This document shows positions 1-64,000 of a stretch of 64,000 bases of DNA, piece by piece. Under the pieces are notes generated by a model. That model made no database searches. It was given only the letters and a program-made list of their open reading frames with translations, and had not been told where the DNA came from. How positions within the stretch are numbered: the stretch's first letter is position 1; every line of letters begins with the position of its first letter. The DNA lies in NCBI GenBank assembly GCA_945861265.1, contig CAMAUC010000012.1:1-64000 (forward strand), in the 5' to 3' direction. The position numbers and the translations under genes are program-made. The stretch comes from Rhizobium sp. Q54. Lineage in GTDB: Bacteria > Pseudomonadota > Alphaproteobacteria > Rhizobiales > Xanthobacteraceae.

Positions 1-104
1 CATCCGGCATGGAATGCGGCATGGCCTTCGAAGGCTATCAGGACATGCGTGCCGGCGATGTCATCGAATGTTACCGGGTGGAGACGATTCAACGCAGCCT
101 GTGA
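1..104 (+). CDS. infB: Translation initiation factor IF-2, C-terminal end (partial)
   Basis: Only the last 33 codons are in the window, in the frame starting at base 3 and ending with TGA at 102-104. The tail reads [20 protein letters not shown] and ends in ETIQRSL, the usual end of bacterial IF-2 domain IV, which binds formyl-Met-tRNA during 70S initiation. The gene order infB-rbfA-truB-rpsO-pnp that follows is conserved and supports the identification. The start and the GTPase domain lie upstream of the window. Confidence 0.9.
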
Positions 105-144
105 GTCCAAATCTCGCGGCTTCGGCGAACGCTCGACCATTACC

Positions 145-283
145 CCTCATCCTTCGAGACGGGCGCTAACGCGCCCTCCTCAGGATGAGGCGCACAGAGA
201 GAGCCTCATGGTGAGGAGCATCGCCATAAGCGCGTTTACGCGCGTCTTCGACGCGCTATGGCGATGCGTCTCGAACCATGGGG
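145..283. repeat. Dispersed palindromic repeat between infB and rbfA
   Basis: Two adjacent imperfect palindromes. The first (145-190) has arms CCTCATCCT and AGGATGAGG with an inner GGGCGC/GCGCCC stem. The second (about 204-283) has outer arms CATGGT/ACCATG and inner arms CATCGCCATA/TATGGCGATG. From memory this resembles an intergenic mosaic element common in Bradyrhizobium-type genomes; copy number cannot be tested here. An ATG inside its right arm (278) gives a false early start for rbfA. Confidence 0.75.
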
Positions 284-298
284 CGGGAAAAGAACCAA

Positions 299-733
299 AT
301 GTCACGAAGCAAGAAGCCCAGGCGCGAAGGCGCGTCGCCCCTCGGCCAGTCGCAGCGTCAGTTGCGCGTCGGCGAACTGGTGCGCCATGCCGTCGCCTCG
401 TTGCTGGCGCGCGGCGAAGTGCATGACCCGGTGATCGAGGGTCATCTCATCACCGTGCCGGAAGTGCGCATGTCGCCCGATCTGCGGCTCGCCACCGTTT
501 ATGTCATGCCTCTGGCCGGCCGCGACGCCGAGGAAGTCGTCGCCGCGCTCGAGCGCAACAAGAAATACATGCGCGGCGAAGTCGCGCACGCGGTCAATCT
601 GAAATTCGCTCCCGACCTGCGCTTCCACATCGACAACCGGTTCGAGGAGGCCGAGCGCATCGACAAGCTTTTGCGCTCGCCGGAAGTGCGCCGCGACCTG
701 GAAAAAGACGACGCGGAAAAGGACGGCGAGTGA
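299..733 (+). CDS. rbfA: Ribosome-binding factor A
   Basis: 144-residue RbfA, a KH-like protein that binds the 30S subunit late in 16S rRNA maturation and cold adaptation. Family features include [21 protein letters not shown] near the N-terminus, the [17 protein letters not shown] strand region, and [25 protein letters not shown] at the end. ATG 299 ([10 protein letters not shown]) was chosen over ATG 278 because the latter lies in a dispersed repeat. Its stop overlaps the truB start (GTGA), so the two are probably translationally coupled. Confidence 0.92.
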
Positions 734-1785
734 GCGACACCACCAACGATATTCTGGCCGATGACTTGGCGCCCGCCGAGGCACCGCAGGCCGCCCAGGC
801 CGACGGTCAGGGCAAACCCCGGAAGCAGCAGTTCCGCCGCGACAAGCGTGACGTGCATGGCTGGGTCGTGCTCGACAAGCCGCTCGGCATGACCTCGACC
901 CACGCCGTCAGCGTCATCAAGCGGCTGTTTTCGGCCAAGCGGGCAGGGCACGCTGGCACGCTCGATCCGCTCGCCACCGGCTGCCTGCCGATCGCGCTGG
1001 GCGAGGCGACCAAAACGGTCCCCTTCGTCCAGGATAGCCGCAAACTGTACCGATTTACCGTCAAGTGGGGCGAACAGCGCGATACGGACGATTCTGAGGG
1101 AAAAATCACCCAATCGAGCGATAAACGCCCGACTCCGGATGAAATCCGCGCGGTTTTGCCGAATTACGTCGGCACCATCGAGCAGATCCCGCCACAGTTT
1201 TCCGCCATCAAGATCGAGGGCGAACGCGCCTATGACCTCGCCCGCGACGGCCAGACCGTCGAATTGAAGGCGAGAACCGTCGATATCGGCCGTCTGGAGC
1301 TGGTTGAAGTGCCCGACGCCGACCATGCCGTGCTGGAAGCCGAATGCGGCAAGGGAACCTATGTCCGGTCGCTGGCTCGCGATATTGGCCTGGCGCTCGG
1401 CTGTTTCGGCCATGTCAGCGCGCTGCGCCGGGTCTCGGTCGGCTCGTTTACCGGCGAAACCATGATTCTACTGGAAGATTTGGAGGCCCTGTGCCATAGA
1501 GCCGCTGCCGGTGAGGGAAGCCTCGCCGACGCGCTCATGCCCGTCGAAACCGCGCTGGACGACATCCCGGCGCTGGCTGTTGACGGGTCTGATGCGGCAA
1601 GGCTCCGCCGGGGCCAGGCCGTTTTGTTGCGCGGACGGGACGCTCCCAATTTTCGCGGTCCGGTCTATGTCACGGTATCAGGCCGGCTCTTGGCCCTTGC
1701 CGACATGGACCACGGCGAAATCGTCCCCAAGCGTGTTTTTAACCTGGCCGGGCTGTTGGGCAGCGCCGGACGCAAGAGAGGATAA
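730..1785 (+). CDS. truB: tRNA pseudouridine(55) synthase TruB
   Basis: 351 residues. Makes pseudouridine 55 in the T-loop of tRNAs. The catalytic motif is [21 protein letters not shown], with Asp in GTLDPLA (about residues 76-82); the KLYRF and [12 protein letters not shown] motifs of TruB follow. Starts with GTG overlapping the rbfA stop. A charged N-terminal extension of about 40 residues precedes the conserved [14 protein letters not shown]. rpsO follows three bases after the stop, so rbfA-truB-rpsO is probably one transcript. Confidence 0.95.
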
Positions 1786-1788
1786 CCG

Positions 1789-2058
1789 ATGTCGCTAACG
1801 ACCGAACGCAAGGCCGAAGTGATCAAGGCCAATGCGACCAAGAGCGGCGATACTGGATCGCCGGAAGTGCAAGTTGCGATCCTGTCGGAACGCATCAATA
1901 CGCTGACCGACCATTTCAAGCAGCACACCAAGGACAACCATTCGCGGCGCGGTCTGCTGAAGATGGTGTCGACGCGGCGCTCGCTGCTCGACTATCTCAA
2001 GAAGACCGATGAGGCGCGTTACAAGGCGCTGATCGAGAAGCTCGGCATCCGCCGTTAA
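1789..2058 (+). CDS. rpsO: 30S ribosomal protein S15
   Basis: 89 residues, the normal length of S15, a primary 16S rRNA binder of the 30S platform. Family features [32 protein letters not shown] and [10 protein letters not shown] are present. A terminator-like hairpin with six T follows within ten bases, separating it from pnp. Confidence 0.97.
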
Positions 2059-2065
2059 ATTGTAC

Positions 2066-2099
2066 CGCGCGCGGGGCTTTCAAGCCTCGCGCGTTTTTT
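2066..2099 (+). terminator. Rho-independent terminator after rpsO
   Basis: An imperfect GC-rich stem (5' arm within 2066-2079, 3' arm AAGCCTCGCGCG at 2082-2093) around a short TTTC-type loop, followed by TTTTTT. It begins just after the rpsO stop. Confidence 0.75.
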
Positions 2100-2110
2100 G
2101 CATGCGAAGC

Positions 2111-2162
2111 GGACGTAACAAACGTCCGTCATTTAGGTCCGGCGGCGATGGCGCCACCGGAC
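2111..2162 (+). promoter_or_regulatory. Two hairpins in the rpsO-pnp intergenic leader
   Basis: GGACGT-aacaa-ACGTCC (2111-2127) is followed by a long hairpin with outer arms GTCCGG/CCGGAC (2137-2162) and an inner GGCG-ATGG-CGCC stem. Neither has a T-run, so neither looks like a terminator. In E. coli the pnp leader holds an RNase III hairpin through which PNPase represses itself; a like role here is inferred only from position. Confidence 0.45.
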
Positions 2163-2337
2163 AATCAGGGACCGGACGATTGGCGTTCGGTCGAATAACG
2201 GCAATGTTCTTTAAAGTCATGGCAGGATCGCCAGACGCTGTTCGCACCCCGCTTTCCACGTGGGCGTGCGATACAGTCTCTCGCCGTCTTGCTCATGGCT
2301 TTAAGGCGCTGGCCTAGAACCATGAGAGAAAACCGCA

Positions 2338-4485
2338 ATGTTTAAAGTTCATCGAGTCGAACTCGATTGGGGTGGGCGTCCGCTCATCCTCGAAACCGGC
2401 CGCGTCGCGCGTCAGGCAGACGGCGCCGTGTTCGCCAGCTACGGCGACACCACCGTCCTCGCCACTGTCGTCGCCGCCAAGAAGCCGCGCGAAGGCGTCG
2501 ACTTCCTGCCGTTGACCGTCGACTACCAGGAAAAGTATTATGCCGCCGGCCGCATTCCGGGCGGCTACTTCAAGCGCGAAGGCCGTCCGACCGAAAAGGA
2601 AACTTTGGTTTCCCGCCTGATCGATCGCCCGGTGCGTCCGCTGTTCGCCGATGGCTGGCGCTGCGAAACGCAGATCGTCGTCACCACGCTGTCGCACGAT
2701 CTTGAGAACGATCCGGACATCCTCGCGCTCGTCGCGGCTTCCGCCGCTCTCACGCTTTCGGGCGCACCGTTCATGGGTCCGATCGGCGCCGCGCGCGTCG
2801 GCTTCGCCAATGGCGAATACATCCTCAACCCGACGCTCGACGAGATGACCGACAGCCAACTTGATCTCGTCGTCGCCGGCACCACCGACGCCGTACTGAT
2901 GGTCGAGTCGGAAGCCAAGGAACTCAACGAAGACGTCATGCTCGGCGCCGTGATGTTCGGTCACCGCCACTTCCAGCCGGTGATCGAAGCCATCATCCAG
3001 CTGGCCGAGAAGGCCGCCAAGGAGCCGCGCGACCATGTCGTCGCCGATGACTCCGCGCTGGAAAAGGAAATGCTCGGCATCGCCGAGAAGGAACTGCGCG
3101 CGGCCTATTCGATGCCCGCCAAGCAGGAGCGTCAGAACGCCGTCGCCGCCGTCAAGGCCAAGGTGATGGAGCACTACGCGCCGGGCGGCGTCGAAAACCC
3201 GCAAATCCCGAAGCTGCGCGTCGCCGCCGTGTTCAAGGAACTCGAAGGCAAGATCGTCCGCTGGAACGTGCTCGACACCAAGAAGCGCATCGACGGCCGT
3301 GATCTCACCACCGTGCGCCAGATCGAAGTGCAGACCGGCGTTCTGCCACGCGCGCACGGCTCGGCTTTGTTCACCCGCGGCGAAACCCAGGCGCTGGTCG
3401 TCACCACGCTCGGCACCGGCGAGGACGAACAGTGGATCGACGCTTTACAGGGCACCTACAAGGAATCGTTCCTGCTGCACTACAACTTCCCTCCGTACTC
3501 CGTCGGCGAGACCGGCCGCATGGGCGGCACCAAGCGTCGTGAAATCGGCCACGGCAAACTGGCCTGGCGCGCGATTCATCCGGTGCTGCCGAAGAAGGAA
3601 GACTTCCCGTACACGATCCGCGTCGTCTCGGAGATCACCGAGTCGAACGGCTCCTCGTCGATGGCCTCCGTCTGCGGCGCTTCTCTGGCGCTGATGGATG
3701 CGGGCGTACCGATGAAGCGCGCCACGGCGGGCATTGCCATGGGCCTCATCCTCGAGGGCGAGCGCTTCGCGGTTCTCTCCGACATTCTCGGCGACGAGGA
3801 TCATCTCGGCGACATGGACTTCAAGGTCGCCGGCACCGAGGAAGGCATCACCTCCCTGCAGATGGACATCAAGATAGCCGGCATCACCGAAGAGATCATG
3901 AAGGTGGCGCTCGGCCAGGCCAAGGAAGGCCGCATTCACATCCTCGGCGAAATGGCCAAGGCGTTGAACACGGCCCGTTCCGAGCTTGGCGAACACGCGC
4001 CGCGCATCGAGATGTTCAAGATCCCGACCGACAAGATCCGTGAAGTGATCGGCACCGGCGGCAAGGTGATCCGCGAGATCGTCGAAAAGACCGGCGCCAA
4101 GATCAACATCGAGGACGACGGTTCGGTGAAGGTCGCCTCGTCGGATGCCGAGTCGATCAAGGCCGCGATCAAGTGGATCAAGTCGATCACCAACGATCCG
4201 GAAGTCGGCGTCATCTATGACGGCACCGTGGTGAAGACCATGGACTTCGGCGCCTTCGTCAACTTCTTCGGCGCCAAGGACGGCCTCGTGCACATCAGCC
4301 AGCTTTCCGCAGGCCGCGTGAACAAGGTCACCGACGTCGTCAAGGAAGGCGACAAGGTCAAGGTCAAGCTGCTCGGCATGGACGATCGCGGCAAAGTGCG
4401 CCTGTCCATGAAGGCAGTCGACCAGACCACCGGCGAAGATCTCGAAGCCAAGCAGGGCGGCGATCAGGCCCCGGCGGCGGAGTAA
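2338..4485 (+). CDS. pnp: Polyribonucleotide nucleotidyltransferase (PNPase)
   Basis: 715 residues, full length. Phosphorolytic 3'-5' exoribonuclease of the degradosome. Two RNase PH domains (about 10-230 and 310-545) are followed by a KH domain near residue 558 ([17 protein letters not shown]) and an S1 domain near residue 623 ([13 protein letters not shown]). [14 protein letters not shown] marks the S1 core. The ATG has a weak AGAGAAAA purine tract upstream. A strong terminator follows. Confidence 0.98.
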
Positions 4486-4505
4486 TTTTCCCGCAGCATG
4501 AATTG

Positions 4506-4535
4506 AAAAGGGCGGCCTTCGGGCCGCCCTTTTTT
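4506..4535 (+). terminator. Rho-independent terminator after pnp
   Basis: AAGGGCGGCC-TTCG-GGCCGCCCTT stem with a UUCG tetraloop and a T-run, 20 bases after the pnp stop. It also lies just downstream of the convergent membrane-protein gene and could serve both. Confidence 0.93.
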
Positions 4536-4551
4536 ATTTGCCTTCAAATCG

Positions 4552-5289
4552 TCAGCGATTATTCGTTTCGAGCCCTGCCATGAAACTAACGGTCTGCCCG
4601 ACAGACCAAGCCTTGCCTGCTCGCTGAAAACGCCCTTCGAAATATACTTGAGTGCCGCTATCAACAAGTTGGAAATCTATCGCCACCTCTGCCACGCGCG
4701 AGAGCACTTCATCTACGTTAATGCTATCGGCGTCCTTAAACGCGCCAAGGGAACCCAAAGAATCAAATAAAGCCTCATATTTGCGCCGCCTATCCCAGCC
4801 AAGAACTTCAACCATTCGTCTAGAAGTACTAAGCCAGCTTTTTTTGCTGACTATTTCGATACCGTAAGCGATTGACTCTATTTTTTGCCTGTTCGTTTCT
4901 GGCCCATCGGACACTTCGTAGCCTTCTAGGACCTCCCAGACGGCACCGAGCGCCTCTGCAAAATTATCGACGTCACTCTTGAGAACAGATTCAACCTCTT
5001 CGCGATCCGCCTGCGCGCGGCGTTCGTCGGCAGCGACCTGCATTTGAATTGCAGTCCATGCTATCCAGCCCGCGAATAAGGTGCCGGCTGCGCCAATAAG
5101 GCCGCCAGCAAGATTCTCATGATTGGCAATTGCGCAGCCGAGCCACTTTGGAAACTTAAGTTCACATCGCCCGCCCCCCTGCGGAACAAGCATCGCAAGT
5201 TCAGCGCTAGCCAATACCGCGAATACAAAAGCCAAAAGGAAGATGAATAGCAAAAGCCCGGTGAGTACTGTTCGCGCGTAAGGCGTCAT
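4552..5289 (-). CDS. Two-pass membrane protein of unknown function
   Basis: 245 residues, not recognised. A hydrophobic segment at residues 8-30 (LTGLLLFIFLLAFVFAVLA) and another at about 62-82 (GGLIGAAGTLFAGWIAWTA) are separated by a short loop with two cysteines. A polar, mostly helical C-terminal domain of about 160 residues (QMQVAADERRAQADREEVES and onward) is probably cytoplasmic. Base composition is clearly less GC-rich than the neighbours and the gene stands alone, convergent with pnp, which suggests acquired accessory DNA. Confidence 0.7.
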   Translation of the reverse strand: MTPYARTVLTGLLLFIFLLAFVFAVLASAELAMLVPQGGGRCELKFPKWLGCAIANHENLAGGLIGAAGTLFAGWIAWTAIQMQVAADERRAQADREEVESVLKSDVDNFAEALGAVWEVLEGYEVSDGPETNRQKIESIAYGIEIVSKKSWLSTSRRMVEVLGWDRRRKYEALFDSLGSLGAFKDADSINVDEVLSRVAEVAIDFQLVDSGTQVYFEGRFQRAGKAWSVGQTVSFMAGLETNNR

Positions 5290-5366
5290 CGTTTTAGAAT
5301 GGCCATCCGCTGGTACGGTGTCTAGACACTAGCGGGTTTTCGGCACTTTTCCCCAATCGGCCTTTC

Positions 5367-5382
5367 TGTGACCCCGGTCACA
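5367..5382 (+). promoter_or_regulatory. CRP/FNR-family box upstream of the 72-residue peptide gene
   Basis: Perfect TGTGA-CCCCGG-TCACA. A TA-rich hexamer (TAATTT, 5404-5409) begins exactly 37 bases after the box start, which puts the box centre near -41.5, as in class II CRP/FNR promoters. The same box with the same spacing recurs at 5829. The regulator is unproven; a Crp/Fnr gene sits at 6135-6818. Confidence 0.7.
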
Positions 5383-5457
5383 GCAGCACCCCGCCCGGTG
5401 ACTTAATTTCCAATCATCGGAAACGGGCTGTCAAAGCCGCCAACAGGAGGGCCGACA

Positions 5458-5676
5458 ATGCGGAAGACCATCATTCTCGCGATTTTCACCCTGCTTCTGG
5501 CGGTTGCCACGCTCGTGACCAACGTCATCAGCGCCTATACCGGCGGCGCCAACAGCGCAGCCTCGGCGACGCCGGCGCAACTCCAGGCACCACAGCCGGT
5601 CCGGGCGCCTTTGCGGACGCCCGCCCGCGTTCCGACAATGCAGGCGTCACTCATTTTGGATTTCAGATCGCTCTAA
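5458..5676 (+). CDS. Small exported or membrane-anchored peptide (72 aa)
   Basis: Hypothetical. A hydrophobic N-terminus (MRKTIILAIFTLLLAVATLV) forms a signal peptide or anchor, followed by an Ala/Pro-rich tail without known motifs. A very good ribosome site (ACAGGAGGG) seven bases before the ATG and a CRP-type box with a matching -10 upstream make it credible despite its size. The stop is five bases before the first of two CCCCCA-loop hairpins, so the RNA structure is probably its 3' untranslated region. Confidence 0.6.
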   Translation: MRKTIILAIFTLLLAVATLVTNVISAYTGGANSAASATPAQLQAPQPVRAPLRTPARVPTMQASLILDFRSL

Positions 5677-5680
5677 CCCC

Positions 5681-5798
5681 GTCAGGGCTTCCTCCCCCAG
5701 GGGGGCCCTGACTCCGAGGGGCCTCTCCCCCAGGAGGCCCCTCGTCTTGAACCCCCACCCCGACTTCACAGCGGCCCGCTCGCGGGCCGCTTTTTTTT
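5681..5798 (+). ncRNA. Candidate small RNA or 3'UTR: twin hairpins with identical CCCCCA loops plus terminator
   Basis: Hairpin 1 (5681-5712) pairs GTCAGGGC with GCCCTGAC and closes on loop CCCCCA (5694-5699). Hairpin 2 (5715-5744) pairs CGAGGGGCCTC with GAGGCCCCTCG and closes on the same CCCCCA loop (5727-5732). A rho-independent terminator ends at 5798. Paired stem-loops with C-rich, anti-Shine-Dalgarno loops after a small gene are the architecture of known alphaproteobacterial CCUCCUCCC-type (Cuckoo/CcsR) sRNAs. The loop here differs in sequence, so homology is not claimed. Confidence 0.55.
5771..5798 (+). terminator. Rho-independent terminator ending the small-peptide/twin-hairpin transcript
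   Basis: Perfect 8-bp stem GCGGCCCG-CTCG-CGGGCCGC followed by eight T. It isolates this unit from the next CRP-type box at 5829. Confidence 0.92.
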
Positions 5799-5828
5799 GC
5801 CGGGCCGACCAACCCGAATGCGCGCTTT

Positions 5829-5844
5829 TGTGATCCGGGTCACA
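5829..5844 (+). promoter_or_regulatory. Second CRP/FNR-family box, upstream of the 47-residue peptide gene
   Basis: Perfect TGTGA-TCCGGG-TCACA. A TAAATG hexamer begins at 5866, again exactly 37 bases after the box start, matching the geometry of the box at 5367. This supports a shared regulator acting at class II promoters. Confidence 0.7.
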
Positions 5845-5930
5845 GCGTCCGCCCGTCGCTGTTCGTAAATGATTAACCATGGCAACCGGCCGCGAGGCCG
5901 GCCCGGCGCGGCAAACAAGGGAGCGGCATC

Positions 5931-6074
5931 ATGCGAAGCATCATCTTGATCGGCCTCACCTTCTTTGTGCTGGCCAGCGCCGTCTGGGCCATCGATCTGG
6001 TCTCCTATCATCCACAACCGCTTAACGGCATCGATCCGCTCGGACCGCTCTCCATTAAGACCGCATTAAATTAG
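5931..6074 (+). CDS. Very small membrane or exported peptide (47 aa)
   Basis: Starts MRSIILIGLTFFVLASAVWA and ends IKTALN before TAG. Residues 3-20 form a hydrophobic segment with an A-x-A-like end, so it is a single-pass or exported peptide. GGGAG lies nine bases before the ATG. Its own CRP-type box and -10 lie upstream and the Crp/Fnr gene downstream. Function unknown; the N-terminal style matches the 72-residue peptide upstream. Confidence 0.5.
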   Translation: MRSIILIGLTFFVLASAVWAIDLVSYHPQPLNGIDPLGPLSIKTALN

Positions 6075-6134
6075 AAGCAGACGCCATTGCCGCGACTCCG
6101 TGAACCGCCCCATCTTTCTGCTAGAAAAGCAGGC

Positions 6135-6818
6135 ATGGCATCCGCACGCCCCGCCGGCACCAATCTATTGTCCGATCTGCCCGGCCGGCTGGCCGCGCCG
6201 CTTCTGGCCGGCGCGACCGCGCGCAATCTTGCCGCCGACGAAGTGCTGTTCATGGCGGGCGATCCAGGCGACGGGCTCTATCGCGTCGACGAAGGACTGC
6301 TGAAAGTCAGCATCGCGTCGGCCAGCGGCGCCGAACGCATCCTCGCCATTCTCGGGCCTGGTTCGATCGTCGGCGATCTCGCCATTATCGACGGCCTGCC
6401 GCGCTCGGCGACGGTGACGGCGCTACGCGATTGCAAGCTGCGCTTCCTCAGCCGCGCCGCGTTTGAAAAATTCGCCGCCGCCGAACCGGCGATCTATAAA
6501 TATCTCTTGAACGTCATGGCGGCGCGCTTGCGCGATACCGACGCGATCGTCGCGGCGGGAAGCTTTCTGCCGCTGAAGGGCCGCGTCGCGCGCGCGCTGC
6601 TTGATCTGGCGCACGCCTTCGGCAATGACGTCGGCTCAGGCCGCATCGTCATCCGGCAGAAACTCAGCCAGACCGATCTCGCCAGCATGGCCGGCATCGC
6701 CCGCGAAAACGTCAGCCGCATCATGAACGAATGGATCCGCGCCAAAGTGGTGACGCGGCTGTCCGGCTATTACTGTCTGGAAGATCAGAAAAAGCTGCAG
6801 CGCGAGATTGATGTGTAA
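6135..6818 (+). CDS. Crp/Fnr-family transcriptional regulator
   Basis: About 227 residues. Cyclic-nucleotide-binding-like beta barrel (LAADEVLFMAGDPGDGLYRV, then GPGSIVGDLAIIDGLPRSAT) followed by a helix-turn-helix whose recognition helix reads ARENVSRIM, with the E-x-x-S-R pattern of FNR/FixK-type DNA readers. No N-terminal cysteine cluster is present, so it is not a classic [4Fe-4S] FNR. ATG 6135 was chosen over 6087 from the family's usual length. It lies just downstream of two small genes with TGTGA-N6-TCACA boxes and may control them; that link is inferred. Confidence 0.85.
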   Translation: MASARPAGTNLLSDLPGRLAAPLLAGATARNLAADEVLFMAGDPGDGLYRVDEGLLKVSIASASGAERILAILGPGSIVGDLAIIDGLPRSATVTALRDCKLRFLSRAAFEKFAAAEPAIYKYLLNVMAARLRDTDAIVAAGSFLPLKGRVARALLDLAHAFGNDVGSGRIVIRQKLSQTDLASMAGIARENVSRIMNEWIRAKVVTRLSGYYCLEDQKKLQREIDV

Positions 6819-6829
6819 TGCTGTCTAAT

Positions 6830-6954
6830 CCCTCCCCCGAAGGGGGAGGGTGGTCGGCGTAGCCAACCGGGTGGGGGGTGTCCCTCAGTCGTCCACCGCC
6901 CCACCCGGCCGCTCGCAAGCGGCTCGCGTCCACCCTCCCTGTAGCCGGGGAGGG
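6830..6954. repeat. Dispersed GC-rich palindromic repeat (CCCTCCCCC type)
   Basis: Opens with a perfect 9-bp hairpin CCCTCCCCC-gaa-GGGGGAGGG (6830-6850). CCGGGTGGGG and CCCCACCCGG form larger arms, and a GCCGCTCGCAAGCGGC hairpin lies near 6910. The tail repeats the CCCTCCC motif. A shortened relative (CTCCCCCTCCAGGGGAGGG) lies near 39890. It fills the gap between convergent genes and could also end transcription. Confidence 0.65.
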
Positions 6955-6968
6955 ATAAGTAAGAGAAC

Positions 6969-7874
6969 TCATCTTCCCAGCGCGTCCTTCACCACTGCGC
7001 CCAATGCCGCGAAGTCCTTGCCGCGCGGCGAGGTGCGCCGCCACGCCAGTCCGATGGAACGGCTGGGTTCGGGCTCGGAGAAGCGCAACAGCTTGACGCG
7101 GGCATCGCGCAACTCGGTATCGATGGCGACTTCCGGCACCAACGTGACGCCGTAGCCGTTCGCCACCATCTGCATCACCGTCGCCAGCGACGTCGCGCCA
7201 AGCCCCGCCGGTGGGCCAAGTCGGGCCGGTTGATCGCGCCCTTTTGTTGCACAAAATGCCAGCGCCTGGTCGCGCAGGCAGTGGCCTTCCTCCAGCAGAA
7301 TAAGCCGCCGCTGATTGACATCGCCGATATCGACTCTGGAGAGAAGCGGTAGCGGGTCGCCGGCCGGCACCGCCAACAGGAAAGCATCGGTGAACAAGTA
7401 CAACGTCTTGAGATCCGCGTCCTCAGCCGGCAACGCCAGGATGACGCAGTCGAGGTCGCCGCCGGTGAGCTCGCCAAGCAATTGCCTAGTCAAGGTCTCG
7501 CGGACTTCGAGCCGCAACGATGGGTACCGCGTTTGCAGCAATGGCAGCACGCGCGGCAAGATGAACGGCGCCAGCGTCGGGATGATGCCGAGTGTGAGCG
7601 GACCGCTCAGCACGTCGCGGTGCCGGGCGAAATCCACCAGATCGCGGGTGGAGGCCAAAATATGCTCGGCGCGGCGCGCCACATCGAGACCGATGTCGTT
7701 GAGCGCGATATCCCCGGGCCGCCGCTCGACCAGTTCGGCGCCGATCTCGCGTTCCAACTCGCGGATCTGCATCGACAATGCCGGCTGGCTGACAGCGCAG
7801 TCCTGCGCCGCCCGGCCAAAATGGCGATGGCGAGCCAGGGAGGTCAAATAGCGTAACTGGCGCAAAGTGATCAT
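6969..7874 (-). CDS. oxyR: Hydrogen peroxide-sensing LysR-family regulator OxyR
   Basis: 301 residues from the ATG at 7874 (MITLRQLRYLTSL). N-terminal LysR helix-turn-helix (AAQDCAVSQPALSMQIRELE) and a periplasmic-binding-like sensor domain. The redox pair is present in LLEEGHCLRDQALAFC, and the two cysteines fall at residues 199 and 208, exactly as in E. coli OxyR, so peroxide sensing by disulfide formation is expected. Divergent from katG with a palindrome between them. A longer start at 7922 would read through that palindrome. Confidence 0.95.
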   Translation of the reverse strand: MITLRQLRYLTSLARHRHFGRAAQDCAVSQPALSMQIRELEREIGAELVERRPGDIALNDIGLDVARRAEHILASTRDLVDFARHRDVLSGPLTLGIIPTLAPFILPRVLPLLQTRYPSLRLEVRETLTRQLLGELTGGDLDCVILALPAEDADLKTLYLFTDAFLLAVPAGDPLPLLSRVDIGDVNQRRLILLEEGHCLRDQALAFCATKGRDQPARLGPPAGLGATSLATVMQMVANGYGVTLVPEVAIDTELRDARVKLLRFSEPEPSRSIGLAWRRTSPRGKDFAALGAVVKDALGR

Positions 7875-7889
7875 GATTTCGATCTCAGG

Positions 7890-7908
7890 CGATAAGGTAA
7901 TCTTATCG
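7890..7908. promoter_or_regulatory. Probable OxyR operator in the oxyR-katG intergenic region
   Basis: Perfect interrupted palindrome CGATAAG-GTAAT-CTTATCG, 16 bases before the oxyR ATG and about 107 bases before katG. It fits the LysR/OxyR pattern of ATAG-like half-sites, though assignment rests on position and symmetry. AATCAGATTAGACC downstream (7921-7934) may hold the katG promoter. Confidence 0.65.
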
Positions 7909-7987
7909 GATACCGTAAGCAATCAGATTAGACCTTATTGGAGCTACCCCATATAAGCGTCGCAAGCGCGCGCTATCCCTTTTGTGA

Positions 7988-10207
<2,220 letters not shown>

Positions 10208-10230
10208 ACCGGCGCCATCATCGACAAAAG

Positions 10231-10262
10231 AAAACGGCCGGAAAATTTCCCGGCCGTTTTTT
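10231..10262. terminator. Bidirectional terminator between katG and fabI
   Basis: AAAACGGCCGG and CCGGCCGTTTT arms form a stem with A- and T-runs on both sides, between the convergent katG and fabI stops. It should work on both strands. Confidence 0.9.
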
Positions 10263-10300
10263 ATATTTCTGTCGCACCCGCTTTCGCGGAGACGACAAGC

Positions 10301-11122
10301 TTACGACTGTCCATCCACTTCGCCATGCGCCGCTTTCAGCGCATCCGGCTGCGGCATGGCGATGACGTTGTAGCCTGAATCGACGAAATGGATTTCGCCG
10401 GTCACGCCGGTCGACAGATCGGAGCACAGATACAGACCGGCGCCGCCGAGTTCTTCCAAGGTCACGCCACGGCCGAGCGGCGAATATTTCTGCTGGAAGG
10501 CGAACATATAGCGCGCATCGCCAATGCCGGCGCCGGCCAAAGTGCGGATCGGGCCGGCCGAAATGGCGTTGACGCGGATCTTCTGGTGGCCGAAGTCAAC
10601 GGCGAGATAGCGCACCGAAGCCTCGAGCCCGGCTTTCGCCAGACCCATGACGTTGTAATTGGGCATGGCGCGATCGCCGCCATTGTATGTGAGCGTGATG
10701 AGCGAGCCGCCATTCGGCATCAGCTCCGCGGCGCGCTTGGCGCTCTCGGCGAAGGAGAAGCAGGAGATCACCATGGTGCGGATGAAGTTCTCGCGGGTGT
10801 TGTCGGCGAAGCGACCCTTCAGTTCGTTCTTGTCCGAGAAGCCGACCGCGTGGACAAAAAAGTCGATGGTTCCCCACTTCTCTTTCAGCGTGGCAAAAAC
10901 CGCGTCGACGGTCGAAATGTCCTCGACGTCGCAGGGCATGAGCATGGTCGAGCCGACGGATTCGGCGAGCGGCTTGACGCGCTTCAACAGCGCATCTCCC
11001 TGATAGGTGAAGGCGAGCTGGGCGCCATGGTCGCTCAGCATCTTGGCGATGCCCCAGGCGATCGAGTGGTCGTTGGCGACCCCCATGATCAGGCCGCGTT
11101 TTCCGTCCATCAATCCCGGCAT
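10301..11122 (-). CDS. fabI: Enoyl-[acyl-carrier-protein] reductase (NADH) FabI
   Basis: 273 residues, short-chain dehydrogenase fold. Last reduction step of type II fatty acid elongation. The NADH-binding N-terminus reads GLIMGVANDHSIAWGIAK. The active site Tyr146, Tyr156 and Lys163 (TLTYNGG, YNVMGLAK) keeps E. coli FabI numbering. It is the last gene of fabA-fabB-fabI on this strand, 34 bases after fabB. Confidence 0.96.
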   Translation of the reverse strand: MPGLMDGKRGLIMGVANDHSIAWGIAKMLSDHGAQLAFTYQGDALLKRVKPLAESVGSTMLMPCDVEDISTVDAVFATLKEKWGTIDFFVHAVGFSDKNELKGRFADNTRENFIRTMVISCFSFAESAKRAAELMPNGGSLITLTYNGGDRAMPNYNVMGLAKAGLEASVRYLAVDFGHQKIRVNAISAGPIRTLAGAGIGDARYMFAFQQKYSPLGRGVTLEELGGAGLYLCSDLSTGVTGEIHFVDSGYNVIAMPQPDALKAAHGEVDGQS

Positions 11123-11156
11123 GGTTCCGCTTCCAAATTCGTGCGTGAGAAAACGA

Positions 11157-12377
11157 TCAGGCGTCGACGTGCTTCATCACGATCGAGGCGTTGGTGCCGC
11201 CGAAGCCGAAGGAATTCGACAGCACGGCGCCAAGTTTCACGTTGTCCTTGCGTTCGCGCAAGATCGGCATGTCGGCGAAGTCCGGATCGATGGTTTCGAT
11301 ATTGGCGCTCTTGCACAGAAAGCCGTTGTTCATCATCAGCAGCGAGTAGATCGCCTCCTGCACGCCGGCGGCGCCGAGCGAATGGCCGGTGAGCGACTTG
11401 GTCGCCGAAATCGGCGGACATTTATCGCCGAATACTTCGCGGATCGCGCCGATCTCGGCGGCGTCGCCGACCGGCGTCGCGGTGGCGTGCGGATTGATGT
11501 AATCGACCGGAACCTTGCAGGTTTCCAGCGCCATCTTCATGCAGCGCATCGCGCCTTCGCCGGAAGGCGCCACCATGTCGGCGCCGTCCGAGGTCGCGCC
11601 GTAGCCGGCGATCTCGGCATAGATCTTCGCGCCACGGGCTTTGGCGTGCTCAAGCTCTTCCAGCACCAGCACACCGGCGCCGCCGGCGATGACGAAGCCA
11701 TCGCGGCTGACGTCGTAAGCGCGCGACGCGGTCTGTGGCGTGTCGTTATATTTCGTCGACATCGCGCCCATGGCGTCGAACATGTTCGACAGTGTCCAGT
11801 GCAGCTCTTCCGAGCCGCCGGCGAACACCATGTCCTGCTTGCCCCATTGAATGAGTTCGGCGGCGTTGCCGATACAATGATTGGAGGTCGCGCAGGCCGA
11901 CGAAATCGAATAGTTGACGCCCTTGATCTTGAACCAGGTGGCGAGCGTCGCCGACGCGGTCGACGACATGACTTTCGGCACAGCAAAGGGTCCGATGCGC
12001 TTGGGCGAATTGTTCTTGCGGGTGATGTCGGCGGCTTCGACCAGAATGCTGGTCGAAGGACCGCCCGAGCCCATGACAATGCCGGTGCGCGGGTTGACGA
12101 TGTCTTTCTCTTCGACGCCCGAGTCGCGGATCGCTTGCTCCATGGCGACGTGATTCCACGCCGAACCCGGGCCGAGGAAACGCATGGCGCGGCGGTCGAT
12201 GGAGCCTGCCGGATCGAGCGTCGGCATGCCCTGCACCTGGCAGCGGAAGCCGTGCGCGGCGAAGTCTTCCGAGCGCGTAATACCGGATTTGGCTTCGCGC
12301 AGACTGGCGAGGACTTCCTGCGTGTTATTGCCGATGGATGAGACGATGCCCATCCCGGTGACGACTACCCGTCTCAT
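11157..12377 (-). CDS. fabB: Beta-ketoacyl-ACP synthase I
   Basis: 406 residues, thiolase fold. Condenses malonyl-ACP with acyl-ACP and is needed to elongate cis-unsaturated intermediates. Nucleophile Cys162 lies in [14 protein letters not shown]; the two histidines of the Cys-His-His triad are in [12 protein letters not shown] and [12 protein letters not shown]. Placement between fabA and fabI, and the similarity to FabB rather than FabF, point to unsaturated fatty acid synthesis. Confidence 0.95.
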
Positions 12378-12488
12378 GGCCGTTTATCCTCACACATACT
12401 GCCTTTGCCGCATTTGGCGGTGATTGGGCACATTTGGGCCGCCTGAGGCAACAGCGCAAGGCTCCGCAGCGCGGCCACGGAGATTGCG

Positions 12489-13022
12489 TCAGGCGCCGGT
12501 CGGCTGCAGCGCGTCGTCCTGCTTGAACAGGCCGACCTTCAGGTCGCTGGCCTTGTAGATCACCTGGCCGTCGGCCGATAACCAGCCATCGGCGATGCCG
12601 AGCACCAGTTTCGAGCGCATGACGCGCTTGAAATCGACGCCATAGACGATCTTTTTCACGCTCGGCAGCACCTGGCCGGTGAACTTCACCTCGCCCATGC
12701 CCAGCGCGCGGCCGCGGCCGGGCGAGCCCAGCCAGCCGAGGAAAAAACCGACCATTTGCCAGAGCGCATCGAGGCCGAGGCAGCCCGGCATCACCGGGTC
12801 GCCCTTGAAGTGGCACAGGAAAAACCAGAGGTCCGGCTTCACGTCCAGTTCGGCGCGGACAAAGCCCTTGCCGTTCGGACCGCCGGTTTCCGAGATCTCG
12901 GTGATGCGGTCGAACATCAACATGGGCGGCAGCGGCAATTGCGCGTTGCCGGGCCCGAACAGCTCGCCGCGGCCACAGGCCAGCAGGTCTTCGTAGGCGA
13001 AACTGTTACGCCGGTTTTCCAT
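12489..13022 (-). CDS. fabA: 3-hydroxydecanoyl-ACP dehydratase/isomerase FabA
   Basis: 177 residues, hot-dog fold. Dehydrates beta-hydroxyacyl-ACPs and isomerises trans-2- to cis-3-decenoyl-ACP, the branch point to unsaturated fatty acids. Active site His71 and Asp85 ([20 protein letters not shown]) match E. coli His70/Asp84. First gene of fabA-fabB-fabI; 111 bases separate it from fabB. Divergent from irr, as in related rhizobia. Confidence 0.96.
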
Positions 13023-13228
13023 CGTCGAAATATCCCCGTATGGCGGGTCTGCCCTGAATTGGTGAGCTTCCTAACACACCGGGCGGGGGCGGCAAAGATG
13101 CGACAACCCGCCCTAGAGACAGTTTTCCTGCTGTATTTCAGCCAGATAGCGGTGAAAAAAGGCATCCTGACGCAATTGCGAGGGAGTTGCATCTAGCGGC
13201 GGTTTTAGATATGTTGCAAATGAAACGG

Positions 13229-13243
13229 GTTTGCTTGGCAAAC
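13229..13243. promoter_or_regulatory. Inverted repeat in the fabA-irr intergenic region
   Basis: Perfect GTTTGC-TTG-GCAAAC about 55 bases before the irr start, within a stretch with further TTTGC/GCAAA copies (TTGCAAATG near 13214, GGTTTGCG near 13251). The 275-base gap (13023-13297) must hold both promoters. Fur/Mur proteins control irr in Bradyrhizobium through GCAAA-like elements, so this is a candidate operator, by inference. Confidence 0.45.
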
Positions 13244-13297
13244 TCGTTCTGGTTTGCGTCGGTTTAAACTCATCGGCGCGAACTGTTTGTATTTTTC

Positions 13298-13798
13298 ATG
13301 GGCGAAACAATGACCCAGACGCGTACCGTCCTCCTTCCTGTCGCCAAGGCGGATATCGCGCCGGCGGCGGACCGCACCTCGCTCACCGGTTGCCCCTGGC
13401 ACGACGTGAAGGCGATGCTGCGCGGCGTCGGTTTGCGCCCCACCCGGCAGCGCATGGCGCTCGGCTGGATTCTGTTCGGCAAGGGCGACCGCCATCTGAC
13501 CGCCGAAGCGCTGTACGAAGAAGCCTCGCGCGCCAAGGTACCGGTGTCGCTGGCGACCATCTACAACACGCTGCACCAGTTCACCGACGTCGGCCTGCTG
13601 CGCCAAGTGCCGGTCGACGGGTCGAAGGCCTATTTCGACACCAATGCGTCGTCGCATCACCACTTCTTCGTCGAGGGTGAAGACGAACTGCTCGACATCC
13701 CGGGCGCCGAAGTGATTGTCGGCAAGACACCGGAGCCGCCTGAAGGCTATGAGATCGCCCGCGTCGACGTCGTCGTGCGCCTGCGCCGCAAGGCCTGA
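13298..13798 (+). CDS. irr: Iron response regulator Irr (Fur family)
   Basis: 166 residues (162 if ATG 13310 is used). Fur-fold transcription factor that senses haem rather than Fe2+ and controls haem synthesis and iron uptake in Rhizobiales. The N-terminal GCPWHDVK is the haem-regulatory motif of Bradyrhizobium-type Irr; the DNA-binding helix region is GLRPTRQRMALGWILFGKG. The HHH cluster in ASSHHHFF is the second haem/metal site. Followed by its own terminator. Confidence 0.95.
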   Translation: MGETMTQTRTVLLPVAKADIAPAADRTSLTGCPWHDVKAMLRGVGLRPTRQRMALGWILFGKGDRHLTAEALYEEASRAKVPVSLATIYNTLHQFTDVGLLRQVPVDGSKAYFDTNASSHHHFFVEGEDELLDIPGAEVIVGKTPEPPEGYEIARVDVVVRLRRKA

Positions 13799-14085
13799 TC
13801 GGTATTTTCGAGTTTTTGGAATTGAGCGCGTCCGCGAAAACCGGACGCGTTTTCGTTTGTCGCCGCGGTGGCGAGAGCAATTTCCGGGACGCCTTGCCAT
13901 AGCCATTTTGCGCATTCGCGCGCGCGTGCTTGCTCGTCGATTCCGATATCATTGAGCAGGTGCGTATCGAGACCGCGAAGGTGCCGGCGCGTGCGCCATC
14001 GCCTCAGCCAAAGTGCGAGCAAAGCGCGCGCCGCGATAAATGATCGACGCCAGTCGAATCGGTCGTGTTGCTGGTGATTTGCCAT
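13747..14085 (-). CDS. DUF1127 (YjiS-like) small basic protein
   Basis: 112 residues. The core LRRWRTRRHLRGLDTHLLND plus IGIDEQARARECAKWLWQ is the DUF1127 arginine-rich helix. Small DUF1127 proteins in alphaproteobacteria affect RNA turnover and phosphate or carbon metabolism. The reading frame runs on for about 47 residues after the domain, through the complement of the irr terminator and 52 bases into the irr 3' end. That tail (GFRGRAQFQKLENT and on) is unusual and may be read-through sequence rather than selected protein. Confidence 0.75.
   Translation of the reverse strand: MANHQQHDRFDWRRSFIAARALLALWLRRWRTRRHLRGLDTHLLNDIGIDEQARARECAKWLWQGVPEIALATAATNENASGFRGRAQFQKLENTDQALRRRRTTTSTRAIS
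13827..13855 (+). terminator. Rho-independent terminator after irr
   Basis: CGCGTCCG (13827-13834), loop CGAAAAC, CGGACGCG (13842-13849), then TTTTCGTTT. The complement codes for part of the C-terminal tail of the antisense DUF1127 gene. Confidence 0.85.
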
Positions 14086-14188
14086 CGCCGCAGACTGCGC
14101 GTGCGGGCGGCGGAATGTTACGGTGACGACCGAACCATCGATGTGAGGATGGGCGTAGAATCAAAGCCGTCAGATCGGGGAGTGAACG

Positions 14189-14884
14189 ATGGCGAGCAAT
14201 GCGGCTTTCGCGGAAGTGGCGAGCCTTGCCGGCGATCCGGGGCGCGCCGGCATGCTGCATGCGCTGATGGATGGCCGGGCGCTGACCGCGACCGAACTGG
14301 CGCGCGTCGCGGGGATTACGCCGCAGACCGCCTCGGGACATCTGGCGCGGCTCTCCGCCGGCGGCCTCGTCACGGTGCAGCAGCAGGGCCGCCACCGTTA
14401 TCACCGGCTGGCCTCGCCCGCGGTCGCGCGCATGCTGGAAAGCATCATGCAGGTTGCCGCCGGTTCGGCGCCGCGACGCAAAGCCTTCGTCGGACCGCGC
14501 GATCTGGCGCTGCGCGCCGCGCGCACCTGTTACGATCATCTCGCCGGCCACCTTGGCGTTGCGTTGGCAGACGCTCTGGTCGCCAACGGCCAGATCGAAT
14601 TGACCAGCGACGCCGGTATCGTCACCGATAAAGGCGCGGCCTTGTTCGACCGCCTCGGCATCGAGCTCGACGCAAGCGGCAAACGCAAAGGCCGCATGCT
14701 GTGCCGGCCATGCCTGGACTGGAGCGAGCGCCGTCCGCATCTGGCCGGCCAGGTCGGCCGCGCGCTGTGCCGGCATTGTCTTACCGTCGGCTGGATCAAG
14801 CAGGTCGACGGCACGCGCGCGGTTGCCGTTACGCCCAAAGGTCAGCGAAATTTCCGAGAAATTTTCAGAATCGAAAGCGTCTAG
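14189..14884 (+). CDS. ArsR-like winged-helix regulator with cysteine-containing C-terminal domain
   Basis: 231 residues. Winged helix (LTATELARVAGITPQTASGH, LARLSAGGLVTVQQQGRHRY) over residues 30-80, then a larger C-terminal domain with CRPCLDWSERRPHLAG and ALCRHC. This layout recurs in an ArsR-type family of unknown ligand; the CxxC and CxxH clusters could bind metal, but that is not shown. It starts MASNAAFAEV. No target operon is evident; it stands between DUF1127 and an SH3 protein. Confidence 0.8.
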   Translation: MASNAAFAEVASLAGDPGRAGMLHALMDGRALTATELARVAGITPQTASGHLARLSAGGLVTVQQQGRHRYHRLASPAVARMLESIMQVAAGSAPRRKAFVGPRDLALRAARTCYDHLAGHLGVALADALVANGQIELTSDAGIVTDKGAALFDRLGIELDASGKRKGRMLCRPCLDWSERRPHLAGQVGRALCRHCLTVGWIKQVDGTRAVAVTPKGQRNFREIFRIESV

Positions 14885-15027
14885 AGCGTTTTCGAGCGAA
14901 GTGGGTACCGGCCTTCGCCGGCCATTGCCAGCTTCGGCCGGCGACGGCCGGTTCGCGTGAAGAAAACGCGACAAAACAAAAGACTAGAGCCCCGGCTTTG
15001 ATTCCATCAAAGCCGGAAAGGCTCAAG
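14881..15027. repeat. Dispersed repeat (CTAGAGCGTTTTC type) with a nested palindromic insert
   Basis: The outer element has GCGTTTTC (14886-14893) paired with GAAAACGC (14962-14969), then CTAGAGC and a perfect 11-bp hairpin CCGGCTTTGAT-tcc-ATCAAAGCCGG (14992-15016). From memory the usual copies run GTGG-TACCGG-TTCGCG without a break; here about 43 bases rich in GGCCGG palindromes (about 14911-14951) split them. It overlaps the stop codon of the upstream regulator. Confidence 0.7.
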
Positions 15028-15036
15028 CAGAAACCG

Positions 15037-15588
15037 CTACTCGACCTTCTCGTTCGGGTAGGCGCCCCACAGCCGCTCCTGCGCGATCCAGCCGTTGAAG
15101 TCCTTGCCCGACACCTGACACCATTTGCCGGTGCAGGTCTTGATCTGGGCGAGCACGCCGGATTGCAAACGCGCCGCGACCGCCGCATCGGGCGCGGCCT
15201 TTTCATACAACGGCACCAGTTCGTCCTTCAGCGTCGGCACCACGACGGCCGTGCGCTTGCCCGACAAGAGCGAATGATAGACCCAGCCCTCCGCGCCTTC
15301 CCAGTCGCGGATGCGGCGCCAGTTCTCGAACTCGGCGGTGATCTCCACCGGCATGCCGGCGCGGGTATAGACCCAGCGCACCTCCTGGTCCTTGTTCGGG
15401 CCGGAGCGCACATTGACTCGGTCGGACTTCAGGCTGACGAAGCGCGGGACTGGCAGGCCGCTGACCGCGCCGGCGGCCGGCTCGGCGGTCCATGCCGAGG
15501 GGGCGAAGGATACGGCAAAAAGGCCGACCAGCAGCGCCCGTCCGGTCAGGCAAAAGGCCGTCCGGACGCTTTGTGTTGTCATTGCCAT
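15037..15588 (-). CDS. Exported SH3-domain protein
   Basis: 183 residues from ATG 15588 (a second ATG lies at 15582). A signal peptide (ALLVGLFAVSFAPSAWTAEP) is followed by a bacterial SH3-like domain (PRFVSLKSDRVNVRSGPNKD, then VRWVYTRAGMPVEI, ENWRRIRDWEGAEGWV) and a second, more divergent half ending IKTCTGKWCQVSGKDFNGWI. Such proteins are periplasmic and usually envelope-associated. A much longer reading frame upstream was rejected because it overlaps the next gene on the other strand. Confidence 0.85.
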   Translation of the reverse strand: MAMTTQSVRTAFCLTGRALLVGLFAVSFAPSAWTAEPAAGAVSGLPVPRFVSLKSDRVNVRSGPNKDQEVRWVYTRAGMPVEITAEFENWRRIRDWEGAEGWVYHSLLSGKRTAVVVPTLKDELVPLYEKAAPDAAVAARLQSGVLAQIKTCTGKWCQVSGKDFNGWIAQERLWGAYPNEKVE

Positions 15589-15718
15589 CTGGTAGGAAAA
15601 AGAAGGAATTTTCGACCTCACGCGCATGAAACGCGAGTGTGGTCGAGCACGGTTAAAGGGACCTTTATCGGCAGCCAGAACGGTATTCACGTCGGCAATC
15701 AAGCAAGACCCTAAGATC

Positions 15719-16720
15719 ATGTCCAAACCCAAGAAGCCAGTCGTCGTCGTCACCCGCAAATTGCCGGACTCGGTCGAGCTGCGCATGCGGGAACTTTTCG
15801 ACGCGCGTCTCAACCCGGACGATAAGCCGATGTCGGCGGCGGCATTGGCCGAAGCGGTCAAGACCGCCGACGTGCTGGTGCCGACGGTCACCGACCGGAT
15901 CGATACCGCCGTTCTGTCGAAGGCCGGCGAGCAGCTCAGGCTGATCGCCAATTTCGGCAATGGCGTCGACAATATCGATGTCGCCACCGCGGTTCAGCGC
16001 GGCATCACCGTCACCAACACGCCGGGGGTTTTGACCGAAGACACCGCCGACATGACCATGGCGCTGATCCTGTCGGTGCCGCGCCGTTTGGTCGAAGGTT
16101 CGAACGTTCTGATCTCGCAAGACGACTGGGCCGGCTGGACGCCGACCTGGATGCTCGGCCATCGCATCTGGGGCAAGCGCCTCGGCATCATCGGCATGGG
16201 CCGCATCGGTCAGGCGGTGGCGCGGCGCGCCCGCGCGTTCGGCCTGCAAGTTCATTATCACAACCGCCGCAAGGTCGCGCCGAAGATCGAGGAAGAGCTC
16301 GACGCTACTTACTGGGAAAGTCTCGACCAGATGCTGGCGCGCATGGACATCGTCTCGGTCAATTGTCCGCACACACCCGCGACATTTCACCTGTTGTCGG
16401 CGCGCCGCCTGAAAATGCTGCGGCCGGAGGCGTTCATCGTCAACACGGCACGCGGCGAAGTGATCGACGAAAACGCGCTGGCGCGATTGCTGGAGTCGGG
16501 CGACATCGCCGGCGCCGGCCTCGACGTGTTCGAGCACGAGCCGGCGGTCAATCCGAAACTGCTGAAGCTCGCCAAGGCCGGCAAGGTCGTGCTGCTGCCG
16601 CATATGGGCTCGGCGACCATCGAAGGCCGCGTCGATATGGGCGAGAAGGTCATCATCAACATCAAGACCTTCATGGACGGGCATCGCCCGCCGGATCGCG
16701 TGCTGCCGTCGATGCTTTAG
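15719..16720 (+). CDS. D-2-hydroxyacid dehydrogenase (glyoxylate/hydroxypyruvate reductase type)
   Basis: 333 residues from ATG 15719. N-terminal substrate domain, Rossmann NAD(P) site RLGIIGMGRIGQAVARRARA, and the Arg-Glu-His catalytic set: Arg in NFGNGVDN...NTARGEVID, Glu in DVFEHEP and His in LLPHMGSAT. The sequence is closest in style to D-glycerate/hydroxypyruvate dehydrogenases of Rhizobiales; it lacks the ACT domain of SerA. The exact substrate cannot be read from sequence. Confidence 0.9.
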   Translation: MSKPKKPVVVVTRKLPDSVELRMRELFDARLNPDDKPMSAAALAEAVKTADVLVPTVTDRIDTAVLSKAGEQLRLIANFGNGVDNIDVATAVQRGITVTNTPGVLTEDTADMTMALILSVPRRLVEGSNVLISQDDWAGWTPTWMLGHRIWGKRLGIIGMGRIGQAVARRARAFGLQVHYHNRRKVAPKIEEELDATYWESLDQMLARMDIVSVNCPHTPATFHLLSARRLKMLRPEAFIVNTARGEVIDENALARLLESGDIAGAGLDVFEHEPAVNPKLLKLAKAGKVVLLPHMGSATIEGRVDMGEKVIINIKTFMDGHRPPDRVLPSML

Positions 16721-16724
16721 TCGA

Positions 16725-16943
16725 CTAGCGCGGCTTGACCCGGCGATCGGCGGCATCCTCGATATAGATCATGCGCTTCAAATAGATGCCGCGATGGCCG
16801 CACTTCGGACAAGGCACGCAAAACTCGACGCTGACCATGCCGGGCTGGCGTATGATGATCGGCGATCGGCACTTTTCGCATTCGACGACGCCGCGCTGAT
16901 AGACGCCGAGACTCTGGTTGGCGATTTGCTGGGCCGAATACAT
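16725..16943 (-). CDS. Small zinc-ribbon protein
   Basis: 72 residues. Two knuckles, CEKC and CPKC, separated by about 24 residues, indicate one zinc ribbon (VECEKCRSPIIIRQPG, CVPCPKCGHRGIYLK). Function unknown; such proteins may bind nucleic acid or partner proteins. Convergent with the dehydrogenase, with only four bases between the stops. Confidence 0.7.
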   Translation of the reverse strand: MYSAQQIANQSLGVYQRGVVECEKCRSPIIIRQPGMVSVEFCVPCPKCGHRGIYLKRMIYIEDAADRRVKPR

Positions 16944-17075
16944 GACGCGAACTCCGCACTAAATTTAAATCCACTTTGATCGAAAAATGCTGTTCCGCTG
17001 TTAAGTCGACGTCCAGTAAAGCGTAAACGCCCGTTAGGGCTGTTCACCGCTGACGTCGCGAAAAGTGCCGTTAAA

Positions 17076-17867
17076 TCAAGATAAATCGACGATCGTCGGC
17101 GTCTTGCCGCTCAACGGATTGTCTGCATCCCACGCATAGCTCAGCGTCTCGAATCGCATGGAGCGTGCATCGACCATCAGCAGACGGCCGACGAGGCCTT
17201 CGCCGAAGCCGACGATCTCGCGCATCACCTCCAGCGCCATCATCGTGCCGAGAAGGCCAGGCAGTGCGCCGAGAATACCGGCCTCGGCGCAGGCCGGTAT
17301 CGTGCCGGCCGGCGGCGGCTCGGGAAACAGGCAGCGATAGGTCGGGTTGGGCACGCCGTCGGCGCGCATTTCGTGCGCGCGGATCGTCGTCAGCGAACCG
17401 TCGAAAATGCCGACCGCGGCGGTGACCAAAGGCTTGCGCGCGAAGTAACAGGAATCCGAGACCAGATAGCGCGTGGCGAAATTGTCCGAGCCGTCGGCGA
17501 CGATGTCGTAATTCGAAATCAAATCGAGCGCATTGCCAGTCTCCAGCCGCGTCATATGCGTTTCGACTTTGACATGCGGGTTGAGCCGTTCGATCGCCGC
17601 TTCGGCAGAGTCGACCTTGCGCAGGCCAATATCCGGCGTCGCGTGGATCACCTGACGCTGCAAATTCGATAGCGAGACGATGTCGTCGTCAACGACGCCG
17701 ATGGTGCCGATGCCGGCGGCGGCGAGGTAGAGCAGCACCGGCGCGCCCAAGCCGCCGGCGCCGACAACCAGCACGCGCGCGGCCTTGAGCTTGGCCTGGC
17801 CCGGGCCGCCGACTTCGCGCAGCACAATGTGGCGCGCATAGCGTTCAAGTTCGGATCGATCCAGCAT
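17076..17867 (-). CDS. moeB: HesA/MoeB/ThiF-family adenylyltransferase
   Basis: 263 residues from ATG 17867. Activates the C-terminus of a ubiquitin-like sulfur carrier (MoaD or ThiS) by adenylation. ATP-binding loop VLVVGAGGLGAPVLLYLAAAG, metal-binding DGSDNFATRYLVSD, and a candidate catalytic cysteine in PACAEAGILGALPG. The paired CxxC zinc knuckles of E. coli MoeB are not obvious, so the choice between molybdopterin and thiamine pathways is open. No sulfur-carrier gene lies nearby. Confidence 0.85.
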   Translation of the reverse strand: MLDRSELERYARHIVLREVGGPGQAKLKAARVLVVGAGGLGAPVLLYLAAAGIGTIGVVDDDIVSLSNLQRQVIHATPDIGLRKVDSAEAAIERLNPHVKVETHMTRLETGNALDLISNYDIVADGSDNFATRYLVSDSCYFARKPLVTAAVGIFDGSLTTIRAHEMRADGVPNPTYRCLFPEPPPAGTIPACAEAGILGALPGLLGTMMALEVMREIVGFGEGLVGRLLMVDARSMRFETLSYAWDADNPLSGKTPTIVDLS

Positions 17868-17996
17868 AGCCGCCAACCTAGCCCAGCTATCGCCCGTCCG
17901 CGAACCGGTTTGTGCCGCCGCGCGCAAGCGGGCCGCCTTGCGCCAGTGCGGCGATGGGCTAATGTGAGCGTTAATCTTGGTTAGTAAGGCGTTAAT

Positions 17997-19403
17997 ATGC
18001 GTTTGTTTCCTGTCGTCGCACTTTTCGCGCTTGTATTCGGCGCGCCGTCAGCCTCGGCCCAGGTGTCGGGCGCGGATGCGGCGCCCTATCCGATGGAAAC
18101 TGACGCGCCGGCGGCCGACACCGAAGCGAAGGCGGCCGCCAACAAGCCGCTGACATTCCCAGCGCCGGCCAAATTGGCGCCGAAGCCGGCCGCCAAACCC
18201 GCGGCAACCCCGGTCGCCGCGGCGCCGGTTCAACCGGAGCCGGCGAAATCCGCCGCCGCGCTGGTCGTGTTGCCGCCGATCAGACCGCAGGCCATCAGGG
18301 CGGCCATTGCGCAACCCGCTGCCGTTCCGCCGGCGCAGCCGGCTGCTAATCCTCCCAATCCTCCCGCCGTCGTGCCGGGAACCGAGCAGGAATTCGGCTG
18401 GAGCGTGGTCGCCGATCCGGCAACCGGCATTCAGATCGGCCTGCCGACCAGGCTGGTGCCGCATGCACGGGAAGCGACGCGCGGCACGCGCTGGTCGTCG
18501 GCGCATGGCGACGTCCAGATCGAAACCTTCCGTCTCACCGAACCCGGTCTCAAACTGCAGGCCTTGTTCGAGCAAGAGAAGAAGGAACCAAGCACCCGCA
18601 AGGTCGAATACAGCCTGCTGCGCGACGACAGCTATTTCGTCAGCGGCATTCAGGGCCTGAGGAAGTTTTCCGTGCGCGCCTCGATCCGCAATGGCGAGGT
18701 GCGCGGCTTCACCATGCTGTTCGATCAGGCCATGGAAGGCATCGTCGCGCCGGTAATGGTGGCGATGGCCTCGAGCTTCTCGCCGTTTCCCCAGCGCAGC
18801 GCGCCCTTCGCGGTCTTGTCGAAGCCGGTCGAATACGGCAACGGCCTGATCGTCAGTGCGCGGGGCCACATCGTCACCGACGCGAATTTGACGCGCGGCT
18901 GTCAGGTGATCGTGGCGCAGGGATTGGGCGATGCCGAGCGCATCGCCGCCGACAGGGAAAATGGCCTGGCGTTGCTGCGCATCTATGGCCCGGGCAAATT
19001 CCAGCCGCTGTCGCTGGCGAGCGACACTGCCGCTTCGGCCGCGCTGAAGTCGACCGATGTCACGCTGCTCGGAATTCCCGACCCGAAAGAACAGGCCGGC
19101 AGCGCCCGGCTTACCGAGATCAAGGCGCAGGTAACGGACGGTAATTCGATCGAACTGCGCCAGTCCGCGCCGCTGGCCGGATTTTCCGGCGCCGCCGCGC
19201 TCGACCGTCAGGGCCGCTTTGCCGGCATGGCGGAAATGCGCAACGCCGTGCTCGCCAGCATCGAACCGGCATTGCCGCCGCTGCGGCTCATTCGCACCGA
19301 GACGATCCGCGCATTTCTCGAGGCGCACAATGTGCCGGCGGCGACGGTCCAAAACGCCGATGCGGCGAAATCCGTAGTGCGTATTATTTGCGTGCGGAAG
19401 TAG
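17997..19403 (+). CDS. Exported trypsin-like pseudoprotease
   Basis: 468 residues. Signal peptide (VVALFALVFGAPSASAQ), a long Ala/Pro-rich linker to about residue 125, a middle domain (FGWSVVADPATGIQIGLPTR), then a degenerate trypsin-like domain. The usual TNAHVV histidine block reads TDANLTRGC, the usual NDLALL aspartate block reads NGLALLRI, and only the serine block GFSGAAALD keeps Ser. With His and Asp replaced it should not cleave peptides by the classical triad. It may bind peptides or act as a periplasmic scaffold. Confidence 0.8.
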   Translation: MRLFPVVALFALVFGAPSASAQVSGADAAPYPMETDAPAADTEAKAAANKPLTFPAPAKLAPKPAAKPAATPVAAAPVQPEPAKSAAALVVLPPIRPQAIRAAIAQPAAVPPAQPAANPPNPPAVVPGTEQEFGWSVVADPATGIQIGLPTRLVPHAREATRGTRWSSAHGDVQIETFRLTEPGLKLQALFEQEKKEPSTRKVEYSLLRDDSYFVSGIQGLRKFSVRASIRNGEVRGFTMLFDQAMEGIVAPVMVAMASSFSPFPQRSAPFAVLSKPVEYGNGLIVSARGHIVTDANLTRGCQVIVAQGLGDAERIAADRENGLALLRIYGPGKFQPLSLASDTAASAALKSTDVTLLGIPDPKEQAGSARLTEIKAQVTDGNSIELRQSAPLAGFSGAAALDRQGRFAGMAEMRNAVLASIEPALPPLRLIRTETIRAFLEAHNVPAATVQNADAAKSVVRIICVRK

Positions 19404-19407
19404 ACCT

Positions 19408-19454
19408 GTCCCGGGCGCAGCGCATTACGAAGTGATCCGCTGCAGAACCGGGAC
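19408..19454. repeat. GTCCCGG palindromic repeat, copy 1
   Basis: GTCCCGG (19408-19414) and CCGGGAC (19448-19454) arms around GCAGCG/CGCTGC inner arms. Related copies lie at 19783-19838 and 41221-41324. It flanks the GIY-YIG gene on its left. Confidence 0.7.
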
Positions 19455-19476
19455 CGTAGCGACCACGGAAGCAGCG

Positions 19477-19767
19477 ATGCGGCCATGCTACGTGTACATA
19501 TTATCGAACCGAAGATACGGCGTGCTATACGTCGGTTTCACGAACAACCTCGTGCGTCGCCTTTTTGAACACAAATCTAGATCGACGCCCGGGTTCACAT
19601 CCGACTACGGCGCGACTCGGCTCGTCTATGTTGAAGAGTATCCGACGGCATTGGAAGCGCGTTCACGCGAAAGAAGTTTGAAGCGCTGGCGACGCGCCTG
19701 GAAGCTCAAGCTTATCGACGACTTTAATCCGACGTGGCGGGATCTCGCGGAGGAGTTAGCGGCCTAG
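19477..19767 (+). CDS. GIY-YIG domain protein (UPF0213-like)
   Basis: 96 residues from ATG 19477. YVYILSNRRYGVLYVGFTNN holds the GIY-YIG core (read as VYI and LYVG), followed by the conserved Arg (NLVRRLFEHK). Stand-alone single-domain members are common in bacteria and mostly uncharacterised; nuclease activity is plausible. Composition is less GC-biased than the neighbours, and palindromic repeats lie within 25 bases on both sides, suggesting the gene moves or spreads with them. Confidence 0.85.
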   Translation: MRPCYVYILSNRRYGVLYVGFTNNLVRRLFEHKSRSTPGFTSDYGATRLVYVEEYPTALEARSRERSLKRWRRAWKLKLIDDFNPTWRDLAEELAA

Positions 19768-19782
19768 ACCGCTTCCGATACG

Positions 19783-19838
19783 GCCCCGGATCTGAGTCGC
19801 ATCACTCGCTGTCGCTCGCGCTGCGCCGCGTCCGGGGC
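19783..19838. repeat. GTCCCGG palindromic repeat, copy 2
   Basis: GCCCCGGA (19783-19790) and TCCGGGGC (19831-19838) outer arms with GCGCTGCGCCGCG inside, directly after the GIY-YIG stop. Same family as 19408-19454 and 41221-41324. Confidence 0.65.
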
Positions 19839-19849
19839 AGGCGAAATAA

Positions 19850-20623
19850 CTACTTATTCTTCCACGCCGGCTTGCGCTTCTCGACGAAGGCTTTCATGCC
19901 CTCTTTCTGATCCTCGGTCGCAAACAGCGCGTGGAAGATACGCCGTTCGAAGACGACGCCTTCGGCCAGACTCGATTCAAAGGCGCGGTTGACCGCTTCC
20001 TTAGCGGCCAGCACCGATGGCAGCGACATGTTGGCGATCGTATCGGCGGCCTTCATCGCTTCGTCCATCAGGCTCGCCGCCGGCACGACGCGCGCCACCA
20101 GGTTCGAACGTTCCGCCTCGGCGGCGTCCATCATGCGCCCGGTCAAAATCAAATCCATCGCCTTGGCCTTGCCGACCGCGCGCGTCAGCCGCTGCGTGCC
20201 GCCAATGCCGGGGATGACGCCGAGCTTGATCTCGGGCTGGCCGAATTTGGCGTTGTCGGCGGCGATGATGATGTCGCATTGCATGGCGAGTTCGCAGCCG
20301 CCGCCGAGCGCGAAGCCGGCCACCGCCGCGACGATCGGCTTGCGCGCGCGTGTCGGCGCGTGCCAGTCGGCGGTGAAATTGCCGAGATAGGCCTCGATGA
20401 ATGTCTTGTCGGCCATCTCCTTGATGTCGGCGCCGGCGGCGAAGGCCTTGTCGCTGCCGGTTATCAGCAGGCAGCCGATGGCGGCATCGGCTTCGTATGC
20501 GTCGATCGCCTGCGTCAGCTCAAGGACAAGCGCGCGGTTGAGGGCATTGAGCGCCTGCGGTCGGTTGAGCGTGATGACGCCGACGCGGCCTTTGATTTCG
20601 ACAATGAGATTCTGGTAAGTCAT
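19850..20623 (-). CDS. Enoyl-CoA hydratase
   Basis: 257 residues from ATG 20623 ([20 protein letters not shown]). Crotonase fold; hydrates trans-2-enoyl-CoA in beta-oxidation. Oxyanion-hole residues in [11 protein letters not shown] and [14 protein letters not shown], and the two catalytic glutamates in GGGCELAM and [18 protein letters not shown]. In related genomes an enoyl-CoA hydratase sits beside mutM near the origin. The Bug-family gene lies 77 bases upstream on the same strand. Confidence 0.93.
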
Positions 20624-20700
20624 GAAGGCGTGTCCCGGTCTGAGCTGGCTGCGGGCAAGCCTAGCACAGGCCCAGCCGCGATCAGAAGAAGCGCGGCGGG

Positions 20701-21660
20701 CTAATCCAGCTTCACGTTCGCCCGCTTCACCACGTCTTCCCATTTGGCGGAATCGGCCTTGATGGTGGCGGCGAATTCCTCCGGCGTGCCGCCGCCGGCC
20801 TCGTCGCCGGTGCTCTCGAATTTCTTCAGGAAGGCTGGGGACGCGAGCGCCTTGTTGATCGCCGCGTTGAGCTTGTCGATGATGGGACGCGGCACGCCAG
20901 TTGGCACGATGACGCCGGTCCAGGTCGGCGCCGCATAGCCGGGCACGCCGGCCTCGGCGATGGTCGGCAGATCTGGGAAGGCCGGCGAGCGGGCGACGCC
21001 GCTGACGGCGAGCGCGCGCACCTTGCCGTCATGGGCGATCGGCGCGATCGATTGCAGGCTCTCGAACATGATATCGACGCGGCCGGCGATCAGATCCTGG
21101 ATCGCCAGCGAGCCACCGCGATAGGGAATGTGCACGATATTCGTGCCGGTCATGGTCTTGAACAATTCCCCGCCGACATGGCCGGGCGAACCGTTGCTCG
21201 ACGATGCATTCGACAATTTGCCGGGATTGGCCTTGGCGTAGGCGATCAATTCCTTGACCGAATGAAAGGGCGAGTCCGGCGACACCGCCAGCAGAAGGTG
21301 GCCGCGCGTCACCAGGGCAACCGGCTGGAAGTCGCGCTCGATGTCATATGGCAGCTTGGCGACCATGTGCCGCGTGATCGCCAGCGCGCCGATCGGCCCC
21401 ATGCCGATGGTGTAGCCATCGGCCGGCGCCTTCGCCAGCAGATCGAGGCCGATGGTCAGCGCGCCGCCGGGACGATTGTCGATGATGATCTGCTGGCCGA
21501 GTTCCTGCGTCAGCACGGCGCCAAGCAGACGCGCGGCATTGTCGGTAGCGCTGCCGGCCGCCTGCGGCACGATCAGGCGGATCGGATGATCGGGATAGTC
21601 GGCGGCGGCGGCGTTAACGGTGCAGCCGATAGCAAATGCAATGAGCCCAAGCTTTCGCAT
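20701..21660 (-). CDS. Tripartite tricarboxylate transporter substrate-binding protein (Bug family)
   Basis: 319 residues. A signal peptide ([18 protein letters not shown]) is followed by the two-lobed Bug fold: [50 protein letters not shown] and [20 protein letters not shown]. Periplasmic receptor for carboxylates or other small ligands. No TctA/TctB membrane genes are adjacent, so it is an orphan receptor, as is frequent for this family. Confidence 0.9.
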
Positions 21661-21690
21661 GACGGTCCTCCCGGCGGCTTCCAGCCTGCC

Positions 21691-22566
21691 TTATTTTTGG
21701 CAGCTAGGACAATAAAACGTCGAGCGGCCCGACTGCACAATGCGCTTGATGGTGCCCTTGCAGTTCGGGCAGGGCTCACCCTCGCGATCATAGACGCGGA
21801 AGCTATGCTGGAAGTAGCCGAGCGTGCCGTCGGCCTGACGATGATCGCGCAGCGACGAACCGCCGGCCTTGATGGCGTCGTGCAGGACGACCTTGATCGC
21901 GTCGACCAGAGCGACGGCGCGTTCGTTCGGCGCGCCCTTGCGGTCGGCGATGGTCGATGCCTGCCGCTTCGGCGACAAATGCGCGCGATACAAAGCCTCG
22001 CAGACATAGATGTTGCCGAGACCTGCGACGACGCGCTGGTCGAGCAGCGCGGCCTTCAGCGACGTCTTTTTGCCGGCGCAGGCGCGCGCCAGCATCGATG
22101 CGTCGAATTCATTGCCGAGCGGCTCCGGTCCCAACGCATTCAGCAATGGCTCCTTGTCGAGCTTGGCGCGCGGTACCAGCTTCATCGAGCCGAAGCGGCG
22201 CGGATCGTTGAAGGTCACCGTCGCGCCGTTCGACATGTGAAAGACGATGTGATCGTGCGCGCCGATCTTGCCCCGCTCGTGGTGGAAATCGCCCGGGCGC
22301 GCATTCTTGGCGTCCTGAATAATGTGGAACGAGCCCGACATGCCGAGATGCATCATCAGCACGTCGCCGCTCGACAGATCGGCGATCAGGTATTTGGCGC
22401 GGCGGCCGAGCCCGTCGACCGTGGCGCCGGTAATGCGCTTGGCGAAGTCCTTGGACAGCGGCCAGCGCAGGTCGCCGCGCCGCACCTCGACCTTGACGAT
22501 CCGGGCGCCTTCCATGACCGGGGCCAGTCCCCGGCGCACGGTCTCGACTTCGGGTAGCTCGGGCAT
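21691..22566 (-). CDS. mutM: Formamidopyrimidine-DNA glycosylase
   Basis: 291 residues. Removes 8-oxoguanine and formamidopyrimidines from DNA and nicks the site. The N-terminal [13 protein letters not shown] supplies the Pro1 nucleophile and Glu2; the helix-two-turn-helix and a C-terminal zinc finger ([20 protein letters not shown], then CPSC) are complete. Divergent from ubiE. Confidence 0.97.
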
Positions 22567-22645
22567 GGTTAACCGCTCCAGCGTTCACACATAGCGCCCC
22601 GCCGCTCGCCGCGCTATGGTCCTGCCCGCAAAGGACTATTGGCTT

Positions 22646-23407
22646 ATGAATCCGCAAGAACACACCCATTTCGGCGACCAGACCGTGCCCCTGTCCGAAA
22701 AACAGGGGCTGGTGGACGAGGTTTTCCACTCGGTCGCGCGCCGCTACGACCTGATGAACGACCTGATGTCGGCCGGCCTGCACCGCGCCTGGAAAGATGC
22801 GCTGGTGACGGCGGTTAATCCGCCGCACAAGTCGGACCGGCCGTTCGCGTTGCTTGATCTTGCCGGCGGCACCGGCGATATCGCCTTTCGCACGATTGAG
22901 GCCGGCGGCCCGAACACCCGTGTCACCGTTTGCGACATCAATGCCGAGATGCTGGCCGTCGGCCGCGAGCGCGCCGCCGAACGCGGCGTCGATGACGTCG
23001 TCACTTTCGAGCAGGGCAATGCCGAGGAACTGCCTTATCCGGACAAGAGCTTCGACTGCGTCACCATCGCTTTCGGCATCCGCAACGTGCCGCGCATTCA
23101 GAAAGCGCTCGGCGAAGCGCACCGCGTGCTCAAGCATGGCGGCCGCTTCTTATGCCTCGAATTTTCCAACGTCGATGTGCCTGGCCTCGACAAAATCTAT
23201 GAACTCTATTCGCAGCACGTCATTCCGAATATCGGCCGCGCCGTCACCGGCGACCGCGAGGCCTATGCCTACCTCGTCGAATCGATCCGCAAATTTCCCA
23301 AGCCAAAGGTGTTCGCGTCGATGATCGAGGAGGCCGGCTTCCGCCGCGTTTCGTTCACGTCGATGACCGGCGGCGTGGTGGCGATGCATTCGGGCTGGAA
23401 ATTGTGA
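22646..23407 (+). CDS. ubiE: Ubiquinone/menaquinone methyltransferase UbiE
   Basis: 253 residues from ATG 22646. SAM-dependent C-methyltransferase of ubiquinone synthesis. Class I methyltransferase motifs: [20 protein letters not shown] (SAM site), VCDINAEML, and the UbiE signatures [20 protein letters not shown] and [19 protein letters not shown]. The stop overlaps the ubiB start. Confidence 0.96.
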
Positions 23408-24975
23408 TCTCTTCCTTATCTCATCTCACGCGGCTGGCCCGCACCGGCTATGTGTTCGCGCGCGAAGGCGTGTTCGCGCTGATCGATACGCGCGCGCTGC
23501 CGTTGCCGGAACGCACCTTCATTGCCATGGCGCGTCTGTTGGAACGGCCAAGCGCCAAGGACGGCTCCGGCCGTCTCGCCGCGGCGCTGACCAAGCTCGG
23601 GCCGACTTACGTCAAGCTCGGCCAGTTCATGGCGACGCGGCCCGACGTTGTCGGCACCGACATCGCCCGCAGTCTCGAGAGTCTGCAAGATCGCATGCCG
23701 CCGTTTCCGCAAGCGGAGGCGGAAGCCGTCATCGTCGCCGCTTTCGACCGGCCGCTGAATCAAACTTATGCCAGCCTCGGGCCCGCCGTTGCCGCCGCGT
23801 CCATCGCGCAGGTGCACAAGGCCGAGATAGAGGTGGATGGCGAACGCAAGACGGTCGCGGTCAAAGTTCTGCGTCCGGGCATCGAACGCCGTTTGAACGC
23901 CGATCTCGCCGCATTCTTCTTCGCCGCGCGCACGGCGGAAAGTCTATCGACGGAAGCGCAGCGGCTGCGCCCGGTCGAAGCAGTCGCCACTCTGGCGCGC
24001 TCGGTCAAGATCGAGATGGATTTTCGTCTCGAGGCCGCCGCCGCCTCAGAGATGGCCGAGAACACCAAGGATGACGGCGATTTTCGCGTGCCGACGGTCG
24101 ACTGGGATCGCACCGCGCGCGACGTGCTGACGCTGGAGTGGATCGACGGCACGCCGCTCAACGACCGCGCCGCGCTGGAAGCGCGCGGCCTCGATCTGCC
24201 GGCGCTCGGCCGCAACGTGATCCAGAGCTTCCTGCGCCACGCTTTGCGCGACGGCTTTTTCCACGCCGACATGCATCCGGGCAATCTATTCGTCGATGCC
24301 GACGGCAAGCTTGTCGCGGTCGACTTCGGCATCATGGGAAGGCTCGGCCCGAAGGAGCGGCGCTTTCTCGCCGAAATCCTCTACGGCTTCATCACCCGCG
24401 ATTACATGCGCACCGCGCAGGTGCATTTCGACGCCGGCTATGTGCCGCGGCATCACAAGGTTGAAGACTTCGCGCAGGCGATCCGCGCCATCGGCGAGCC
24501 GATCCACAATCGCACCGCCGAAGACATCTCGATGGCCAAGCTGTTGATGCTGCTGTTCGAGGTCACCGGCCTGTTCGACATGCGCACGCGACCCGAACTG
24601 CTGCTGCTGCAGAAGACGATGGTGGTCGTCGAAGGCGTCGCGCGCACGTTCGATCCGAAGCTCGACATGTGGAAGACCGCCGATCCGGTGGTGCGCGAAT
24701 GGATCGCGCGCCATCTCGGGCCGGTCGGCAAGCTCGAAGGCGTTGTCGACGGCGCCGGCGAGATCGGCCGCTTTCTCGGTCAGGTGCCGTCGCTGCTCAA
24801 TCGCGCCGGCACGATTCTCGATCAGATCGACGACATCACCCGCGACGGGCTGGTGCTGTCGCCGCAATCGGTCGACGCCATCGGCCGCGCCGAGGCGCGC
24901 CACGGCCGCTGGACCGCGGCGGGCATCTGGATGGCCGCGCTGATGCTCGGCTGGATCGCGTGGTTGATTCTCTGA
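23404..24975 (+). CDS. ubiB: Ubiquinone biosynthesis kinase-like protein UbiB
   Basis: 523 residues, GTG start overlapping the ubiE TGA. Atypical protein-kinase-like ATPase (ABC1/ADCK3/UbiB) supporting aerobic ubiquinone synthesis at the membrane. [20 protein letters not shown] holds the KxGQ motif, [12 protein letters not shown] the Ala-rich nucleotide loop, and [20 protein letters not shown] the metal-binding DFG. The C-terminal hydrophobic end ([15 protein letters not shown]) is the membrane anchor. Confidence 0.96.
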
Positions 24976-24993
24976 TGACGGTCGCCGCTGCCG

Positions 24994-25359
24994 TTAAGCG
25001 GTGAATTCCATTATCGTCTTGAAGCCGCCGAAGATCATGCGCTTGCCGTCGAACGGCATCGACTTCGAATTCATGATCCGGATGGATCGCTTGTCTTTCA
25101 TGGATTTCGCCATGACGTCGTCGCGCGCCTTGCGCGACTTGAAGGTGACCCAGGCGAAGATCACCGTTTCGCCCGGCTTTAATTTGACGCTGCGCGGAAA
25201 CGACGTCCATTTGCCTTTCTTGATATCGACCGCGACGCTCTCGACGTAGCTCAGCGCGCCGTATTCCATCCAGATGGCGCCGACCTTCTTGGCCATTCTG
25301 CGATAGGCGGCCAGTTTTTTCTTCGGCACCGGAACGATATAGCCATCGACATAGGTCAT
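24994..25359 (-). CDS. DUF1428 family protein
   Basis: 121 residues from ATG 25359. MTYVDGYIVPVPKKKLAAYR and the later MPFDGKRMIFGGF are hallmarks of DUF1428, a ferredoxin-like (alpha/beta) family of unknown function. Probably the last gene of the minus-strand cluster of VOC, AHSA1 and GST genes that ends here. Convergent with ubiB. Confidence 0.85.
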   Translation of the reverse strand: MTYVDGYIVPVPKKKLAAYRRMAKKVGAIWMEYGALSYVESVAVDIKKGKWTSFPRSVKLKPGETVIFAWVTFKSRKARDDVMAKSMKDKRSIRIMNSKSMPFDGKRMIFGGFKTIMEFTA

Positions 25360-25394
25360 CCGGATATCTCTCCCTGGCTGTCGTTTTGTGCTTC

Positions 25395-25892
25395 CTATTG
25401 GCCGGCGAAGGCGCGGTCGATCGCCGCCACGTCGATCTTCTTCATCGTCAGCATCGCGCTCATGGCGCGGTCGGCTTTCGCGCGGTCGGGATCGCGCAGC
25501 ATGTCGAGCAGAATTCCCGGAAATACCTGCCACGACAGGCCAAACTTGTCTTTGAGCCAGCCGCAGTCGCTTTCGCTGCCGCCCTTGGTGAGAGCGGACC
25601 AGTAATAGTCGATTTCTTCTTGCGTCTCGCACGGGACCTGGAACGAAACCGCTTCGCTGAACTTGAAAAGCGGTCCGCCGTTGAGGCAGGAAAATTTCTG
25701 GCCGTCGAGTTCGAAGTCGATGGCGAGCACCGCGCCCGGCGTGCCGCCGTGGATTTCCTGTCCGGCATTGCCGTAGCGAACGACGTGCGTGATTTTTGAA
25801 TTCTTGAAGACCGTGATGTAGAAATTCACGGCCTCTTCGGCGTTCCTGTCGAACCAGAGACAAGGCGTGATCTGCTGGCGGGCGATGGGCAT
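25395..25892 (-). CDS. VOC-family protein (PhnB/3-demethylubiquinone methyltransferase-like)
   Basis: 165 residues. The PhnB-like VOC fold is shown by ITPCLWFDRNAEEAVNFYIT and SCLNGGPLFKFSEAVSFQVP. The long insertion YYWSALTKGGSESDCGWLKD plus FGLSWQVFP is typical of the group misnamed demethylubiquinone methyltransferases; no SAM site exists. Real substrate unknown. Nine bases downstream of the AHSA1 gene, in one probable operon. Confidence 0.85.
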   Translation of the reverse strand: MPIARQQITPCLWFDRNAEEAVNFYITVFKNSKITHVVRYGNAGQEIHGGTPGAVLAIDFELDGQKFSCLNGGPLFKFSEAVSFQVPCETQEEIDYYWSALTKGGSESDCGWLKDKFGLSWQVFPGILLDMLRDPDRAKADRAMSAMLTMKKIDVAAIDRAFAGQ

Positions 25893-25901
25893 GCGGCTCT
25901 C

Positions 25902-26435
25902 CTATTGCTGCTGCTGTTGTTGCGTGCCCGCGACGTAAGTCTCGAGCTTCTCCAAAGTGCCGCTCCAGCCCATGGTCATGCTGTCGTGGCCGGCGTCGAA
26001 CACGGTCTGCTCCTCGGCGGTTGGTTCGTAAGGCGACCAGCGCACGGTGAATCGAGTCTTGCCGCCGGGCTGTTCCTCGAAGGTGAAAATCGACAGCATC
26101 TGCAGCGGCCATTGCGGCGCCAGCGGATGCCGGGTCAGTCCGCCGGCTTCGTCGGAAAATGAATTGATGAAGACGAGACGCTCGGGCGGCGTGATCTCGC
26201 GATAGACGAATTTGCCCCACATGACATCGCCGGCCGGATTCTGCATGCCGTAGAGATAGGTGCCGCCGACGCGCAGATCGATGTCCGCCTTGACGATCCT
26301 GACGCCCTTCGGCCCCCACCACTGCTGCATGTGTTTCGGTTCGGTGAAGCATTTCCACAGGAACTCACGCGGCGCGTCGAACACGCGCGAGATGACGAAG
26401 TCCTTCGATGAGGATTGGATCGACGCTTGCGGCAT
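25902..26435 (-). CDS. SRPBCC/AHSA1-domain protein
   Basis: 177 residues, START/Bet v 1-like fold. DFVISRVFDAPREFLWKCFT, MQQWWGPKGVRI, LRVGGTYLYGMQNPAGDVMW and GWSGTLEKLETYV are the family signatures. Binds a hydrophobic ligand or chaperone client; substrate unknown. Its ATG shares a base with the GST stop (TAATG), so translation is coupled. The C-terminus ends in a run of glutamines. Confidence 0.88.
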   Translation of the reverse strand: MPQASIQSSSKDFVISRVFDAPREFLWKCFTEPKHMQQWWGPKGVRIVKADIDLRVGGTYLYGMQNPAGDVMWGKFVYREITPPERLVFINSFSDEAGGLTRHPLAPQWPLQMLSIFTFEEQPGGKTRFTVRWSPYEPTAEEQTVFDAGHDSMTMGWSGTLEKLETYVAGTQQQQQQ

Positions 26436-27121
26436 TATTGACTCTCCCTTGCGCTCGCCAAGGCGGGCTTCACTGGCATTGGAAACAAATTGAAATAGGG
26501 CTCAGCCTCGTGCAGCACACGCGCATAGGAAGGGCGCGTCTTGAGCCGCTCGAAATAGTCGCGAAGTTGCCGCTGCGCCGGCTCGAACGGCACGGCGATA
26601 CTGGCGTAGAACAAAGCCGGAGACGCCGCGCAGTCCACCAGACCGTAGGCCCCGCCCGTCGCCCACTTCTTGCCGGCCATCCTGGCGTCGATCATGCCAT
26701 AGGCGGTGCGGATCGTTGTCTTCGCCTGCTCGACGCCGAAAGCGTCGCCGGCGCCGGCCGGCCGCAGGTGATCGCCGACGATCTTCTGCATCTGGATGTG
26801 AACGTAGTTGTCGTAAAAGCGATCCCACATGCGCGCCTGCCAGGCGCTTTGTGTGTCGGCGGGCAGCAGTTTCGTTGCGCCGGGATAATAGACATCGAGA
26901 TATTCGATGATCGTCGTCGCCTCGGCGACCGTGCAGTCACGCGCGTCGTCGCGCAGCACCGGAAATTTCGCCAGCGGCCACAGCCCGCGCAATTCGCGGC
27001 TGGATTCCTCGTCGCCGAGATTGACGAGGATCGGCTCGAACGGCGTGCCGTTCTCGTACAGGGCAATGATCGCCTTGTGGCAGGAGGACGACAGAGGATG
27101 ATAATAAAGCTTGAGCGTCAT
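26435..27121 (-). CDS. Glutathione S-transferase family protein
   Basis: 228 residues. N-terminal thioredoxin-like domain (MTLKLYYHPLSSSCHKAIIA, then CTVAEATTIIEYLD with the cis-Pro region before it) and an all-helical C-terminal domain. A Ser/Cys pair in LSSSCHKA near the usual catalytic position suggests a Beta- or Omega-like enzyme. Coupled to the AHSA1 gene and probably under the MarR operator at 27600. Confidence 0.88.
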   Translation of the reverse strand: MTLKLYYHPLSSSCHKAIIALYENGTPFEPILVNLGDEESSRELRGLWPLAKFPVLRDDARDCTVAEATTIIEYLDVYYPGATKLLPADTQSAWQARMWDRFYDNYVHIQMQKIVGDHLRPAGAGDAFGVEQAKTTIRTAYGMIDARMAGKKWATGGAYGLVDCAASPALFYASIAVPFEPAQRQLRDYFERLKTRPSYARVLHEAEPYFNLFPMPVKPALASARESQ

Positions 27122-27168
27122 GCATTGACTTCCGGTGGTTCGCTATGCCGGTGAATCGAAGTGCGCGG

Positions 27169-27567
27169 CTATTCGGCGAGGATCATCCAGTTGACGCCGA
27201 ATTTGTCTGTCAGCATGCCGAAGCGTGGCGAGAAGAATGTCTTGGCCTGCGGCATCGTGACTTGGCCGCCAGACGCCAGGGCATTGAAGATTTTGTTTGC
27301 CTCGGCTTCGGTCTTGACCGTAACGGCCAGGCCGAAACCCTGAAAATCAGGCTGGCCCTTGTTGTGACCGTCCGACAGCAGCACGTGCGATTCCCCGATG
27401 CTGATATCCGCGTGCATGACCTTGTCTTCGGCGCCTGGTGCGCACGAGCCGGCAGGCCCATCCTTGAAGCGCATCAGCGAATTGGTCGTGGCGCCGACGG
27501 TCGCTTTGTAAAACGCGATGGCGTCGTCGGCGCGGCCGTCGAAAAACAGGTAGGGGGTAACTGCCAT
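27169..27567 (-). CDS. VOC-family protein (PhnB-like)
   Basis: 132 residues from ATG 27567, preceded by GGAAAGGAAG. VTPYLFFDGRADDAIAFYKA and GGQVTMPQAKTFFSPRFGML are PhnB-like VOC motifs. First gene of the minus-strand cluster VOC-GST-AHSA1-VOC-DUF1428, with its start 33 bases from a perfect palindrome shared with the divergent marR gene. A longer start (27603) would lie inside the operator. Confidence 0.86.
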   Translation of the reverse strand: MAVTPYLFFDGRADDAIAFYKATVGATTNSLMRFKDGPAGSCAPGAEDKVMHADISIGESHVLLSDGHNKGQPDFQGFGLAVTVKTEAEANKIFNALASGGQVTMPQAKTFFSPRFGMLTDKFGVNWMILAE

Positions 27568-27599
27568 GGCGCGCTTCCTTTCCAAGTTTCGTTTCATTG

Positions 27600-27625
27600 A
27601 CAATAGGTTGATATCAACCTATTGT
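27600..27625. promoter_or_regulatory. MarR-type operator between marR and the VOC-GST-AHSA1 cluster
   Basis: A perfect 26-bp palindrome whose half-site is ACAATAGGTTGAT, with no mismatch. It sits between the divergent starts at 27567 and 27633, where a MarR dimer would repress both directions. Its perfect symmetry contrasts with the GC-rich surroundings. Confidence 0.85.
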
Positions 27626-27632
27626 GTTTGTC

Positions 27633-28124
27633 ATGTCAACCTGGCCGAAAATCAAAACGGCGTCGTGCGCGGCGGAATCCAGCGCCGACGATGGCCTGCC
27701 TTTTGCGAATACGATCGAGGTACGCGACGCCTGCCTCTGCCTGCATGTACAGCGCGCCGCGCGCATGCTGGCGCGGCGTTTCGACGAGGCGCTGCGGCCG
27801 TTCGATCTCACCAGCGGGCAATTCTCGTTGCTGGTTTCGCTCAATCGGCCGGAACCCCCGACCATCGGCAGCGTCGCAACGCTGTTGGCGATGGATCGCA
27901 CCACGCTGACCGCTAACCTGAAGCCGCTGGAGCGGCGCGGCCTCTTGAAAATCGCGGTCGACAAGGACGACAAGCGCGGCCGCCGTTTGATCATCACCGC
28001 GGCTGGCCGCGCGCTGTTGAAGAAGACTTACCCGACCTGGAAGGCCACCCACGTCGAAATCGAGTTCTCGATTGCGCGTGGCAGCGCCGATCAACTGCGC
28101 AGTTCGCTGCGCAGTCTGGCGTGA
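27633..28124 (+). CDS. MarR-family transcriptional regulator
   Basis: 163 residues from ATG 27633. The winged helix is TIGSVATLLAMDRTTLTANL, followed by the wing DKDDKRGRRLIITAAGRALL; N-terminal helices carry RDACLCLHVQRAARMLARRF, with two cysteines that could make it redox-sensitive as in OhrR-like relatives (inference). The start lies eight bases after the palindrome and has no clear Shine-Dalgarno, so the mRNA may be leaderless. Confidence 0.9.
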   Translation: MSTWPKIKTASCAAESSADDGLPFANTIEVRDACLCLHVQRAARMLARRFDEALRPFDLTSGQFSLLVSLNRPEPPTIGSVATLLAMDRTTLTANLKPLERRGLLKIAVDKDDKRGRRLIITAAGRALLKKTYPTWKATHVEIEFSIARGSADQLRSSLRSLA

Positions 28125-28149
28125 GCGCGGGGCGTAGAGTCTATTTCTT

Positions 28150-28539
28150 TCAGACATCTTTCTTCTCAGGCGTTGCCGGCGCGTCCGCTGTCGACGCAAT
28201 TGCCTGCTCGGCTTTGAGCACCTGCAAATAGTCGTCGAGCCGATCGAGCCGCGCCTCCCAAAGCTTGCGATATTCGGCGAGCCAGTCGTCGACGCCGTGC
28301 AGCGCCGACGCCTCGATCTTGCACGGCCGCATCTGAGCATCGCGGCCGCGCGTGATCAGGCCGGCGCGCTCCAGCACCTTGAGATGCCGGGACACCGCCG
28401 GCAGGCTGATCTCGAAAGGGGCGGCGAGCTTCGACACCGAGGTCTCGCCCAGCGCCAGCCGGGCCAGGATGGCGCGGCGGGTCGGGTCGGCAAGCGCCGC
28501 GAAGGTGGCGCTCAAGCGGTCGCTGGCGGGCTGGATCAT
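28150..28539 (-). CDS. ArsR/SmtB-family transcriptional regulator
   Basis: 129 residues. The ArsR winged helix reads LADPTRRAILARLALGETSV, then FEISLPAVSRHLKVLERAGL and the wing ITRGRDAQMRPCKIE. The metal-binding ELCVCDL motif is missing, so this is the non-metal ArsR type usually paired with AHSA1 genes. Convergent with marR (25 bases apart). A symmetric operator lies just before its start. Confidence 0.9.
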   Translation of the reverse strand: MIQPASDRLSATFAALADPTRRAILARLALGETSVSKLAAPFEISLPAVSRHLKVLERAGLITRGRDAQMRPCKIEASALHGVDDWLAEYRKLWEARLDRLDDYLQVLKAEQAIASTADAPATPEKKDV

Positions 28540-28542
28540 CTG

Positions 28543-28580
28543 TATTTAGCCGATCGGTTAAATAACCTTTAGGTTAAATA
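28543..28580. promoter_or_regulatory. Probable ArsR operator upstream of the arsR gene
   Basis: Three copies of one 9-mer: TATTTAGCC (inverted, one mismatch, 28543-28551), GGTTAAATA (28556-28564) and GGTTAAATA (28572-28580). Copies 1 and 2 form an inverted repeat with a 4-base spacer; copies 2 and 3 are direct repeats 16 bases apart. AT-rich in a GC-rich region, four bases before the arsR ATG. Confidence 0.7.
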
Positions 28581-28635
28581 CAAAGGCTGCGAGCGGCAGT
28601 CAAGCGAGTTTGGCGAAAGGTCTTTACTGGCGTAT

Positions 28636-28659
28636 GATTGCAGTGACATCATTGCAATC
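28636..28659. promoter_or_regulatory. Inverted repeat immediately upstream of RHH-coaBC
   Basis: GATTGCA and TGCAATC half-sites separated by ten bases, ending 17 bases before the ATG. The same stretch also reads as direct repeats ATTGCAGTGACA and ATTGCAATCACA, 14 bases apart. A candidate operator for the RHH domain encoded by the gene itself. Confidence 0.55.
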
Positions 28660-28676
28660 ACACCAGCGGCTCCTTT

Positions 28677-30074
28677 ATGGCATCTCTTACCGTCCGGCAG
28701 ATCGACGAAGCGCTCAAGCAGCAATTGCGGCTGCGCGCGGCGCGTCATGGCCGGTCGGTCGAGGACGAAGTCCGCACCATTCTGCGCGAGGCGGCCGGTG
28801 ACACCGAGACGCCGCCGGCTGCCGGCTCCCCCCCGGCGCCTGTCGAAAAACCCGCCGCGGCAAAGCGGGTCCTGTTGATCGTCGGCGGCGGCATCGCCGC
28901 CTACAAGTCGCTCGACCTGATCCGCCGCCTGAAAGAGCGCGGCCTCAAAGTCCGCTGCATTCTCACCAAGGCGGCGGAGGAATTCATCACGCCTTTGTCG
29001 GCCGGTGCCATTACCGGCGAGCGCGTCTTCATCGATCTGTTCGATCCGGCGCATGAATTCGATGTCGGGCATATTCGTCTGGCGCGCGAGGCCGATCTCA
29101 TCGTCGTCGCGCCGGCCACCGCCGACCTGATGGCGAAAATGGCCAATGGCCTGGCCCCCGACCTCGCCACCGCCGTACTGCTGGCGACCACGGCGAAGAT
29201 CCTGCTGGCACCGGCGATGAATCCGGCGATGTGGGCGAACAAGGCGACGCAACGCAATCTGGCGCAACTCATCGCCGATGGCGTCTCGCTGATCGGGCCG
29301 AACGAAGGCGAGATGGCGGAAAGCGGTGAGCGCGGCTTTGGCCGCATGGCCGAGCCTTTGGAGATCGCCGCCGGCGTCGAGAAGATTCTTAAATTACGCG
29401 ACGCGCCGAAGCTGCTGAAAGGCAAGCGCGTGCTGATCACCGCGGGTCCGACGCATGAGCCGATCGATCCGGTTCGCTACATCGCAAATCGTTCGTCGGG
29501 CAAGCAGGGCTACGCAATCGCCATCGCCGCCGCCGCCGCCGGCGCCGACGTCGTCCTTGTCAGCGGACCGGTGAATTTGCCCAAGCCGCACGGTGTCGCG
29601 GTGGTCGATGTCGAATCGGCGCGCGACATGCTGGCCGCGGTCGAGCGCGCTTTGCCCGCCGATGTCGCCATCTTCGCCGCCGCGGTCGCCGACTGGCGCG
29701 TCGCCAATGCCGGCGCGCAGAAGATCAAGAAGCAGGCCGGCAAGGCGACGCCGGATCTGGCGCTCACCGAAAATCCCGACATTCTCTCGACCATCGCGCA
29801 TCGCGCATCGGGACGCCCCGGCCTGGTGATCGGCTTTGCCGCCGAGACCGAAAACGTGCTCGCCAACGCCAAAGCCAAGCTTGCCAAAAAAGGCTGCGAC
29901 TGGATTCTCGCCAACGATGTGTCGCCGGAAACCGGCATTATGGGCGGCGACCGCAATACAATAGAGTTGGTGACGACCTCGGGTGTCGACGCCTGGCCGC
30001 CGCAAAGCAAGGAAGACGTCGCTGCGACCTTGATTGCGCATATCGCGGCCGCGCTCAACGGAGAACACAATTGA
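28677..30074 (+). CDS. coaBC: CoaBC bifunctional enzyme with a fused N-terminal ribbon-helix-helix domain
   Basis: 465 residues. Residues 1-40 ([20 protein letters not shown], then [16 protein letters not shown]) match FitA-type RHH antitoxin DNA-binding domains. A Pro-rich linker follows, then CoaC (phosphopantothenoylcysteine decarboxylase: [19 protein letters not shown], catalytic His in [29 protein letters not shown], and the GFGRM substrate clamp) and CoaB ([37 protein letters not shown]). Steps 2 and 3 of coenzyme A synthesis from pantothenate. The stop overlaps the dut TTG start. Confidence 0.93.
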
Positions 30075-30526
30075 CCATCGCCAATGTCCGCATCGCGCGC
30101 CTGCCGCACGCGCAGGATCTGCCGCTGCCGTCCTATCAAACCGCGCTTGCCGCCGGGCTCGATCTTCTCGCCGCCGTCGCCGCCAACGCGCCGGTCATCA
30201 TTGCGCCCGGCGCGCGCGCCTTGGTGCCGACCGGGATCGCCATCGCGCTGCCGAAAGGATTCGAAGCGCAAGTGCGGCCGCGCTCCGGCCTGGCACTGAA
30301 GCAAGGCCTCACCGTGCTGAATTCGCCGGGCACGATCGACGCCGACTATCGCGGCGAAGTCCAGGTTATCCTGATTAATCACGGCAGCGAATCGGTCGAA
30401 ATCGCGCGCGGCATGCGCATTGCCCAGATGGTCGTCGCAACCGTGACGCGCGCGGCCTTTCTAGAAGTCATTTCACTCGATGAAACATCACGCGGAATTG
30501 GTGGATTTGGCTCCACCGGAGGTTGA
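30071..30526 (+). CDS. dut: Deoxyuridine 5'-triphosphate nucleotidohydrolase
   Basis: 151 residues, TTG start overlapping the coaBC stop (TTGA). Hydrolyses dUTP to dUMP as a homotrimer. All five dUTPase motifs are visible: AGLDLLA (with Asp), [28 protein letters not shown] and the C-terminal [10 protein letters not shown] arm. The coaBC-dut order is conserved in many proteobacteria. Confidence 0.97.
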
Positions 30527-30608
30527 TAAACTGATTATCGCTTTTGCCCTAGACGGATTGCAGACCGTAGCCTATTACGGCTGAAATTAGTTACAACTGA
30601 TGCGAATT

Positions 30609-31019
30609 ATGCCGCTGGTTTCCCGCAAGGGCATTCTTGCCATTGCCGCTGTGATTGACGTGGCTATCAATGCTCAGGGCCGGCCGGTATCGGCGAAGGC
30701 TCTGGCCGCGCGTCATAAGCTGCCGCCACGCCACCTTGAGCCGGTGCTGCAGGCGCTTGTCCGCGACGGTATCCTGAAAGGCATTCGCGGTCCGCACGGC
30801 GGTTACGAACTCGCGCGCGAGCAAAAGAAAATCACCGCCGAAGACATCCTGCGGTCGGCCTCGCGCATGGAAGACGAGGACGAACCGCAGTCATCGCTGC
30901 CCAAATTGGTCAGCGAAGTCGTGCGCCCGGCGCTGGCCGAAGCGGAGCGCAGCTTTTCGATCGCGCTCGGCCGCATCAATGTCGAAGAAATGGCCAAGCA
31001 CGCCGCGGCGCTGAAATAG
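30609..31019 (+). CDS. Rrf2-family transcriptional regulator
   Basis: 136 residues from ATG 30609 (MPLVSRKGILAIAAV); ATG 30600 is an alternative. Winged helix ALAARHKLPPRHLEPVLQAL, then LKGIRGPHGGYELAREQKKI, typical of Rrf2. It lacks the three Fe-S cysteines of IscR/NsrR, so it probably does not hold a cluster in the IscR manner. A small inverted repeat CCGTA-gcctat-TACGG (30565-30580) lies in its short upstream gap and may be its own operator. Confidence 0.85.
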   Translation: MPLVSRKGILAIAAVIDVAINAQGRPVSAKALAARHKLPPRHLEPVLQALVRDGILKGIRGPHGGYELAREQKKITAEDILRSASRMEDEDEPQSSLPKLVSEVVRPALAEAERSFSIALGRINVEEMAKHAAALK

Positions 31020-31215
31020 CCGGCGCGCGCCAGCATAGTCCGGCTCATTCCGAATATCCGCTTCGCCTCGACACGTTCACCATATGGACTCTTTCGGCTC
31101 GAGTCCCCGTGGGGGTAAAGTCCGACGATTCGCGAGCTATGGGACGGACATCGGTCGGGTCCGTCGATGCATCCGTTTCGTATCCCGTTAACGCATCCTT
31201 TGGGGCAATTCTGAA

Positions 31216-33747
31216 ATGCCGGAGACGGTCCGGACGGCGAACGAGATTCCGCGTTCTCGTCCGAGGCGCCGCGGATTCTTGACGACCGCCGCCCTCGCGA
31301 ATCTCTGCATCCCGCTCGGTGCGTCTCCCGCCGGCGCGGAAACGCTGAGCCGCGCCTTCGCCATTTTCGACCGCCAGGAGGTCGTCACCTTCACTCTGTT
31401 CGCCGGCGTGGCTTGTTTCGCCGTGCTCACCACCGTCGTGCTGATCCGCAATCGCCGCCAGGCCGGCCGCCACGACAGCGGCGCGCGCGACGACGCGGTG
31501 ACGCTGCAAGCCGAGGTCGATCGATTCAAGCAGCTTTTGTTGTCGGACCCGCAGGTGCTGGTAACCTGGGCCGCCGCCGCCGACGAACCGGAAATCCTCG
31601 GCGACACGACATTGCTTGTCGACGGACATCGGCCGGAGCGCGTGCTCGCTTTCGGCGCCTGGCTGGATCCGCTCGCCGCCCAGCATATGGAACAATCGGT
31701 CGCCGACCTGCGCGGCGATGGCCGCGGCTTCGTCATGACGCTGACCACCCTTGCGGGCCGTCCGCTCGAAGCGACTGGCCGCGCCGTCGGCGGCCGCGCC
31801 GTGCTGCGGCTGCGCGACGTCAGCGGCATCGAACGCGACCTCGTCGATCTCGCCAACCGTCACGAACGGCTCAACGGCGACGTCGAGACGCTGAAGGCGC
31901 TGCTCGAATCGCTGCCGGCGCCGGTCTGGGCGCGCGACGACAACGGCCATCTCATCTTCGCCAACTCCGCCTATGCGCGCGCGGTCGAGGCCGTCGACGC
32001 GTCCGACGCGGTGGCGCGGGAACTGGAATTGCTCGACAGCGCGGCCCGCCACGAATCCGTTCGCCTGCGCGCCGCCGGCGCGACCTTAGTCAAGCGCCTG
32101 CCGGTCATTATCGCCGGCGAGCGCCGCATCTTCGATATCGTCGACGCGCCGAGCGGCGGCGGCAGTGCCGGCATGGCGATCGACCGCACCGAGGCCGAGA
32201 CCATGCGCGCCGAACTCGCCCGCATGATCGACGCGCATCGCCGCGTGCTCGACCAGCTCGCCACCGGGGTCGCCATTTTCAATGTCGATCGCAAGCTGCT
32301 GTTCTACAACACCGCGTTCCGTGCGCTGTTCGATCTCGATGCCGGCATGCTCGACCAGACGCCAACCGACAGCGCCGTGCTCGACCGGTTGCGCGCCGAC
32401 CGCAAATTGCCGGAGCAACAGGACTTCCGGCAATGGAAGCAGCAGCTTTACGAAGCCTATCGCATGGTCGAGCCGCAGGAGCATATGTGGCATTTGCCGG
32501 ACGGCCGCACCTTGCGCGTCGTCACCACGCCGAACCCGGAAGGCGGCGTCACTTATCTCTATGACGACGTCACCGAGCGTCTCGCCATGCACCGGCGCTA
32601 CGACGCTCTGATTAAAGTGCAACGGGAAACGCTCGATCATCTCGCCGAGGCGGTCGCCGTGTTCGGCTCGGACGGCCGCGTCAACCTGCATAACCCGGCG
32701 TTCCAGCGCATGTGGAAGCTGTCGCGCGAGGCGCTCGACGCGCACCCGCATGTCGAAGCGGTCACCGCATGGTCGCAGGCGCTGCACGACGACAACAATG
32801 TGTGGCGCGCCTTGCGCGCCGCTGTCACCGCCATCGACGGACGCGAGCCGATCGTGGCGCGCATCGAACGGCGCGACGGCATGGTAATCGACATGGCGAC
32901 CATGCCGCTGCCGGACGGCGCGACCCTTGTTACTTTCCAGGACGTCAGCGACACCGTCAATGTCGAGCGCGCGCTGACCGAACGCAACGAGGCGCTGGTC
33001 GCCGCCGACGGCATCAAGATCGAGTTCGTCCACCACGTGTCCTACGAACTGCGCTCGCCGCTGACCAATATCATCGGCTTTGCCAATCTGCTCGGTGATC
33101 CGGCCTTCGGCCCGTTGACCGCCAAGCAGCACGAATATCTCGGCTACATCACGACATCGACCAATGCGCTGCTGGCGATCATCAATAATATTCTCGATCT
33201 CGCCACCATCGACGCCGGCGCCATGACGCTCAATCTGTCGCAGGTCGACATCCGCGCCTGCATGGAAGCGGCCGCCGAAGGCGTGCTCGATCGTCTGGTC
33301 AAGACCCAACTCCGGCTCGAGATCGAGACCGCGCCGGACATCGGCAGCTTCAGCGCCGACGAACGTCGGCTGCGTCAGGTGCTGTTCAATTTATTGTCCA
33401 ACGCTGTCGGCTTCTCGCCGGAAGGCGCCGCCGTGACCTTGTCGGCCGAACGCGAAAGCGACGCGGTGGTGTTCACCGTTATCGATCGGGGTCCGGGCAT
33501 TCCGCCCGAGGCAAAGGACAAGGTGTTCGACTGGTTCGAGACCGACTCGCAGGGCTCCGAGCATCGCGGCACCGGCCTCGGCTTGTCGCTGGTGCGCTCC
33601 TTCGTCGAACTGCACGGCGGCGGCATCGCCATCGAGTCAACGGTCGGGCAGGGCACCAAGGTTACTTGCGTCTTCCCGCTTGCGCATGCGGCCGATCCGG
33701 TGACGCGGGCGGACGTCAAGCAAATTTCCAAGCAAAGCGCCGCCTGA
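31216..33747 (+). CDS. divL: DivL-like cell-cycle pseudo-histidine kinase
   Basis: 843 residues. N-terminal membrane region (a hydrophobic segment near residues 24-42 and a TM at about 57-77), several PAS domains (VWARDDNGHLIFANSAYARA, QLATGVAIFNVDRKLLFYNT, HLAEAVAVFGSDGRVNLHNP), then HisKA and HATPase. The H-box reads HVSYELRSPLTNI with Tyr610 where kinases have the phospho-accepting His, as in Caulobacter DivL. The ATP-lid motifs (NLLSNAVGFSP, DRGPGIP, GTGLGLSLV) are intact. DivL steers CckA-CtrA signalling through DivK. tsaE lies just beyond one inserted gene pair, as beside divL in other Rhizobiales. Confidence 0.88.
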   Translation: MPETVRTANEIPRSRPRRRGFLTTAALANLCIPLGASPAGAETLSRAFAIFDRQEVVTFTLFAGVACFAVLTTVVLIRNRRQAGRHDSGARDDAVTLQAEVDRFKQLLLSDPQVLVTWAAAADEPEILGDTTLLVDGHRPERVLAFGAWLDPLAAQHMEQSVADLRGDGRGFVMTLTTLAGRPLEATGRAVGGRAVLRLRDVSGIERDLVDLANRHERLNGDVETLKALLESLPAPVWARDDNGHLIFANSAYARAVEAVDASDAVARELELLDSAARHESVRLRAAGATLVKRLPVIIAGERRIFDIVDAPSGGGSAGMAIDRTEAETMRAELARMIDAHRRVLDQLATGVAIFNVDRKLLFYNTAFRALFDLDAGMLDQTPTDSAVLDRLRADRKLPEQQDFRQWKQQLYEAYRMVEPQEHMWHLPDGRTLRVVTTPNPEGGVTYLYDDVTERLAMHRRYDALIKVQRETLDHLAEAVAVFGSDGRVNLHNPAFQRMWKLSREALDAHPHVEAVTAWSQALHDDNNVWRALRAAVTAIDGREPIVARIERRDGMVIDMATMPLPDGATLVTFQDVSDTVNVERALTERNEALVAADGIKIEFVHHVSYELRSPLTNIIGFANLLGDPAFGPLTAKQHEYLGYITTSTNALLAIINNILDLATIDAGAMTLNLSQVDIRACMEAAAEGVLDRLVKTQLRLEIETAPDIGSFSADERRLRQVLFNLLSNAVGFSPEGAAVTLSAERESDAVVFTVIDRGPGIPPEAKDKVFDWFETDSQGSEHRGTGLGLSLVRSFVELHGGGIAIESTVGQGTKVTCVFPLAHAADPVTRADVKQISKQSAA

Positions 33748-33768
33748 TCTTCGTCCGCCAAAGCCAAT

Positions 33769-33813
33769 AAAAAAACCTCCGCGGCGAAACCTTTGAAGGT
33801 CTCGTCGCGGAGG
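33769..33813 (-). terminator. Rho-independent terminator of the small exported-protein gene
   Basis: CCTCCGCG (33776-33783) pairs with CGCGGAGG (33806-33813), with an inner CCTTTGAAGG stem. On the minus strand it is followed by seven T, so it ends the gene at 33832-34209 and also separates it from divL. Confidence 0.88.
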
Positions 33814-33831
33814 CGTTTCAGGCTTCGCGAT

Positions 33832-34209
33832 TTAGCGCATGCGGCGCGGCGCGTAGCCGACATAGTCGCCGTTGGCGCAGGCACCCGAGTTGGCGCCGAA
33901 CAAAGCATGGAAGCCGCGGCACGGCTGGAACACACCGTCGATCAGCGCGACGGTGCCGATACCGGCAACACCGCCTACCGCAGCCGCACCGGCGGCGGTG
34001 GCCGGCAATGCGGTTGCGCCGATAGCCGCGTTGGCGCCGTACCAGCCGTTATAGAGGCCGAAGCCGACGGCTGAGCCGACTGCGGCTCCCGCGACGGGGC
34101 CCGCATAGCCGGTCGTATATTGCGGCTGTTCCTGCGCGCTCGCGAACGTCGGAATGGCGACGGCTGCCGCCATGGCTGCGACCGAGAGTGCTGTGATCAG
34201 TTTACGCAT
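33832..34209 (-). CDS. Exported Gly/Ala-rich small protein of unknown function
   Basis: 125 residues from ATG 34209, preceded by AAGGAGCAC. A signal peptide (ITALSVAAMAAAVAIPTFAS, cut after SAQ or ASA) is followed by a glycine zipper-like region (GPVAGAAVGSAVGFGLYNGW and AAAVGGVAGIGTVALI) and a C-terminal part with two cysteines (QPCRGFHALFGANSGACANG). Resembles rhizobial outer-membrane or periplasmic small proteins of unknown role. Confidence 0.78.
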   Translation of the reverse strand: MRKLITALSVAAMAAAVAIPTFASAQEQPQYTTGYAGPVAGAAVGSAVGFGLYNGWYGANAAIGATALPATAAGAAAVGGVAGIGTVALIDGVFQPCRGFHALFGANSGACANGDYVGYAPRRMR

Positions 34210-34511
34210 TTGATAGTGCTCCTTCGCTTTGTGATCCTTAACCCGCACTGCACAAACGCCAGTGCGCCGCATGCGTTCCGCACTGCACGCGCGCGCGGCG
34301 ATGTTTAGTCGGACGATGGCGATGATGTGTCGATATCGAAGGAACCCAGACGTTGACGCGGTGAAAACATGGCGACGTCATGGCATGTTCGAAGAGCGAG
34401 TCGCATCGACGCCGCAGTTCAATTTTTCTGCCTATTGTTTCCGCCGGCGCGGCGGGGTTAGTCTTCCCGCGAAGCGTCTCACAGAAGACGCCGCTTTCGA
34501 GGGGGCTCGCC
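34210..34511. other. 302-base divergent intergenic region with no gene
   Basis: Lies between the exported small protein (minus strand) and the Rieske oxygenase (plus strand). It must hold both promoters. A GCGCGCGCGG stretch lies near 34279, but no clear operator, terminator, repeat or convincing reading frame is seen. Confidence 0.6.
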
Positions 34512-35558
34512 ATGAACGCACCGCAAATCTTTCCGCTCAACGCCTGGTACATCGCAGCGTGGAGTTATGAAGTCGGCAAGCGGGAGCCGCTGGCGCGCAC
34601 CGTCTGCAACAACAAGATGGTGCTGTGGCGGAAGGCCGACGGCTCGCTCGCGGTGCTGGAAGATGCCTGCTGGCATCGCCTTTTGCCGCTGTCGATGGGC
34701 TGGCTCGAGGGCGAGACTCTGGTCTGCCGCTATCACGGTCTCGGCTTCGACGGCAAAGGCCAGTGCACGCGCATGCCGTCGCAGGACAATCTCAATCCGG
34801 CGGCGAAAGTGCGCAGCTATCCGGCGCTCGACCGGCATCGCTATGTCTGGGTCTGGCCGGGCGACCCGGCGCTCGCCGATCCGGCTTTGGTTCCCGACAT
34901 GCATTGGAACGACGATCCGGAATGGGCCGGCGACGGCAAGACTCTGTTCGCCAAATGCGACTACCGGCTGTTCGTCGACAATCTGATGGACCTGACGCAC
35001 GAGTCCTTCGTCCACATCACCAGCATCGGCTCCAAACACGTCGCCGAGACGCCGATGACGACGACGCATGCCGGCCGCACCGTCACCTCGACGCGCTGGA
35101 TGATCGACATCGACGCGCCGCCGTTCTGGCGCGCGCAACTCGGCAAGCCCGGCAAAGTCGACCGCTGGCAAATCATCCGCTTCGAGGCGCCCTGCACCAT
35201 CGTGCTCGATGTCGGCGTTGCGCCGGCCGGCACCGGCGCACCAACGGGCGACCGCTCGCAGGGCGTCAATGGTCGCGTGCTCAACTCGATCACGCCGGAG
35301 ACGAACACCACCTGCATGTATTTCTGGTCGATGACCCGCAATTACAAACTCAACGATCAGTCGCTGACCTCGCTGTTGCGTGAGGCCAATGCCAATATCT
35401 TCCTCGAAGACCTGGTCGTGGTCGAGGCGCAGCAGCGCTATATCAGCGAGCATCCGGACGCGCCTTTGCGCAACCTCAACATCGACGCCGGCTCGATGCG
35501 CGCCCGCAAGATCATCGACGACATGATCGCCGCCGAGACGCGCATCGCGGCGGAGTGA
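34512..35558 (+). CDS. Rieske [2Fe-2S] aromatic ring-hydroxylating oxygenase, VanA-like
   Basis: 348 residues from ATG 34512. N-terminal Rieske centre with CWHRLLPLSMG and CRYHGLGFDGKG (C-x-H and C-x2-H ligands). The catalytic domain has the mononuclear iron motif in FVDNLMDLTHESFVHITSIG. It most resembles vanillate/phenoxybenzoate O-demethylase oxygenases. No reductase gene lies nearby, so electrons must come from elsewhere. It and the divergent small-protein gene split the usual divL-tsaE neighbourhood. Confidence 0.88.
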   Translation: MNAPQIFPLNAWYIAAWSYEVGKREPLARTVCNNKMVLWRKADGSLAVLEDACWHRLLPLSMGWLEGETLVCRYHGLGFDGKGQCTRMPSQDNLNPAAKVRSYPALDRHRYVWVWPGDPALADPALVPDMHWNDDPEWAGDGKTLFAKCDYRLFVDNLMDLTHESFVHITSIGSKHVAETPMTTTHAGRTVTSTRWMIDIDAPPFWRAQLGKPGKVDRWQIIRFEAPCTIVLDVGVAPAGTGAPTGDRSQGVNGRVLNSITPETNTTCMYFWSMTRNYKLNDQSLTSLLREANANIFLEDLVVVEAQQRYISEHPDAPLRNLNIDAGSMRARKIIDDMIAAETRIAAE

Positions 35559-35634
35559 AGGCTTCGCCGCCGGTGGTCTGGCGCATCGGCGCCGGTCCCG
35601 TTTATAAGGGCTTTGCCCTCATGCGGATGATTCG

Positions 35635-37179
35635 ATGTCTCCCTCACAGCCCGGCGGCTTCAGCTTCACAGTGGCGCTCGACGACGAGCAGGCCACGCAG
35701 CGGCTGATGGCGGACATTGCCGGGCTGATAGAGCCCGGCGACTTGATCACGCTGTCGGGCGATCTCGGCGCCGGAAAGACCGCGTTCGCCCGCGCCTTTA
35801 TCCGCCACATCGCCGGCAACGATACGATCGAGGTGCCGAGCCCGACCTTCACGCTGACGCAAAGTTACGACCTGCCGCGCTTTCCGGTGGTGCATGCGGA
35901 TCTGTACCGGCTGACCGACCCGGCCGAGCTGAATGAGCTTGGCTTCGAGGACGCGCCGGAAACGGCCGTGATGCTGCTGGAATGGCCCGACCGCGCTGGC
36001 CATCTCCTGCCGCCCGACCGGATCGACATCGCGCTCACTTTGTCGCCGCCGCGCGGCGAGACCTATCGAGACGCCCAGGTCACCGGCCACGGCACCTTCG
36101 CCGCGCGCGCCGAGCGCATCGCCACGATTCGCCGCTTTCTCAACGACAGCGGCTTTGGTCTCGCGGCGCGCCGCCGGATCCAGGGCGACGCCTCGACACG
36201 CTCCTATGAACGGCTGACGCATGACGGCAAAAGCTACATCCTGATGAACTCGCCGCGCCGCCCGGACGGGCCGCCGGTACGCGACGGCAAACCTTACAGC
36301 GCCATCGCGCATCTGGCCGAGAGCGTGACGCCGTTCGTCGCCATGGCGCGGGGCTTGCGCATGCTCGGCCTGTCGGCGCCCGGCATCTATGCCGCCGATC
36401 GCAACGCCGGCCTGCTGGTGCTGGAGGATTTTGGCAACGAATTGGTCGTCGAGGGCGATCCGCCGGCGCCGATCGAAGCGCGCTACGAGATCGCCGCCGA
36501 TCTCCTCGCCGCGCTGCATCGCGAACGCACGCCGGATACGCTGACGGTGGAACCAGGCGTGCAATATCATGTGCCGCGCTACGACATGGACGCCATGCTG
36601 ATCGAGACCGAGCTGCTGCTCGACTGGTTCCTGCCTTTGCTCGGCAACACGCCGACCGACGAGGTGCGCGACAGCTACATTGCCCTGTGGCGCGCGGCAC
36701 TGACGCCGGCGCTTGCCGCGCCGCAAACCTGGGTGCTGCGCGATTATCATTCGCCGAACCTGTTGTGGCTGCCGGAGCGCGACGGCATTGCTCGGATCGG
36801 CCTCTTGGATTTTCAGGATGCGATGATGGGCCCCGCGGCCTATGACGTCGCGTCGCTGTTGCAGGACGCGCGCGTCACCGTGCCGGAACAACTGGAGATC
36901 GGCTTGCTGTCGCGTTATACGCGCGCGCGGCTTGCCGCCGAGTCGGGCTTCGACGCCGCCGCTTTCGCGCAGCTTTATGCGACAATGGCCGCGCAGCGCG
37001 CGTCCAAGATTCTTGGCATCTTCGCCCGGCTCGACCGGCGCGACGGCAAGCCGCAATATTTGCGTCACATGCCGCGGGTATGGACCTATCTGCAGCGGTC
37101 GCTGGCGCATCCGGCTTTGGCGCCGCTCGGCGCCTGGTATCGCGCTAATGTCCCCGCGCCCAAGGTTAAATCGTCATGA
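35635..37179 (+). CDS. TsaE-AmgK fusion: tRNA t6A ATPase plus N-acetylmuramate/GlcNAc kinase
   Basis: 514 residues. Residues 1-155 are TsaE, the ATPase of tRNA t6A synthesis: Walker A GDLGAGKTAFARAF, VPSPTFTLTQSYD, HADLYRL and LLEWPDRAG. Residues about 165-510 are an APH-fold sugar kinase of the AmgK type (RRRIQGDASTRSYERLTHDG, catalytic LRDYHSPNLLWL, GLLDFQDAMMGPAAYD), which phosphorylates MurNAc and GlcNAc at C1. The stop overlaps the murU start (ATGA), which supports the AmgK role in the AmgK-MurU recycling route. Confidence 0.9.
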   Translation: MSPSQPGGFSFTVALDDEQATQRLMADIAGLIEPGDLITLSGDLGAGKTAFARAFIRHIAGNDTIEVPSPTFTLTQSYDLPRFPVVHADLYRLTDPAELNELGFEDAPETAVMLLEWPDRAGHLLPPDRIDIALTLSPPRGETYRDAQVTGHGTFAARAERIATIRRFLNDSGFGLAARRRIQGDASTRSYERLTHDGKSYILMNSPRRPDGPPVRDGKPYSAIAHLAESVTPFVAMARGLRMLGLSAPGIYAADRNAGLLVLEDFGNELVVEGDPPAPIEARYEIAADLLAALHRERTPDTLTVEPGVQYHVPRYDMDAMLIETELLLDWFLPLLGNTPTDEVRDSYIALWRAALTPALAAPQTWVLRDYHSPNLLWLPERDGIARIGLLDFQDAMMGPAAYDVASLLQDARVTVPEQLEIGLLSRYTRARLAAESGFDAAAFAQLYATMAAQRASKILGIFARLDRRDGKPQYLRHMPRVWTYLQRSLAHPALAPLGAWYRANVPAPKVKSS

Positions 37180-37901
37180 GCGAGAAGACACCGCAGGCCG
37201 CCATGGTGCTGGCCGCCGGCTTCGGCCAGCGCATGCGTCCGCTCACCGACAATATGCCGAAGCCGTTGGTCAAGGTTGCCGGCAGAGCGCTAATCGATCA
37301 CGTGCTCGATCGCCTTGCCGATGCCGGCGTCGCGCGCGCCGTGGTGAATGTGCATTACCTCGCCGAACAGATCGAACGCCATGTCGCCGCGCGCACAGCG
37401 CCGCGCGTGACGATTTCCGACGAGCGTGGCGTGCTGCTCGACACCGGCGGCGGCGTGGTCAAGGCGCTGCCGCTTCTCGGCGACGTGCCGTTCTTCCATA
37501 TCAATTCCGACACGATCTGGATCGACGGCGTGAAGCCCAATCTGACGCGGCTCGCCGACAGCTTCGATGCCGCGACGATGGACGCGCTGCTGCTGCTGGC
37601 GCCCGGCGCCGGCAGCATCGGCTATGCCGGACGCGGTGATTTTCTGATGGCGGCCGATGGCCGCCTGCGCGCGCGTCCCGAGCGCGACATCGCGCCCTTT
37701 GTCTATGCCGGCGCCGCGATTCTGTCGCCGCGCCTGTTCGATGACGCGCCACAGGGCGCCTTCTCGCTCACCAAGCTTTTTACCCGCGCCATCGAGGCCG
37801 GCCGCCTGCATGGGTTGCGCATGGAAGGCCTGTGGATGCATGTCGGCACGCCCGAAGCCATCACTGAGGCCGAACAGGCGATTGCCGAAAGCACCGGCTG
37901 A
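37176..37901 (+). CDS. murU: N-acetylmuramate alpha-1-phosphate uridylyltransferase MurU
   Basis: 241 residues. Nucleotidyltransferase fold: MVLAAGFGQRMRPLTDNMPK holds the G-x-G-x-R nucleotide signature and the Lys; INSDTIWIDG supplies the metal-binding Asp. With AmgK it turns recycled MurNAc into UDP-MurNAc, bypassing MurA and hence fosfomycin. Translationally coupled to the AmgK fusion and followed 12 bases later by a dipeptidase. Confidence 0.9.
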   Translation: MSEKTPQAAMVLAAGFGQRMRPLTDNMPKPLVKVAGRALIDHVLDRLADAGVARAVVNVHYLAEQIERHVAARTAPRVTISDERGVLLDTGGGVVKALPLLGDVPFFHINSDTIWIDGVKPNLTRLADSFDAATMDALLLLAPGAGSIGYAGRGDFLMAADGRLRARPERDIAPFVYAGAAILSPRLFDDAPQGAFSLTKLFTRAIEAGRLHGLRMEGLWMHVGTPEAITEAEQAIAESTG

Positions 37902-37913
37902 GGAGGCGACCCC

Positions 37914-38960
37914 ATGACGAAGCAGACGCCCATATTCGATGGCCACAACGACGTGCTGCTGCGTCTGTACAAATCGACCTCGGCCGATCCCGTCGCGGAT
38001 TTTCTCAACGGCGAGGAAGCCGGGCATATCGATTTGAAAAAAGCCAAAGCCGGTTCGCTCGCCGGCGGCCTGTTCGCGCTCTACTCGCCGTCGCCGGCGA
38101 AAGCCCGGCTGCCGGGCGGACAGCTATCGCCGGTTTTGCCGCCGCCTTTGAGCATGGACGAGGCGCGTCATTCAATCGTCGGCGAATTGGCGATTCTGCT
38201 GAGGATCGAACGGACGTCGAAAGGCGCCGTCGCCATTTGCCGGAATGTCGCGGACATCAGGTCGGCCATCGCGCGCGGCGCGCTGGCGGTGGTCGTGCAT
38301 ATCGAAGGCGCCGACGCCATCGATGCCGATCTGAATTTTCTCGACGTGCTTTATGGCGCCGGCTTGCGCTCGCTGGGCCCGGTCTGGAGCCGCACCAATA
38401 TTTTCGGCCATGGCGTATCGTTCGGCTTTCCTTCGAGCCCGGATACCGGCGACGGCCTGACGCAAGCCGGCGAAAATCTCGTGCGCGTCTGCAACGAGAT
38501 GCGGATATTGATCGATCTGTCGCACATTACCGAGAAAGGTTTCTGGGATGTCGCGCGCCTGTCGAAGGCGCCGCTGATTGCGACGCATTCGAACGCGCAT
38601 GCATTGTGCCCGTCGGCGAGAAATCTGACCGACCGGCAACTCGACGCGATCCGCGACTCGCGCGGCATGGTCGGGCTGAACTTTGCCACCGGCTTTCTTC
38701 GCCCCGACGGGGCGATGAACCCGGATACCGGCATCGACGTGATGGTCCGCCACCTCGACTATCTCATCGACAGGCTGGGCGAGGATCGCGTCGGCCTGGG
38801 TTCCGATTTCGACGGCGCTACTGTGCCAGCGGCCATCGGTTCCGCCGCCGGCCTGCCGGTGCTGATCGACGCACTTCGCGCCAAAGGCTATTCCGAGCCG
38901 CTGCTGAGCAAACTGGGTTCCGGCAACTGGCTCGACGTGCTCGAACGCACGATCGGCTAG
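37914..38960 (+). CDS. Membrane dipeptidase (M19, renal dipeptidase family)
   Basis: 348 residues, preceded by GGAGGCGACC. Zinc dipeptidase with the H-x-D ligands in PIFDGHNDVLLRLY, bridging Glu in VVHIEGADAIDADL, and His ligands in IATHSNAHALCPSARNLTD. The substrate-binding HITEKGFWDV and GLGSDFDGA follow. M19 enzymes cleave D,L- or L,D-dipeptides; beside amgK-murU, peptide release from cell-wall fragments is a fair guess. No signal peptide is seen, so it is probably cytoplasmic. Confidence 0.92.
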   Translation: MTKQTPIFDGHNDVLLRLYKSTSADPVADFLNGEEAGHIDLKKAKAGSLAGGLFALYSPSPAKARLPGGQLSPVLPPPLSMDEARHSIVGELAILLRIERTSKGAVAICRNVADIRSAIARGALAVVVHIEGADAIDADLNFLDVLYGAGLRSLGPVWSRTNIFGHGVSFGFPSSPDTGDGLTQAGENLVRVCNEMRILIDLSHITEKGFWDVARLSKAPLIATHSNAHALCPSARNLTDRQLDAIRDSRGMVGLNFATGFLRPDGAMNPDTGIDVMVRHLDYLIDRLGEDRVGLGSDFDGATVPAAIGSAAGLPVLIDALRAKGYSEPLLSKLGSGNWLDVLERTIG

Positions 38961-38997
38961 CACTTGGTTGGCTGAAGTATTACCGGAATGTGGGGAG

Positions 38998-39074
38998 TGG
39001 CGCGCCCGAGACGATTCGAACGTCCGACCTTTGCCTTCGGAGGGCAACGCTCTATCCAGCTGAGCTACGGGCGC
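38998..39074 (-). tRNA. tRNA-Arg (anticodon CCG)
   Basis: 77 bases with encoded CCA. Acceptor GCGCCCG pairs with CGGGCGC; D-arm AGCTCAGCTGGATAGAGC; anticodon stem TTGCC/GGCAA closes the loop CTCCGAA, giving anticodon CCG for the CGG codon; T-arm contains GTTCGAATC. All four arms are complete. Confidence 0.96.
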
Positions 39075-39264
39075 CTGCGGACTGCATAGACCAAACCGGC
39101 CGCATCGGCAACGGGCCGGCAAAGCGGTAAAAGCCGCCGCAAGTGCAGCAAAATGTGAGCTTTATGTGCGTAAGCTCGAGGCGGCGCGCCAGATAGCTTG
39201 CATTAGCTGGCGAATCTCATAGTGGTCATTACGTGCGCATTTTGCGCTTAAGGAGCACTTTCAA

Positions 39265-39591
39265 ATGGCAAAAGCAGCCGCCGCAAAGGCCGCGCCCGCG
39301 AAACCGAAGGCCAGCAAGCCGATCACCACCAAGCATCTGGTGGCCACGCTCGCGGAACAGCATGAGCTCACCAAGAAGGCGAGCCAGGACATGTTCGACG
39401 ATCTGATCGCGATGATCACCAAGCACCTGAAAAAGGGTGAACGGGTCAAGATCGCCGGCCTCGGCATTTTGCAGGTGCGCAAGCGCGCCGCCCGCATGGG
39501 CCGCAACCCGGCCACCGGCGAAGCGATCAAGATCAAGGCGTCGAAGAAAGTCGCCTTCCGCGCCGCCAAGGATCTCAAGGAAGCGATCTGA
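39265..39591 (+). CDS. hup: HU-family DNA-binding protein with basic N-terminal extension
   Basis: 108 residues. An Ala/Lys/Pro-rich tail of about 22 residues (MAKAAAAKAAPAKPKASKPI) precedes a full HU fold: LVATLAEQHELTKKASQDMF, GERVKIAGLGILQVRKRAAR and GRNPATGEAIKIKASKKVAF. Nucleoid-compacting protein; the histone-like tail may add DNA contacts. AAGGAGCACTTTC precedes the ATG. A terminator follows. Confidence 0.93.
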   Translation: MAKAAAAKAAPAKPKASKPITTKHLVATLAEQHELTKKASQDMFDDLIAMITKHLKKGERVKIAGLGILQVRKRAARMGRNPATGEAIKIKASKKVAFRAAKDLKEAI

Positions 39592-39617
39592 CGCTTGCGC
39601 TTAAGCGTCGGACTCCA

Positions 39618-39648
39618 AAGCCCCGCCGGGAAACTGGCGGGGTTTTTT
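39618..39648 (+). terminator. Rho-independent terminator after the HU gene
   Basis: CCCCGCC (39621-39627), loop GGGAAACT, GGCGGGG (39636-39642), then TTTTTT. Confidence 0.92.
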
Positions 39649-39684
39649 GTTTGGCCGGTTCATGGTGCCGCAATCTCGCTTGTC

Positions 39685-39749
39685 GTCCCCGCGTAGGCGG
39701 GGACCCCGCACTTTTGGACTAAGGGCTGGATGCCCGCCTTCGCGGGCAT
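39685..39749. repeat. Dispersed twin-hairpin repeat (GTCCCCGC / ATGCCCGC)
   Basis: Two perfect 8-bp hairpins: GTCCCCGC-GTAG-GCGGGGAC (39685-39704) and ATGCCCGC-CTTC-GCGGGCAT (39730-39749). This type is widespread in alphaproteobacterial intergenic regions. It lies in a 404-base gene-free stretch (39592-39995) that also holds the HU terminator, a short CTCCCCCTCC fragment near 39890 and the promoter of the next gene. Confidence 0.75.
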
Positions 39750-39923
39750 GACGGCAAAACACGTTTTGACATTAATTCCTACTGAATATATGCCCAATCC
39801 GTCCTGCTTATCGAGGTCGCTGTCATGAGCGTCAGGATGGTGGAGCAGGGCGCGGCGCCCGCGGGCGGTGAGACACGCACTCATCGCGCTCCCCCTCCAG
39901 GGGAGGGTGAAGTAGAGCCTCTC

Positions 39924-39950
39924 TTGCTGCCCCCTAATCCGGTCTATAAT
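39924..39950 (+). promoter_or_regulatory. Sigma-70-like promoter upstream of the acyl-CoA dehydrogenase
   Basis: TTGCTG (39924-39929), 15-base spacer, TATAAT (39945-39950), one of the few consensus -10 boxes in this GC-rich window. The ATG is 45 bases downstream, behind AGGAGAAAG. Confidence 0.6.
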
Positions 39951-39995
39951 GACGGCCAAGAAGTTTCGCCGTTGAGTTCCCAGGAGAAAGCCCCG

Positions 39996-41213
39996 ATGTC
40001 GCAGCCGGCCGAAAAGCGCGAAGGCAAACCCGCAATGCTGAAGGATCGTGACTTCCAGTGGGAGGACCCGCTCGGCATCGAATTCGAATTGACCGAGGAA
40101 GAGCGCATGGTGCGCGACACCGCGCGCGGCTTCGCGCAAAGCTACCTGATGCCGCGCATCAAGGAAGCTTACGCCAACGAAACGCACGACCCGAACAACC
40201 TGCCGGAGATGGGCAAGCTCGGCCTGCTCGGCCCGACCATCCCTGAGGAATACGGCGGCGCGGGTCTCGGCTATGTCAGTTACGGTTTGATCGCGCGCGA
40301 ACTCGAGCGCGTCGATTCAGGTTATCGCTCGACCATGTCGGTGCAGTCGTCGCTGGTGATGCATCCGATCTATGCCTACGGCAACGAAGCGCAGCGCCGC
40401 AAATATCTGCCCAAGCTCGCGACCGGCGAATGGGTCGGCTGCTTCGGCCTCACCGAACCCGATCACGGCTCCGATCCGGGATCGATGGTGACGCGCGCCG
40501 AGAAGGTCGCCGGCGGCTTCAAGCTCAACGGCGCCAAGACCTGGATTTCCAACGCGCCTTTCGCCGACGTCGCGGTGGTCTGGGCGAAACTCGACGGCGT
40601 CATTCGCGGTTTCATCGTCGAGCGCGGCACCAAGGGTTTCTCGACGCCGAAGATCGAGGGCAAGCTTAGCTTGCGCGCCTCGACCACCGGCGAGATCGTT
40701 CTGGTCGACTGCGTCATTCCGGAAGAGAATCTCTTGCCGAATGCGCAAGGCCTTGCCGGTCCGTTCGGCTGTCTCAACAATGCACGCTACGGCATCGCCT
40801 GGGGCGTGATGGGCGCGGCGGAATTCTGCTGGCACGCGGCGCGTCAATACACGCTCGACCGCAAGCAGTTCAACCGGCCGCTCGCCGCCAATCAATTGGT
40901 GCAGAAGAAGCTCGCCGACATGCAAACCGAGATCGCGCTCGGCACCGCCGGTGCGCTGCGCCTTGGCCGCATGCTCGAGCAGGGCAAGGCGGCGCCGCCG
41001 TCGATCTCGCTGATGAAGCGCAACAACTGCGGCAAGGCGCTCGACATCGCCCGCGTCGCCCGCGACATGCACGGCGGCAACGGCATCTCCGGCGAGTATC
41101 ATGTGATGCGCGTGCTCTCGAACCTCGAGACCGTCAACACCTACGAAGGCACGCACGACATCCACGCGCTGATCCTCGGCCGCGCCCAGACGGGGATACA
41201 GGCGTTTTTTTAG
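39996..41213 (+). CDS. gcdH: Acyl-CoA dehydrogenase, glutaryl-CoA dehydrogenase type
   Basis: 405 residues from ATG 39996. FAD enzyme that oxidises and decarboxylates glutaryl-CoA to crotonyl-CoA in lysine and aromatic breakdown. [19 protein letters not shown] and [18 protein letters not shown] line the FAD/substrate site; the catalytic Glu is in [17 protein letters not shown], the GCDH form of this motif. [16 protein letters not shown] follows family pattern. The assignment to glutaryl-CoA is from similarity; no partner genes adjoin. Confidence 0.9.
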
Positions 41214-41220
41214 TTCTCTT

Positions 41221-41324
41221 GTCCCGGACGCGGCGCAGCGCGCTCGCGGTGCGCCGCAGATCCGGGACCATTCCACACTCCTGTCTATGGGACGGTCCCG
41301 GCTCTCGCTTCGCTCGTCCGGGAC
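41221..41324. repeat. GTCCCGG palindromic repeat, copy 3 (double)
   Basis: First palindrome 41221-41269 with arms GTCCCGGA and TCCGGGAC and inner GGCGCAGCG-type arms. Second, 41295-41324, has arms GTCCCGG and CCGGGAC around CTCTCGCTTCGCTCGT. Same family as the pair around the GIY-YIG gene near 19.4-19.8 kb. Confidence 0.7.
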
Positions 41325-41336
41325 AAGGCATCTAAG

Positions 41337-42107
41337 ATGTCCCTCCACACCATCGTCATGCTTTTCATCGCCGGTATCGGCGGTGGCGCGCTCACCTCGC
41401 TGGTCGGCGGCGCGGCCGTCGTCACCTATCCGGCTTTGATCGCCGCCGGCATTGCGCCGCTGCCGGCCACCGCTTGCAATCTCTGCGCCTCGTTTCCCGG
41501 CGCATTCCTCGCTGCATTGTCGGATCGCTGCCAGTTGCCGAAGCTCGATCGCGCTTTCGTCGGCATGGTGCTGGCCTCGATGCTGGGCGCCGCGCTCGGC
41601 GCATTGTTGTTGCTGGCAACGCCGCAACGTGTGTTCGCCATGCTGGTGCCGCTGCTGCTCGGCTTTGCCACCGTGCTGTTCGCCTTCGCCCGGCCGATCG
41701 GTGATTGGCTGCGCGCCCGCGCGCATAGCAAGGGCCGCGCCATCGACTTCAGCGTCACCAACTTGAAAATGCTTCTGCCGGTGTCGTTCTACGGCGGCTA
41801 TTTCGGTGCCGGCGTCGGCGTGCTGCTGCTGGCCGTGATGACCCTGGCGACGCGCGGCGATTACCGCTCGGCCAATGTTGCGAAAAATCTGGTGACCAGC
41901 CTCAACAGCGGCGTCGCGGCGGCGATCTTCATCTCGCAGGGCATCGTCATCTGGCCGGAGACTTTGGCGCTGATGGCGGGCTCCATCGTCGGCGGCCAGC
42001 TCGGCGCGTCGGTCGCCCGCATCGCGCCGCGCGAGGTGATGCGCATCGCGGTCACCGCCGTCGGCGCGCTGCTCACCGGCTATTTCGCGTGGATCTACTG
42101 GTTCTGA
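41337..42107 (+). CDS. TauE/SafE-family sulfite/organosulfonate exporter
   Basis: 256 residues, about eight transmembrane helices. GIGGGALTSLVGGAAVVTYP and FYGGYFGAGVGVLLLAVMTL are the two repeated TauE core motifs. Exports sulfite, sulfonates or other small anions; substrate unknown. Convergent with the next hydrolase gene, the two ends abutting. Confidence 0.9.
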   Translation: MSLHTIVMLFIAGIGGGALTSLVGGAAVVTYPALIAAGIAPLPATACNLCASFPGAFLAALSDRCQLPKLDRAFVGMVLASMLGAALGALLLLATPQRVFAMLVPLLLGFATVLFAFARPIGDWLRARAHSKGRAIDFSVTNLKMLLPVSFYGGYFGAGVGVLLLAVMTLATRGDYRSANVAKNLVTSLNSGVAAAIFISQGIVIWPETLALMAGSIVGGQLGASVARIAPREVMRIAVTAVGALLTGYFAWIYWF

Positions 42108-42953
42108 TTACAGAGTAAGATCTTGCGTCTGCCGCGCCAGTTCGACCACGCGCTTCGTCATCGCGCTGTTGGCATCGGTCAGCGGATCGAGCACGGTGAA
42201 ATGATTGGCACCCGCGATTTCCTCATAACGGGTTTGCGCGGTGCCCTGCCAGCCGTCGGCGATGATCCTGCTCTGCCGCAGGAATTCCGCCGATTCGATG
42301 CCGCCGACAACGGCATCCAATGTTCGGCCGACCGGCACCTGCCAGTAGAGCGGCGAAACATCATGTGCGGTCTTGTCGGTGAGCTTGAGATCGGCGTTCT
42401 GCGACACGTGCGTCAGCGGCGCCAGATCGAACACGCCGGAGATCGCGTAAGCCGCAGGCACCAGATCGTTCGGCGCGCTTGGGTCGAGCGTCGTCCACTC
42501 CGTCGCGGCCATGCAGGCGGCCAAATGGCCACCGGCCGAATGGCCATAGACCATCACCCGCTTCCTGTGCGTGTGCCACAGCGTCAGACAGGCGGCGCGC
42601 ATCTGCTCGACGATCGTGGCGATCGAAACCGAGGGACACAGATCGTAGCCGACGATGGCGACATTCACGCCATGCGCGTTGGCGCCCTGCGCCATCTGGC
42701 TGAACATCGACGGTGCGAGCGCGCGCCACCAGCCGCCGTGAATGAACATGGCCAGCGGCGCGTCGGGCTTCGCATCCTTGCCCGGAAAAAGATCGATGGT
42801 CTGGCGTGGCGATGACCCGTAAGCAATGCCGAGTTTCGCGCCGGGCGAGGCGGTGCGATAGGCGTCGGTTTCGCGCTGCCATCGCTCGAAGATCGCGGGA
42901 TGCTCCGGCACGCGGGCGCGGTTGTCGTATTCCTTTTCGTAGTCGATCGGCAT
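42108..42953 (-). CDS. Alpha/beta hydrolase, kynurenine formamidase-like
   Basis: 281 residues from ATG 42953 (MPIDYEKEYDNRARVPEHPA). Oxyanion hole HGGWW, nucleophile elbow YGHSAGGHLA, Asp in GIESAEFL-type region and His in GANHFTVLDPL. HSL-like family IV; the ADYDLCPSVSI-like segment (VGYDLCPSVSI) resembles eukaryotic-type kynurenine formamidases, so amide or ester hydrolysis of an aromatic metabolite is possible. Confidence 0.85.
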   Translation of the reverse strand: MPIDYEKEYDNRARVPEHPAIFERWQRETDAYRTASPGAKLGIAYGSSPRQTIDLFPGKDAKPDAPLAMFIHGGWWRALAPSMFSQMAQGANAHGVNVAIVGYDLCPSVSIATIVEQMRAACLTLWHTHRKRVMVYGHSAGGHLAACMAATEWTTLDPSAPNDLVPAAYAISGVFDLAPLTHVSQNADLKLTDKTAHDVSPLYWQVPVGRTLDAVVGGIESAEFLRQSRIIADGWQGTAQTRYEEIAGANHFTVLDPLTDANSAMTKRVVELARQTQDLTL

Positions 42954-43058
42954 GCGGGGACCTCGCGGGAACTCTTGAAAGCGCGCGAGATTGGCGCAAG
43001 CGCCGCGCCGGAGCAAGTCAGGTGCGCAGTCTGCCGGAATGCGCTACACTCTGATGGC

Positions 43059-43544
43059 ATGCTTCCGGTCAGCAAACCGCTTCTCGTGCCCATCGACGGC
43101 CGCCAGTCGGAGACCGCGCTTTCCGTCGCGCGCGGCACCGCGCGGCTGTTGCACGCGCACGGATTTTCCGTGGTCAGCGAATTGCCGCTGCCGTCCGGAC
43201 GCCGCGCCGATCTGGTGGCGCTCGATTCGGGCGGCACGATCTGGATCGTCGAGATCAAGTCCTCGGTCGCCGATTTTCGGGCCGACCAGAAATGGCAGGA
43301 CTACCGCGCCCATTGCGACCGGCTGTTCTTCGCCACCGCGCAGGATGTGCCGTGCGAGATTTTTCCGCCAGACGCCGGGCTGATTGTCGCCGATCATTTC
43401 GGCGCCGCGTTTCACTGCGAGGCGCCGGAGCATCGGCTGGCGGCGGCAACGCGCAAGGCGATGCTGCTGTTGTTCGCGCGCGCGGCGGCGCGGCGTCTGC
43501 AGTCGCTGGTCGATCCGGCGGGGCCTTACGAGGCGATGGATTAG
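43059..43544 (+). CDS. mmcB: MmcB-family DNA repair protein
   Basis: 161 residues from ATG 43059. PD-(D/E)xK nuclease-like fold: RRADLVALDSGGTIWIVEIK contains the Asp and the E-x-K pair, followed by SSVADFRADQKWQDYRAHCD. MmcB is SOS-linked and needed for mitomycin C resistance in Caulobacter. It neighbours actR-actS in other Rhizobiales. Its stop adjoins a 38-bp tandem repeat. Confidence 0.88.
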   Translation: MLPVSKPLLVPIDGRQSETALSVARGTARLLHAHGFSVVSELPLPSGRRADLVALDSGGTIWIVEIKSSVADFRADQKWQDYRAHCDRLFFATAQDVPCEIFPPDAGLIVADHFGAAFHCEAPEHRLAAATRKAMLLLFARAAARRLQSLVDPAGPYEAMD

Positions 43545-43620
43545 CGCGGCGCCCGCAAGTTCATGAAGACGGTCTCCGCTACCGCGGCGCCCGCATTTTC
43601 ATGAAGACGGTCTCCGCTAC
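43545..43620. repeat. Two-copy tandem repeat of 38 bp
   Basis: Units at 43545-43582 and 43583-43620 differ at two bases only (GCAAGTTC versus GCATTTTC). CGCGG after the second unit looks like the start of a third. It spans the gap between the mmcB stop and the actR stop, and the actR stop codon (43617-43619 on this strand) lies inside unit 2. Confidence 0.93.
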
Positions 43621-44183
43621 CGCGGAGCCCTTTTGGCCAAGATCCGCTGCAAGGTGCGGCGGTGCATGTTCAGCCGGCGCGCCGTTTCCGAAACATTGCG
43701 GCCGCACAATTCGTAGATGCGCTGGATATGCTCCCAGCGCACGCGGTCGGCGGACATCGGATTTTCCGGCGGCTCGATCTTGATGTTCTCGTGCGCCAGC
43801 AGCGCGGCCAGCACGTCGTCGGCGTCGACCGGCTTGGCCAGATAATCGACGGCACCGAGCTTCACCGCGTTGACCGCGGTGGCGATATTGCCGTAGCCGG
43901 TCAGGATGATGCCGCGCGCGTCCGGCCGGCAGCGCTTGAGAGCCGAAATGACATCGAGCCCGTTGCCGTCGCCGAGCCGCATGTCGACCACCGCGAAGGC
44001 CGGCGCGGCGCGCTCGACCTGCAACAGCCCGTCGGCGACCGATTCGGCGGTGGTCACGGCAAAGCCGCGCTGCTCCAGCGCCTTGGCCAGCCGCTGCAGA
44101 AATGAACGGTCGTCCTCGACGACCAGCACGGTTCGCTCGCCGGAATAATCGATCGCAACCGGAGCGCCGACGATGTCGTTCAT
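43617..44183 (-). CDS. actR: Redox response regulator ActR (RegA/PrrA family)
   Basis: 188 residues from ATG 44183. Receiver domain with acidic pair in VLVVEDDRSFL, phospho-acceptor Asp in FAVVDMRLGDGNGLD and Lys in LAKPVDADDV; then a Pro linker and the Fis-type helix-turn-helix NVSETARRLNMHRRTLQRIL, near-invariant in RegA/ActR. Global regulator of respiration, CO2 and N2 fixation, and acid tolerance. Lies 115 bases downstream of actS. Confidence 0.95.
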   Translation of the reverse strand: MNDIVGAPVAIDYSGERTVLVVEDDRSFLQRLAKALEQRGFAVTTAESVADGLLQVERAAPAFAVVDMRLGDGNGLDVISALKRCRPDARGIILTGYGNIATAVNAVKLGAVDYLAKPVDADDVLAALLAHENIKIEPPENPMSADRVRWEHIQRIYELCGRNVSETARRLNMHRRTLQRILAKRAPR

Positions 44184-44298
44184 GGCAAGATTCACGGTTT
44201 CATCCCACATTTGGCCGCTTTGGGCCGTTCTGGTAGCGGTCACGCCCCCTTATACCGCGTAAAAATCGTATAAACAAATGGCTATGGCGGCCGCCTGA

Positions 44299-45618
44299 TC
44301 AAGTCGGCGCGAAGCTCAGCAACCGCTCGAATTCGTTGCGGTTCCAGCGCAATGTGATGATGGCTCCACGGGAGGGCAGCGCTCGGTTGGCGAAGGTCAA
44401 TGTCGCGCCGGAGCGCTCGAGCAGCGTCTTGGCGATGAAAAAACCGAGGCCCAGCCCGGTCGGTTCGCCGTCGTCGTTGCCGGGCTTGCGGCGCCGGCTG
44501 GTGACATAGGGCTCGCCGATGCGGCCGAGAATATCGGGCGCAAAGCCCGGCCCGTCGTCGCTGATGGCGACCTCGATCGTCTCGTCGTCCCACCGCGCCA
44601 CGACGTCGACGCGCTCGCGCGCGAAGTCGACGGCGTTTTCCAGAAGATTGCCGAGCCCGTACAAGATCGCCGGATTGCGCGCGCCGACCGGTTCGGCCGC
44701 GCGGTCGTCGGGGACGCTGACACCGATGGCGACGCCGAAATCGCGGTGCGGCGCGACCACCTCCTCGATCAGCGAGGTCAGCGGCGTGCGGTCGAACGGT
44801 TCGCCGCTCGACGACAATTCGGTCAGCTTGGCGAGAATGTCGCGGCAGCGGGTCGCCTGCGAGCGCAACAGGCGAACGTCCTCGCCATGCGGCGCGTCGG
44901 CGGGGATCGCGTTCTCCAGCTCCTTGGCGATCACCGAAATGGTCGAGAGCGGCGTGCCGAGTTCATGCGCGGCGGCGGCGGCCAGCCCGTCGAGCTGCGA
45001 CAGATGCTGCTCGCGCGTCAGCACCAGTTCGGTGGCGGCGAGCGCGTCGGCGAGTTGCCGCGATTCCTCGGTGATCTGCCAAGCGTAGACGCCGATGAAA
45101 CCGATCGCCAGCAGGATCGAGAGCCAGACCCCCATCATGTAGATCGGCGGCAGCTTCAGCGGGTCGTCGTCGTCCCACGGCAACGGGTAATGCACGAAGA
45201 CCAGCACGGTGGCGCAGGCGACGGCGAAGGCGCCCAGCATGATGGTGAAGCGCGGCGGCAGCGCCGTCGCCGACAATAAAACCGGACCCAGGAACAGGAA
45301 AGCGAACGGATTCTGCAAGCCGCCGGTGAGAAAAATCAATACAGCCAGTTCGGCGATATCGAAGGCGAGCAGCCAGGCGGCGCGGTCAGGCTCGAGGCGC
45401 TGGGTGAGATGAAAGCGCAGGCGCAGCGCGATGTTGAGCCAGGCCGACAGCGCGATCACGGCGAGGCAGGCCCAGATCGGCAATTCGAAATCGAGCCCGA
45501 CATAAACCACCAGCACGGCGGTGCTCTGGCCGATCACGGCGAGCCAGCGCAGCCGCACCAAGGTGTCGAGGCGCACGTTGCGGCGCGGGTGATTGTCGGC
45601 AAGGCCAAAGGTGGGCAT
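44299..45618 (-). CDS. actS: Redox sensor histidine kinase ActS (RegB/PrrB family)
   Basis: 439 residues from ATG 45618 (45663 is an alternative). Six transmembrane helices with the ubiquinone-binding GGLQNPFAFLFLGPVLLSAT between them. H-box AAAAAHELGTPLSTI, redox-active Cys in ATRCRDILAKLTELSSSGEP, then HATPase motifs (LLENAVDFARE, DDGPGFAPD, GLGLGFFIAKTLL). Reports quinone redox state to ActR. The much longer frame upstream overlaps the divergent ABC gene and was rejected. Confidence 0.95.
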   Translation of the reverse strand: MPTFGLADNHPRRNVRLDTLVRLRWLAVIGQSTAVLVVYVGLDFELPIWACLAVIALSAWLNIALRLRFHLTQRLEPDRAAWLLAFDIAELAVLIFLTGGLQNPFAFLFLGPVLLSATALPPRFTIMLGAFAVACATVLVFVHYPLPWDDDDPLKLPPIYMMGVWLSILLAIGFIGVYAWQITEESRQLADALAATELVLTREQHLSQLDGLAAAAAHELGTPLSTISVIAKELENAIPADAPHGEDVRLLRSQATRCRDILAKLTELSSSGEPFDRTPLTSLIEEVVAPHRDFGVAIGVSVPDDRAAEPVGARNPAILYGLGNLLENAVDFARERVDVVARWDDETIEVAISDDGPGFAPDILGRIGEPYVTSRRRKPGNDDGEPTGLGLGFFIAKTLLERSGATLTFANRALPSRGAIITLRWNRNEFERLLSFAPT

Positions 45619-45720
45619 GGCGGCGAGTGTAGCGGTTTGCGCGCCACCACACCAATTGCGCATAAGGTCGCCGCGCCGGCCCTTGCGTTTGGGCCGCCGG
45701 AGCGTCACATCTGGGCGGTC

Positions 45721-46476
45721 ATGGATGTAAAGCCTGCGCCCGCCATCGCCGTCGACAATCTGGTCAAACGCTACAAGACCGCGACCGCCGTCGACGGCAT
45801 TTCTTTCCAGCTGGCTCCCGGCACGGTCACCGGCCTCCTGGGCGGCAATGGCGCCGGCAAGACGACCACCATTGCCATGATCATGGGCCTGGTCACCCCC
45901 ACCGCCGGCACGGTCGCGGTGCTGGGCGCGCAAATGCCGAAACAGCGCTACCGCGTCCTGCACCGGATGAATTTCGAAAGCCCTTACGTCGATATGCCGA
46001 TGCGGCTGACCGTGCGGCAGAACCTGTCGGTGTTCGCGCAGCTGTACGCGGTGCCTGACGAGGCGGTTCGCATCGCCAGCCTCGCCGTCGATCTCGATCT
46101 CACCGAGTTTCTCGATCGTCCGGCCGGCAAATTATCGGCGGGACAGAAGACCCGGGTATCGCTTGCCAAATCGCTTCTGAACAAACCCGATGTTTTGTTG
46201 CTCGACGAGCCGACCGCTTCGCTCGATCCCGACACCGCCGACTGGGTGCGCACACATCTCGAGCGTTATCGCGCCGAGACCGGCGCCACCATTTTGCTCG
46301 CCTCGCACAACATGAACGAGGTCGAACGCCTGTGCGAGCGCGTCATCATCATGAAAAAAGGCCGCGTCGAGGACGACGACACGCCGGCGCGGCTGCTCGC
46401 CCGCTACAGCCGCGAAACGCTGGAGGAAGTCTTTCTGGATGTCGCGCGCGGGCGTCAACGCGAGGTGGCGGGATGA
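45721..46476 (+). CDS. ABC transporter ATP-binding protein (ABC-2 type exporter)
   Basis: 251 residues from ATG 45721. Walker A GLLGGNGAGKTTTIAM, signature LSAGQKTRVSLAKSLL, Walker B VLLLDEPTASLDPD and switch His in LLASHNMNEVERL. Its stop overlaps the permease start (ATGA). Drives an exporter of unknown substrate; similar pairs are linked to drug or polysaccharide export. Divergent from actS. Confidence 0.93.
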   Translation: MDVKPAPAIAVDNLVKRYKTATAVDGISFQLAPGTVTGLLGGNGAGKTTTIAMIMGLVTPTAGTVAVLGAQMPKQRYRVLHRMNFESPYVDMPMRLTVRQNLSVFAQLYAVPDEAVRIASLAVDLDLTEFLDRPAGKLSAGQKTRVSLAKSLLNKPDVLLLDEPTASLDPDTADWVRTHLERYRAETGATILLASHNMNEVERLCERVIIMKKGRVEDDDTPARLLARYSRETLEEVFLDVARGRQREVAG

Positions 46477-47285
46477 CCGACACCGGCCTCGAATTCTCGC
46501 TCAATCGCGTCGCCGCGATGGTGCGGCGCTATTGGTATCTGCTGATCTCGTCGTGGCCGCGCCTGCTCGATCTGGTCTATTGGCCGACGGTGCAGATGCT
46601 GATGTGGGGCTTTCTGCAGGCCTACGTCTCGCAGAATTCCGGCTACTTCGCCAATGCCGCGGGCGTCTTCATCGGCGCGGTGCTGCTGTGGGACATTCTC
46701 TTTCGCGGCCAGCTCGGCTTCTCGATTTCGTTTCTCGAGGAAATGTGGGCGCGCAATCTCGGCAATCTGATGATGTCGCCGTTGCGCCCCGCTGAATTCA
46801 TTTCGGCACTGATGATCATGAGTATCGTGCGGCTGTTGATCGGCATGATCCCGGTGACGTTTCTAGCTATCGTCTTTTTTGGCTTCAATTTGTGGTCGAT
46901 GGGTCTGGCGCTGGTCGCCTTCTTCATCAATCTCATTCTAACCAGCTGGGCGATCGGCATCTTTGTCGCCGGGCTTTTGCTCAGGAACGGCATGGGCGCC
47001 GAAAGCATGGCCTGGACCATCATGTTCCTGTTTTTGCCGTTGACCTGCGTCTATTACCCGGTGGCGGTGCTGCCGCATTGGCTTCAATACGTCTCCTGGA
47101 GCCTGCCACCGACTTATGTGTTCGAGGGTATGCGGGCGCTGCTGATCGACCACGTCTTCCGCGTCGATTTGATGCTCGAGGCCTTCGCCTTCAATGTCGT
47201 GCTGTTTGGCGGCGCGGTGTTCGCTTTTTTAAAGCTTCTGGATAGCGCCCGCACGCAAGGGTCGTTGCTACAGGGTGCCGACTAG
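46473..47285 (+). CDS. ABC-2 type permease
   Basis: 270 residues from ATG 46473. Six predicted helices with the ABC-2 domain; PTVQMLMWGFLQAYVSQ, GFSISFLEEMWARNLGNLMM and LPLTCVYYPVAVLPHWLQYV are typical. Forms the membrane channel with the preceding ATPase. Translationally coupled to it. Confidence 0.92.
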   Translation: MTDTGLEFSLNRVAAMVRRYWYLLISSWPRLLDLVYWPTVQMLMWGFLQAYVSQNSGYFANAAGVFIGAVLLWDILFRGQLGFSISFLEEMWARNLGNLMMSPLRPAEFISALMIMSIVRLLIGMIPVTFLAIVFFGFNLWSMGLALVAFFINLILTSWAIGIFVAGLLLRNGMGAESMAWTIMFLFLPLTCVYYPVAVLPHWLQYVSWSLPPTYVFEGMRALLIDHVFRVDLMLEAFAFNVVLFGGAVFAFLKLLDSARTQGSLLQGAD

Positions 47286-47290
47286 GTATC

Positions 47291-47310
47291 TATGTATATG
47301 TTTATACATA
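47291..47310. promoter_or_regulatory. AT-only inverted repeat upstream of the PHB depolymerase gene
   Basis: TATGTATA-TGTT-TATACATA, a perfect 8-bp inverted repeat made almost only of A and T, six bases after the permease stop. It is followed by TATTTTTC, so it could be a weak terminator or an operator or promoter element. Confidence 0.5.
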
Positions 47311-47361
47311 TATTTTTCAGTCGTAAGACGAATCGAAGGAGTTTGGCGTTAAGTTGACGGT

Positions 47362-48738
47362 ATGAAGGAAAAACGACACTCTGCCGCGGTGCAGCACGAG
47401 CCGGGACCTAAGCCAATGCCGATCGGGGAATTCGACGGGGCCGCGACGCTTTCCGGCGAGCACAGCGCGTTTATGACGACGCCGATGTACTGGCTTTACG
47501 AGATGGGCCACGCCGCGCTTGACCCGTCGCGCGCCTTCGCCGACGCGACCCGGCTGTTCTTCAAGAACCCCGTTAATCCGCTCGCCCACACGACGTATGG
47601 CAAGTCGGTCGCGGCGGCGATGGAATTGTTCGAGCGCACCACGCGCCGCTACGGTCGCCCGGAATGGGGCATCGAGGAAACGACCGTCGGCGGCGAGCGA
47701 GTGCCGGTCAACATCAAGACGGTATGGGAGCGGCCGTTCTGCCGCCTTTTACATTTCGAGCGCGCATTCACGCATGTGCCGCGCAGGCCGCAGCCGAAAA
47801 TTCTGATCGTCGCGCCGATGTCGGGCCACTATGCAACGCTGCTGCGTGGCACGGTCGAGGCCTTCCTGCCCAATCACGACGTCTACATCACCGACTGGCG
47901 CAATGCGCGCTCGGTGCCGGTGGCTGAGGGCCGTTTCGATCTCGACGACTATATCGATTATATCATTTCGATCCTGCACATGATGGAAGGTGATGCGCAT
48001 ATCGTCGCCGTGTGCCAGCCGTCGGTGCCGGTGCTGGCCGCCGTCGCCTTGATGGAAGCCGATAACGATCCTTACGTGCCGCATTCCATGACCTTGATGG
48101 GCGGGCCGATCGACACGCGCGTCAAGTCCACCGCGGTCAACAAGCTGGCCGAATCGAAAGGCATCGACTGGTTCCGCGGCCACGTCATCACCAAGGTGCC
48201 ATTCCCGCATCCCGGCGTCATGCGCGATGTCTATCCCGGCTTTCTCCAACTGACCGGCTTTATGTCGATGAACCTCGACCGTCATCTCGAGGCGCACCGC
48301 GACCTGTTCCGCAACCTGGTCAAGGGCGACGGCGATTCGGCGACCAAGCACCGCGAGTTCTACGACGAGTATATGGCGGTCATGGATCTGTCGGCGGAGT
48401 TCTATCTGCAGACGGTCGACACCGTGTTCATCAAGCATTCCTTGCCGAAGGGCGAGATGATGCATCGCGGCCGCCGTGTCGATCCGGGCAAGATTCGCCG
48501 TGTCGCGCTGATGACGGTGGAAGGCGAACACGACGACATTTCCGGCATCGGCCAGACCGAGGCGACCCACAAACTCTGCCCGAACATTCCGGCCGATGAC
48601 AAGGTGCATTACCTTCAGTTGGGCGTCGGCCATTACGGCGTATTCAACGGCTCGCGCTTCCGCTCCGAGATTCAGCCGCGCATTGCCGATTTTGCCCTGT
48701 CGCACAATGGCGGACACGGCGGCGGCAAGAAGCGCTGA
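47362..48738 (+). CDS. phaZ: Intracellular poly(3-hydroxybutyrate) depolymerase
   Basis: 458 residues if ATG 47362 is used; the conserved family part begins near MTTPMYWLYEMGHAALDPSR, so ATG 47473 is possible. PhaZ1/Ralstonia-type PHB depolymerase: nucleophile Cys in VAVCQPSVPVLAAV, Asp in TVEGEHDDISGIGQTEATH and His in LGVGHYGVFNGSRF. Mobilises intracellular PHB granules. MGGPIDTR and YPGFLQLTGFMSMNLDRH match the family. No granule genes adjoin. Confidence 0.93.
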   Translation: MKEKRHSAAVQHEPGPKPMPIGEFDGAATLSGEHSAFMTTPMYWLYEMGHAALDPSRAFADATRLFFKNPVNPLAHTTYGKSVAAAMELFERTTRRYGRPEWGIEETTVGGERVPVNIKTVWERPFCRLLHFERAFTHVPRRPQPKILIVAPMSGHYATLLRGTVEAFLPNHDVYITDWRNARSVPVAEGRFDLDDYIDYIISILHMMEGDAHIVAVCQPSVPVLAAVALMEADNDPYVPHSMTLMGGPIDTRVKSTAVNKLAESKGIDWFRGHVITKVPFPHPGVMRDVYPGFLQLTGFMSMNLDRHLEAHRDLFRNLVKGDGDSATKHREFYDEYMAVMDLSAEFYLQTVDTVFIKHSLPKGEMMHRGRRVDPGKIRRVALMTVEGEHDDISGIGQTEATHKLCPNIPADDKVHYLQLGVGHYGVFNGSRFRSEIQPRIADFALSHNGGHGGGKKR

Positions 48739-48829
48739 GTCGGGGCTTTCATTTCTGAACATTGCCAGCGCCGGCTTTTGTGGCACACTCGTCGCGGTTT
48801 CGCCCTTTGAGTCGGTTAAGGCTTCGCCG

Positions 48830-49588
48830 ATGTCCCTAGCCTTGCGCGCCCTGTTTTCCAGCCGCACCAGCGAGCCGTCGATCATCACGGTCGCATTGGA
48901 TGGCGACGTCATTCCCGTGCAACTGCGCCGCAACCGGCTGGCGCGCCGCTATACATTGCGCATTCATACCGCCACCCGCGACGTCGTGCTGACTATGCCG
49001 CCGCGCGGCAGCCTGAAGCAGGCGCGGGAATTCGCCCAACGGCACAGCGCCTGGATTGCCGCGCGCTTGAAGCGTCTTCCGCTGCCGCTGCCCTTTGCCC
49101 ACGGCGCGGTGTTGCCGCTGCGCGGCGTCGATCATCGCATCGCCCATCGGCCCGCTGCGCGCGGAACCGTGTGGATCGAAGCCGAGAGCACTGATGTCCG
49201 CTTGCTTTGCGTCGCCGGCGCCGCGCCGCATATTCCGCGCCGGGTCCGTGATTATCTCAAGCGCGAAGCCAAGCGCGATCTGGAGGCCGCCAGCATGCAC
49301 GCCGCGCTGGCGCTCGGCGTCACGCTCAAACGCGTATCGATCCGCGATCAGTCGAGCCGCTGGGGCTCGTGCTCGACCACCGGCGTCTTGTCTTATTCCT
49401 GGCGGCTGATACTCGCGCCGGGCTTCGTGCTCGATTATCTCGCTGCTCACGAGGCCGCGCATCTGGTCGAGATGAATCACTCGCGGGCGTTCTGGCGTCA
49501 GGTCGAGCGCATTTGCCCCGAATTCAAGAGGGCGAAGGCCTGGCTCGATGCCCATGGCGCAGACCTGCATCGCTACGGCATGAGCTAG
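48830..49588 (+). CDS. YgjP-like (DUF45/M48-related) zinc metallopeptidase
   Basis: 252 residues from ATG 48830. The C-terminal core RWGSCSTTGVLSYSWRLILA, then LDYLAAHEAAHLVEMNHSRA contains the HE-x-x-H zinc motif and third His (NHSRAFW), as in YgjP/WLM-type metallopeptidases. Function in alphaproteobacteria unknown; YgjP relatives are linked to DNA-protein crosslink and SprT-like roles. Earlier starts overlap phaZ and were rejected. Confidence 0.88.
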   Translation: MSLALRALFSSRTSEPSIITVALDGDVIPVQLRRNRLARRYTLRIHTATRDVVLTMPPRGSLKQAREFAQRHSAWIAARLKRLPLPLPFAHGAVLPLRGVDHRIAHRPAARGTVWIEAESTDVRLLCVAGAAPHIPRRVRDYLKREAKRDLEAASMHAALALGVTLKRVSIRDQSSRWGSCSTTGVLSYSWRLILAPGFVLDYLAAHEAAHLVEMNHSRAFWRQVERICPEFKRAKAWLDAHGADLHRYGMS

Positions 49589-49660
49589 CGGCGCGCGCCG
49601 TCCTGCGCTAGGCAATCGTCATGCTGGCAGTCGCGCGGCAAGACAAACGGAATCACCATA

Positions 49661-50863
49661 ATGTTGCGCCCCGGCACTTTCGCGTTGACCGCTTTGTTAG
49701 CGGCGTTGACCGCGATCGGGCCGCTTTCTACCGATATGTATCTGCCGTCGCTGCCGGATATTGCGCGGGCGCTGACCGCGTCGACGGCTCAGGTCCAGCT
49801 CACCATCTCGGCCTATCTGATCGGCTTTGCCGTCGGGCAAATCATTTATGGCCCGATCTCGGACCGGCACGGGCGCAAGCCGGTGCTGCTCGCCGCGCTC
49901 GGACTTTACTCAGCGGCGACCTTGATCTGCGCGCTGTCGCCGTCGATCGACGTGCTGATTGGCGCGCGCGCGCTCCAGGCGCTCGGCGGTTCCGGCTGCA
50001 TCATGGTGGCGCGCGCCATTGTGCGTGATCTTTATTCGGGACCCCGCGCCGGCCGTGAATTGTCGGTCATGGGCTCGGTCATGGCGCTCGCGCCGGTCGT
50101 TGCGCCCATCATCGGCGGCGCGTTGCAGACAGCCTTCGGCTGGCGCTCTGTTTTCGTCACACTGATGATCGCAGGCATCGGCGGCGCGACGGCGATCTGG
50201 CTTGTGCTGCCGGAGACGCTGAAGAAAAGGGCGAGCGAACCGGTGTCGCCCGCGTCGATGTTGCGCTCCTATGGCGTGGTCGTGCGCAACCCAGCCTATC
50301 TTTCTTATATGGCTTTGGCCACCGGCAGCTATGCCGGACTGTTCGCCTGGATTTCCGGCGCCTCTTTCGTGCTGCAAAATCTCTACGGCCTGTCGCCGCT
50401 TGATTTCGGCATTGCCTTCGCGTTGAGCGCGGTCGGCTATTTGACCGGCACCAATCTGGCAACGCGCTTCGTCATGCGACTCGGCCTCGATCGCACCATC
50501 GGCATCGGTTGCTGCGCGCTGGCCGCCGGCGGTCTCGGCATGGTCGCCTCCGTCGCGCTCGGCTTCACGTCGGCCTTCGCCCTTGTGCTGCCGGTCGCAA
50601 TCTATCTCGCCGGCATGGGCATGGTGCTGCCGCAGTCGATTGCCGGCGCCATGACGCCGTTTCCGGAACGCGCCGGCGCGGCATCGGCGCTGTTCGGTTT
50701 CGTGCAGCAGAGTATCGCAGCGATATGCGGCGCGACCGTCGGTGCGTTGCTCGGGCACAATGCCTGGCCGGTCGCCGGCGCGGTCGCCGTCATGGGCGTC
50801 GCGACCTTGTTGTTCTGGGCAGCCACGCGTGGCGTTCGCGCCCGCGCCGCAACACCGCACTAA
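49661..50863 (+). CDS. Bcr/CflA-family multidrug efflux MFS transporter
   Basis: 400 residues, 12 transmembrane helices. STDMYLPSLPDIARALTAST and the MFS motif GPISDRHGRKPVLLAALGLY, then RALQALGGSGCIMVARAIVR, are Bcr/CflA signatures. Proton-driven export of drugs such as bicyclomycin or sulfonamides is typical. Its stop overlaps the convergent PBP gene by four bases. Confidence 0.92.
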   Translation: MLRPGTFALTALLAALTAIGPLSTDMYLPSLPDIARALTASTAQVQLTISAYLIGFAVGQIIYGPISDRHGRKPVLLAALGLYSAATLICALSPSIDVLIGARALQALGGSGCIMVARAIVRDLYSGPRAGRELSVMGSVMALAPVVAPIIGGALQTAFGWRSVFVTLMIAGIGGATAIWLVLPETLKKRASEPVSPASMLRSYGVVVRNPAYLSYMALATGSYAGLFAWISGASFVLQNLYGLSPLDFGIAFALSAVGYLTGTNLATRFVMRLGLDRTIGIGCCALAAGGLGMVASVALGFTSAFALVLPVAIYLAGMGMVLPQSIAGAMTPFPERAGAASALFGFVQQSIAAICGATVGALLGHNAWPVAGAVAVMGVATLLFWAATRGVRARAATPH

Positions 50864-52959
50864 TTCCGGCTGCGCCCAAACAGATTATTGAGCATCCAGC
50901 CGTCGATGCCGGTGGCCTGCTGCTGCGCGGTCACCTGTGGCGCCGGCGCTTGCGGGGCCGGTTGCGATCCGCCGAACAAGGTCGTCAATACGCCGTCGCT
51001 TGGTGCGCTTGGCAGGCTCGCGACCGGCACGCCCTGATGCCCATCGCGCATGAAGCGGCTCCAGACATCGACCGGCAGGCCACCGCCGGTCACCTTTTTC
51101 GTCGGCGAGCCGTCATCGTTGCCGAGCCAGACGCCGGTGACGAGATGCGCCGTATAGCCGATGAACCAGGCGTCGCGGAAATCCTGGCTGGTGCCGGTCT
51201 TGCCAGCCGCGGGCCAGCCCGGCAGCGCGGCCTTGTGCGCGGTGCCGATGGTGAGGGTTTCCTGCATCATCGTGTTCATCATGCCGACGTATCGAGCCTC
51301 GACGACGCGGCCGAGCGGCTGTGTGTTGCGCGCATAAAGCTGCTGGCCTTTGGCGCCGAGGACGCGCTCGATGATATGCGGCATGACCGCGTAGCCGCCA
51401 TTGGCAAAAGTTGCGAAGGCGCCGACCAGTTCGAGCGGCGAGACCTCGGACGTCCCGAGCGCGATCGAGGCGTTCGGCTCCAGTTTGGACGAGATGCCGA
51501 GCCGATGCGCCGTGCGGATCACCGCCATCGGCGAGAACTCCATCGTCAACCGCACCGACACCGTATTGAGCGACATCGCCAAAGCCTTGGTCAATGTCAC
51601 GGGACCGAAATATTCGTGACTGTAGTTTTCCGGCGACCAGCCTTTGATCTTGATCGGGCCGTCGAGACGCACCGTGTCGGGCGTCAGGCCATGTTCCAGC
51701 GCGGTGAGATAGACGAAGGGCTTGAACGCCGAGCCCGGCTGTCGCTTGGCGGCGACGGCGCGGTTGAACTGGCTTTCCGCGTAATCGAGACCGCCGACCA
51801 TGGCGCGCACCGCGCCGTCCGGTGTCATCGCCACCAGCGCGCCTTGCGAGACACCGAATTTGTTGCCTTTGGCGGTGAGTTCGTCGGCCAGCGAAATCTC
51901 GGCGGTCGCCTGCAATCTGGCGTCGATCGATGTCTCGACAATCAGGTCTTCATCGATATGACCGAGCGTGTCGTTGAGCGCGTCCATGATCCAGTCGGCG
52001 ACATAATTGACCGCGCCGTTGGCGGCCTGCGCGACGATGCGTGGCGGCTTGCCGAGCGCGACCTTCTGGTTGGCGGCGCTGATGAAGCCGAGTTCGGTCA
52101 TCGACGCCAACACGATCCTGGCGCGCTTTTCGGCGGCGTCGAAATTGCGCGTCGGCGCCAGCCGCGACGGTGATTTGACCAGGCCGGCCAGCATGGCCGC
52201 CTCGGCGATGCTCATTTGCCGCGCCGATTTTCCGAAATAGCGTAGCGACGCCTGCTCGATGCCATAGGCGCCGGAGCCGAAATAGATGCGGTTGAGATAG
52301 AGTTCGAGGATCTGGGTCTTGGAGAATTTACGCTCGAGCCACACCGCCAGCATCGCTTCCTGCAGCTTGCGGGTGAGCGTGCGCTCCTGCGTCAGAAACA
52401 GATTCTTGGCGAGCTGCTGCGTCAGCGTCGAGCCGCCCTGCGCTACGCCGCGATGCAGGACGTTGGCCACCGCTGCGCGCGCAATGCCCATCGGATCGAC
52501 GCCGAAATGCTCGTAGAAGCGGCGGTCCTCGATGGCGACGAAGGCCTTCGGCACGTAAGGCGGCAGTTCCTTCAACGCCAGCACTTCGCCGGCGAGATCG
52601 CCGCGCCGCGCCAGCGCGCGACCTTCCATGTCGACGATCTGGATCGAGGGCGGGCGCTTGGGGATCTCGAGCGACTGGATCGGCGGCAGATGCGCGCCGA
52701 CATAGGCGACCGTGCCGACCCCGCCAATCACGATCCACAGGCCGGCAACCAGCGCCCAATAAGTCATGCGGCCTATCAGCGAGCGCCTGGCGCCTCGCTT
52801 CTTGCGGGTCTTTGGTTTCAGCTTGCGCGGGGAGGGCTTGCTGGCGCCGCCCGGCGCGCTGCGATCGGCGCCGCCGACGCGCACGTCGGGCGCGGCGTCG
52901 AACGTCGGCTCCTTGCGGCCGCCCGATTGTCCGCGTCCCTGCGCCATTACGCGACCCAT
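50860..52959 (-). CDS. Class A penicillin-binding protein (PBP1A-type)
   Basis: 699 residues from ATG 52959 (52947 and 53001 are alternatives). A basic cytoplasmic tail and one transmembrane helix (YWALVAGLWIVIGGVGTVAY) lead to a GT51 glycosyltransferase: catalytic Glu in EDRRFYEHFGVD and QGGSTLTQQLAKNLFL. The transpeptidase has SAFK in RQPGSAFKPFVY, SLN in AMSLNTVSVR and KTG in AAGKTGTSQDFRDAWF. Builds and crosslinks peptidoglycan at the inner membrane. C-terminal Gln/Pro-rich tail. Confidence 0.94.
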   Translation of the reverse strand: MGRVMAQGRGQSGGRKEPTFDAAPDVRVGGADRSAPGGASKPSPRKLKPKTRKKRGARRSLIGRMTYWALVAGLWIVIGGVGTVAYVGAHLPPIQSLEIPKRPPSIQIVDMEGRALARRGDLAGEVLALKELPPYVPKAFVAIEDRRFYEHFGVDPMGIARAAVANVLHRGVAQGGSTLTQQLAKNLFLTQERTLTRKLQEAMLAVWLERKFSKTQILELYLNRIYFGSGAYGIEQASLRYFGKSARQMSIAEAAMLAGLVKSPSRLAPTRNFDAAEKRARIVLASMTELGFISAANQKVALGKPPRIVAQAANGAVNYVADWIMDALNDTLGHIDEDLIVETSIDARLQATAEISLADELTAKGNKFGVSQGALVAMTPDGAVRAMVGGLDYAESQFNRAVAAKRQPGSAFKPFVYLTALEHGLTPDTVRLDGPIKIKGWSPENYSHEYFGPVTLTKALAMSLNTVSVRLTMEFSPMAVIRTAHRLGISSKLEPNASIALGTSEVSPLELVGAFATFANGGYAVMPHIIERVLGAKGQQLYARNTQPLGRVVEARYVGMMNTMMQETLTIGTAHKAALPGWPAAGKTGTSQDFRDAWFIGYTAHLVTGVWLGNDDGSPTKKVTGGGLPVDVWSRFMRDGHQGVPVASLPSAPSDGVLTTLFGGSQPAPQAPAPQVTAQQQATGIDGWMLNNLFGRSRN

Positions 52960-53054
52960 ACATGCCCGCGGCCACACAGGCCGCCGGTCCCCGCCGGACA
53001 AGCTAAGGCGACGGGTTTAAGGCCTCGTTAAGAGGTCGCACAGCGGGGTGTCCT

Positions 53055-53068
53055 TTGACCTCGGTCAA
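53055..53068 (+). promoter_or_regulatory. FNR/FixK-type box upstream of the AMP phosphorylase operon
   Basis: TTGA-CCTCGG-TCAA, symmetric to TTGACC-TC-GGTCAA, 57 bases before the ATG. TAGGTT (53090-53095) lies about where a class II -10 element would be expected. It differs from the TGTGA-type boxes at 5367 and 5829, matching TTGA-N6-TCAA sites read by FNR/FixK proteins under low oxygen. Confidence 0.6.
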
Positions 53069-53124
53069 CCGTGACCGTCCTGCTAATGCTAGGTTCTTCC
53101 ACGATTTAGCCAGGAACCCGCCGG

Positions 53125-54663
53125 ATGACCGTCGCCAGATCTTCGCGTCCGCAACTCAAAATTCGCCGGATCAAACTCGATACGGGCCGCGAGAATGTCG
53201 TGGTGATCTCGAGCCGCTCGAAGGCGCTGCGGGCCGAGGTGTTTCGCGGGTTCAGCCGCGTGGAATTGCGGACAGGCGCCAAATCTCTGCTGGCGACTTT
53301 GCTGCTAACCGATGATGGCCTGGTCGGTGTCGATGAAATCGGCATGGCCGAACCGGCCTTCCGGCGCTTTGCCGAATCCGCGGGAACGCTGGTGACGGTC
53401 GCGCCGGCGGCGCGGCCAGCCAGCCTCGACGCGGTGCGCGCCAAAATCCAGGGCCGCTCGTTCAATGCCTCTGAAATCGGCGCCATCATTGATGACGTGA
53501 CCCACTACCGATATTCAGACATGGAAATCGCCGCCTTCCTGGTCGGCTCGGCGAGCTTCATGACCAGCGACGAGTTGCTGGCGCTGTCGCAAGCCATGGC
53601 GCAAGCCGGCACGCAATTGACCTGGGATCGGCCTATCGTGGTCGACAAGCATTGCATCGGCGGCATTCCCGGTAACCGCACGTCGATGATCGTGGTGCCG
53701 ATCGTCGCGGCGCACGGCCTGACAATTCCGAAGACCTCGTCGCGCGCCATCACCTCGCCGGCCGGAACCGCCGACACCATGGAAGTCCTGGCCCGCGTCG
53801 ACCTCGGCGTCGACGAGATGAAGCAGGTCGTACAGAGTTGCAACGGATGCCTGGTATGGGGCGGGCATGTGAATCTTTCGCCAGCCGACGACATCCTTAT
53901 CTCTGTCGAACGGCCGCTCAGTCTCGATACGCGCGAGCAGATGGTTGCCTCGATCATGTCGAAGAAAATCGCGGCCGGCGCCACCCATCTTTTGATCGAC
54001 CTGCCGGTCGGTCCGTCGGCGAAATTGACAACGGCAATGGACGCGATGCGGCTGCGCAAATTATTCGAATTCGTCGGCGATCACTTCGGTATCGCGGTCG
54101 AAGTGATTACCACGGACGGCCGCCAGCCGATCGGCAACGGCATCGGTCCGGTGCTGGAGGCCCAGGACGTCATGGCGGTATTGCGCAACGAACCCGATGC
54201 GCCGCGCGACCTGCGCGAGAAATCGTTGCGGCTGGCCGCGCATCTCATCGATTGCGATCCGCAATTGCGCGGCGGCACGGGCTATGCCCGCGCCCGCGAA
54301 TTGCTCGACAGCGGCGCCGCGCTCCGGCAGATGCACAAGATCATCGATGCGCAAGGCCCCTCGGGATGCAGTACCGATCTCGGCGCCTTGACCGCGGATA
54401 TCAAGGCGCCGCGCGACGGTGTCGTCGAAGCCATCGACTGCCTCTGCCTCAATCGGCTGGCGCGCAGCGCCGGGGCGCCGCTCGACAAGGGGGCGGGCAT
54501 CAAGCTGTTCAAGAAGATCGGCGATCGCGTCGTCCAAGGCGAGCCGCTTTATCGCATCCATGCCTTCGACGATTCTCAATTCGATCTCGCGGTCGCTTCG
54601 GCCGCGACAGCCAACGGTTATGTCATCGGTTTGCGCTCGGCCGCCGGCGAGTCGGCATTGTGA
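53125..54663 (+). CDS. Thymidine phosphorylase-family enzyme of the AMP phosphorylase type
   Basis: 512 residues. An N-terminal domain of about 90 residues ([20 protein letters not shown] and on) precedes the phosphorylase fold, as in archaeal AMP phosphorylase and unlike the 440-residue E. coli DeoA. Active-site blocks [40 protein letters not shown] and [12 protein letters not shown] are present. Archaeal homologues convert AMP and phosphate to adenine and ribose-1,5-bisphosphate. The nucleotide used by bacterial members is not settled. First gene of a three-gene overlap operon. Confidence 0.85.
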
Positions 54664-55580
54664 GTACTCATGTCCTTCAGTACCTGCCATCGTCAGCCCG
54701 CGACGCCGCGCGGCTGGCGGCGCGTCTTGGACTGGCCGCGCACGCCATCGAGGTTCATCACTTTCCGGACGGCGAATTGCGGGTCTCAGTTGGCCCAACA
54801 GCGGCAACAACAATCGTCTATGCGTCGCTCGATCAGCCGAACGACAAGCTGTTGACTTTGCTGTTCGCGGCGGAGGCGCTGCGGCGCGGTGGCGTCAGGC
54901 GCCTCGTGCTCGTGGCGCCTTATCTTTGTTACATGAGGCAGGATACGGCCTTTCATGCGGGCGAAGCGATCAGTCAGAAAGTCATGGGTCGATTGATCGC
55001 CGAGACGTTCGACCGGGTTATCACCGTCGACGCTCATCTGCACCGCACCAGGAATATTACGGATGTCTTCCCCGGGATCGAGGCGGTAAACCTGTCGGCG
55101 ATGCCGGCCATCGCCGATTTTTTGATGGCCAACAAGGTTGATGCTGGCACGATCATCGCCGGTCCCGACGCGGAATCCGAGCCGTGGGTGCGCGATCTCG
55201 CGCATCGTCTCGGCGCGGACTTCGCGATTGCGCGGAAGATCCGCCACGGCGACCGCTCGGTGGAAATGGCATTTTCCGATTCCGGAATATTCGCCGGCCG
55301 CCCGGTCGTCCTCGTCGACGATATCGTGTCGTCAGGCGGCACCGTATTAGCCTGCGCCAAAGCGCTCTTGGCCGCCGGCGCGAAATCGGTCGACGTCATC
55401 GTAACGCATGCGCTGTTCCCGCCGGAGATGATCGACACGTTCCTGGCAGCCGGGCTTCGGTCAGTTCGTTCGACTCATAGTGTGCCGCATCCGACTAATG
55501 CGATCGAACTCGACGCGCTTTTTTCCGACGCATTGCGCGGGGAGTTCGCGGAAGCGGGCACACAAGGAAGGGCATCATGA
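54660..55580 (+). CDS. Ribose-phosphate pyrophosphokinase (PRPP synthetase) paralogue
   Basis: 306 residues, GTG start overlapping the previous stop (GTGA). Prs fold: [13 protein letters not shown], the ATP-site [17 protein letters not shown], metal-binding VDAHLHR, flexible-loop [11 protein letters not shown] and PRPP-binding [15 protein letters not shown]. Makes PRPP and AMP from ribose-5-phosphate and ATP. It is divergent from the housekeeping Prs in style. Coupling to an AMP phosphorylase-type enzyme suggests a nucleotide salvage or energy-saving loop. Confidence 0.88.
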
Positions 55581-57175
55581 GCGTAACCATTCGATTCTGT
55601 GGCGCGGCGCGCACCGTAACCGGCTCATGCTACCTGTTCGAGACGCCTTCTGGCCGTATGCTGGTTGATTGCGGGATGTTTCAGGGGTCGAAGACATTGA
55701 AGGCGCTGAACTACGGCGCCTTTCCTTTCAATCCGGCAGACATCCGCGTAGTGCTGTTGACGCATGCGCATATCGACCACAGCGGCCTGTTGCCGAAATT
55801 AATCGCCGACGGCTTCCGTGGCCTTATCCTGGCGACGCGCGGCACGATCGATCTGTGCTCCTATATGTTGCCCGACGCGGGCAGCATCCAGGAATCGGAG
55901 GTCGCTGCGCTCAACCGGCGCAATGCGGCGCGCGGTCGCGCCGAAGTCAGCCCGATCTATACGCAAGCCGACGCTCTTGCTTCGCTCGCGGCATTTCAGC
56001 CGGTCGACTATGACAAATGGGTCGACGTCATGCCGGGCGTTCGCGCCCGCTATTGGAATGCCGGCCATCTGCTCGGCTCGGCGTCGATTGAAATCGAATT
56101 CGCCGGGCAGGGTGCGTCGGGGCAGCCGCTTCGAATGCTGATGTCGGGCGATATCGGTCCGGACGCCAAGTTGCTGCAACCGCTGCCCGACGCACCGGCC
56201 GGACTGGACTATGTCGTTTCGGAATCGACATATGGCCATGTCGACCGCCCGCTGGTCACGAGCGCGACGCGGCGCGCACATCTGGCCGAGCAGGTGCGCG
56301 TCGCGCACGCCGTCAACGGGCCGCTGCTGATCCCGGCCTTTGCGGTCGAACGCACGCAAGAACTGATTATTGATCTCGTCGACTTGATGGAACGCGGCGA
56401 AGTCCCGGCTGCGCCGATCTTTCTCGATTCGCCTTTGGCCATTCGCGCCACCGAAGTGTTCCGGCAACACGCATCGGCGCTCAACGCCGATATCGACGTC
56501 GCGCGCGTGCTGGCGTCGCCGCATTTGCGCTTCACCGAAACGGTGCCGGAAAGCAAGGCAATCGAGAGGCTGACCGGCTTTCACATCGTCATCGCCGGCA
56601 GCGGCATGTGCGATGCGGGCCGCATCCGGCATCATCTCAAGCGCTGGCTCTGGCACAAGAACGCAACGGTTCTTTTGTCCGGTTTTCAGGCACAGGGCAC
56701 GCTCGGCCGCTTTCTCGAGGAAGGCGCCAAGGCGGTCCGCATCCAGGGCGATGAAATCAAGGTGGCGGCGCGGATTGCCTCGTTCGATGAATATTCAGGT
56801 CACGCCGATGGCCCTGAGCTGGCGCGCTGGATCGCGTCGCGCCGGCCCATCGCGCGCGGCGTCTTCCTGGTGCATGGCGAGGAGCCGTCCATAGCCGGGC
56901 TTGCCGAACGGATCGGCGAACGCATCGTGCCGGCTGCCTTGGTCTTTCGTCCCGTCCTCGACGATATTTATGAGCTGACGACCGCGGCGCCCACCCTGCT
57001 CGATGGCAAGCAGCGCCGTCGCCTGGCGCCGGAAGCGGTGGTCGCGCTCGACTGGCACAATGACATGTCGGAACTCGTGCTCGACATTAACGAACGAATC
57101 GAGGCCGCCGCCGACGATCGTGCCCGTGGTGTCATTATCCGGCGGCTGCGCCGTGCGCTCAGCGCCGAGGATTGA
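55577..57175 (+). CDS. Beta-CASP metallo-beta-lactamase-fold RNA nuclease
   Basis: 532 residues, ATG overlapping the prs stop (ATGA). MBL domain with HxHxDH in LLTHAHIDHSGLLPKL, further metal ligands in YWNAGHLLGSASIEIEF and MSGDIGPDAK; beta-CASP insertion and the C-terminal motifs SGFQAQGTLGRFLEEGA and DEYSGHADGPELARW. Family members (CPSF73/YSH1-like) are exo- or endoribonucleases. Last gene of the AMP phosphorylase operon; a CTTGCCG/CGGCAAG hairpin (57191-57220) follows without a T-run. Confidence 0.9.
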   Translation: MSVTIRFCGAARTVTGSCYLFETPSGRMLVDCGMFQGSKTLKALNYGAFPFNPADIRVVLLTHAHIDHSGLLPKLIADGFRGLILATRGTIDLCSYMLPDAGSIQESEVAALNRRNAARGRAEVSPIYTQADALASLAAFQPVDYDKWVDVMPGVRARYWNAGHLLGSASIEIEFAGQGASGQPLRMLMSGDIGPDAKLLQPLPDAPAGLDYVVSESTYGHVDRPLVTSATRRAHLAEQVRVAHAVNGPLLIPAFAVERTQELIIDLVDLMERGEVPAAPIFLDSPLAIRATEVFRQHASALNADIDVARVLASPHLRFTETVPESKAIERLTGFHIVIAGSGMCDAGRIRHHLKRWLWHKNATVLLSGFQAQGTLGRFLEEGAKAVRIQGDEIKVAARIASFDEYSGHADGPELARWIASRRPIARGVFLVHGEEPSIAGLAERIGERIVPAALVFRPVLDDIYELTTAAPTLLDGKQRRRLAPEAVVALDWHNDMSELVLDINERIEAAADDRARGVIIRRLRRALSAED

Positions 57176-57393
57176 CCGAAATAGCGCGATCTTGCCGGCG
57201 TCGGTTTGGCGGTCGGCAAGAAAGCATGTCAATTCCGGCGTTTTTTGACCGGCTAGTCTTTCTTAACTATCCCCTAGCGTAATCCCCGAGAATCCGCGCA
57301 TTCGCCGTCACGTTTCGGCAATTGTTATGTTTTGCACGTTACCGATGGAGCAGAAAAACAGACGTCTTCCGCGTCTGGTCGGCTGGAGTCGGC

Positions 57394-60369
57394 ATGGGGG
57401 AAGCGCTTCTCACGGATAAGGCCGCTGCGTTCGCGATTGGCGCGATCCCGCCGGGCGCGCTTATGGCGGCGGCCATGTTGTCGTTCCTGGCCATCGGCGC
57501 CATTGCATTCCTCATCGCCAGGCTGACCGGGCGCAACGCCTCTTCGATTGGCGCAGATGGCGAGCGGCTGCGCGCCATCGCGCTCAACAGCATGGCGCAG
57601 GGTATCGTCATGTTCGACGCCGCCGAGCGGGCCGTTGTCTGGAACGAACGCTATCTCGAACTCTCGGGACTGAGCGGCGATTTCATGCAAGCAGGCCGGA
57701 CGTTCTGTGAAATCCTGCGGGCACGCCAAAGCATCCACACATTTCAACTCGATATCGAGACCTATCGCCGCGACCTTCTCGCCGATATCGGCCTTGGCAA
57801 GACCAAAAGCGTTATCCTCGACGGGCCCGATGGACGCTCTTGCCACGTCGTCATCGCTCCGATGGCGGCCGGCGGCTGGATTACCACCCACGAAGATATC
57901 ACCGAGCAGGTTGCCGCCAAACGGCTCATCGAAGATCAGAAGATGCACCTCGATGCGGCCATTTCGAATATGCCGCAAGGTCTCTGCATGTTCGACAAAG
58001 AGCAGCGGCTGATCGTCTGCAACAGGCAATATGCCGATCTGTACAAACTGTCCGACGAACTGTCCAAACCGGGCACGCCGCTGCGGTCGATATTGAGACA
58101 TTGGGCGCAGGCGATATGCGGGCCGGACGAACTGGAAGCCTATGTTGAGGATCGCCTGGGCAAAGTCGGCCAGGGCAACGACTACCAGATCGTCAATCGT
58201 CTGCCTGATGGCCGCTACATCGCGGTCGTCCATCAATCCATGCCGGGTGGCGGCTGGGTATCCACGCATGAAGACGTCACCGACGCCAAGCGCCGCGAAG
58301 AATCGTTCCGGCTGTTGTTCGAGAACAGCCCGATGCCGATGTGGGTGATGGATCGTCGCAGCCTGAGATTTCTGGCGGTCAACGACGCTGTTCTCGCGCG
58401 CTACGGCTACAGCCGCGAACAGTTCATGGCGATGACGGTGCCCGATATGCGCGCGCCGGAAGAGCGGGCGGCATTCGCCGAGTACCTGCGGTCTTTGCCC
58501 GATATCCAGTTGGACGCCCGCGTCGGCAAGCATCGCAAGGCGGACGGCACCGAGATCGACGTCGAAGTCTATTCCAGGGTTTTGACCTATAACGGGCAGG
58601 CGGCGCGCATCACCGTCGTGCACGATGTCACCGAGGCCAAACATGCGGCCGACGAACTCAGTCGCACCAAGAAATTCCTCGATACGGTCATCGAGCACGT
58701 GCCACTGCCGATTGTGGTACGCGACGTTTCCGCAGTGGGTAACGACGCGCGTGACGCGCGCTTCTACCTGTTCAACCGCGCCTATGAGGAATTAACTGGA
58801 GATGCGCGCGACAGTCTGATTGGCAAGACTGTTGATCAATTGTATCCGGCGGATCGCGCGGCGCTTATTATCAATGCCGACAATGAAGCGATGCGTTCCG
58901 GTCACGTTATCGAAGTTCAGGAGCACGCCATCCAGACGGCGCGCAACGGCACAAGGCTGGTCACCGGGAAAAAGACCGTCATCAGAAACGTCGACGGCAA
59001 GCCGCAATATCTGCTCACCGTGCTCGACGACGTCACCGAGCGCCGTCAGGCGCAGCAGCGCATCGCCTATCTGGCGCATAACGATTCGTTGACCGATCTG
59101 CCGAACCGGGCGACCTTCGTCGAATATCTCGACACGACGCTCGTCGATGCCGCCGGGAGCGGCGAGCCATTCGCCATTCTGTGTGTCGACCTGGACCACT
59201 TCAAGGAGGCCAACGACATTTACGGCCATCTCATTGGCGACCGCTTGCTGCGCGAGGCCGCGCGCCGGCTTTACGCGGCGGCCCGCGGCCAGTTCCTGGC
59301 GCGCGTGGGTGGCGACGAGTTCACTCTGGTGTTGACGCATGGCGCGCAGCCGGAAGGCGCTTTGGCGCTCGGTGAGCGACTGTTGGCGGCGTTCAAACCC
59401 GCGTTTGATATTGACGGCCAACAAATGCAAATCGGCCTGACCATCGGCGGTGCGATCTATCCGGCCGACGGCGACAGCGCCACCATCCTGATCGCCAACG
59501 CCGACGCGGCACTCTACCGGGCCAAGGCCGAAGCGCGCGGATCGCTGCGCTTGTTCGACGCCAGACTCGGCGCGCAATTGCACGAGCGCCGCGATCTGCA
59601 GGCGGACTTGCAAGGCGCCATCGCCCGCGACGAAATTTTCCTGCACTACCAGCCGCAGCTGAAAGTTTCGACCGGCGAGATCACCGGCTTTGAATCGCTG
59701 GTGCGCTGGCAATGCCCGAAGCGCGGCCTGGTGCCGCCGGGCAGTTTCATTTCGATCGCCGAGGAGACCGGGCTGATCGGTCCGCTCGGCGACTGGATCC
59801 TGCGCGAGGCTTGCCGAGAGGCGGCATCGTGGCCGACACCGCTCAAGGTCGCGGTCAATATCTCGCCGGTCCAGTTTCATGCCGGCGATCTGGCCGCTCA
59901 GGTTCACATGGTCCTGCTGGAGACGGGCCTTGCCCCACACCGGTTGGAGCTGGAAATCACCGAAGGCGTGCTGATCGACGACTTCCAGCGCGCGATCGCG
60001 ATATTGCGCAAGCTGAAATCGCTCGGCGTCGGCATCGCCATGGACGACTTCGGCAAGGGCTACTCCTCCTTGTCCTATTTGCACTCGTTCGGCTTCGACA
60101 AGATCAAGATCGACCGCAGCTTCATCGGCGATCTCGAGCAGAACCATCATTCGATGGCGATCGTGCGTGCGATCATCACCCTCGGCCACAGTCTCGACGT
60201 GCCGGTGCTGGCCGAAGGCGTCGAAACCGAGAGCCAGCGGCTGTTCCTCGAACGGGAGGGTTGCGACGACGTGCAGGGCTACCTGACCGGACGGCCGCTG
60301 CCGATTGAAGCCTATGCCGCCGCGACCGGCCGGCCCGCGCCGCTCAAATCCCGGGCTACTAGGAATTAG
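57394..60369 (+). CDS. PAS-PAS-PAS-PAS-GGDEF-EAL cyclic-di-GMP enzyme
   Basis: 991 residues from ATG 57394 (GGAG before it). One transmembrane helix (about residues 17-44), two tandem PAS domains of the GIVMFDAAERAVVWN / GLCMFDKEQRLIVCN type, two more PAS domains, GGDEF near residue 638 (ARVGGDEFTLVL) and EAL from about 736. The EAL signature is ESL in GFESLVRW, with DDFGKGYSSLSYLHSFG, KIDRSFIGDL and LAEGVETE, so both cyclase and phosphodiesterase sites look intact. Membrane-tethered regulator of c-di-GMP. Confidence 0.93.
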   Translation: MGEALLTDKAAAFAIGAIPPGALMAAAMLSFLAIGAIAFLIARLTGRNASSIGADGERLRAIALNSMAQGIVMFDAAERAVVWNERYLELSGLSGDFMQAGRTFCEILRARQSIHTFQLDIETYRRDLLADIGLGKTKSVILDGPDGRSCHVVIAPMAAGGWITTHEDITEQVAAKRLIEDQKMHLDAAISNMPQGLCMFDKEQRLIVCNRQYADLYKLSDELSKPGTPLRSILRHWAQAICGPDELEAYVEDRLGKVGQGNDYQIVNRLPDGRYIAVVHQSMPGGGWVSTHEDVTDAKRREESFRLLFENSPMPMWVMDRRSLRFLAVNDAVLARYGYSREQFMAMTVPDMRAPEERAAFAEYLRSLPDIQLDARVGKHRKADGTEIDVEVYSRVLTYNGQAARITVVHDVTEAKHAADELSRTKKFLDTVIEHVPLPIVVRDVSAVGNDARDARFYLFNRAYEELTGDARDSLIGKTVDQLYPADRAALIINADNEAMRSGHVIEVQEHAIQTARNGTRLVTGKKTVIRNVDGKPQYLLTVLDDVTERRQAQQRIAYLAHNDSLTDLPNRATFVEYLDTTLVDAAGSGEPFAILCVDLDHFKEANDIYGHLIGDRLLREAARRLYAAARGQFLARVGGDEFTLVLTHGAQPEGALALGERLLAAFKPAFDIDGQQMQIGLTIGGAIYPADGDSATILIANADAALYRAKAEARGSLRLFDARLGAQLHERRDLQADLQGAIARDEIFLHYQPQLKVSTGEITGFESLVRWQCPKRGLVPPGSFISIAEETGLIGPLGDWILREACREAASWPTPLKVAVNISPVQFHAGDLAAQVHMVLLETGLAPHRLELEITEGVLIDDFQRAIAILRKLKSLGVGIAMDDFGKGYSSLSYLHSFGFDKIKIDRSFIGDLEQNHHSMAIVRAIITLGHSLDVPVLAEGVETESQRLFLEREGCDDVQGYLTGRPLPIEAYAAATGRPAPLKSRATRN

Positions 60370-60417
60370 CCCCTAATTTCATCGCCTGCATCTAGCGGGA
60401 GGGGCTCTCAATCCCCA

Positions 60418-60436
60418 TATGTCGCGAAGTGACATA
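60418..60436. promoter_or_regulatory. Inverted repeat upstream of the small charged protein gene
   Basis: TATGTC-gcgaagt-GACATA, 84 bases before the ATG at 60520 and 49 bases after the GGDEF-EAL stop. A candidate operator; no regulator is assigned. Confidence 0.35.
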
Positions 60437-60519
60437 GTCTATTAGCCGGATCAGGGCTGAATCACGCGATATTTAGCTCTTTCAGTACGTTTCGTTCGAT
60501 TTTGCAGAGGAACTCGATA

Positions 60520-60810
60520 ATGGCGACAGATTCCCGCACCCCGGAAAGTGCCGAAGCGCGCCAAAAGAAAAAGGCGCTGCAGGCGGTCGAAGGCCAGAAG
60601 GCCATGGTCGAATACGAGGCGGGACTCCGCCAGATGCGCGAAAAGACCGAGCGTTTGCGCGCCTTGAGGCTGGCGCGTGACGAAGCCGAGGCCAAATTGG
60701 CCGCCGAGGCGCCGCCAGCTGCGAAAAAGAAGGCCGCCAAGAAAAAGACTGCGAAAGCCGCGAAGGCCGACGAAGCGGATGAGGAAGCCGACGCCGAGTC
60801 CGTCTCCTAA
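60520..60810 (+). CDS. Small charged coiled-coil protein of unknown function
   Basis: 96 residues from ATG 60520 with GAGG upstream. A helical middle part (ALQAVEGQKAMVEYEAGLRQ, MREKTERLRALRLARDEAEA) is followed by an Ala/Lys-rich tail (AAKKKAAKKKTAKAAKADEA) and an acidic end. Not recognised, but similar reading frames recur in Rhizobiales. The Lys-rich tail suggests nucleic acid contact. Confidence 0.65.
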   Translation: MATDSRTPESAEARQKKKALQAVEGQKAMVEYEAGLRQMREKTERLRALRLARDEAEAKLAAEAPPAAKKKAAKKKTAKAAKADEADEEADAESVS

Positions 60811-60821
60811 CGGCTGACCAA

Positions 60822-61703
60822 TCAATTCGGTGCTTCGCTCGCGGTGGGCGGCGGCAAAGGGGCTCCCGGCGTTATCGCCGGAACCGGGGACTTGATCGCA
60901 GTCACCTCGAAACGGTCGGCGGCGATTTCCAGTGTGCCGATCAGGGTCGGCATCACCAGCCGCGCCGGCGCGATCACATTGCTGCCGACGATCGGCGCGA
61001 ACCAGATTTCCATGTCGCGCTGTCCGCCCACATATTTCACCAGCATGCTGTCGGCGCGGTATCCGGCGATCGGCTTGAGCATAACGGCGCAGACCAGCAC
61101 CGGCCCGGCATAGCCGATGTCGATCTTCATGCGATCGAGGCGTTTGAAAGACAGCGCCAGATCGTAGCGGCGCTGGCCGTCGAAAATCGGCAGCACCCGG
61201 TCGCAATCGGCCGGCACCAGCACCGATTTCTCGCCGGGCGGTGCGACGATCAGCATGGCCGTTAGCGGATCGGTGACGTCGCGGCGATGGGCTTCGGTGA
61301 TCGGGATACGGTCGTCCTTCTTCGGCGGCGTATCCAGGCGCAATGCTTTCACGCTGCCGGTCTCGAATGTCATCTGCAGACCGGCGACCTCGCCGTCCTC
61401 GGTCACATTGGACGAGAAAAATGTCGGCCGCAGCCGGTCGGCATCAATGACGCCGCGCGTCGCCACCCTGCCTTCGCCGTTGACCAGCACGCTGAGCGCG
61501 CCGCTGGCCTTGCCGTTGGCAGAGGTCGTGTAGCTGCCGGGGTTGAGATCGATTGTCCACGACAACTGGCCGATTGAGACACCGACCATTGTAATCGCAA
61601 AGTGTGCATTGAGGCGTGCGTCGGCCCGCACGGTTGCGGCCGAACCCAATAGCGCAAGACACGCGGTCAGAATGGCAGCCGGGTGGCCGGTTCGTGCAAA
61701 CAT
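60822..61703 (-). CDS. Exported DUF3108 protein
   Basis: 293 residues. A signal peptide (ILTACLALLGSAATVRADA) is followed by a DUF3108 beta-rich domain: HFAITMVGVSIGQLSWTIDL, PGSYTTSANGKASG and FDGQRRYDLALSFKRLDRMK. Periplasmic, related to LolA/LolB-like folds; role unknown. C-terminal Pro/Ala-rich tail. Lies 71 bases downstream of glnD. Confidence 0.86.
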   Translation of the reverse strand: MFARTGHPAAILTACLALLGSAATVRADARLNAHFAITMVGVSIGQLSWTIDLNPGSYTTSANGKASGALSVLVNGEGRVATRGVIDADRLRPTFFSSNVTEDGEVAGLQMTFETGSVKALRLDTPPKKDDRIPITEAHRRDVTDPLTAMLIVAPPGEKSVLVPADCDRVLPIFDGQRRYDLALSFKRLDRMKIDIGYAGPVLVCAVMLKPIAGYRADSMLVKYVGGQRDMEIWFAPIVGSNVIAPARLVMPTLIGTLEIAADRFEVTAIKSPVPAITPGAPLPPPTASEAPN

Positions 61704-61774
61704 GGAACTATTATAGGCAGATTACCGCTGAGTCGTCAGGCGCAAGCCGGTTGGGCCATCCGATTTCCCGGCCG

Positions 61775-64000
61775 TCAGGCGGGCCGTCCGGGCTTTTCCG
61801 GCTTGGCGAACAGCGCGATCAGGGCGCGCTTGATGGCGGCCTGGCGGGTCGGCGAGGTGATCTGGGCGCCCATCAGGTCGGTCACATAGAACACGTCGAC
61901 CACCCGCTCGCCGAAAGTGGCGACGTGAGCCGAGGCAATGTTGAGGTTGAGCTTCGACAATGTCGCGGTCAATTCGTAAAGCAGGCCGGTGCGGTCCAGC
62001 CCGGTGACTTCCACCATCGTATAGCGATGGGACCACTGGTTGTTGATGGCAACCGACGGCTCCAGCGCGAAGGCCTTGATACGGCCCTTGGGCGCGACGC
62101 GCTTGGCAACGACATCGGGTAGCCGCAATTCGCCGCGCAGCGCCTTCTGGATCGAGTCGGCGATGCGGCTGCCGCGCCGCTCCTCGTCATCGGTGCGCTC
62201 GAATTCGCGCGACAGCGAAATGGTGTCGAGCGCGCGGCCGTCGGTGGTGGTGTAGATCTGCGCATCGACAATGTTGCCGCCGGCCACCGAACAGGCGCCG
62301 GCGATGATAGACAGCAGCCACGGATGATCGGGCGCCAGCACGGTCAGTTCGATCACCGCGCGCGCCGCATCGAAGCGGATGGCGGTCGAGAGGCTCTTGC
62401 CGTCGTCCTCGGCGGTACGTACGAATTGCGCGTGTTCGACCTTGTGATCGAGATCGACCTTGAGCCAATAGGCCGGATAGAGACGTGCGATATAGGCTTC
62501 GATCCGTTCCGGCGGCCAGTCCGTTGTCTTCATGGCGGCGCGGAATTCGTTCTGGGCGGCCGCGACGCGCTGCGCGCGATTGACTTCGGAGAAGCCGCCG
62601 GTCAGCACCGGCTCGGTCTCGAAATATAAAGTGCGGATGAGCTGCGCCTTCCAGCCATTCCAGACACCGGGACCGACCGCGCGGATGTCGGCGGTGGTGA
62701 GGATTGTCAGCAGCTTGAGGCGCTCGACCGACTGCACCACGGCCGCGAAATTCTCGATGGTCTTGCGGTAGGACAGGTCGCGCGACTGCGCCACGCTCGA
62801 CATTACCAGATGCTGTTCGATTAGCCAGGCGATCGTCTCGGTATCGGCCGCGGAAAAGCCGAGCCGCGGACAGAAGCGCCGCGCAATACGCGCGCCGGCG
62901 ATCGAATGATCCTCCGGCCGGCCCTTGGCGATGTCGTGCAGGAACATCGTCACGAACAATATCTTGCGGCTGGCGGGCGTGATCTTGTGGATCAGCTCGT
63001 TGGCGAGCGAGGTTTCCTTGTTGGTGCCGCGTTCGATCTCGGTCAGCACGCCGATGCAGCGCAGCAGATGCTCGTCCACCGTATAATGGTGGTACATGTT
63101 GAACTGCATCATCGCCACGACCTTGCCGAAGGCCGGCACGAAACGGCCGAGCACGCCGGCCTCGTTCATGCGCCGCAGCACGGTTTCCGGGTCATTCTTG
63201 GACGTGACGATGTCGAGGAAAAGCCGGTTGGCTTCCTCGTTGTCGCGCAGCTTGGCATCGATCAGCTTGAGGGAGCGCGTCATCGCCCGCATCGCGTCCG
63301 GATGCAGGGCAAAGTTATGCTTCTGTGCCAGATCGAAAATGCGGATGAGGTTGACCGGATCGCGCCTGAATACGCTGCCATTGACGATGCGGATGCGGTT
63401 GTTCTCGGCGATGAAGTCCTCGGTGCCGGCGATCGCCTTGCGCTTGACCGGGCGCAGCTTGGCCATCACGCGCGACAGCACAGGCACGGATTTGGCTTCG
63501 CTCTCTTCCAGCTCGGCGCAAACGATGGCGGTCAAATCGCCGACATCCTTGGCGTTGAGGAAGTAGTGCTTCATGAAGCGTTCGACATCCTGCTGGCCCG
63601 GATGCTCTGTGTAGCCGAGGCGTACCGCGATCTCGCGCTGGATGTCGAACGACAGCCGTTCCTCGGCGCGGCCGGTGACGAAGTGAAGGTGGCAGCGCAC
63701 CGACCAGAGGAAGTCCTCGCAGCGGCGGAACAGTTCGTATTCGTGCTTGTCGAAGACGCCGCGCTTGATCAGTTCGTCCGGCTCGCGCACGCGATAGACA
63801 TACTTTGCGATCCAGAACAATGTGTGCAGGTCGCGCAAGCCGCCTTTGCCGTCCTTGACGTTCGGCTCGACCAGATAGCGTGACTGGCCGCCGCGGCGGT
63901 GACGGTCCTCGCGTTCGCCGAGCTTGGCGGCGACGAATTCATTACCGGTGCCGCGCACCACGTCCTGATCGAAGCGCGTGACCAGTTCGTCGAAAAGTTT
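61775..64000 (-). CDS. glnD: PII uridylyltransferase/uridylyl-removing enzyme GlnD (C-terminal part)
   Basis: The frame runs off the right edge; 741 residues are visible. HD domain for UMP removal from PII (TMFLHDIAKGRPEDHSIAGA) and two C-terminal ACT domains for glutamine sensing (LELTVLAPDHPWLLSIIAG-type and VEVTGLDRTGLLYELTATLS). The region SRYLVEPNVKDGKGGLRDLH precedes them. The catalytic nucleotidyltransferase motif lies outside. Central nitrogen sensor. Confidence 0.95.
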   Translation of the reverse strand, partial: KLFDELVTRFDQDVVRGTGNEFVAAKLGEREDRHRRGGQSRYLVEPNVKDGKGGLRDLHTLFWIAKYVYRVREPDELIKRGVFDKHEYELFRRCEDFLWSVRCHLHFVTGRAEERLSFDIQREIAVRLGYTEHPGQQDVERFMKHYFLNAKDVGDLTAIVCAELEESEAKSVPVLSRVMAKLRPVKRKAIAGTEDFIAENNRIRIVNGSVFRRDPVNLIRIFDLAQKHNFALHPDAMRAMTRSLKLIDAKLRDNEEANRLFLDIVTSKNDPETVLRRMNEAGVLGRFVPAFGKVVAMMQFNMYHHYTVDEHLLRCIGVLTEIERGTNKETSLANELIHKITPASRKILFVTMFLHDIAKGRPEDHSIAGARIARRFCPRLGFSAADTETIAWLIEQHLVMSSVAQSRDLSYRKTIENFAAVVQSVERLKLLTILTTADIRAVGPGVWNGWKAQLIRTLYFETEPVLTGGFSEVNRAQRVAAAQNEFRAAMKTTDWPPERIEAYIARLYPAYWLKVDLDHKVEHAQFVRTAEDDGKSLSTAIRFDAARAVIELTVLAPDHPWLLSIIAGACSVAGGNIVDAQIYTTTDGRALDTISLSREFERTDDEERRGSRIADSIQKALRGELRLPDVVAKRVAPKGRIKAFALEPSVAINNQWSHRYTMVEVTGLDRTGLLYELTATLSKLNLNIASAHVATFGERVVDVFYVTDLMGAQITSPTRQAAIKRALIALFAKPEKPGRPA

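Follow-up and report, generated by a model that had tools for sequence, protein, structure and literature searches.

Bacterial metabolism of ribose-1,5-bisphosphate (R15P) is known from PhnN. The metabolism of this compound is mainly known from archaea, where it follows a RuBisCO or a non-carboxylating route, as described in PMC9700705. In Bradyrhizobium diazoefficiens, the bll3117-bll3116-bll3115 operon encodes the same three products, in the same predicted operon order, as the locus described here, and its low-oxygen, FixK2-dependent expression is already known (PMC6515984, PMC9104804); a FixK2 box is assigned to the operon in Table 2 of PMC9104804, whereas the three genes carry a '-' in the column of FixK2 direct targets in PMC6515984. 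In the sections of these reports drawn on here, the operon is known from expression data alone, with no function given. The PMC literature searched, a scope outside which most subscription papers fall, yielded no biochemical study of the bacterial forms of the first two enzymes, A and B. We suggest, with a probability of roughly 0.55, that this operon encodes a bacterial counterpart of the archaeal NMP-phosphorylase route that works without RuBisCO and in which B acts on R15P from A.

The locus lies in a window of 64,000 nucleotides, the whole stretch of Rhizobium sp. Q54 DNA analysed, and comprises three genes on the forward strand: gene A (53125–54663, 512 aa), gene B (54660–55580, GTG start, 306 aa) and gene C (55577–57175, 532 aa), where the A/B and B/C overlaps are 4 bases each (GTGA and ATGA). 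An FNR/FixK-type palindrome, TTGACCTCGGTCAA (53055–53068, no strand assigned), precedes gene A with 56 bases between the box and the ATG. The box agrees with TTGAYC-N2-GRTCAA at 12/12 positions, a score that none of 2000 dinucleotide shuffles of the 200 bp upstream reaches. The overlapping trio and its palindromic box, as described in the first-pass annotation, are therefore real by reading frames, match and shuffles. The gene order with short overlaps is found again in 80 Rhizobiales relatives, and a box of at least 10/12 stands upstream of A in 58 of the 79 loci with sufficient upstream DNA, which are mutually related and not 79 independent cases, compared with 1.65 expected from shuffles. 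The three-gene order and box are conserved beyond chance in these relatives, and the B. diazoefficiens box given in the published data, ATGATCTGGGTCAA, is identical to that of many of them.

Gene A is of the NMP (AMP)-phosphorylase type, scoring 715.6 bits against TIGR02645 (cut-off 434.6) and 701.4 bits against PRK04350 (cut-off 434). Its score of 498.9 bits against TIGR03327, the AMP phosphorylase equivalog, falls below the cut-off of 535 and counts against our main reading. The best PDB match is 4ga5, the AMP phosphorylase of T. kodakarensis, with residues 11–494 of A aligning to residues 3–485; the extra N-terminal domain proposed earlier for A is real, since this alignment spans it. In a FastTree phylogeny of 83 sequences, the 60 bacterial A sequences form one clade (support 0.997) that groups with 4 archaeal AMP phosphorylases (0.949), and 19 DeoA sequences lie apart. 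This sample includes just 11 of the 80 Rhizobiales loci and leaves out the partial sequences L161 and L163 and the Paraburkholderia fusion L227, as well as one of 20 DeoA loci (L182). The likeness to T. kodakarensis TK0352, an archaeal NMP phosphorylase, comprises the extra N-terminal domain, the active-site blocks, a 484-residue alignment and the sister position of the clades. Profiles, alignment to 4ga5 and tree all support the AMP-phosphorylase type put forward at first pass, and on its sequence gene A belongs to a bacterial group sister to the archaeal AMP (NMP) phosphorylases and is not a DeoA thymidine phosphorylase. We note that the SIMSKK block of A, which we take to be a base-site motif, is largely in common with DeoA.

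This shared block and the NCBI annotation of A as thymidine phosphorylase family would fit a thymidine or pyrimidine nucleoside phosphorylase within an operon for plain nucleoside salvage. However, the DeoA and pyrimidine nucleoside phosphorylase profiles all stay far below their cut-offs (193.4 versus 269, 186.6 versus 409.05, 144.4 versus 559 and 138.8 versus 570.7), the clade is separate from DeoA, and relatives of A are fused to an R15P kinase. Profile scores and tree lead us to reject the thymidine phosphorylase reading of A, and plain salvage is highly improbable.

The fused relatives are single-frame PhnN~A proteins encoded behind nadC at four loci (L119, L162, L226 and L227), with L227 checked solely as one open frame of 665 codons. 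The association of PhnN with NadC (quinolinate/NAD salvage clusters) is thereby joined to the A family, which these fusions tie to the conversion of R15P to PRPP. In the tree, which lacks L227, the fusions branch within the bacterial A clade, and for this reason we read A as an NMP phosphorylase that forms R15P. Family, clade and fusions together point strongly to the reaction NMP + Pi -> base + R15P, which gene A probably catalyses. No B was detected in the 15.7–19.9 kb stretches around the four fusion loci, nor genome-wide in G249, one of the carriers.

We followed the distribution of A and B across 299 evenly drawn Pseudomonadota genomes, which yield 37 A loci in 36 A-bearing genomes. A and B show an identical distribution, over 34 genomes from 15 families, and two of these genomes have two of each gene; the B of G285 is included at 299.6 bits, under the cut-off of 322, and the P value for the exact match overstates independence because 11 of the 34 genomes share one family. 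B lies on the same strand as A in 34/37 loci, with a gap of at most 100 bp in 31, while Prs occurs at 0/20 DeoA control loci. Both A-bearing genomes without B (G249 and G255) carry PhnN; G255 has a partial A match alone (404 bits) and is retained in the 37-locus and 36-genome counts. At L161 (G236), a 5-kb contig end, B is on another contig next to an A fragment, and in Azospirillum ramasamyi A and B are present on different plasmids, with B at 321.5 bits, just below the cut-off of 322. Thus, the proposed coupling of A with a Prs paralogue is upheld by shared genomes and shared strand.

The denser Rhizobiales set, where B is detected at 68/80 loci, is less uniform. At 11 of the 12 loci without B, L072 of BTAi1 among them, C directly follows A with no B nearby, and the other, L014, is cut by a contig end and retains a partial B. 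Variovorax boronicumulans L124 likewise has A with no B nearby. These exceptions, which describe the locus only, count against our main reading. Strict pairing thus holds in the 299-genome draw, whereas 11 Rhizobiales loci and L124 show no B nearby; the first-pass annotation had staked its proposal on linkage, which stands in the broad draw but not throughout the Rhizobiales.

Within the window's genome, which is 95.7% complete, no PhnN, R15P isomerase, RuBisCO or phosphoketolase scores over its cut-off. The R15P isomerase profile TIGR00511 reaches 132.1 bits (cut-off 314.1) and RuBisCO gives no match, and we reject the archaeal-type isomerase and RuBisCO route for this genome; that both are missing, remarked earlier for the window, is true of the whole genome. 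The sole PhnN match (48.9 bits, cut-off 156) is preceded by a yicC-like gene and, with names assigned by eye, reads as guanylate kinase. Across the 36 A-bearing genomes, TIGR00511 exceeds its cut-off in none and matches more weakly in 19, presumably a related isomerase, and PhnN exceeds its cut-off in 8. Against our main reading, RuBisCO of some form is present in 18 of the 36, and B is also found in 6 of the 8 genomes with PhnN, so that the two are not strictly exclusive. Unlike the archaeal AMP phosphorylase system, the phosphorylase is here coupled to a Prs paralogue. Since the genome lacks above-cut-off PhnN, R15P isomerase, RuBisCO and phosphoketolase, gene B, which belongs to a different protein family from PhnN, is the best candidate for R15P use and the putative partner of A.

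Gene B encodes a paralogue of PRPP synthetase in subfamily PRK07199, assigned by NF005537 (ribose-phosphate diphosphokinase; 391 bits, cut-off 322). Its best PDB match is the Methanocaldococcus Prs, and most catalytic residues are shared with the Prs classes, both archaeal class III and those that PMC13252144 sets out for bacteria; unlike these, B sequences form a clade of their own (47 sequences, support 0.984) marked by HLHR and GPDxE. HLHR is present in 111/112 B sequences and GPDxE in 112/112; two Azospirillum sequences outside the 112 have GPDxE and lack the HLHR pattern. The clade-specific residues are H128, R129, E172 and W176, where E172 lies two residues past the Mg/ribose aspartate D170, and H128 and R129 come after H126. 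E172, H128 and R129 are each found in 47/47 B sequences, whereas the 20 canonical Prs have G (20), G/D/T (12/7/1) and Q (20), respectively. In addition, the position of E. coli R99, whose role in PMC9232217 is to contact the beta-phosphate of the nucleotide, is R in 20/20 canonical Prs and varies among B sequences (R 10, K 9, T 8 and I 7 of 47), with T in the window's B, an equivalence assigned by motif spacing.

Most catalytic and ligand positions are nevertheless retained in B, with 22 positions common to B and the 20 canonical Prs, and both the Methanocaldococcus and human Prs align along most of it; this counts against our main reading, as B may just make PRPP. B would then be an ordinary PRPP synthetase with altered regulation, whose PRPP from R5P lets phosphoribosyltransferases re-use the bases freed by A, and the R15P formed by A would go to PhnN, a phosphatase or another enzyme. 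Indeed, the residues that differ lie partly at the E. coli allosteric nucleotide site, in the E133 region (PMC9232217; matched by motif). However, the genome already has a second Prs-type gene (C2:80986, 149 bits), a spare PRPP synthase is not expected to come and go with A (34/34), and PhnN is not over cut-off in 28/36 genomes. We consider an ordinary PRPP synthetase rather unlikely.

In the RuBisCO-free route that we favour, C and other RNases would supply nucleotides from RNA, A would cleave the NMPs, and B would be the dedicated next enzyme, working on R15P. Our leading guess is that B transfers a phosphoryl group between C1 of R15P and an adenine nucleotide, which could proceed either as R15P + ATP -> PRPP + ADP, the job of PhnN, or as R15P + ADP/AMP -> R5P + ATP/ADP, with supply to the pentose phosphate pathway, or to phosphoketolase in genomes that have it. 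Physiologically, ribose and its phosphate would be rescued from RNA when lack of oxygen or copper blocks respiration.

A different use of the same genes, near the route proposed at first pass, would have A remove AMP at low energy and B run in reverse (PRPP + AMP -> R5P + ATP), so that the operon sets adenylate pools and R15P is a by-product. Adenylate kinase, carbamate kinase, acetate kinase, polyphosphate kinase 2 or phosphoketolase near some relatives, together with the low-oxygen induction published for B. diazoefficiens, are consistent with such an AMP sink. However, interconversion of PRPP and AMP requires that R15P can be turned into PRPP, and PhnN, the known means of doing so, is under cut-off or absent in 28/36 genomes; moreover, according to reports quoted in PMC8376864, the T. 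kodakarensis enzyme favours either CMP or GMP as substrate above AMP. The AMP sink is accordingly quite improbable.

Gene C, assigned by Pfam (Beta-Casp, RMMBL and Lactamase_B) and by its best PDB match, is a beta-CASP ribonuclease of the metallo-beta-lactamase fold. RNase TTHA0252 matches its residues 8–446 (E 1.4e-63) and lacks the ~85 extra C-terminal residues of C. The motifs HAHIDH63, AGH162, SGD190, SESTYG215, SGH407 and HGE433 are present, which we take to be metal motifs. C scores below the equivalog cut-offs of aCPSF1 (221.5 versus 580.2) and type VII Cas14 (306.1 versus 800). It is present in 17/37 survey loci, so that C is an optional member; the nuclease as an essential part of the system, as first envisaged, finds no support.

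The box and a FixK-type regulator are both present in the window's genome, where a like box also stands ahead of ccoN (cbb3 oxidase), placing the operon in the predicted FNR/FixK regulon at the sequence level. An FNR/FixK-type regulator would activate the operon at low oxygen in the Bradyrhizobium relatives and probably here. In the 299-genome survey, the box precedes A at 3/37 loci versus 0.85 expected, which rules it out as part of the module everywhere, and some relatives are located in copper-resistance islands. Low-oxygen control, as anticipated in the first-pass annotation, thus stands for close relatives, where it is in print for B. diazoefficiens, but not as the general setting, and looks like a lineage trait.

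A bolder form of the main reading takes B as a new enzyme, the Prs fold re-tasked to R15P by either reaction, so that A and B would form a RuBisCO-free bacterial pentose bisphosphate pathway that, when respiration fails for lack of oxygen or because of copper, leads from RNA to usable ribose phosphate and, with phosphoketolase and acetate kinase, on to ATP. We offer this tentatively. Of the 10 A-bearing genomes with a phosphoketolase, 6 carry it at most 21 kb from A, which speaks for the main reading. Counting against that reading, the association of phosphoketolase is weak both at genome level (10/34 versus 37/265, Fisher P 0.041) and within ~10 kb (5/37 A loci versus 0/20 controls, P 0.15), acetate kinase is near A at 4/37 versus 0/20 (P 0.29), the window's genome has no phosphoketolase over cut-off, and an Alteromonas plasmid carries a phosphoketolase-like gene and acetate kinase with no A within 18 kb.

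Taken as a whole, the first-pass interpretation is partly supported. If the main reading is true, A and a dedicated Prs paralogue in Proteobacteria (34/299 genomes) would represent a third fate of R15P, and a function would be provided both for an operon that depends strongly on FixK2 in a model symbiont and for genes carried on many plasmids.

The three-gene operon is real and conserved. Gene A, encoding an NMP (AMP)-phosphorylase-type enzyme (53125–54663), gene B, encoding a PRPP-synthetase (Prs) paralogue with a GTG start (54660–55580), and gene C, encoding a beta-CASP ribonuclease (55577–57175), all lie on the + strand with a four-base overlap at both the A/B and B/C junctions. Upstream of gene A, an FNR/FixK-type box at 53055–53068 matches TTGAYC-N2-GRTCAA at 12/12 positions, a score equalled by 0 of 2000 dinucleotide-shuffled versions of the upstream 200 bp. 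The sequence bears out where the first-pass annotation had placed the box and all three genes. The genome to which the window belongs, as contig C12, has 3.75 Mb and is 95.7% complete; the nearest gene A relatives found belong to uncultured Rhizobiales/Bradyrhizobiaceae (97% identity), followed by Pseudolabrys (89%) and others. Also within the window are a large ORF 3' of the operon (57322–60369), by eye a putative PAS-GGDEF-EAL protein, and a Crp/FNR-family helix-turn-helix domain (6579–6803; PF13545, 59 bits) not linked to the operon here.

Gene A scores above the cut-off for TIGR02645 (715.6 bits) and PRK04350 (701.4 bits) and misses that of the AMP-phosphorylase equivalog (498.9 versus 535). 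Assignment as a thymidine or pyrimidine phosphorylase was rejected, as those profile models score far under their cut-offs. The best solved relative, with a match that takes in the N-terminal domain, is T. kodakarensis 4ga5, which we take to be an AMP phosphorylase; the PDB entry itself carries the title putative thymidine phosphorylase. A tree of 83 sequences unites the 60 bacterial A sequences in one clade (support 0.997). Its sister group is four archaeal AMP phosphorylases (joint support 0.949), and 19 thymidine phosphorylases (DeoA) fall outside. Gene B belongs to the PRPP-synthetase subfamily PRK07199 (391 bits, cut-off 322), and gene C combines three domains, metallo-beta-lactamase, beta-CASP and RMMBL, and retains the metal motifs.

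Across 299 evenly drawn Pseudomonadota genomes, gene A is over cut-off in 34 and gene B is found in 34 at E 1e-60 or better (33 of them over cut-off), and the two genome sets, spanning 15 families, are identical (P = 1e-45, a value assuming independence, which fails since 11 of the 34 genomes come from one family). Of the genomes in the window's own family, four carry the pair and five lack both genes; two genomes of the draw carry two copies of each, one of them being G259, where a contig end truncates one B. The 37 survey loci derive from 33 genomes without the window's own, two of which give two loci, plus the below-cut-off G249 and G255. Gene B lies on the same strand as A in 34 of these loci and within 100 bp in 31, and gene C is present in 17, whereas neither a Prs nor gene C was found near any of 20 DeoA control loci. 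In a second search, B is absent from 12 of 80 Rhizobiales loci, one of which is cut by a contig end; in the other 11, mostly Bradyrhizobium (L037, L039, L048, L049, L050, L055, L063, L067, L068, L072 and L081), C follows straight after A and the fetched stretches hold no trace of B. These loci count against a strict A–B pair. Azospirillum ramasamyi has both genes on separate plasmids, A together with C and B apart from them.

Directly 3' of nadC, four loci carry a single open frame that joins PhnN, the ribose-1,5-bisphosphate (R15P) kinase, to an A-type phosphorylase: Variovorax sp. SRS16 (L119:7619–10614, nadC included here and below), Pacificitalea manganoxidans (L226:6125–9091), Paraburkholderia sp. 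22B1P (L227:6148–8824) and G249 (L162:7931–10580). The Variovorax protein exceeds both cut-offs (PhnN 179.7 against 156; TIGR02645 445.5 against 434.6), and the three fusions entered in the tree all nest within the bacterial A clade. Gene B was not found in the four fetched stretches, nor anywhere in the G249 genome. The T. kodakarensis enzyme is described as converting NMPs to R15P (PMC9700705, PMC8376864). Because that enzyme yields R15P and the fused relatives feed an R15P kinase, the most economical reading is that the product of the window's gene A would likewise be R15P. The nadC and fusion genes could constitute a PRPP-recycling cycle converting quinolinate to nicotinate. Tricarboxylate- or TRAP-type transporter genes adjoin them in L119 and L226. 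PMC11452294 mentions nadC and phnN as neighbours of bug27 in Variovorax; a search of its text found neither 'phosphorylase' nor 'thymidine'.

Among 36 A-bearing genomes, PhnN exceeds its cut-off in 8, namely both that lack B and six with B, and R15P isomerase in none; in the window's genome (95.7% complete), PhnN, R15P isomerase, RuBisCO and phosphoketolase were not found over cut-off. Gene B has 22 positions in common with 20 canonical Prs of the same genomes. They include the equivalents, matched by motif, of E. coli F35, D37, H131, D170, D220, D221 and T228, listed as binding nucleotide and ribose phosphate in PMC9232217. Beside these conserved positions sit residues specific to B: E172 and R129 (each 47/47; G and Q, respectively, in 20/20 canonical Prs), H128 (47/47; G in 12, D in 7, T in 1) and W176 (46/47; R in 20/20). 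At the position of E. coli R99, all 20 canonical Prs have R, B is variable and the window's copy has T. GPDxE occurs in 112/112 B sequences and HLHR in 111/112; two further Azospirillum B have GPDxE and lack HLHR. Gene B may act on R15P, a role held at modest confidence because each of these facts would also fit an ordinary PRPP synthase under different regulation.

In Bradyrhizobium diazoefficiens, Table 2 of PMC6515984 lists bll3117-3116-3115 as induced at 0.5% O2 at the level of protein (log2 2.1, 4.4 and 2.9, respectively) and transcript (5.1-, 7.7- and 15.4-fold), and Table 2 of PMC9104804 gives a box ATGATCTGGGTCAA at -74 and decreases of 6.6-fold (bll3117) and 30.6-fold (bll3115) upon fixK2 deletion. 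The same letters recur upstream of A in many relatives. Of 79 Rhizobiales loci, 58 have a box matching at 10/12 positions or better ahead of A, against an expectation of 1.65; among the 37 survey loci the number is 3, against 0.85. Low-oxygen control of the operon therefore looks like a lineage trait. In the window's genome, one stretch of contig C39 (L205:3267–12910) holds a ccoN-type gene (cbb3 oxidase) with the same FNR-type box, together with a FixK-like regulator with the recognition helix ETVSR, a CBS-BON protein and a pyruvate:ferredoxin-type oxidoreductase.

In other relatives the surroundings are copper- and metal-resistance genes, and in some of these a divergent phosphoketolase, acetate kinase, type II GAPDH, adenylate kinase or polyphosphate kinase 2 is present as well. 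A link of phosphoketolase to gene A is suggestive: phosphoketolase occurs in 10 of the 34 genomes with A versus 37 of the 265 without it (P 0.041), at most 21 kb from A in six of the ten, and in the neighbourhood of 5 of 37 A loci versus 0 of 20 controls (P 0.15, not significant). Phosphoketolase bll2518 and acetate kinase bll2517 also appear in PMC9104804 Table 2. On plasmids, A, C and a Prs are accompanied by members of a divergent phosphoketolase-like family that bears the annotation 'xylulose 5-phosphate 3-epimerase' (L121:5257–7626, L117:8254–10638, L229:7896–10376, L231:7968–10355, L232:7968–10337 and L257:18120–18762), in several cases with copper/metal genes close by; the L121 copy matches phosphoketolase profiles weakly (137 bits; Pfam XFP 135.5 bits). 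On a haloarchaeal plasmid (L125:4538–8978), the neighbours of an AMP phosphorylase include a phosphoribosyltransferase-family gene and a lyxose/mannose-type isomerase.

Regulation of the operon has already been described in print for B. diazoefficiens, a close relative; a study of its enzyme chemistry was not found among the PMC papers searched. New here are the absence of other R15P-using enzymes from the window's genome, the B-specific residues, the tight co-occurrence of A and B, and the fusions with PhnN, which suggest R15P as the product.
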